20,197 bases of DNA, from the IMG/VR virus record IMGVR_UViG_3300009082_000256, positions 1 to 20,197 of that record. One strand, given 5' to 3'. The notes beneath the pieces were generated by a model. That model was given only the letters and a program-made list of their open reading frames with translations. It made no database searches and had not been told where the DNA came from. The translations under genes and the position numbers were made by a program. This document shows, one piece after another, positions 1 through 20,197 of this stretch. This stretch comes from a virus. Positions within the stretch are counted from its first letter, which is position 1. The number at the start of each line of letters is the position of its first letter.

Positions 1-314
1 GCGAGTGGGAGTGACATCAGAAACGTCCACTCCGGCATCGTTAGGAAGGCCAGTGAAAAGGCAGCCCCTATCCAAACGCTCGCGCACCACATGCACGTCA
101 GCCCCTTCGCCAATTCGTTCGTTCCCATCGCCACGTTTGCGGCAGAGTATCGCACGCCAACCGCATGACGCAATCGAGCGAATACTTCCCATGGACCATC
201 CTCCCGAACCAGCAGGCTCGTCACCCTGAATACCGCAAGCGCCAGAATGACGAACGCCCACGGACCAGCCGACCAGTCCGATAGGCGCACCCACAGTATA
301 GCGTCAGGCGGCAT
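1..314 (-). CDS. DUF1360-like membrane protein, C-terminus cut by window edge
   Basis: An open frame reads from an ATG at 314 through position 1 without a stop, giving 104 visible residues. The translation has a hydrophobic segment at about residues 19-36 (AFVILALAVFRVTSLLV), then REDGPWEVFARLR at 37-49, then LTCMWCASVWIGAAFSLAFL at about 72-91 as a second membrane segment. The pattern 'hydrophobic helix, R-x-T/S, E-D-G-P, CxxC-x-S-x-W, hydrophobic helix' is what I know from the DUF1360 family of small phage and Bacillus membrane proteins, whose biochemical role is unknown. The start overlaps the end of the glycosyltransferase gene by 11 nt. A weak AAGG lies about 9 nt upstream, and a GTG at 290 is an alternative start. 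The family call is from memory of the pattern, not a search. Confidence 0.72.
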   Translation of the reverse strand, partial: MPPDAILWVRLSDWSAGPWAFVILALAVFRVTSLLVREDGPWEVFARLRHAVGVRYSAANVAMGTNELAKGLTCMWCASVWIGAAFSLAFLTMPEWTFLMSLPL

Positions 315-759
315 TGGGCGCAACCTTCGACTTCTTCTTCGCCTTCTTTGGCTTGGTCAACGTGCCGTCAACTTTCACGGGATGACCAGCCTCAACCTCG
401 AAGGCAGTCGGCACATTGGCCGGGACATCTGGCGGCGGCGGAGGTTCAGGTTGAGGCACAACCGGAGCGACGGCTCGTACCTCCTGCGGCACGACTTCGA
501 ATAGGTGCGGCTGAACCTCGATGTCCTTGCGATGCACAAGGAACACTTCGCCGCCGCCACGGAAGCCGTAGCGCGTGCCCGTAGCCAGCCCCAGCACAAT
601 ATGCTGGCCTCGGTTCGGGTGCGTGTATCTGGTCAACAAGTAGTCTTGGTCTTGCATCTTGGCCTCCTGTTCGGCGGGCAGCGCTACAGCGAAAGGCGCA
701 AGCTGGCCTTCGGCAACCTTGATGCCGCTAGTCCGTCCGCCTCTGCATCCACAGCCCAT
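304..759 (-). other. Possible internal-start product of the glycosyltransferase gene (151 aa, or 117 aa from 657)
   Basis: Inside the 958-codon gene and in the same frame, ATG 759 (residue 808, MGCGCRGG) has a textbook ribosome binding site, AAGGAG at 766-771, with 6 nt spacing. ATG 657 (residue 842, MQDQDYLLTRYTHPN) has AGGAGG at 663-668 with 5 nt spacing. The segment begins exactly where glycosyltransferase homology ends. It resembles small free-standing phage proteins with an MxCGC start, or with an RYTHPNRG...YGFRGGG...F-VH-DI pattern, encoded near head genes. It may be made separately as well as fused. This is inference from the start signals and the domain boundary; no product is known. 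Confidence 0.4.
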
Positions 760-3180
760 CGGTTGCTCCTTGGCATACTTCTCTTGCATGTAGGCGATGA
801 GGTCTTTGTGACCCTCGACGCCCAACTCACGACGACCACCGGTATAGAAGCGATAGACCACTCCCTGCTCCGGCACGCGGATGAAGCACTTCCCGGCCCT
901 TGCCAGTCGCCATTGATAGTCTACATCTTCCCACGACTTCATGTTCTCATCGAAGCCGCTTATCTCATCGTGCCACGCCTTCGGGACGAGGCAGGTGACA
1001 AGCGCCCAATGATAAAGCGGCGCTTCCGGTTGCCGGATGGCTCGCTCACAATCATAGTCAGCAGAGCGATAGCCTATGCGTGCTTCCTTGGTGCGCTCAT
1101 CGAAGTCGATGATGTTGTCTTGCAAGTCCTTCGCCAAGCCCTTCGGGTCAACGAAGGCGCGCCCGATGTAGTCGCAATAAGGGATGGCGTTCTCCAGCCG
1201 CCAAGCCTCGATAAGCATGTCCAGCGTCCACGGCAGCAGGTAATCGTCGGCGTCCAGCCACAGCAGGAACGAGCCACGCGCTTCTCTCGCTCCAAGGTTG
1301 CGACACGCGCCTGCGCCCGTGCGCCCAGCCGTGAAGATGAACCGGGCGAAGGGATAGGCGTCAAGCAGCGCCATGTCCGGGTCATCGCCCGTATCATCTA
1401 CGACGATGGCTTCCCACTTGGTAAAGGTTTGACCCTCCAACGAATCCAGCGCATCGACCAGATACTTGCGATGGCCGGGTCCGCAGGGAATGACCACCGT
1501 GACCAGCGGCGTGTCATACTGCCTGACTGGGTGCGAGTAGCGTGCTGGTTGAGCATAGGAAGCGAAGGGGTGCTGGCCGTTGCCTTTCTTGCCAGCCCAC
1601 GGATGCCAAGGCAGCCAGTCAATTTCCCGGTAGTCCGCATTGCCGCTGACGTGACCAGACATCCATGAGTAGTGGAACAGCCCTTCATTCGTGACCCGCT
1701 TGGCAGCGTAGCCAATTGCCCCGGCCCGAAGCCAGAACTCCGCATCCTCACTTCCGGCTCCATGAGGCGCGTACCGCTGCCGATAGCCTCCAAGTCTGCT
1801 CCACATCTCGGTCCGGAACACACAGCAGGTCGGCACCTGATTGCGCCGCAGAAGCTGAGCGTTGTAGTCCCAATCGGTCGGCCACTTGGAGAGGTCGGAT
1901 GTTCCGTCTGGCTTGTGCCACGTCAAGCCGGTGTAGGCGATGCCGAGCGACGCGTCTGCCTGAAGCGCCCGAATGCAAACGGACAGGAAGGTCGGGTCAA
2001 TCTTGTCATCAGCGTCGAGGCAGCAGACGTACTTGATGCCTCGCTCGCGCGCCCACGCGATGCCGCGGTTGCGCGCATGCGCCACCCCTGCGTTGTCCTG
2101 CCGGATGTATTGCAAAAGAGAAATATCCCGCCCCATCGCCTGCACAACATCGCCGGTGTTGTCGGTGCTGCCATCGTCCACCACGACGATAGCTTTGAGG
2201 TCGATATAGTCCTGAGACGCGGCACTGCGAATTGCATCTGACACGCGACCGGCGTAGTTGTAGGTCGGGATAATGATTGCCACGGAAGCCGGGGATTGCT
2301 TGGCTTCCAGCGTCAGCCGGTAGGTATCGGCCACCTTCGCCACCTGCCGAGGCCACGTCCATTCGCTAACCATGTGCAAGGCGTTGCGGCTCAGGGAAGC
2401 CCTGTGAGCCGCGCACCAGCGCAAGCCAGCTTCCAACTCATCATAGTCGCCCACGCTCGCTAGGTAGCCGTTCAGACCATGAACAACGTACTCTAGGATG
2501 CCGCCGTGACGCCAACCTAGCACCGGGACGCCTGAGGCGAGCGCTTCGAGCGTGCCGATGCCGAAGGTCTCCTTGGTCGTGGCAAGATAGACGCCCGCCT
2601 GCTTGACTACGCCCTTCATCTGGTCGTGGCGCATCAGCCCTGTCAGGCGCACGTTGGAAGGCTGCTCACCATCCGCGAATGTGCTGACGAAGTGCAGGTC
2701 AGGGCAGCGCCGAGCGAGCTCGGTCATCGGCCGTGGGTCACACACATCACCGGTGCGGTTCTTGTTCCAGAGGACATAGCCAGCGTTCTCGCCGGGAGCG
2801 CCCCACGCCTCGAGGTCTATGCCGTGACCGATGACATCAGGCGTGAAGTGCATGTCCCGCTGGAACGCCTCCGCCACCCATGCGCTCGGCACGGTGACCC
2901 GCAAGGCCGCACGCAGGTCACGGATGACATTGCTGTTGGTCGCCCACTCCCACGCCTGCGCCGCATAGTCCGCCGTCCAATACAGACCGTGGCAGTGACA
3001 GACATCGGGAACTTGCATGCCAAGACCAGCGTGTGACGCAAACAGGTCGAAGCTCTGATACGGGTCGTCAATCAACGTCACGCCGAAGTCCGGCAGGTAG
3101 CGGTTGTAAGCCTCGATGACGCGGTTGATGCCGCTCTCGCCGCCCAGCTTCTTGAGGTAAGGGACCATCAGGACGCGCAC
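304..3180 (-). CDS. Multidomain glycosyltransferase (GT4-GT2-GT2) with C-terminal phage-type module
   Basis: 958 residues from GTG 3180, overlapping the upstream methyltransferase gene by 13 nt. An ATG at 3168 is possible but would remove the first strand residues MRVL. Residues 1-290 look like a GT4 (GT-B) enzyme: an N-terminal Rossmann-like strand and an E-x7-E pattern at E204/E212 in TKETFGIGTLEALASG. Residues 299-520 are a GT2 (GT-A) domain with IIIPTYN, VVVDDGSTDNT (332-342), LDADD (388-392) and SEDAEFWLR (477-485). Residues 559-790 are a second GT2 domain with VTVVIP, VVDDTGDD, WLDADD (641-646) and WEDVDYQWRL (750-759). All three keep the expected acidic residues, so all may be active. 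Residues 808-958 are not glycosyltransferase: a Cys/Gly start (MGCGCRGG), a compact segment at 840-897, a Pro-rich linker and a Lys-rich tail. The protein probably builds a short glycan in the host cytoplasm; acceptor and sugar are unknown. Confidence 0.88.
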   Translation of the reverse strand: MRVLMVPYLKKLGGESGINRVIEAYNRYLPDFGVTLIDDPYQSFDLFASHAGLGMQVPDVCHCHGLYWTADYAAQAWEWATNSNVIRDLRAALRVTVPSAWVAEAFQRDMHFTPDVIGHGIDLEAWGAPGENAGYVLWNKNRTGDVCDPRPMTELARRCPDLHFVSTFADGEQPSNVRLTGLMRHDQMKGVVKQAGVYLATTKETFGIGTLEALASGVPVLGWRHGGILEYVVHGLNGYLASVGDYDELEAGLRWCAAHRASLSRNALHMVSEWTWPRQVAKVADTYRLTLEAKQSPASVAIIIPTYNYAGRVSDAIRSAASQDYIDLKAIVVVDDGSTDNTGDVVQAMGRDISLLQYIRQDNAGVAHARNRGIAWARERGIKYVCCLDADDKIDPTFLSVCIRALQADASLGIAYTGLTWHKPDGTSDLSKWPTDWDYNAQLLRRNQVPTCCVFRTEMWSRLGGYRQRYAPHGAGSEDAEFWLRAGAIGYAAKRVTNEGLFHYSWMSGHVSGNADYREIDWLPWHPWAGKKGNGQHPFASYAQPARYSHPVRQYDTPLVTVVIPCGPGHRKYLVDALDSLEGQTFTKWEAIVVDDTGDDPDMALLDAYPFARFIFTAGRTGAGACRNLGAREARGSFLLWLDADDYLLPWTLDMLIEAWRLENAIPYCDYIGRAFVDPKGLAKDLQDNIIDFDERTKEARIGYRSADYDCERAIRQPEAPLYHWALVTCLVPKAWHDEISGFDENMKSWEDVDYQWRLARAGKCFIRVPEQGVVYRFYTGGRRELGVEGHKDLIAYMQEKYAKEQPMGCGCRGGRTSGIKVAEGQLAPFAVALPAEQEAKMQDQDYLLTRYTHPNRGQHIVLGLATGTRYGFRGGGEVFLVHRKDIEVQPHLFEVVPQEVRAVAPVVPQPEPPPPPDVPANVPTAFEVEAGHPVKVDGTLTKPKKAKKKSKVAPNAA

Positions 3181-3890
3181 GAAGCACCGCCTGTCTCGGA
3201 CACCATGTACTCGCCATTGACCGCCGGGACAGTCGAATACATCCTATATGCCCGGCGCCAATGCTCCTCTGCCCACGCCATAAACCATTCGGTGTTCGGC
3301 CACTTGTTCCAACCGGCATGATAGGCGAACAGGAATGATTGTGGCCGCAAGCCATCCATGAAAGCATCCCGCTCGTCGATAGGCGTTTCATTCAACGAGA
3401 AGCATCCGATAAGCAGGTCAGGGCTATCGTGCCTTCCAATGACGACGTTGCTCTTGATGTTCCGATAGCTCAAGTGCTCGACAGCCATCATGGCGAACGG
3501 CTCAAGGTCGGTGATGTAGTGCTCTCCTCTGAAACCCATGCGGTCCAGCACGATAGCCATTGCACCGTAGCCGCCGCCAAATTCGCACACCGTCTTCAAG
3601 TCGGCCACCCGCATTCCGGGGTTATGCTGCTCCCATTGCCACAGGTGATAGCGCTGGCAGTACAGGTTTGACCAATCAGGCTCGCTGCCTATTCCGTACA
3701 GATTGATGCCCTCGTCGAGAAGGATGCGCGACATCTGCGCCAGCGCGGGTCCGTCACCGACGTACATCGTCGCCTCGACTGTCGGCCACCACCAAGGCAC
3801 TGCGATTGCATGCGGCAGCGCCGCTCGTTCAAGCGCCAACGCCTCGCACTTGGACATCCAGTAGACATCCTTGCTCGTGAGTGGTTGCAT
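3168..3890 (-). CDS. SAM-dependent methyltransferase-like protein, probable sugar O-methyltransferase
   Basis: 240 residues from ATG 3890, which overlaps the stop of the DegT-type gene (TGATG). The frame is open further upstream, but that part is only a shadow of the DegT gene. Residues 102-110 (CEFGGGYGA) match the SAM-binding motif I (E/D-x-G-x-G-x-G), and D128 in YITDLEP fits the acidic motif II residue that holds the ribose. The N-terminal 100 residues are Trp/Tyr-rich and not catalytic-looking, as in 'putative sugar O-methyltransferase' proteins of polysaccharide clusters. Its position between a sugar PLP enzyme and a large glycosyltransferase suggests it methylates a sugar hydroxyl or caps a glycan. 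Substrate is unknown; a non-sugar acceptor is possible. Confidence 0.75.
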   Translation of the reverse strand: MQPLTSKDVYWMSKCEALALERAALPHAIAVPWWWPTVEATMYVGDGPALAQMSRILLDEGINLYGIGSEPDWSNLYCQRYHLWQWEQHNPGMRVADLKTVCEFGGGYGAMAIVLDRMGFRGEHYITDLEPFAMMAVEHLSYRNIKSNVVIGRHDSPDLLIGCFSLNETPIDERDAFMDGLRPQSFLFAYHAGWNKWPNTEWFMAWAEEHWRRAYRMYSTVPAVNGEYMVSETGGASCAS

Positions 3891-5086
3891 CAGGAAGGTG
3901 ACCGCCAGTAGCCTTCGAAGACCTGCGCTACGTACTCGATGTCCTGCGGCGTGAGGTCCGGGTGGCAGCCGATATACATGCCTTGCTGGTCTGTCCAATC
4001 GGCCACTGGATAGTCCTCGCGCCGTAGCATGTCTTGGTAGATGGGCTGCGAGACAATCGGCATCATGTCGCGGGTCTCGACCCCCATCATGTTGAGATAG
4101 CCGCAGAAGTGTTGCTTGTTCGTCTCCGGCGGGAGGACGATGGGATACATCATCCATGCGTGCTCATTGTCAGGAGCGACGCGCGGCAGCACAAGTCCCA
4201 CCCCGAGATATTGAGCAATCATGCCCAGCCTTGCTGTCAGATGAGCCGCGTTACGTCTGCGAAGCGCCAGCATTTCCTCATAGGTTTCAAGCTGAGCAAC
4301 GCCAAGCGCCGCCTCCAATTCGGTAATACGATACGAGTGGCCTGCGTGGGTGAAGTGGAAAGAGCGCCCCGGCATCGGCTGAGGCGAGAACCAAGCATCA
4401 GTATTCAACTCCGCAATGTCCAGCCCGTGATTGACCAGCGAGCGCATCTTGCTGGCGTATGCCGGTGAGCTCGTCGTCGCAATCCCTCCGACGCCAGTCG
4501 TGATGAGATGAGCATTGTAGGTGGAGAAGCACCCGATGTCGCCCATGCTGCCGACGAGCCGACCCTTATGCCGAACGAACATCGCCTCACATGAGTCCTC
4601 GATGACCTTCAAGTCATGGGCGGCGGCAATCGCCAGTAGTTCATCCATCAGGCACGACTGCCCGTAGAGATGAACCGGTATCATGGCGACAGTATCCCGG
4701 CTGACCTTCTGCTCGGCCTCCCGCGGGTCCATGCCGTAGGTCACGCCTTCGATGTCCACGAACACAGGCGTCAGATTGTTGTGCAGCACGACATTGACCG
4801 TCGCCACGAAGGTCGACGCAGGCACAAGCACCTCTGCCCCATCCGGCCAACCGTGAAGTTCCTTCAATGCCTGCACCGCCACATGCAGGCTCGACGTCCC
4901 GCTGTTGCTCAGAATGCCATAGGGACACCCATGCTGACCAGCGAACATGCGCTCGAATGCCATGCTCATTGCGCCGTAGCTGATGCGCCCGCTGTCCAGC
5001 ACGGAATCGACTAGCTCCTTCATCCGTGGCGTGGCGCGGAACGAACCGACCGGAACATGCCGGAAGGCGTATTCGGAATGGCCCAT
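3890..5086 (-). CDS. DegT/DnrJ/EryC1/StrS-family PLP enzyme with His in place of the catalytic Lys
   Basis: 398 residues, the usual length for this fold-type I family. ATG 5086 has a strong ribosome binding site (GGAGGTG, 5091-5097) overlapping the end of the upstream gene. Recognisable features are SNSGTSSLHVAVQAL (60-74), the VPASTFVATVN block (88-98), VIEDSCEA (161-168) with D164 expected to bind the PLP pyridine nitrogen, and FSTYNAHLITTGVGG (187-201). In sugar aminotransferases the last block reads FS-x(4)-K-x-x-T-x-G-x-GG. Here residue 193 is His, and the codon reads CAT on the coding strand. The known His-bearing members, ColD and the E1/RfbH 3-dehydrases, remove the C-3 hydroxyl of nucleotide-4-keto-6-deoxysugars instead of transaminating. 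A 3-deoxysugar role is therefore plausible, but RfbH needs a partner reductase and none is in the window. Family certain, reaction inferred. Confidence 0.9.
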   Translation of the reverse strand: MGHSEYAFRHVPVGSFRATPRMKELVDSVLDSGRISYGAMSMAFERMFAGQHGCPYGILSNSGTSSLHVAVQALKELHGWPDGAEVLVPASTFVATVNVVLHNNLTPVFVDIEGVTYGMDPREAEQKVSRDTVAMIPVHLYGQSCLMDELLAIAAAHDLKVIEDSCEAMFVRHKGRLVGSMGDIGCFSTYNAHLITTGVGGIATTSSPAYASKMRSLVNHGLDIAELNTDAWFSPQPMPGRSFHFTHAGHSYRITELEAALGVAQLETYEEMLALRRRNAAHLTARLGMIAQYLGVGLVLPRVAPDNEHAWMMYPIVLPPETNKQHFCGYLNMMGVETRDMMPIVSQPIYQDMLRREDYPVADWTDQQGMYIGCHPDLTPQDIEYVAQVFEGYWRSPS

Positions 5087-5089
5087 CGT

Positions 5090-5812
5090 TCACCTCCAGT
5101 AGTGGAGCATGCCGAGCTTATCCATCTCGGCTACGTCGTCAGGCCTCAATTCGTCGGTCAGCAGCTTCCCGTGGTCGCCGCCACGCAAGGCAAGTGTGTG
5201 CTTGACCGGCGGCGTCTTGGTACCAAGCACGATAACGTAGTCCTTGAGCAGCCGAAGGCGAGGCGTCCCGTTCAGTTCGCTCTCCCATGGCGTCTCGTTC
5301 TCGATAAGTATCTTGAGCAGATGCTGCCTGCGCCAGAGCGCCGTCATGTAGGAGAAGTGATACGGGCTGTCCGGGTCGCTGATAATGAGCGGCACGTTGC
5401 CAGCCATGCCGTAGTCCTTGGCGAAACCGCTGTTGAGCCGGTCGCCAGTGAGGTCGAAGCGGGCGACGTACTCGAACTGCTTCATGTAGTCGGCACATAC
5501 CTGCACCGCCTCGCCATCCACCGGACCCGTCAACCAGTAGTCCTCCAACATCAGCACAAACACATCGTGCGGCATTTCCAGCAGCAACCGAATGAGCGCA
5601 TTTGACCAGCGGGCAACGGGATAGTCCTCGTACTTGCCGATGGAGTGGAAAGAGAAGTTGCGCGGCAACTGGAAGTCGGGAGGCGTGAAGCCACCTACGA
5701 CGACCTGCGGGTTCGGCTTCCAATACCTGTTGAGCAGGTAGGCATAGCCGCGCAGGGCGGGAAGGTACTTGTCGCTTGTGAGGACGTAGATGGGAGCATC
5801 CACGCCACCCAT
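5090..5812 (-). CDS. Glycosyltransferase-like protein, first gene of the glycan cassette
   Basis: 240 residues from ATG 5812. The N-terminus (APIYVLTSDKYLPALRGYAYLLNRYW, shown in two parts: APIYVLTSDK at 6-15 and YLLNRYW at 25-31) and VLMLEDYWLTGPVD (86-99) resemble GT-A-like proteins of polysaccharide and phage clusters. In these a 'LxLEDDxxxxxPVD' strand supplies the metal/sugar acidic residues; here only E90 and D91 are visible. NALIRLLLEMPHDVFVLMLED is typical of the helix and strand before the acidic motif. No signal peptide or membrane segment is seen. There is no clear Shine-Dalgarno sequence, and the start lies only 13 nt beyond a strong hairpin. The next gene begins 4 nt after its stop region. 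Acceptor and donor are unknown, and assignment is by motif and context only. Confidence 0.6.
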   Translation of the reverse strand: MGGVDAPIYVLTSDKYLPALRGYAYLLNRYWKPNPQVVVGGFTPPDFQLPRNFSFHSIGKYEDYPVARWSNALIRLLLEMPHDVFVLMLEDYWLTGPVDGEAVQVCADYMKQFEYVARFDLTGDRLNSGFAKDYGMAGNVPLIISDPDSPYHFSYMTALWRRQHLLKILIENETPWESELNGTPRLRLLKDYVIVLGTKTPPVKHTLALRGGDHGKLLTDELRPDDVAEMDKLGMLHYWR

Positions 5813-5825
5813 GATACATCAAGAA

Positions 5826-5853
5826 GGGGAGCCCGCCAACTGGCAGGCTCCCC
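5826..5853 (-). terminator. Strong hairpin after the major capsid gene, probable rho-independent terminator
   Basis: GGGGAGCC (5826-5833) pairs perfectly with GGCTCCCC (5846-5853). Inside, one C/A mismatch is followed by GCC/GGC and an AACT loop, making a 12-position stem. On the minus strand it is followed by TTCTTGATGT, a modest T-rich tail. It sits 34 nt after the capsid stop, the normal place for a terminator of a highly expressed capsid transcript. The weak tail suggests partial read-through into the glycan genes. Confidence 0.7.
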
Positions 5854-5886
5854 ACTCGACTATCACGGTGACCACCAGCGTCAGGC

Positions 5887-7332
5887 TTACCAAACGTGGC
5901 GGGTCGTCTCGTCCGGCCGCATGGACACACCACCGTCCATGAAGTACGGGTCGGTCGGGTCCGGCGAGCGGAAGTGCTGGGTCGGGCAGTACTTGATTGC
6001 GTCGATGCGCCCGGCAAGCTGCGGCGTTCGAAGCACCACGCGCTGCTCCGTCTTGACCGACAGCTTGTAGCACCACTTCACGCTCTCGATGGCCCAGTAA
6101 TACTTGCCATCGTCGGTCCAGAAGTCCTGCATGCCGCGGAGCAGGTTGACATCCGGCATCGCTGCCCGGTAGTCAATGTGCTCCATGTAGGTCACGTTCA
6201 TCCCTGCGGCGGTCAGCGGGACCATGTAGATGCTGGACGCATAGCAGCCAGCGGGCACGTTGGCGTTGTTCGTGTTGTTGTGCTCGAAGATGCCCGTGTC
6301 GGTCACAACGGGATAGCGCCGCCCGTTGATGTCGATGAACATGCCGCGCCGCATCTCGTCACGATAGCGGGTCATGGCGGCGGCGTCGACCATCGGCACC
6401 GGGTCAATCTGGCTGGTGTCCATCACCGCGCACTTGTTCGTGTTGTACGCGCACGGCCATACGGCGCTCAGCACGAACCAGAGTTCGGGTCGCATGCAGA
6501 TGACCCAATTCACGGGCAGCAGGCCCATGTGCTCGGCGTTGAAGTAGAGATACGCCTCAAGCGCCGACAGGAAGCTCACGATGTCGCGCAGGCTGTTGAA
6601 GTCCTCGACGTCCTGATAGCCGAAGTTCTTGACATCGGAGTCGAGCGCCGGACACAGCGTGCCGGTGTGAGCGTCCATCTGGCCCGTCGCAATCTGATAG
6701 GCCAGTCCCGGGAACTCCTTGTATCCGCCGGTGTTGGCGAAGATGGAGCCCGTCCACAGGTGCTTTGCCAGCTTGCGCTCCAAGCTCACGACCGCCGTGA
6801 GCATCTCCGCCTTCGTGACAATGTTCAGCACGTCAGCGTCGCTCATACCGGAGGGCATGAAGCCGGAGTCATTGCCGACGAGGCTCCCGTAGAGCCGCAG
6901 GTCGGTGAAGTCGCCACGGTTCTTCTTGAGCATCACGTCGTTGATTTCGATGGTGCCGGTGTCCCGCGCCACACGGCCGAACTGCGCCGTCAGGTCGCAC
7001 GACTTCATGTACGACCGCGGGTTGTCACCGCACATCGTGGCGCTTTCACTGCCGACATCGGCGGTGAAGCCGGTGACGGCAGCGTAGAACGGCTGCTCGT
7101 ACACCGTCGGCAGGTTGGGCAGGAGCGCAGCCAAGCCGAACGGTTTGATGTGTGCGGTGAAGACCTCCCGCTCAATCGAGTGCGACCCGAAGAGCGAGCC
7201 CACGCCGTGCAACTCCACCGCATTGCCTGCGTTGGCAGGCGTCTTGGTGTGCTCCTTGGTCTGCATTGCCTCAAGGAGCTCGGTCTGCTTCGCCAGCGTA
7301 GCGGCGAGCAGTTCCATTGTCTTCTCGTCCAT
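5887..7332 (-). CDS. Major capsid protein
   Basis: 481 residues. ATG 7332 carries the best ribosome binding site in the window (GAGGAGG at 7340-7346, 7 nt spacing), as expected for the most abundant virion protein. Residues 1-30 form a short heptad-like helix (LAATLAKQTELLEAMQ), which may be a small N-terminal delta/scaffold segment. The body from about 55 contains AAVTGFTADVGSESATMCGDNPRS (split here: AAVTGFTADVG at 84-94, CGDNPRS at 101-107), then FGRVARDTGTIEINDV. That run of residues is typical of the HK97-fold capsid proteins of many siphophages. It follows the protease/scaffold gene directly, and a terminator hairpin follows it. No frameshift or Ig-like extension is visible. The call rests on position, size and expression signals as well as sequence pattern. 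Confidence 0.85.
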   Translation of the reverse strand: MDEKTMELLAATLAKQTELLEAMQTKEHTKTPANAGNAVELHGVGSLFGSHSIEREVFTAHIKPFGLAALLPNLPTVYEQPFYAAVTGFTADVGSESATMCGDNPRSYMKSCDLTAQFGRVARDTGTIEINDVMLKKNRGDFTDLRLYGSLVGNDSGFMPSGMSDADVLNIVTKAEMLTAVVSLERKLAKHLWTGSIFANTGGYKEFPGLAYQIATGQMDAHTGTLCPALDSDVKNFGYQDVEDFNSLRDIVSFLSALEAYLYFNAEHMGLLPVNWVICMRPELWFVLSAVWPCAYNTNKCAVMDTSQIDPVPMVDAAAMTRYRDEMRRGMFIDINGRRYPVVTDTGIFEHNNTNNANVPAGCYASSIYMVPLTAAGMNVTYMEHIDYRAAMPDVNLLRGMQDFWTDDGKYYWAIESVKWCYKLSVKTEQRVVLRTPQLAGRIDAIKYCPTQHFRSPDPTDPYFMDGGVSMRPDETTRHVW

Positions 7333-7339
7333 TTGTATG

Positions 7340-7346
7340 CCTCCTC
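7340..7346 (-). promoter_or_regulatory. Strong Shine-Dalgarno site of the major capsid gene
   Basis: The minus strand reads GAGGAGG, 7 nt before ATG 7332. This near-perfect anti-16S match fixes the capsid start and marks this gene as the most strongly translated of the window. Confidence 0.8.
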
Positions 7347-7356
7347 GCGCCCGACG

Positions 7357-8907
7357 CTACTGCGCCAGCATCTCGTCAATCCACGGAATGCCCGTCACGG
7401 CTTCCGCGGCTGACGTCTCCGCAGGACCATCCTTGGCTCCCTTGGTTCGCCCATCCACGCGCGCCGCCGGTTGGCCGACGACACGCAAGTCCTTGAGGAC
7501 CAGCGCTGCGATGGAGGCCGCTGGCGTGTCAGCCGCCTTCTGCGCGATGCGCTTGTCCTCGCTCTCGACCTGCTTGGTCACAAGTGCGGTGATGTTCGCA
7601 AGTCCCTCGGCCAACGGCGCGACCGCGGCCAGGATTGCTTCCTTTACTTCCTCCCGAGTGATGGCTGGCACACCTTCCGCCTCAGCCACGTCTTCGGTTT
7701 CCTCTTCCGGCTCCGTCACCGGCTCGATTTCCGGCTCAGCTTCCGGCACAGGCACTTCGCTCTCTTTGAAGGCCAGCCCACTCGCTGCCGCCTTCGCTGC
7801 CTTGTCCTGCGCGTCCGCTTCGATGGCCGCAATCTGCTCGTCGGTGATGCCGACCTTGCGGAGGTAGTCCTTCTTCGCTTCTGGAATCATCTTGCTTGCT
7901 CCTTTCTCCAAGACTTGGAAGCCGGTCAGCTTATTGGCTGCGGCCCGAGCGGGCAGGTCGCTAATTTCCGCTGTCACGTACCGGCGAATGACATGCTTCT
8001 CCTTCTCGTCGTAGTCCACCTCCGTCATGCCGTGAGACACGGCTACGTCAGGCAGCGCAGCGAGCGCTTCGGCCTCTTTCTCATGGCCGGTGTCCACGAA
8101 GCCGCTCGCCATTGAGAAGCCTGTCGCCTCATCATACGCCAGCCAATCGCTGACGCCCCAACGCGTTCCGGGAACATGGTAGTGCCAGAGTTCGGGCTGA
8201 GGCAACTCGCCTGCGTCTACCGCCTTGACGAACGCCTTGTGCGCCTCAGCCGAGAGGATTTCCTGCGGGATGTCATTGTCAAGATAGCGGTTGGAGTAGA
8301 TGGCAAACCAGCGGTAGCGGTCCCCCTCTTTCCAGACCGTAAAGCCTTCGCCCAGCTTGCGGTCTTCCTTCGGGTGCAGAAGGTCCTTGAAGAAGCCGAC
8401 GACGCCCTTGGCCTTCTGTGTGCCATCCGCCGCCAACTGTTTGAGCACGTCGTCAAGCTCATCGGTCAAGCGCCGGATGGCGAGCGCCTTGTCCGGCACT
8501 TCCTCATTCCAGAAGATGTTGCTCACCAGCGATTGGAAGGTGTCTACTGCTTCCGACATCCCGCGGCGCATCTGCTCGGCCCTGCGGTAGGCATCAACGT
8601 CCGCGAATGAGGTCGCCATCGTCGGGACGTATGTGCCGACCACCTCGCCGTCGTACATCTTCTCGGCCTCCTTGGTTTCCATCGGCGCAACGCCTTCGAC
8701 CTTCTCATCCTTCATGGCTTTGCTCTCCTGCGCGAGTATGGCCGCGCGCTGTCGGTGTGCGGATGCCGCTGATGCGTGGCAGCCCATGACTTTCCCGCCG
8801 TCGCGCATCACCAAGCCGTAGGGCTTGGCGCTCGGACACTTCGGATGGTCTTTCACCGTGTCGTATGGCATGTCCCTCAACCACACAAGCTCGAACTGTC
8901 CAGCCAC
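7357..8907 (-). CDS. Prohead protease fused to a C-terminal scaffold-like region
   Basis: 516 residues from GTG 8907, the first start after an in-frame stop; ATG 8871 is an alternative. Residues 20-60 (HPKCPSAKPYGLV, then VMGCHASAASAHRQRAAILA) form a small Cys/His module often found at the front of XkdF-type phage proteases. The protease core lies at about 185-330. WHYHVPGTRWG (241-251) offers the histidine (H242 or H244), AVSHGM (289-294) offers S291, and RRYVTAEISDLP (308-319) is the strand before the end of the domain, matching the His...Ser layout of HK97/U35-type prohead proteases. Residues 345-516 are helical and acidic (EVPVPEAEPEIEPVTEPEEE in 384-403) and likely act as the scaffold, cleaved away during head maturation. 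An own promoter lies just upstream. A GGAGG abuts the GTG directly, an unusually tight spacing. Confidence 0.82.
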   Translation of the reverse strand: MAGQFELVWLRDMPYDTVKDHPKCPSAKPYGLVMRDGGKVMGCHASAASAHRQRAAILAQESKAMKDEKVEGVAPMETKEAEKMYDGEVVGTYVPTMATSFADVDAYRRAEQMRRGMSEAVDTFQSLVSNIFWNEEVPDKALAIRRLTDELDDVLKQLAADGTQKAKGVVGFFKDLLHPKEDRKLGEGFTVWKEGDRYRWFAIYSNRYLDNDIPQEILSAEAHKAFVKAVDAGELPQPELWHYHVPGTRWGVSDWLAYDEATGFSMASGFVDTGHEKEAEALAALPDVAVSHGMTEVDYDEKEKHVIRRYVTAEISDLPARAAANKLTGFQVLEKGASKMIPEAKKDYLRKVGITDEQIAAIEADAQDKAAKAAASGLAFKESEVPVPEAEPEIEPVTEPEEETEDVAEAEGVPAITREEVKEAILAAVAPLAEGLANITALVTKQVESEDKRIAQKAADTPAASIAALVLKDLRVVGQPAARVDGRTKGAKDGPAETSAAEAVTGIPWIDEMLAQ

Positions 8908-8949
8908 CCTCCGTCAAAGGGGTCTGCTCAGTCCGAGCCTGTCGCCGTC

Positions 8950-8978
8950 AGTATAGGCCAAGCGCCTCATTCCGTCAA
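8950..8978 (-). promoter_or_regulatory. Sigma70-type promoter for the protease/capsid operon
   Basis: The minus strand reads TTGACG (8973-8978), a 17-nt spacer, then TATACT (8950-8955): 5 of 6 matches to each consensus hexamer at the optimal spacing. The expected transcription start is near 8943, leaving a leader of about 36 nt before GTG 8907. The -35 box lies within the last codons and stop of the 70-aa gene, so this is an internal promoter in an otherwise continuous late operon. It would give protease and capsid extra transcript. Seen by eye only. Confidence 0.65.
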
Positions 8979-9179
8979 CAGCCGCAAGATGGTCTCTCGG
9001 TCCCGCTTCGGCTCCAGCAAGGTCACCCGCGGGTCGGTCCACTGCACAGGGTCCCCGTTCTCGTCAATGACGAACTTCATGCTGATGATTGCCATGCCGC
9101 TGTTGCGCTTCGCCACCGACTGCAATCGGCGTATGGGATTGAGCCATGCTGGCTTGATGTCGATAGGTAGGTCGTTCAC
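8967..9179 (-). CDS. Small conserved-looking phage protein, 70 aa
   Basis: A GTG at 9179 overlaps the TGA of the upstream gene (GTGA), the same coupling used elsewhere in this operon. The 70-residue product begins VNDLPIDIKPAWLNPIRRLQ and ends LLEPKRDRETILRLLTE. Its centre (MAIISMKFVIDENGDPVQW, 29-47) has alternating hydrophobic beta strands and a turn. The pattern 'strand, D-x-x-G-x-P-x-x-W, strand, EP' resembles small uncharacterised proteins seen between gp10-like genes and proteases in other siphophages. The frame stays open upstream to 9551, but that part is antisense-like noise inside the gp10-like gene. Function unknown; a head-completion or chaperone role is only a positional guess. 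Confidence 0.62.
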   Translation of the reverse strand: MNDLPIDIKPAWLNPIRRLQSVAKRNSGMAIISMKFVIDENGDPVQWTDPRVTLLEPKRDRETILRLLTE

Positions 9180-9676
9180 CGCTTCAACTCCCGCAGGAAT
9201 GGCCTCGCCTTGACCTTGAGCGCGAGCGTGCGACGCATGGTATCCAAGAAGTCCTTCTTGCGCAACTTGAGCACCTCCAGCCTCCAGTTGCGAGCCTTGA
9301 TGCCCGGACGCCGAATCTTCTTCGAAACGAACACCATCCCGCCCTTGCCAGCGCTTGAACCAAGCACGCCGCGCCGTGTCTTGGCCTTGAAGTCCTTGCT
9401 CATCACGGCATAGCGCACCCGCGTGCCAAGCTCCAAGAACCACCACTTGCGCCCGCCTTCGCTGTTCGGGTCGTCCGGTTGCGTGATGACGTAAGCCTGT
9501 TGCGGGTCCATGTTCACTGTCGATACGAAATTCGGCTTGGCACCCTTCCACGTCTTGGTCGTCACCTGCAAGAGACGTTTCTGCTCCTTACCCTCCGCAA
9601 TCAAGGCGCGCCGAATCTGCTCGCGGAGGTTCTTGTCGTCGTAGATGGGCGGGCGGAGAGGCCGCAGCTCAATCAT
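9176..9676 (-). CDS. HK97 gp10-like neck/tail-completion protein
   Basis: 166 residues from ATG 9676, 31 nt after the MuF-like gene. It is basic and soluble, with an N-terminal helix (KNLREQIRRALIAEGKEQKRLL, partly 15-36) and then WWFLELGTRVRYAVM at about 78-92. The E-x-G-T-x-x-x-x-A-x-M-S-K-D-F-K motif is what HK97 gp10-type head-tail joining proteins usually show ('xxEYGT-x-x-x-x-A-x-x-F'). The C-terminal half has GIKARNW and RTLALKVKARPFLRELK, comparable to the 'ARPF/RPFLRPAL' stretch of that family. It is expected to help complete the neck or tail joint. Gene order (MuF, gp10-like, small protein, protease, capsid) is a little unusual because gp10-like genes normally follow the capsid gene. 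Confidence 0.68.
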   Translation of the reverse strand: MIELRPLRPPIYDDKNLREQIRRALIAEGKEQKRLLQVTTKTWKGAKPNFVSTVNMDPQQAYVITQPDDPNSEGGRKWWFLELGTRVRYAVMSKDFKAKTRRGVLGSSAGKGGMVFVSKKIRRPGIKARNWRLEVLKLRKKDFLDTMRRTLALKVKARPFLRELKR

Positions 9677-9707
9677 CAGACGCCCCGGGAGTGGTCATCA
9701 TGCGCTC

Positions 9708-10304
9708 CTAGAAGCCAAAGCCAAGACCGCGGCTCGGACTATGCGGCCTGCCCGGAGTGACAGGCTCGGTCGTCTGCACAAGTCTACACTGACATCGCCA
9801 ACCGCCACACTCCAGCGACCGGGAGCGCGGCAGCGCACCGTAGCGATGCCATACCGAGGCGCGGAAGACCTTCCCGACGTACATGGCGCAGTCCTCACAG
9901 TGGTCATGCGTCCCGCCGTATTCCCACCGCAGCTTCTGGTCGCCACAAGCCATCACCTGAGCGAGCATGACGATGGCTGGATAGCGGTTGCTCCACAGGC
10001 TCAGGCGAGGATACAGCAGCGAGAGCTTCCCGCCAGTCGCCTTCGAATGCTGCTCGATGAACAGGCCGAGTCCGGTAATGGATGAACGGGCGAGCATGAC
10101 CTCCCTGTTGAGCGCAGCCTGCTCCCGTGGCGTCCGGTCCTCTGGTACAACGCCGCACATCGCCGCCCCTTCACGCCACGCCCGCTCATAGTAGACATCA
10201 ATACTGGAGAGCATCATGCCGTAGAACGTGCTGGCATCAATCGCTCCGCGCCACAGGCCGCGCGACGCTGCCCGAACGGAGGCGGCATAGGCTGCCTCAC
10301 TCAT
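9708..10304 (-). CDS. MuF-like phage head morphogenesis (minor head) protein
   Basis: 198 residues from ATG 10304, which has GGAG about 10 nt upstream; a TTG at 10322 in frame is less likely. The gene starts within the end of the 62-aa gene. Residues 1-115 are mostly helical with WRGAIDASTFYGMMLSSID near 18-36. The C-terminal domain contains GGTHDHCEDCAMYVGKVFRAS (split: THDHCEDCA 132-140, GKVFRAS 144-150), WHRYGALPRSRSLECGGWRC (152-171) and CQCRLV (171-175). The paired CxxC...CGG-x-x-C-x-C cysteines and the Arg/Trp pattern are typical of the C-terminal domain of SPP1 gp7/MuF-type proteins. These bind the portal and enter the prohead with DNA-ejection roles. No toxin domain is fused to it, unlike some MuF proteins. 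Confidence 0.75.
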   Translation of the reverse strand: MSEAAYAASVRAASRGLWRGAIDASTFYGMMLSSIDVYYERAWREGAAMCGVVPEDRTPREQAALNREVMLARSSITGLGLFIEQHSKATGGKLSLLYPRLSLWSNRYPAIVMLAQVMACGDQKLRWEYGGTHDHCEDCAMYVGKVFRASVWHRYGALPRSRSLECGGWRCQCRLVQTTEPVTPGRPHSPSRGLGFGF

Positions 10305-10485
10305 CGGGTTGTTGCTCCGCAACGTAGCGGTAGAAGTCGATGTCCTCTTCCCGAACGCCGTAGGCGAACTTCATCCACCACCTCCATAGCCAATCATTGT
10401 CCCATCGCTGCACGATGGCCTTGGCCTGCTCCACGATACCAGCATACACGTCTGGATGCATGAACACCCGCGACTCCCTGCTCAC
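10297..10485 (-). CDS. Small uncharacterised protein, 62 aa
   Basis: GTG 10485 overlaps the stop of the upstream gene (GTGA). ATG 10461 (MHPDVYAGIVEQAK) is an alternative start with a GGGTG a few bases upstream. The product is Trp-rich (AIVQRWDNDWLWRWWMKFAYGV in 23-44) and helical, with no signal peptide. It lies directly before the MuF-like gene and overlaps it, so it is probably a small virion or assembly protein. I do not recognise the family. Confidence 0.55.
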   Translation of the reverse strand: MSRESRVFMHPDVYAGIVEQAKAIVQRWDNDWLWRWWMKFAYGVREEDIDFYRYVAEQQPDE

Positions 10486-10913
10486 ATCATTGCCAGCAAC
10501 AGTACGGTCTCGTCATCGGCCAAGATGATGTCCTGCTCTGATGGTTCTTCCTCAATCCATGATGGCGGTCCGCCCACGCTTATGACCATTGGAGGCGGCA
10601 CAACTGGAGCGATGCCCGGAAGATAAGTCCCCGCCCCGCTCGCTATCGCTACGCCCGCGATGCTGGACTTGCCTTGCCAATTGCTGATGAGCGTGCCTGC
10701 GCCAGCCACCGTGGCTACGCCGAACACAGATGCAAGACCGGCGCATAGCGCACGTCCCGCGCCTGACGCGACGGCTATGCCAGCAACAGACGCTGCTCCT
10801 ATATAGCTCGCCTTGCCTACACCTGATGCCGACGCTACTCCGGCAACGCTTGCCGTGCCGTTGTAGGTTGCCGCACCACCCGCAGGCTTGCTGCCGAAGA
10901 AGATAAAGCTCAT
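10482..10913 (-). CDS. Gly/Ala/Ser-repeat virion protein, 143 aa
   Basis: ATG 10913 lies 3 nt after the stop of the upstream gene. Residues 21-102 contain four copies of a 20-22 residue unit, roughly ASVAGVAxASGAGxxxxxGx. These start at 21, 41, 61 and 83. Then follow a Pro-rich turn (VVPPPMVISVGGPPSW, 104-119) and an acidic end (EEEPSEQDIILADDETVLLL). Such low-complexity G/A repeats occur in small phage appendage and tail-tip proteins. Residues 84-100 could be mistaken for a membrane helix, but repeated glycines argue against it. Function unknown; it may be a flexible decoration or adhesin linker. Confidence 0.6.
   Translation of the reverse strand: MSFIFFGSKPAGGAATYNGTASVAGVASASGVGKASYIGAASVAGIAVASGAGRALCAGLASVFGVATVAGAGTLISNWQGKSSIAGVAIASGAGTYLPGIAPVVPPPMVISVGGPPSWIEEEPSEQDIILADDETVLLLAMM
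10608..10853 (-). repeat. Four degenerate in-gene repeats (60-66 bp each) coding for a G/A/S unit
   Basis: Units begin at codons 21, 41, 61 and 83 of the 143-aa gene. At protein level each reads x-S-V/I-x-G-V/I-A-x-A-S-G-x-G. The DNA copies have diverged, so the array is old and held by protein-level selection, not a recent slippage product. Confidence 0.6.
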
Positions 10914-10916
10914 GGC

Positions 10917-11231
10917 CTATGCCGTCGTTGGAATGCAGAGCACGAAGTCGGCCCATTCCTTCGGGCTGGTCTGGTCGATGCCGACAATGGTCACAACGTC
11001 CGCATTCATCTCCGTTGCAGACAACTCAATGAGTACGCACACGCTGGCCGCAGGCGACACGCTCGGCAGCGTGGTGAGGTTGGAGAGCCCAGCGCCGTCC
11101 TTGTCCACCTTGAAGTCCCCCGCCGCGATAGTCGGGCTGGACTTGTAGGAGCCGGGGATGGCGTAGTCCGAGAGAGCAATCCGAACCTTGAAGTCCTCGT
11201 TCTTGACTGGCGGATTGTAGGGAGCGGCCAT
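10917..11231 (-). CDS. Small phage structural protein, 104 aa
   Basis: ATG 11231 has AGGAG about 8 nt upstream, within the tail of the previous gene. The product has no membrane segment and looks all-beta: IAAGDFKVDKDGAGLSNL (36-53) and VCVLIELSATEMNADVVTIV (64-83) alternate hydrophobic residues. The pattern 'PTIAAGDFKVSxDG...NLxTLPxVSPAxS...VxLxLSAxEM' recurs in small proteins of phage fibre and tail modules, apparently an adhesin or fibre-associated fold. Its place between a beta-propeller gene and a repeat-protein gene supports a virion surface role. Exact function unknown. Confidence 0.6.
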   Translation of the reverse strand: MAAPYNPPVKNEDFKVRIALSDYAIPGSYKSSPTIAAGDFKVDKDGAGLSNLTTLPSVSPAASVCVLIELSATEMNADVVTIVGIDQTSPKEWADFVLCIPTTA

Positions 11232-12422
11232 CTACACAACTCCTGCCTGATAGGTCGTGCGCGGTGACGCCGGGAGCGGAGCGTTCATCATCAGCAGGTC
11301 GATGGTCTGGTCGTCGTACCAGCACACCGCAGGCGCACGCCCGAAGGCTGACGAGAAGCGCATGGCGCAGTCGAGCATCTTGATGTTGTTGTTCGCCGCC
11401 TTGACCGTCAGGACCGTCTCCGGCCCCCAGGTCGTGCCGAAGTCCTTCGACACCTTGTAGCACAGCGACACATTGGTCAGGAAGGTCTCCGAACCGTCCG
11501 ACTTGCCAGCGTAGAAGGCATAGAGGTCATTGGTTAGCGTGTCGAGCGCCAAAGCCGCCAGCCCTTGGTCGTCAGTCGAGTTGAGCACGACGTTGGTGAC
11601 CTCGGTGATGGTCGTGTCGTCTATCTTCCAGCAGCGCAGGTCGGCGTTGAGAGTGTCTACTGCGCTCCAAGCAATGAGCAGATTCCGGCTGTTGGACAGG
11701 TCAACCGCCGCAGCGAAGTGCGGGAACGCCGTGGCCGCCGCTTGGTCGGCCATGCCTGTTGCGATGAGCGTCTCGGCCCATGTGTTGGCGCTGTCGTCGT
11801 ACCGCTTGACGCTCAACTCATTGGCACTGGCATCCCAAAAGATGAGTTGCACGTCCTGCGTGTCGGCGTTCCAGCCGGGCAGCAGCAGGTATTGGTCCTG
11901 CGTTGCCGCCTCGGAAGGGTCAGCGATTGCAGCAGCCCACGTGGCTCCGGCATCGGTGGACTTCCATGCGCCGTCCTCTGCTCCCGCATCAAGGGAGCCA
12001 GCAATGATGAGATTTCCGCCGCGTGCCTCAACGATGGACAGCGCACCTCCTGCGGCCGTCGACAGCCCGAGGAACACCGTGGCCTGCACCCCCAGCGCAT
12101 CCGCGGCCTCAGTGTCGATGCTCCGGTAGAAGATGTCGTCCACACTGCTGTCGGCATAGGCGCAATGAATCTTCCCCGCCGCGATGTTGCTCCAGCGGTC
12201 GTACCAGATGGACAGCACCGTGACCGTCCCGGCATAGACGATGGTTGGGTTGCTCCACGTCAGCCCTCCATCGGTCGACTTGCGGAATGCCACGTCCGAA
12301 CCCGAATCGACGTAGACGCAATACAGCACGCCGGTCGGCGTCTCGATGAGGTTGTTCACCCCGCCGCCAATCCAATTGGCGGTGATGACTGGAGCAAGGA
12401 CAACGTCTGCGCGGACTGGCAT
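11232..12422 (-). CDS. Asp-box (BNR) beta-propeller protein, sialidase-like fold
   Basis: 396 residues from ATG 12422 with a G-rich site (AAGGGG) about 5-8 nt upstream. Three clear Asp-boxes (S-x-D-x-G-x-T-W) are at 49-56 (STDGGLTW), 155-162 (STDAGATW) and 325-332 (SKDFGTTW). They mark the turns of a beta-propeller, the fold of sialidases and related carbohydrate-binding proteins. I cannot see the full sialidase catalytic set (an arginine triad plus Tyr/Glu), so binding is more likely than hydrolysis. There is no signal peptide. It lies between a fibre-like protein and small structural proteins, so it is probably a virion appendage that touches host surface glycans. Whether it is on the head or tail is unknown. 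Confidence 0.72.
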   Translation of the reverse strand: MPVRADVVLAPVITANWIGGGVNNLIETPTGVLYCVYVDSGSDVAFRKSTDGGLTWSNPTIVYAGTVTVLSIWYDRWSNIAAGKIHCAYADSSVDDIFYRSIDTEAADALGVQATVFLGLSTAAGGALSIVEARGGNLIIAGSLDAGAEDGAWKSTDAGATWAAAIADPSEAATQDQYLLLPGWNADTQDVQLIFWDASANELSVKRYDDSANTWAETLIATGMADQAAATAFPHFAAAVDLSNSRNLLIAWSAVDTLNADLRCWKIDDTTITEVTNVVLNSTDDQGLAALALDTLTNDLYAFYAGKSDGSETFLTNVSLCYKVSKDFGTTWGPETVLTVKAANNNIKMLDCAMRFSSAFGRAPAVCWYDDQTIDLLMMNAPLPASPRTTYQAGVV

Positions 12423-12431
12423 GGCCTCCCC

Positions 12432-12833
12432 TTATTGCAGGGCGATGTCGAGCGCGCCTGCGGCGAACTGGTACTGGTCGCCCGTGTTCTTAAGCGTGGC
12501 CGCTGTGCAGACGCCGTGGAACAGCAGGTTGCCCGCAGCGTTGGCGTCGAAGATGCCGAAGCCGCCGACCACGAAGTCCACCCCGCCAGTCATCGGCCCG
12601 AAGGTGATGGCGTTGGTGTTCTCGGTCGTGCCGGTGCCAGCCGGAGCGTCCCAAGCATTGACCTGCTGACGGGCATAGCCGGTCATGGCACACTCGGTCG
12701 CTCCCACGCCTGCATCGCCCGGGTCACCGTCAAACAGCGCCACCCACACCTGTAGGCCCGGCGTCGCCCACGCTCCGTTGCGAAGGATGTGGTCAATCAA
12801 TTCGTCTTCGAGGTAGTCGCTGAACGCGCTCAC
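12432..12833 (-). CDS. Tail-fibre-like/virion structural protein, 133 aa
   Basis: GTG 12833 is chosen because GGAGG lies 8 nt upstream and GTG overlaps the portal stop (GTGA); a GTG at 12848 lacks such a site. The product starts VSAFSDYLEDELIDHILRNG, followed by WATPGLQVWVALFDGDPGDAG, then YARQQVNAW, then NAITFGPMTGGVDF, VVGGFGIFDANAAGNLLFHG and a final strand. The pattern 'helix, P-x-x-x-W/Y-V-A-L-F, YARQ, ITF, IFDA-x-x-GNLLF-G' is common to a widespread family of small phage proteins annotated as tail-fibre or structural proteins. It is likely a beta-rich virion surface subunit. It stands directly after the portal gene. Confidence 0.68.
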   Translation of the reverse strand: MSAFSDYLEDELIDHILRNGAWATPGLQVWVALFDGDPGDAGVGATECAMTGYARQQVNAWDAPAGTGTTENTNAITFGPMTGGVDFVVGGFGIFDANAAGNLLFHGVCTAATLKNTGDQYQFAAGALDIALQ

Positions 12834-14863
12834 TTCTTCCGCCTCCACGTCTTGCGGATAGCAGAGATTAGACCCTGCGCGTTCCGCGTGACATTGACAG
12901 TTTCCTCTACGTCGTCAAAGACGTGCACCTCGACCTTGTTCTCAATGGGCGGAGGCACGTGCTTGACGTTCACCACAGGCGCAGGCGCTGCCTGTACCGT
13001 CACGTTGGGCGCAGGCGGCGCAGCGATGTTGACAATGGTCGGCGGGGGAGGCTCGACTGTGACGTTGACGATAGGAGCAGGAACGTCCACACGGATGTCG
13101 GGCAAGCGCTGCTCCGGCACCTGCACGATGACCGGAGGGATTTCAATGGCCTTCCGGGCGAGATAGGACCGCAGGCCCGGTTTCCGATTGAGCTCTTTCA
13201 CTTCGCCCTCCTCGGTATCAGTCAAGTCGTCTTGCGCTGCTGCTTCCTCCTCTCCTTCCTCCGCCTCCGGCTCGGTGACTTCGTCCGCTTCCGGCTCACT
13301 TTCATCCTCCATGCCAATGTCAGTTACGGGAGGCTTCGGCTCGTCATCGCCTTCGTACAATCGCTCCAGCGCATCCACCGCTGCCAGCCCGTTCAGCACA
13401 GCATCACGTTGCCGGTAGTTGCTCAACATGCCAAGCGCCTGCGTTAGCTCAGCACGTTTCTGGCTGATAAGCACTTCCATGGTCGAAGCGTCATTGCCTT
13501 CCACGTCCACAGGGTTCGGTATGCCCATCGCAAGCATCTCGACGTACTGGTCGTCAAAGAACAGGGACAGGATAGGCGAGCCGTCTTCCAGCCGTCCATC
13601 GTTGCGCTCTAGGTCATTGAACTGCTCTTGCGTGAGGTCTCCAACTTGCAGCATCTGCTCCCGGACCACCCGCTGCGACACCGATTCATTCGCAAGGCCG
13701 ATGTCATGCGCGTCGGCCCGAACCTTGCGTATCTCGGCTACCTGCCTGTCTTGAGCATCGTCGGAGTAGTCAAAGACAAGCCGCAAGTGAGGGGGAAGGA
13801 ACTTGGCTCCAATCACCCGCTCGCTTAGTTCAATCAACTGCCCGATGCCCTTCTGCCGTGCCTTTAGGTGTTGAATGAGCGCATCGGCTCGGGTAGCGCC
13901 GGTGCCAGTCATCGGCCACAACTCACGAGCGTCCACGCCGAAGGCCAGCGCAATCGCTGCCATGCCGAGGCTCACCGTATCCTGCTCGTTGAAGCCGTCT
14001 GGCATGCTGGCGAGGTCGATAAGGCTCAGGTCAGCTTCCTTGAGGCCAGCATCACCGACAACGATGGTCTTGCTGTAGCGAGAGAGGCCTTGGTTGTCCT
14101 GCGTTTCATTGGCTAGCTGGATGGCTTCACGGACGTGCTCAGGGTCAAGCCCGCCCTTGGTCACCATCAGGCCACGCGCCGGTCGGCTGCCAAGCTTCTC
14201 CTGCTTGTAGATGGTCATGTCGTACAGGTTCTGCGCCACGTTCAAGCACTTGCTCACGGCGCACAGGCCGACATCGTTCATCTCGGCAATAGGCGATGGG
14301 TCGAGCGAGGCGAAGGCGCAACGGGTGTAGTGCATCTTGTAGCGAGTGCCGTCTGTGTCCTGATAGATGACCGGGAACTCGGCATTGGACGTGCGGGTGC
14401 AACGAGCGCTGTCAAGCGACGCTACGCTGATGGGCGCACCAACGATAGGCCCGACAGGGTCGCCCTCCCCGATGACTTCCGCAAAGGCTCCGTTATCCTG
14501 CGTGAGCAGGTCGGTTATCCACTTCGAGAAGAACGTCGTCCAGCCACGCCCGAACTCAGCGCCGTCCAGCAGGATGTTCTCGAACCGGTCGGCCTGCACT
14601 TGGTGAGACATGATGGACAGGTCGTAAGGAACAATCTGCCACGGGATTGTGGTCATGTGTGAGACGAGGGCATACACCGCTCCGGCAAGGTAGTCGACGC
14701 GCTTGTAGAAGCGCCGAAGCTCTTGGTCCCGCCGAGTGGACCACCACGGGGGGATAAGCTCGCCAGCCGTCGACAGCCACAGAAGCAAGCCGAGCCGATT
14801 CTCTGCATCGGCTCGCACCCTGCTTTGAACTGTCTCACGCACCGCACCGGAGTTGTCAGGCAT
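12830..14863 (-). CDS. Portal protein with long C-terminal extension
   Basis: 677 residues from ATG 14863. The start overlaps the end of the terminase gene by 8 nt and has AAGGAG 8-9 nt upstream. Residues 1-440 look like an SPP1/HK97-type portal: WWSTRRDQELRRFYKRVDYL near the start, the LYDMTIYKQEKLGSRPARGL helix, and the GVDARELWPMTGTGATRADA region typical of the portal crown/stem helix. Residues about 500-560 are very acidic (EPEADEVTEPEAEEGEEE). Residues 576-648 hold repeated strands such as PAPIVNVTVEPP, PTIVNIAAPPAPNVTV and APVVNVKHVPPP, and the end is basic (KTWRRKK). The extension of about 180 residues is longer than the core needs; it may bind scaffold or DNA. Confidence 0.88.
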   Translation of the reverse strand: MPDNSGAVRETVQSRVRADAENRLGLLLWLSTAGELIPPWWSTRRDQELRRFYKRVDYLAGAVYALVSHMTTIPWQIVPYDLSIMSHQVQADRFENILLDGAEFGRGWTTFFSKWITDLLTQDNGAFAEVIGEGDPVGPIVGAPISVASLDSARCTRTSNAEFPVIYQDTDGTRYKMHYTRCAFASLDPSPIAEMNDVGLCAVSKCLNVAQNLYDMTIYKQEKLGSRPARGLMVTKGGLDPEHVREAIQLANETQDNQGLSRYSKTIVVGDAGLKEADLSLIDLASMPDGFNEQDTVSLGMAAIALAFGVDARELWPMTGTGATRADALIQHLKARQKGIGQLIELSERVIGAKFLPPHLRLVFDYSDDAQDRQVAEIRKVRADAHDIGLANESVSQRVVREQMLQVGDLTQEQFNDLERNDGRLEDGSPILSLFFDDQYVEMLAMGIPNPVDVEGNDASTMEVLISQKRAELTQALGMLSNYRQRDAVLNGLAAVDALERLYEGDDEPKPPVTDIGMEDESEPEADEVTEPEAEEGEEEAAAQDDLTDTEEGEVKELNRKPGLRSYLARKAIEIPPVIVQVPEQRLPDIRVDVPAPIVNVTVEPPPPTIVNIAAPPAPNVTVQAAPAPVVNVKHVPPPIENKVEVHVFDDVEETVNVTRNAQGLISAIRKTWRRKK

Positions 14864-16232
14864 CGCTCATTCTCCTTACCTTGACGTTCCCAGTCCGGGC
14901 TCGGATGGTCGAGACGATATAGCGCTCGGCATCCATGAGGTGAAATGTGCTCTTGTTTGCAATCTTCTCTGTCGGCTGGCCGCCCTTGTCAATCTCCCGG
15001 CTATACGTTCCCTTTTCGTCAAGGTAACGGCGGCAGGACTTGAACACTATGATAGCACCCTTCGCATGTTGTGCATACACCCTGTCAATGCCGACCTCTA
15101 CCTCCCCGATAAGTGGCTCACGGATTGGGAAGCCCGCTGCGCCGAACTCGTCGCGCCATTGGTCCTCGCTGCCAGCGCCACCGACTGCGAACTTGACGCC
15201 CCACTGCTTGAGCGTGTCAGCATGCTGGGCGATGGTCTTCCGCCCTTCGAGATACTCTTCGGTCAGATACAGGTTGCCGCTGGCCGGGTCTTCACGGAAG
15301 CGCACCGCTGCCATGTGCACGCCGCCGAAGTCCACGCCTGCATAGCATGGCCAGCTATCCGGCACGGGGAAGTCAGCAATCGTATGCTGCTCCAAGTCGA
15401 AGTTGTTGTAGATGAGCCCCTCGGGAATGTCGAACAGGCCGCGGTAGAACATGTTGACCTTCCACTGCGGCATCGTCTCTACCACGCGGTCGAACTCCTC
15501 CTTGGGAAAGGCAGGGTTGATGATGCTGGCAAACTGCACCACGTTGTAGAGCGGGTCCTTGGCGCGCCAACGGGCATGGACTTCCGTCTTGAGCCATCCG
15601 AGGTTGTATAGCGTCGTCGTGCCAAGCACGCGCCCAAGCCGAATGGACAATCGCCGCTGCACGGCTTCCCAAGAGCCCAAACCGAACTCGTCCATGCCGC
15701 ACTCATCCAGCCATGCAGCATTAGCCGTGGCGCTCTCCAAACCGCCTTCGGACTGCGCTGACCGAAGGATGATACGTCCCCACATGGGGTCATTCTGGTT
15801 GGTGGCGAGGAACCGGAGACTCGTCGGCTCACACAACTCAAGCACCTTCGCTCCAGCCCAGTAACGGGCCACGCCCAATTGTCGCTCAAACAGGCCGCGC
15901 ATTGCCGGGAGCATCTTGAGCTTGAACAGGTCGTAGGTCGCAGTGGCCGCTAGATAGTCGCCTCGCCCGCAGCGCTGTATCTCACGCCACAGCCACAGGG
16001 GACCGAAGGTTGTTTTGCCGCCCTGGCTGCCAGCCAGTACGAAAGTGAAACGAGCGTCACTATCCCACGCGGCCTCTTGGCCCTCGTGAAATGGGACCCA
16101 TGAGCCAAACTCATCGAGAATATGACGGTCCGGGATTGACGACGCATCGAGGACGCGCTTCCGCCGGTCGGCCTCTGCTAGCACCTCGTTCTGAAGCTGG
16201 ACGCTCGACCCGGGCGTCAGTTGAATGCTCAT
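14856..16232 (-). CDS. terL: Terminase large subunit (DNA packaging ATPase-nuclease)
   Basis: 458 residues, usual family length. The ATPase half has Walker A at LAGSQGGKT (66-74) and Walker B plus catalytic acid at AAWLDE (172-177). The nuclease half has the RNase H-like YAGVDFGG (297-304, D301), a further acidic strand LYLTEEY (321-327) and D434 in HLMDAERY (431-438). Upstream is the TAGT-like gene (6 nt gap). The TerS-like gene is 1.5 kb further upstream, separated by the second ParB/TAGT pair. It translocates DNA into the prohead through the portal and cuts at headful or cos ends. Start chosen by length; no clear Shine-Dalgarno. Confidence 0.93.
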   Translation of the reverse strand: MSIQLTPGSSVQLQNEVLAEADRRKRVLDASSIPDRHILDEFGSWVPFHEGQEAAWDSDARFTFVLAGSQGGKTTFGPLWLWREIQRCGRGDYLAATATYDLFKLKMLPAMRGLFERQLGVARYWAGAKVLELCEPTSLRFLATNQNDPMWGRIILRSAQSEGGLESATANAAWLDECGMDEFGLGSWEAVQRRLSIRLGRVLGTTTLYNLGWLKTEVHARWRAKDPLYNVVQFASIINPAFPKEEFDRVVETMPQWKVNMFYRGLFDIPEGLIYNNFDLEQHTIADFPVPDSWPCYAGVDFGGVHMAAVRFREDPASGNLYLTEEYLEGRKTIAQHADTLKQWGVKFAVGGAGSEDQWRDEFGAAGFPIREPLIGEVEVGIDRVYAQHAKGAIIVFKSCRRYLDEKGTYSREIDKGGQPTEKIANKSTFHLMDAERYIVSTIRARTGNVKVRRMSDA

Positions 16233-16238
16233 GCGGCG

Positions 16239-17072
16239 CTAGACCGGCTTGCCATCGACCTTGAGCACCATACCAAACGTCGGGTCGGATGGCATCTCCG
16301 CTCCGGGCTTCAACCGCAGTCGATTGAAGCGGAACGGCGAGTAGTCGACAACATGCTGCGGCCTGCCCCACCTGGCCCGAATGGTCACAACGTCCGGGTG
16401 CTGACGTTGCAAAGACAGAGCCATTGCAGCGCGCCCCCCGCCCTTATAAAGCTCATCCGTATTGCCGCCCTTCATGCGCATCGTGCCTTCCTTCGCCGCG
16501 AGAAACGCATAGAACAGCAGCGTGCACCATCCATCCTTCAAGCAGCGAAGCGAGAGGTCCGTGTCCTCGTTGTAGCGCCCACGCCACCGATAGGGCAAGT
16601 CGTTGCGGAGCAGGATGCAGGAATAGATGCGGGTGTTGATGTCAAGAGCAGGATACCTTAGCTTGCGAGGAGCAAACATCGCATACTGCATCCCTGCTTG
16701 CGCCACGTTCTCAAACCTGCCCGCAAAGTCCTCGATGGCAGCAAAGGCCCCGCCGTTGCTCAAGCGCCATTTTATATTCCTGTGCAGGCGATAGAACTCG
16801 CGGATGTTGTCGTCCAGTATCCAATGCCACTTTGCTCCAGCGGCAATCGAGTGCTCCCACACGAAGTTGCGCGCCGGGATAGACCCCTGCCCAAGGTTGG
16901 AGAACGGCGTCACGATAAGCAACTCGGGCGGGATGACCTCGGCATAGGCGTCGTGCTCCTGCGGCTCTACGACCACATGAAACGGAACGCCGATACGAGA
17001 CAGCGCCTTGGCAGTCGGCCGTGACTTCCACCTACCTTTGGAGATGATGTAGATGGGATGAATCGGGTTCAT
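16239..17072 (-). CDS. TET-associated-type glycosyltransferase (TAGT-like), copy 2
   Basis: 277 residues from ATG 17072, in ATGA overlap with the second ParB-like gene. The frame is open up to 17258 but the extra residues are a shadow of the ParB gene. SKGRWKSRPTAKAL (11-24), GSIPARNFVWEHS (63-75), WHWILDDNI (82-90) and YNEDTDLSLRCLKDGW (167-182) fit the TAGT group as I know it: a GT-A-like fold with a DDN metal site and an E-D-T-D-L block. MKGGNTDELY and RWGRPQHVVDY near the C-terminus are also typical. Family members are predicted to put a sugar on hydroxymethyl- or oxidised pyrimidines in phage DNA. Substrate here is inferred; protein glycosylation is not excluded. Confidence 0.78.
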   Translation of the reverse strand: MNPIHPIYIISKGRWKSRPTAKALSRIGVPFHVVVEPQEHDAYAEVIPPELLIVTPFSNLGQGSIPARNFVWEHSIAAGAKWHWILDDNIREFYRLHRNIKWRLSNGGAFAAIEDFAGRFENVAQAGMQYAMFAPRKLRYPALDINTRIYSCILLRNDLPYRWRGRYNEDTDLSLRCLKDGWCTLLFYAFLAAKEGTMRMKGGNTDELYKGGGRAAMALSLQRQHPDVVTIRARWGRPQHVVDYSPFRFNRLRLKPGAEMPSDPTFGMVLKVDGKPV

Positions 17073-17704
17073 GTCGTGAACCGCTTTAGGTTTTCCTTGA
17101 GCTTCCGGGGATACCAAATAGCTCTCGTCTTCATCGTCACGGGCTGAGCAACCGCCTTCGCAAACTCGGCGACGCTCTTCTCGTCCTCGAAGTGCACAAT
17201 GACTGAGTGCAGGCTGTTCATGTTCTTCTCGTTCACGAACTCCGGCATGAACTTCCATATCTCCTCGACCGTCACTTCCGTGAGCTTGCCAGCAACGCGG
17301 TCGAGCATCAGTTGCAGGCTGGCGTCCTGCTCGCCTATATCGGCAAGCAGGGCATCCATCTTGTCCGTATCGACACCCGCTAGGGAGCCTATCGGGTCAA
17401 AGACAGCCAGCACGCGACCCTCCTCATCGTCTGTCAGGTCAACGTACTTCACTGGAACCGATGTCTCGTGGCGCTTCTGCGCCAAAGCAACTCGCAGGTG
17501 TCCGTCGAGAACGAAGCCGGTGCGCTTATTGACAATCACCTCGTCAATCCATCCGACATCCGCCAGCACCGCCGACAGCGCATTCTCCTGTAGAAGGGGA
17601 TGCAGTCTCCAGTTGCGCGGGTTCGCCATCAGGTCGCCCGGAGGAACGTCCGCATGACCGACGATGCGATTCCTCCACTTCTTCGGCTTCTTCGTGGCGG
17701 CCAT
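17069..17704 (-). CDS. ParB-like (ParB/Srx fold) protein, copy 2
   Basis: 211 residues from ATG 17704 with AGGA about 7 nt upstream. Residues 18-110 are a ParB/sulfiredoxin-like domain: DLMANPRNWRLHP (24-36), GWIDEVIVN (51-59), the signature GFVLDGHLRVALA (64-76) and VFDPIGSLAGVD (101-112). The C-terminal part (SVIVHFEDEKSVAEFAKAVA, then IWYPRKLKENLKRF) is a small alpha/beta domain that differs from copy 1. There is no HTH or plasmid-partition domain, so it is not a partition protein. Phage ParB-like proteins next to TAGT and methylase genes may bind or process modified DNA or nucleotides. It is translationally coupled to the glycosyltransferase gene after it, suggesting joint action. Confidence 0.85.
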   Translation of the reverse strand: MAATKKPKKWRNRIVGHADVPPGDLMANPRNWRLHPLLQENALSAVLADVGWIDEVIVNKRTGFVLDGHLRVALAQKRHETSVPVKYVDLTDDEEGRVLAVFDPIGSLAGVDTDKMDALLADIGEQDASLQLMLDRVAGKLTEVTVEEIWKFMPEFVNEKNMNSLHSVIVHFEDEKSVAEFAKAVAQPVTMKTRAIWYPRKLKENLKRFTT

Positions 17705-17707
17705 TGG

Positions 17708-18193
17708 CTATCCTGCGTCCGGGCTCTTGGTCGTCTTACCAGCGGTGCGTTGCAGGACTTCCGCCACAAGCTCCTCAAAGAGCGCCGTGTCGTCTCCGCC
17801 CTGCCCGAGCACCTCTTTCCGCCAATCGGCCTCCAGCTTCAATGGCATGTCCAGCCCAAGCAGACGCGCCCTGCGTTGCATGATTGCGAGGCAGCGGTCG
17901 ACCGCAGGCATAATCCCACGGCGCGCCTGCGGAAAGACCGCCATGAACAAGGCATCCAGTCGCGCCCGCTCCAAATTGATAAGCTCCTGCGACGTTTCTT
18001 GCGCCCACCTCGCCAGCGTTTCCATCACCGCCTTCTGGCACGCCTGCGGAGAGTTATAGCCCGTGGCTTCGGCAATCTCCGCAAAGCGGGCACCCGCAAT
18101 CCGAAGCTCGATGGCCTCAATCGCCCTCACCTGCGCCTGCACCCGCCTGGGTGACGAAACCCGCTCTCCGCGGCGGGATTTCAACTTGCTCAT
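17708..18193 (-). CDS. Probable terminase small subunit (HTH protein)
   Basis: 161 residues from ATG 18193 with the strong site AGGAGGT 6-7 nt upstream. Residues 20-60 (QVRAIEAIELRIAGARFAEI, then ATGYNSPQACQKAVMETLARW) form a helix-turn-helix of the TerS type, in which 'RIAGxxFAEIAEATGYxSxQAxxKAV' binds the packaging site. The rest is helical and basic, ending in a Gly/Asp linker and a short tail that could oligomerise. Position just before the large terminase region supports this. It is less certain than terL because the gene is not directly next to it, and the same HTH occurs in regulators. Confidence 0.72.
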   Translation of the reverse strand: MSKLKSRRGERVSSPRRVQAQVRAIEAIELRIAGARFAEIAEATGYNSPQACQKAVMETLARWAQETSQELINLERARLDALFMAVFPQARRGIMPAVDRCLAIMQRRARLLGLDMPLKLEADWRKEVLGQGGDDTALFEELVAEVLQRTAGKTTKSPDAG

Positions 18194-18207
18194 GATGCAA
18201 CCTCCTG

Positions 18208-18912
18208 CTAGAAGTCCAGTTCGACGCTATAGGACGAGCCGCCCCGCACGACCCGCCGGATATAGCGGGGATACATGGCAATCAGACGTTGAATGGCATC
18301 CTCTTCCATCTCCTGCGTGCGGTAGTCCTTGCATCCGCCGTCCAGCGCCCAATGCTCATTCTGCCAATAGGCGAAGCGTGCAGCAACCACGCCGCCAAAG
18401 TCCCGCATGCAGCGGAGGCACAGCTCGTAGTCCTCTTTGACCTGAAACGCTTCATCGAAGCGGAGCTTGTCGTTGATGATGCCCATGCAGCTTGCCGTCA
18501 CATAGGAGCGCCACAAGAAGGGGCGATAGGGATAGACCGACCTTGGAGCGCCATCCGTCGCCACTCCCCATACCGGATAGCCGATGTCCTCGCAGACCTC
18601 GAACAGCCGGAACCAAACAGACAGCCATTCCTCCTCCGTCAGGCCCAATCTCGAAACGTCGGTGTCGTTCAACTGGATATAGCCGTGGGTCACAACATCG
18701 TCGTCAATGAAGACGACGTAGCGCTCTTTTGTGTTGTCCAGTATCCAGTTCCTTGTCTTCGTGATGCCATGCACGGGGACGCCGACGACCGATGGGAACC
18801 GCGCGGCGTAGTCCTCTACCTCCTGCTCCGGCACGAAGAGCGTGGCAGACGGAATGACAGCGAGCGTCTTGACCTTATCGCTTCGGTTCTTGCTGGGAAC
18901 TGCTATCAGCAT
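18208..18912 (-). CDS. TET-associated-type glycosyltransferase (TAGT-like), copy 1
   Basis: 234 residues from ATG 18912 (MLIAVPSKNRSDKV); an earlier start at 18945 would add a non-matching leader. It overlaps the ParB-like gene by 38 nt. Features are IAVPSKNR (3-10), LFVPEQEVEDYA (25-36), TKTRNWILDN (51-60), VVFIDDDVV (66-74) with the DDD metal site, a CMGII strand (142-146), KEDYELCLRCMRDFGG (159-174) and GGCKDYRT (192-199). The R-x-x-T...TRN...IDDD...ED-x-x-L order matches the TAGT group. It is shorter and has a different metal motif from the copy at 16239-17072, so it likely uses another sugar or step. DNA as acceptor is inferred from the family and the ParB partner. Confidence 0.75.
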   Translation of the reverse strand: MLIAVPSKNRSDKVKTLAVIPSATLFVPEQEVEDYAARFPSVVGVPVHGITKTRNWILDNTKERYVVFIDDDVVTHGYIQLNDTDVSRLGLTEEEWLSVWFRLFEVCEDIGYPVWGVATDGAPRSVYPYRPFLWRSYVTASCMGIINDKLRFDEAFQVKEDYELCLRCMRDFGGVVAARFAYWQNEHWALDGGCKDYRTQEMEEDAIQRLIAMYPRYIRRVVRGGSSYSVELDF

Positions 18913-19612
18913 TTGTCTGCACCGCCGCATCCACAAGCGCTGCAATCGCGCCCATGAGTCTCTGGAACGGAATGACGCGCTCCGTTCCTACGGAATTGAA
19001 TGTCGACACATTCGAATAGCCGCCGCGCTTTACCGCACGCAATTGGAGCAGCTTCTTGAGCGTATCGAAGTCCGCAGCATCGACGCACGTGACCACGATA
19101 TATTCATTCTGCGGCTTCAGTTGGACAGCCTGCTCATAGATGGTGACATCTCTCGCCGGGGGATTGGTGTCCTCGCCATAAGACACGCCTTCCGCATCTG
19201 CCACCATTGCGAGCAAAGCATCTGCCCCCACCTTGGCCTTATTCAACTCATTCAACAGGTCGGCCAGCTTGTCCTCATCGACCGCAGCCATCGAGCCGAT
19301 AGGGTCAAGTGTTGCCATGACCAAGGCTTCCTCAGCCTCCGTGAGCCGCACGTACTTGACGGGCATCCTCTTCTCGTTCCGGCGCAACGCAAGCGACGCG
19401 CGCAAATGCCCGTCCACCACAAAGCCAGTCGTCTCGTTGACGATGACTTCATCGACCCAGCCCACTTCATCCAGCACCATCTCAAGCGCAAGCTGTTGCT
19501 TCTTCGGGTGGATGCGCCAATTGCGGGGATTGGCAAGCAGGTCGCTGGGGTCTACCTCTGCCGTGCTTGTAATTCTACTGCGCCACTCTGGTTTATCCTT
19601 CGTCTTGGCCAT
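18875..19612 (-). CDS. ParB-like (ParB/Srx fold) protein, copy 1
   Basis: 245 residues from ATG 19612, chosen because the start then aligns with the paralogue (MAKTKDKPEWRSRI against MAATKKPKKWRNRI); a GTG at 19618 is possible. Residues 20-112 repeat the ParB-like domain: LLANPRNWRIHP (25-36), GWVDEVIVN (51-59), GFVVDGHLRASLALRRNEK (64-82), TLDPIGSMAAVD (101-112). After a linker, EYIVVTCVDAADFDTLKKLL (170-189) begins a second small domain ending in RVIPFQRLM, which may carry the partner or base recognition. It is the first gene of the late block in this window and overlaps the TAGT-like gene. No ribosome binding site is seen. Confidence 0.85.
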   Translation of the reverse strand: MAKTKDKPEWRSRITSTAEVDPSDLLANPRNWRIHPKKQQLALEMVLDEVGWVDEVIVNETTGFVVDGHLRASLALRRNEKRMPVKYVRLTEAEEALVMATLDPIGSMAAVDEDKLADLLNELNKAKVGADALLAMVADAEGVSYGEDTNPPARDVTIYEQAVQLKPQNEYIVVTCVDAADFDTLKKLLQLRAVKRGGYSNVSTFNSVGTERVIPFQRLMGAIAALVDAAVQTNADSSSQQEPKR

Positions 19613-19706
19613 ACGCACATCATAGCATGGGATATAGCGGGAGCAAATGCAGCCCCGCAGAGTACCGCTGGACAGCCCTCGGGAAATGCTGCTCGGCAGT
19701 CTGCCA

Positions 19707-19769
19707 CCGTTGGTTGACCAAGCTTGCGGACTGGATTACTCTATAGCTGGTTCAGGACCTTACCAACGG
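19707..19769. repeat. Inverted repeats of TTGGT/ACCAA, operator-like
   Basis: CCGTTGGT (19707-19714) has its exact reverse complement ACCAACGG at 19762-19769. A closer ACCAA (19717-19721) makes the palindrome TTGGTtgACCAA (19710-19721). Three half sites in 63 bp upstream of the late genes could bind a repressor, activator or TerS. The right-hand copy overlaps the -35 box of the weak promoter candidate. Confidence 0.4.
19738..19766 (-). promoter_or_regulatory. Weak sigma70-like promoter candidate for the packaging/ParB-TAGT genes
   Basis: The minus strand reads TTGGTA (19761-19766), 17 nt, TAGAGT (19738-19743): 4 of 6 matches in each box. Position is sensible, about 120 nt before the first gene, and the -35 is inside an inverted repeat. 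A match this weak is expected by chance in a few hundred bases. Confidence 0.25.
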
Positions 19770-20034
19770 CGGACAGGCACCACCCCCAAATATCCGGTTC
19801 GCCCCCACCTCAAGCCTCCCAGGAAGACCGCCCCCGGGTCCGGACCTAAGAAGCCGGATACAGGGAACGGGCCTGGAACCGGACGACAGGCGGGGAGCGG
19901 AAAACAGGGGTGAAGTTGCCAGACAGCAAGCCGAGAGACACACACCCAGAGAACCAAGCGACCGGAGACGGGTCCGCGAGAGCCAGCCCGCATCTCCCCC
20001 TCTCATTCCCACCAAACGCCGAACATACACAGTG

Positions 20035-20060
20035 AAAAACCCGACGGCTTCGCCGTGGGG
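20035..20060 (-). terminator. Rho-independent terminator of a gene lying right of the window
   Basis: On the minus strand: CCC, mismatch, ACGGC, loop GAA, GCCGT, mismatch, GGG, then TTTTT (A-tract at 20035-20039 on the plus strand). The hairpin is 20040-20060. The compact GCGAAGC loop and direct T5 run are classical. It ends transcription arriving from the right and so insulates the late block. Confidence 0.75.
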
Positions 20061-20092
20061 TGCAAGTGCATGTGGCCTGTGGTCAGGGTGTC

Positions 20093-20126
20093 GACTTGTC
20101 CGCTCTGATGCTCAAAGACTTGTCCG
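20093..20126. repeat. Direct repeat GACTTGTCCG, two copies 24 bp apart
   Basis: Exact 10-bp copies at 20093-20102 and 20117-20126 (same orientation). With a 24-bp period they fall about two helical turns apart, as iterons or binding sites do. Two copies only, so weak. Confidence 0.35.
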
Positions 20127-20141
20127 GGCAACATGCGAGCA

Positions 20142-20197
20142 TTGAACTCTCCGAGTGAGCGACGGAGCATTGTTCCGCCGCTCCTCGGAGCGCTCAA
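20142..20197. repeat. 56-bp imperfect inverted repeat at the right window edge
   Basis: Arms: TTGA (20142-20145) with TCAA (20194-20197), CTCCGAG (20149-20155) with CTCGGAG (20184-20190), and GAGCGACGGA (20157-20166) with TCCGCCGCTC (20174-20183, one mismatch), around the loop GCATTGT (20167-20173). A 3x3 internal loop and one bulged T interrupt the stem. There is no T-tract on either side within the window, so it is not an obvious terminator. It ends exactly at the last base shown. Confidence 0.5.

Follow-up and report, generated by a model that had tools for sequence, protein, structure and literature searches.

A probable virion-glycosylation cassette behind the capsid gene of a group of uncultured tailed phages

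Why does a phage carry a row of sugar enzymes directly behind the gene of its major capsid protein, and on which acceptor do these enzymes act? To our knowledge, phage virion glycosylation is known from only a handful of mycobacteriophages, and it was reportedly the subject of a study by Freeman in 2023. In the present study, we analysed an IMG/VR virus record of 20,197 bases (the window), for which a first-pass annotation had proposed that such a cassette builds a glycan for the capsid or tail or, alternatively, extends the sugar placed on phage DNA by TAGT enzymes. The virion part of this interpretation is probably right, on indirect grounds, and the alternative of DNA-sugar extension is disfavoured. 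We judge it fairly probable that this locus of an uncultured group of tailed phages serves to glycosylate the virion, with a nested product of the large transferase gene GT3 and an enzyme output limited by a hairpin. The principle of a virion glycosylation cassette is known; the fixed fused transferase, the exchangeable sugar genes and the predicted nested gene are new. The layout with a fixed end and a variable middle, the nested gene and the hairpin were all missed by the first-pass annotation. The features concerned are the following.

5887..7332, minus strand: major capsid protein (HK97 fold by AF2 model), 481 aa
5826..5853, minus strand: terminator-like hairpin of 12 pairs, 10 of them GC, with a weak T tail
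5090..5812, minus strand: GT0, glycosyltransferase of predicted GT-A fold, 240 aa (AF2 model, structure matches, homologues)
3890..5086, minus strand: sugar enzyme of the DegT family, 398 aa, with the Lys-to-His change seen in 3-dehydratases (PF01041, alignments)
3168..3890, minus strand: SAM-dependent (sugar O-) methyltransferase-like protein, about 240 aa (start, weak TIGR04371 match, alignment)
304..3180, minus strand: GT3, GT4-GT2-GT2 glycosyltransferase with a C-terminal domain, 958 aa (Pfam, 35-sequence alignment)
766..771, minus strand: AAGGAG, predicted ribosome-binding site of the nested gene (sequence, family statistics)
304..759, minus strand: predicted nested in-frame gene for the free C-terminal domain, 151 aa, beginning MGCGCRGG (ATG 759-757)
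3..323, minus strand: small hydrophobic protein, cut by the window's end (assigned from relatives)

The capsid gene and the enzymes encoded behind it

The cassette genes were confirmed to lie on one strand and in tight packing where the first-pass annotation had placed them. The first begins 74 nt after the capsid stop, GT0 and the DegT gene are separated by 3 nt, the DegT stop and the methyltransferase start share 1 base, and the methyltransferase and GT3 genes overlap by 13 bases. The label of major capsid gene was also borne out, though without a family match: no family was found in the Pfam and PHROG searches, the 50,697 phage records held no match, and a sequence search of the PDB with the capsid and GT0 proteins gave no useful match. 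In structure comparison, the AF2 model (pLDDT 82) matched HK97-fold capsids at Z 14-21 overall, with the capsid of cyanophage A-1(L) at Z 21.4 and that of HK97 at Z 15.9, and on this model the gene product has the HK97 fold. Near relatives of the window DNA and of the GT3 C-terminal domain were absent from the phage collection in DNA and protein searches. Two further genes on the minus strand lie in the same region. The first (10482-10913, between the portal and capsid genes) encodes a 143-aa protein of degenerate Ala/Gly/Ser/Val repeats, possibly a surface fibre or glycan acceptor, and the second (12432-12848, between portal and protease) encodes a phrog_240 head protein (2.5e-22), which could be a decoration protein and accept the glycan.

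The first enzyme gene had been called glycosyltransferase-like, and the predicted structure of its product agrees. GT0 has no Pfam, no PHROG and no convincing NCBIfam match, and found no match among the 50,697 phage records. Its AF2 model (pLDDT 94.5) resembles B4GALNT1 (Z 15.7, 183 residues, rmsd 3.2) and GnT-I (Z 14.6), and the model together with the homologue alignment points to a GT-A fold with a conserved acidic motif.

The second enzyme matches PF01041 with an E value of 1.8e-86. In alignment, a His occupies the position of the PLP lysine, standing opposite the Lys of perosamine synthetase and pairing with the His of CDP-4-keto-6-deoxyglucose 3-dehydrase E1 (3bcx); among 18 aligned DegT sequences, His is found in 13 and Lys in 5. 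The His-for-Lys DegT enzymes ColD and E1 remove the C-3 hydroxyl from an NDP-4-keto-6-deoxy sugar. Because the same replacement is found here, the window's enzyme is predicted to strip this hydroxyl as well, and the deoxygenated glycan proposed earlier thus gains indirect support. The cysteines of E1 bind an Fe-S cluster and ColD is without them; in the window's enzyme, non-cysteines are aligned to these positions. The 4,6-dehydratase needed upstream of this step is not in the window, and with such an enzyme from elsewhere the DegT protein would make an NDP-4-keto-3,6-dideoxy sugar in the cytoplasm. For the methyltransferase-like frame the best start is ATG 3890. Its product matches TIGR04371 weakly (E 0.0027), has a SAM-type motif (EFGGGYGAM) that is mostly retained among relatives, and may tailor a sugar; the presence of this gene is indirect support for a methylated glycan.

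In a 35-sequence alignment of GT3, residues E204, D389, D391, E478, D479, D596, D643, D645 and E751 were invariant. We take these residues to be catalytic, and because they are kept across 35 relatives, all three transferase domains are likely to be active, which indirectly supports the earlier suggestion of a chain of several sugars. GT0 and the three GT3 domains would add sugars directly to a protein of the virion (capsid, decoration or tail) and build up a short glycan there. Among the 50,697 phage records, partial domain similarity to GT3 was found and none had a single place spanning 80% of the query. The window's GT3 ends in a Lys-rich tail. An extra helix-hairpin-helix-like tail after a Pro-rich linker is found instead in L011, L059, L012, L005, L053, L063, L065, L068 and L017, with a PF14520 match of 1.3e-4 in L005 and assignment by eye in the remaining contigs. 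The small hydrophobic gene usually follows GT3 directly in relatives; its product is hydrophobic in 46/48 copies and DUF1360-like in one relative.

Recurrence and variation of the locus in relatives

A synteny search for the cassette beside other capsid genes, as suggested with the first-pass annotation, gave a positive result. Profile searches of IMG/VR yielded 37 loci for GT3, 13 for GT0 and 12, then 80, for the capsid; the capsid-seeded set of 82 loci comprises the 80 from the second capsid search together with L059 and L068. A GT3-type transferase domain lies downstream on the same strand within 10 kb in 42 of the 46 capsid-seeded loci with at least 8 kb downstream, and the GT4-GT2-GT2 fusion in 39 of them. 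Upstream of the capsid, a GT3-type, GT0 or DegT gene was present in none of the 64 loci with at least 8 kb on that side. The 46-locus count keeps four apparent layout copies (L104, L117, L121 and L152), and with these removed by hand the figures are 38/42 for the transferase and 35/42 for the fusion. The capsid profile was built in part from GT3-seeded contigs; in the 32 loci new to the GT3 search, a subset that lessens this bias and does not remove it, the transferase is present in 28 and the fusion in 26. Three of the four loci without the transferase within 10 kb have GT0 (L061, L088, L110), and L114 is without it. Since the same layout recurs in dozens of contigs, the arrangement is far from chance. 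The cassette is a fixed feature of this group of uncultured phages. No earlier description of it was found in the open-access literature.

The nearest contig, L002, repeats the window's run of five genes next to its capsid gene, the last of them being the small hydrophobic gene; identities to the window are 74% for the capsid, 69% for GT0, 64% for DegT, 43% for the methyltransferase and 57% for GT3. In G002 (capsid 56%), GT0 comes first and GT3 with the hydrophobic gene last, and the middle is taken by other genes, which include a Methyltransf_24 protein and unassigned frames. This contig is also a counter-case, its cassette lying on the opposite strand and away from the capsid gene.

Same-contig and near-identical loci were removed with a hand-made list before the interval, nested-start, identity-matrix, hairpin and hydropathy counts. 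The interval between capsid and GT3 ranges from 20 to 9,840 bases across 49 contigs and measures 2.7 kb in the window. It yielded 283 frames, and 116 of these were scanned after thinning of large clusters. Epimerase/dehydratase types were frequent among the 116 (Epimerase 14, RmlD 14, GDP_Man_Dehyd 13 and Polysacc_synt_2 11, overlapping), three methyltransferase models matched 11, 11 and 8 of them, and other families were GT2 (7), sulfotransferase (4), GHMP kinase (4), GT10 (3) and HNH (3). We compared the identity matrix of each gene with that of the capsid. The correlation was 0.59 for the portal, 0.45-0.54 for the GT3 domains, 0.44 for the connector, 0.38 for the C-terminal domain, 0.37 for the protease and 0.32 for the hydrophobic gene. 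For GT0 it was 0.27 and for DegT 0.09 (58 of 200 permutations as high), and GT0 and DegT correlated with each other at 0.68. These values place GT3 among the genes of the head module, in which it is almost always present and descends together with the capsid. The nucleotide-sugar genes form an interchangeable group that is swapped among phages.

Some contigs have unusual insertions. ParB-family proteins of 450-495 aa stand between capsid and GT0 in L063 (13260-14744) and L065 (9880-11238), and in L128 (12207-14294) a sugar epimerase/dehydratase inside the cassette interval is split by an intein with a LAGLIDADG endonuclease. The closer GT3 relatives in named genomes belong to MAG bins of unrelated taxa (Desulfuromonadales, Methanothrix, Zixibacteria). 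One phage locus, L073 and L074, sits in two MAGs under different taxon names, so that the bin names do not reveal the host. The 143-kb contig IMGVR_UViG_3300031566_000001 contains two different capsid-GT3 loci (L014 and L016) and possibly represents two phages joined in assembly.

The hairpin and the predicted nested gene

Of 88 relative loci, 69 have a stable hairpin no more than 70 nt from the capsid stop (z < -2 when compared with mononucleotide shuffles); Rfam gave no match in the window. Because the window's hairpin stands in the 74-nt gap, the cassette is probably expressed by lower-level read-through or from its own promoter, and plain co-transcription at the capsid level is weakened. 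The hairpin 3' of the capsid gene would hold the enzyme output below that of the capsid.

In most copies of GT3, the C-terminal domain opens with M-x-C-x-C-G-G. Of the 52 fused copies, 49 have a start codon (43 ATG, 6 GTG/TTG) among the eight codons that precede the first cysteine. These 52 rows include a second fragment of L091, and the three rows without a start are that fragment, L092 and L095. In random eight-codon windows of the same genes, ATG occurs in 14% and any start in 37%. Averaged over the 43 junction ATGs, the Shine-Dalgarno energy was -8.6 kcal/mol; the 694 ATGs elsewhere inside the genes gave a mean of -2.9 (p 6e-23). The junction was stronger than the mean of its synonymous recodings in 47 of 49 copies (p 4e-12). 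Since the recoded mean of -6.2 is itself stronger than -2.9, part of the signal rides on the chosen amino acids. The GT3 gene therefore probably gives two proteins, the complete transferase and a free C-terminal domain whose translation would begin internally at 759. A nested gene within a phage glycosyltransferase was not found described in the open-access literature.

The internal start may instead be the relic of a once-separate gene that was fused to GT3, the free protein being no longer made. The domain does occur as a separate frame in three contigs (L038, L072 and L100), and the window's own nested site is unexceptional alone, being no stronger than its synonymous recodings. Against this, strength beyond the synonymous expectation has been retained in deeply diverged copies with differing amino acids, and the junction site nearly matches capsid starts (-9.2) in strength and surpasses GT3's own start (-6.3). 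We consider the relic explanation unlikely and continue with two products from one gene.

In phage lambda, the enzyme C carries a scaffold domain that is also made free as Nu3. By analogy, the domain shared by the two GT3 products could bring the enzyme to its target, and it may tether GT3 to the assembling particle. As a tentative and rather doubtful extension, the C-terminal domain would join the head or neck and deliver the GT4-GT2-GT2 part, the coat would be glycosylated during assembly, and the swapped sugar genes would define coat serotypes, much like those that bacteria owe to their capsule loci. The domain itself matched phrog_2069 weakly in 2 of 53 copies (best E 4e-4) and DUF7196 below the cut-off in one of 53 (E 0.008). 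An embedded gene in the same frame with its own ribosome-binding site is described for lysA (lysin241) of Ms6 in the cited part of PMC3111421. GT3 resembles both Ms6 lysA and lambda C/Nu3 in its predicted in-frame nested gene and differs from them in that the enzyme is a glycosyltransferase and the nested domain is without a clear known relative.

The acceptor of the glycan and comparison with known systems

Bacterial capsule and O-antigen loci have conserved ends and exchangeable nucleotide-sugar and transferase genes. The phage group shares the conserved ends and the swapped sugar genes with them; in contrast to these loci, it has the set in the head module, and three export families (GtrA, Bac_transf and Wzx) were each found in none of 48 relative records, with positive controls and in records that may be fragments. 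The absence of the GtrA flippase from these incomplete records also distinguishes the cassette from O-antigen conversion of the GtrABS type. Nevertheless, the enzymes might modify the host surface polysaccharide during infection, for example against superinfection, their location in the structural region being historical. In pelagimyophages and cyanomyophages, glycosyltransferases occur in a variable island of the structural region, the host recognition cluster; for pelagimyophages they are read as host LPS modifiers in PMC7029224. GtrB-like families are among the PHROGs matches of GT3. The likeness to our locus extends to the variable island and its place; unlike those islands, which comprise tail fibres and unrelated genes, ours has a fixed fused transferase at one end, with the sugar genes lying between it and the capsid. 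A surface acceptor also fits poorly with the flippases and the initiating phospho-sugar transferase (Bac_transf) not being found in the 48 records, with window GT3 and GT0 proteins that have no membrane-like segments by hydropathy, and with a GT3 that tracks the capsid. Furthermore, an integrase is present in only 4 of the 48 records, so that lysogenic conversion is ill-suited. Modification of the host surface thus appears decidedly unlikely to us.

Modification of the virion has a closer parallel in mycobacteriophages. In Corndog (cluster O), the block gp35-gp38, located between portal and protease, encodes three transferases along with a methyltransferase and was proposed to modify the capsid, according to the cited text of PMC4351075, and the capsid protein of Che8 and Rita is stated to bear glycans in the cited text of PMC11256854. 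Like Corndog, the window combines a methyltransferase with several glycosyltransferases within its structural module; unlike in Corndog, the cassette follows the capsid gene, and its fused transferase has three domains and a predicted nested gene. The group differs from the Corndog and Che8 kind in that its nucleotide-sugar genes are swapped, and in the searches against the 50,697 phage records GT0 gave no match and GT3 partial domain similarity. Throughout this group of uncultured phages, virion glycosylation seems to be an integral part of the head module. If this is true, the sugars on phage coats are under selection and diversify, and a direct handle on how the enzyme reaches its target is offered by the nested gene.

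The remaining acceptor is phage DNA, where the cassette would lengthen the sugar put on by two TAGT enzymes to give an oligosaccharide-bearing base. The window does carry two TAGT genes (PF20691, 2e-40 and 1.6e-8) beside its terminase genes, and the helix-hairpin-helix-like GT3 tails of several relatives count in favour of this acceptor. However, TAGT was above the cut-off in none of the 48 relative records, many of which are fragments, and the cassette sits in the head module. GT3 itself scored 13.0 bits against PF20691, below the cut-off of 27.5, and GT0 gave no match. Extension of a DNA sugar is therefore very improbable. A TET/JBP search also found nothing in the 48 records, and as its control was silent this result carries no weight. 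Taken together, the lipid-carrier and flippase families and the TAGT above cut-off, none of which was found in the 48 relative records, favour by their absence a virion-protein acceptor in the cytoplasm over glycans on DNA or the host surface. The conserved position within the head module, the inheritance of GT3 with the capsid and the lipid-export genes not found thus support, indirectly, the glycan for capsid or tail that had been proposed at first.

Because TAGT was above the cut-off in none of the relatives, the TAGT pairs of the window are probably a separate DNA-glycosylation addition. Each pair consists of a ParB-like and a TAGT gene on the minus strand (18875-19618 with 18208-18945, and 17069-17704 with 16239-17258), and the two pairs flank a small terminase-like gene.

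Follow-up and report, generated by a model that had tools for sequence, protein, structure and literature searches.

The TAGT family of glycosyltransferases, which reportedly goes back to the 2013 work of Iyer et al., owes its name to an association with TET/JBP enzymes or hydroxymethylases, an association that implies no catalytic requirement. An established member, the enzyme of phage T6, adds the second glucose to DNA; among 753 phage genomes, 288 have been counted with solitary TAGTs, for which unknown glucosyl modifications have been suggested (PMC13216743). ParB domains also have links to nucleotides and to DNA modification: domains of this fold bind CTP, ATP or GTP, the arginine of their box II being required for nucleotide binding (PMC12704722), and ParBc has been associated with the DNA cytosine carboxymethyltransferase CmoX (PMC12783734).

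The locus described here brings the two families together. It lies within a 20,197-nucleotide viral fragment from IMG/VR, analysed over its whole length and referred to below as the window, and its genes follow the order ParB1–TAGT1–TerS–ParB2–TAGT2–TerL on the minus strand (Table 1). All six are intact minus-strand open reading frames at the positions read by an earlier note on this DNA, whose description of two overlapping ParB-then-TAGT pairs, with a TerS-like gene between them and TerL after the second, stands as it was given. The same stretch recurs, at 99.66% identity, in a second contig from a metagenome (L002), and the six-gene arrangement is thus not an accident of assembly. The TerS-like family (phrog_645) is also found directly downstream of TAGT1 in a further locus, L033. 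Elsewhere in the window, the capsid gene is followed by separate genes for a DegT aminotransferase and a glycosyltransferase with three domains.

Table 1. Features of the ParB–TAGT locus, in minus-strand order (window coordinates).
Feature	Coordinates	Strand	Basis or remark
ParB1 gene	19612-18875	-	overlaps TAGT1 gene by 38 nt
ParB1 N-terminal ParB/Srx-fold domain (~residues 1-125)	19238..19612	-	PHROG, profile, structure model
CTD-A, ParB1 C-terminal domain (~residues 158-225)	18938..19141	-	obligate partner domain, TAGT1-type
TAGT1, GT-A glycosyltransferase, TAGT family	18208..18912	-	Pfam TAGT match
TerS-like small HTH protein (putative)	17708..18193	-	phrog_645 9.7e-28, HTH_18 0.001; position
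ParB2 gene	17704-17069	-	ATGA overlap with TAGT2 gene
ParB2 N-terminal ParB/Srx-fold domain (~residues 1-128)	17321..17704	-	PHROG ParB matches
dom2, ParB2 C-terminal domain (~residues 142-205)	17090..17281	-	WxxMPey ... TxKTkSIWyP; TAGT2-type
TAGT2, GT-A glycosyltransferase, TAGT family	16239..17072	-	Pfam TAGT match
TerL, terminase large subunit	14856..16232	-	phrog_5653 8e-25, phrog_2 6e-24

The assignment of both glycosyltransferases to the TAGT family is borne out by the Pfam profile search that had been proposed for it, in which TAGT2 (E 1.1e-40, 140.2 bits) and TAGT1 (E 1.4e-8, 35.4 bits) score above the curated cut-off of 27.5 bits for PF20691. The acidic motifs of the GT-A fold, namely DDD70-72, KEDYE and GGC in TAGT1 and DDN87-89, NEDTD and GGNTD in TAGT2, are invariant or almost so among relatives, and TAGT2 is 42-45% identical to TAGTs of Aeromonas, Vibrio and Tenacibaculum phages. 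The nearest solved structures of this fold are protein and polysaccharide transferases, including polypeptide GalNAc-transferases, and a sequence search found no solved structure for TAGT2 itself. In the family tree the two transferases are only distantly related, with no recent duplication, so that the earlier notion of a duplicated pair fails for its TAGT half. The T6 TAGT lies nearer TAGT1 (6e-16 against the TAGT1 profile vs 8e-6 against that of TAGT2), their grouping in the tree being dependent on long branches.

The ParB/Srx fold that had been ascribed to both ParB genes is confirmed, since both match PHROG ParB families and ParB-methyltransferases; moreover, the ParB1 family profile reaches the solved Spo0J/Noc structures (E 1e-12), and the ParB1 model superposes on CTPgammaS-bound ParB 7bnr (Z 12.4, 2.5 A over 93 residues), also resembling sulfiredoxin and free serine kinase folds. 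Pfam ParB_N is reached by four of the eight members of the comparison alignment and by neither window ParB, and no other Pfam domain matches the latter. ParB1 has a box II of sequence DGHLR, whose Arg71 is conserved in 96% of its family. A role as partition ParB, which would call for an HTH and a C-terminal dimerisation domain, a ParA partner and parS sites, was rejected, given that the window proteins end in CTD-A or dom2 instead; ParA is absent from the Pfam matches of the window genes scanned. A ParB-methyltransferase fusion (phrog_498) was likewise discarded, the match being confined to the ParB part of that family, with no methyltransferase domain. Over the N-terminal domain, ParB1 and ParB2 have 72 of 125 residues in common, vs 10 of 81 beyond it, and the duplication proposed for them therefore applies to the N-terminal domain and not to the remainder. 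Although these domains are sisters in the ParB tree (98/92), the module has been exchanged at least ten times between adaptors of TAGTs and methyltransferases, and on this tree it is interchangeable rather than TAGT-specific.

What distinguishes each ParB protein is its C-terminal domain. By sequence, CTD-A and dom2 are previously undescribed domains, absent from Pfam, NCBIfam and the PDB: the CTD-A region of family members gave no Pfam or NCBIfam match, and a PDB sequence search found no solved structure for either domain. A single homologous family was considered and is not claimed, because profile comparison yields a probability of only 8.8%. In loci retrieved by domain alone, a TAGT adjoins or is fused to CTD-A in 80/80 cases and to dom2 in 79/79 non-edge cases; reciprocally, CTD-A lies directly upstream in 34 of 36 TAGT1-type loci (32 of those 34 with ParB), and dom2 is present in 69 of 78 of the TAGT2 type. 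Many TAGT2 units have no ParB domain at all, dom2 elsewhere being stand-alone or fused to TAGT; such fusions occur in T4-like and other phages, and tblastn of phages detects dom2 solely in TAGT genes. Two loci (L143 and L190) encode ParB, dom2 and TAGT2 as one polypeptide. CTD-A, the most conserved part of the ParB1 protein, co-diverges with TAGT1 (rho 0.87, p 0.001; 0.69 for the ParB domain), as dom2 does with TAGT2 (rho 0.44, p 0.001; 0.03 for the ParB domain). On the grounds of obligate linkage and co-divergence, the real TAGT partner is the C-terminal domain of each ParB protein. The suggestion that each ParB serves its own transferase thus survives in the linkage and the triple fusions, with the specific part moved to the C-terminal domain and the ParB domain being swappable.

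The earlier note had considered both the double set and its place among packaging genes unusual. ParB-bearing units lie upstream of TerL in 21 of 25 loci vs 9 of 36 for ParB-less units (p 6e-6), a result replicated in prophages (21/21 vs 1/18); in a conservative pooling, ParB-bearing TAGT2-type units are found just upstream of the terminase in 42 of 46 cases and ParB-less ones in at most 22 of 54 (p 8e-8), the latter figure being an upper bound, from a re-scan of the neighbours of ParB-less loci against PHROGs, that was used because our own TerL profiles might undercount. Such units occur next to three TerL families. Since a position beside the terminase is the rule for ParB-bearing units, only the double set is exceptional: two unlike TAGT units occur in one of the 111 loci surveyed, all others having a single type. 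Physical coupling of glycosylation to packaging, as opposed to residence among packaging genes, is conjectural. In a correlation test neither ParB nor TAGT divergence tracks TerL well, and the idea that ParB follows the terminase was dropped for want of a useful overall correlation; as ParB divergence does not follow TerL, coupling gains no support beyond position, and late co-expression would account for the gene order equally well.

The acceptor base had been expected to come from TET/JBP or hydroxymethylase enzymes, an expectation that the searches do not support, as neither occurs in the 41 contig records, in Javan291 or in KaiHaiDragon. Among 51 TAGT-bearing records, one has Tet/JBP and five have thymidylate-synthase-type enzymes, with 0/41 contigs in each case, most contigs being fragments; both families are absent from the complete prophage Javan291 and phage KaiHaiDragon. 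As acceptor makers, TET/JBP, thymidylate-synthase-type hydroxymethylase, ThyX and C5-methyltransferase are mostly absent from the 51 records, whose contigs are incomplete. As the window is itself a fragment, of 20 kb, the absence of an enzyme there does not extend to the whole genome.

The explanation that we favour, and regard as reasonably probable, is that the locus encodes two DNA-glycosylation units that are independent of each other and co-expressed with the packaging genes, each made of two proteins, a TAGT and a dedicated adaptor. In each unit, the TAGT would transfer the sugar, served by an adaptor made of a nucleotide-binding ParB/Srx-fold domain and a small enzyme-specific domain; obligate linkage, fusions and co-divergence suggest that CTD-A binds or activates TAGT1, and dom2 TAGT2. 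The ParB domain, common to phage DNA methyltransferases, probably recruits the enzyme to phage DNA in a manner controlled by the bound NTP. Position suggests late action, in which replicated phage DNA would be marked before or during packaging, and ParB-TAGT units thus probably glycosylate phage DNA late in infection. DNA is the proposed substrate because ParB modules interchange with those of methyltransferases and ParBc is associated with CmoX. Of the original prediction of glycosylated phage DNA, TAGT membership and the ParB link to DNA modifiers thus favour the product, and the TET/JBP- or hydroxymethylase-made acceptor is left unsupported. A bolder proposal, which we find quite doubtful, would make ParB-TAGT a widespread machine that glycosylates an unmodified or host-modified base without hydroxymethylated precursor, its NTP-switched ParB adaptor loading the transferase at the packaging stage, with two machines leaving two marks in this phage.

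Instead, the two units could work in series, one after the other, on a single base: TAGT2 would add the first sugar and the T6-like TAGT1 a further one, giving a disaccharide like that of T6 DNA. Consistent with this are the closeness of TAGT1 to the T6 TAGT, which in T6 attaches the second glucose (PMC13216743), and the sister ParB domains, expected if both units share a target; however, the T6 grouping sits on long branches and the remaining surveyed loci carry one type only, so that each type can work alone, and we consider a series unlikely, if plausible enough to be taken seriously. It is rather unlikely that, instead of DNA, the TAGTs glycosylate a surface glycan or a protein, be it terminase, portal, capsid or one of the host. 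The DegT aminotransferase and three-domain glycosyltransferase, the presence of polypeptide GalNAc-transferases among the nearest solved folds and the failure to find an acceptor-making enzyme (Tet/JBP and thymidylate-synthase families, 41 contig records) agree with such a role, but both proteins pass the TAGT cut-off, and the known member of that family acts on DNA; DNA methyltransferases share the ParB domain of the adaptor, which is also associated with a DNA carboxymethyltransferase, and T4-like phages with TAGT2 relatives have thymidylate-synthase-type enzymes.

A catalytic ParB domain, preparing the base for the TAGT by Srx- or SerK-like phosphotransfer, would explain the missing hydroxymethylase, and the likeness to sulfiredoxin and free serine kinase, the conserved box II arginine and the general lack of a known acceptor pathway among the TAGT-bearing records searched all fit it. 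Yet many TAGT2 units have no ParB domain, methyltransferases, with which ParB domains are exchanged, have no need of such a step, and a DGHxR-type sequence generally fits nucleotide binding, which makes catalysis very improbable. That two late genes with no relation to each other, ParB and TAGT, are neighbours by chance in operons rich in accessory genes is scarcely credible in view of linkage in 80/80 and 79/79 loci, two triple fusions and co-divergence; incidental neighbourhood was indeed ruled out by reciprocal linkage and fusions.

The two-unit interpretation would supply solitary TAGTs with partners, namely a pair of small domains together with a swappable ParB module, and would give the form that has ParB a link to packaging genes that spans three types of terminase; it also bears on the role of ParB domains in phage DNA-modification systems (PMC12783734, PMC12704722). 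Among known systems, the T6 beta-glucosyl-HMC-alpha-glucosyltransferase and the TET-linked TAGT of Nonlabens phage P12024L belong to the same PF20691 family as the window enzymes, but have a hydroxymethyl- or TET-type acceptor pathway beside the enzyme and no ParB adaptor, whereas ParB adaptors accompany the enzymes of the window, in whose 20 kb no known acceptor pathway was found. The large phages Aeh1, Kuja, PTm1 and POP12 share the TAGT2 type and dom2, which in them is fused to the TAGT without ParB, and have their own thymidylate-synthase-type enzyme. The phrog_498 ParB-methyltransferase fusions of Stenotrophomonas phages StM171 and QH16 lie likewise upstream of the terminase, with ParB domains up to 59% identical, but end in a (degenerate) methyltransferase instead of a TAGT partner domain, and CmoX systems (PMC12783734) likewise combine a gene of the ParB fold with a neighbouring cytosine modifier of phage DNA, although their chemistry and enzyme family differ from those of TAGT units. 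Streptococcus prophage Javan291 (ParB-TAGT-TerS-TerL) and Microbacterium phage KaiHaiDragon (ParB-gp85-GT) have the same two-gene type-A unit as the window, as a single copy each, annotated as methylase or partition protein and hypothetical protein or glycosyltransferase, and cultured phages such as KaiHaiDragon are a place to look for precursor-free glycosylation.

The window is a 20,197-base piece of an IMG/VR virus. At its right end, the minus strand carries, in order, ParB1, TAGT1, a TerS-like gene, ParB2, TAGT2 and TerL, and the same order recurs at 99.66% identity in a second metagenome contig, L002. The earlier note had recognized two ParB and TAGT-like pairs among terminase genes; an ORF check bore out the coordinates and gene overlaps it gave, and a Pfam search placed both transferases in the TAGT family (PF20691), each over the curated cut-off (TAGT2, 1.1e-40; TAGT1, 1.4e-8). 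Its ParB assignments also stood, both genes matching PHROG ParB families and the ParB portion of phage ParB-methyltransferases, and a model of ParB1 superimposes on nucleotide-bound ParB with a Z score of 12.4 and an rmsd of 2.5 Å over 93 residues. The two ParB proteins are identical at 72 of 125 positions in the N-terminal domain, and at 10 of 81 beyond it.

The C-terminal portions are two distinct domains. CTD-A, in ParB1, carries the motif QLxPxxEY...VRRGGYKxGS...ERV and is the best-conserved region of that protein. dom2, the ~65-residue C-terminal portion of ParB2 (motif WxxMPey...TxKTkSIWyP), is found in relatives as a separate gene of 80-100 residues immediately 5' of TAGT, as a ParB fusion, or as an N-terminal extension of TAGT, the form present in Aeromonas phage Aeh1, Vibrio phage Kuja, Tenacibaculum phage PTm1 and Pectobacterium phage POP12. 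Neither domain had a curated Pfam or NCBIfam match in the relatives tested, or a clear match in a sequence search of the PDB; one stand-alone dom2 matches phrog_22103, a family of unknown function, at 5.7e-5.

Both domains are obligate partners of TAGT. In a locus set gathered from IMG/VR by TAGT patterns alone, supplemented with earlier hits and a small number of phage records, then dereplicated at 75% identity, CTD-A lies directly upstream of TAGT1-type genes in 34 of the 36 loci away from contig edges, 32 of these also having ParB; in a 35th, L088, it lies ~480 bases further upstream. TAGT2-type genes are accompanied by dom2 in 69/78 loci (29 alone, 25 with ParB, 14 fused to TAGT and one triple fusion), and the remainder include loci where dom2 lies downstream or close by, as well as tandem second copies and broken ones. 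Reverse searches, counted on best hits that were not dereplicated, found TAGT adjacent to CTD-A in 80/80 loci and, among the best 80 hits for dom2, in all 79 away from contig edges, while dom2 alone, queried against 50,697 phage records, matched exclusively in TAGT genes. Two independent proteins, in L143 and in the betaproteobacterial MAG locus L190, join ParB, dom2 and TAGT in a single chain. The neighborhood extends beyond metagenomes: Streptococcus prophage Javan291 has the order ParB-CTD-A, TAGT, TerS-like, TerL, and Microbacterium phage KaiHaiDragon has ParB-CTD-A, gp85, a glycosyltransferase and an annotated UDP-glucose dehydrogenase gene. UDP-glucose dehydrogenases also lie near TAGT in some TAGT2-type loci and, with the epimerases listed in the table, may hint at the sugar donor.

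Partner domains and transferases diverge together, their distance matrices correlating with rho 0.87 in type A (CTD-A/TAGT1) and 0.44 in type B (dom2/TAGT2) units (p 0.001). For the ParB domain the correlation with TAGT is weaker in type A (0.69) and absent in type B (0.03), and no significant correlation links TAGT and TerL distances. A tree built from 67 ParB domains, with many forks unresolved owing to an alignment of only 115 columns, shows 20 switches of the partner label (CTD-A, dom2, or other/methyltransferase); for CTD-A, at least 10 changes are required by the well-supported branches alone. The window's own two ParB domains are mutual nearest relatives with good support; its ParB modules have been duplicated or homogenized, and the enzyme-specific halves have not. 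The overall picture suggested by these sequences is that of a putative enzyme-specific docking domain, CTD-A or dom2, combined with an exchangeable ParB module.

Three of the families encoded 3' of TAGT are large terminase subunits, which fall into different PHROG types (phrog_2, 9 and 15). TerL lies within 4 kb downstream in 27/31 CTD-A/ParB units, and in 21/25 ParB-dom2-TAGT2 units versus 9/36 ParB-less ones (Fisher p 6e-6). An independent set of prophages from bacterial and archaeal genomes, including a few near-identical pairs and with assignments read by hand, gave 21/21 versus 1/18. The TerL profiles were built from the first locus set and other terminases could escape them; large downstream ORFs of ParB-less loci were therefore scanned against PHROGs, yielding at most 22 terminases among the listed families. 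The pooled counts, 42/46 ParB-bearing versus at most 22/54 ParB-less (p 8e-8), thus make the packaging position typical of ParB-bearing units. Late timing in small temperate phages, and not contact with the terminase, may account for this adjacency.

Further features are collected in the table. The "RNase E" label of phrog_645 is probably wrong. The hairpins of L002, a motif absent from the window as searched, have a 6-bp stem and an AACCG loop, with GGAGA and ATG after each; all 54 stem cells pair, with both-side changes in 4/6 pairs. The sugar module perhaps serves virion glycosylation, separately from the TAGT units.

Coordinates of additional features in the window and in comparison loci (L-numbers)
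Feature	Location	Remark
phrog_645	window 17708-18193; L033:2558-3064	small-terminase position
Sugar module	window 304-5812	after capsid gene
DegT aminotransferase	window 5086-3890	sugar module
Three-domain glycosyltransferase	window 3180-304	sugar module
Two genes without assignment	window 5812-5090; 3950-3168	sugar module
Nine short hairpin copies	L002:1225-4389, minus strand	before successive small genes; L002 extends window past right end
Second small dom2-like gene	Aeh1, L022:4879-5091; POP12, L026:4831-5028	just 3' of dom2-TAGT gene
TAGT gene, Vibrio phage henriette 12B8	L024:4944-5813	without annotation in GenBank record
Nucleotide-sugar epimerase family	e.g. L148:4443-5402	next to TAGT in 7 TAGT2-type loci after dereplication
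Window-like ParB domain, Stenotrophomonas phages	StM171, L027:4992-5741; QH16, L028:5001-5732	followed by apparent degenerate methyltransferase remnant; upstream of TerL

TAGTs, ParB-fold domains and ParB-methyltransferase fusions were already known. The literature examined yielded no mention of the two obligate partner domains, of ParB-dom2-TAGT chains, of ParB module exchange or of the ParB-terminase rule; part of the association may already be noted in the founding TAGT paper (Iyer et al. 2013).

Enzymes that could make the acceptor were surveyed in 51 TAGT-bearing records (41 contigs and 10 phages). The one record with Tet/JBP is Nonlabens P12024L, a phage lacking a ParB unit; the five with the thymidylate synthase family are all large phages with dom2 adjoining or fused to TAGT; ThyX occurs in two and C5-methyltransferases in three. 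Tet/JBP and thymidylate-synthase-type enzymes are absent from all 41 contigs, mostly fragments, and from the complete records of Javan291 and KaiHaiDragon. The acceptor in ParB-TAGT phages could therefore be a base altered by a host enzyme or by one of a novel kind, a base carrying no modification, or a non-DNA target. The two units of the window phage could possibly add two sugars serially, TAGT1 taking a T6-like second step, but the grouping of TAGT1 with T6 in the tree depends on long branches.

In the mechanism proposed here, the C-terminal domain would bind its TAGT, ParB would target the enzyme through a nucleotide-dependent step, and modification, presumably of DNA, would take place late in infection. 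ParB folds bind CTP, ATP or GTP via the box II arginine (PMC12704722), a residue also conserved here. Three observations favor DNA as the substrate: the established member of the TAGT family, the T6 enzyme, acts on DNA (PMC13216743); the ParB modules of TAGT units are also attached to DNA methyltransferases, as seen in PHROG matches, relatives and the tree; and CmoX, a carboxymethyltransferase of DNA, occurs together with ParBc genes (PMC12783734).
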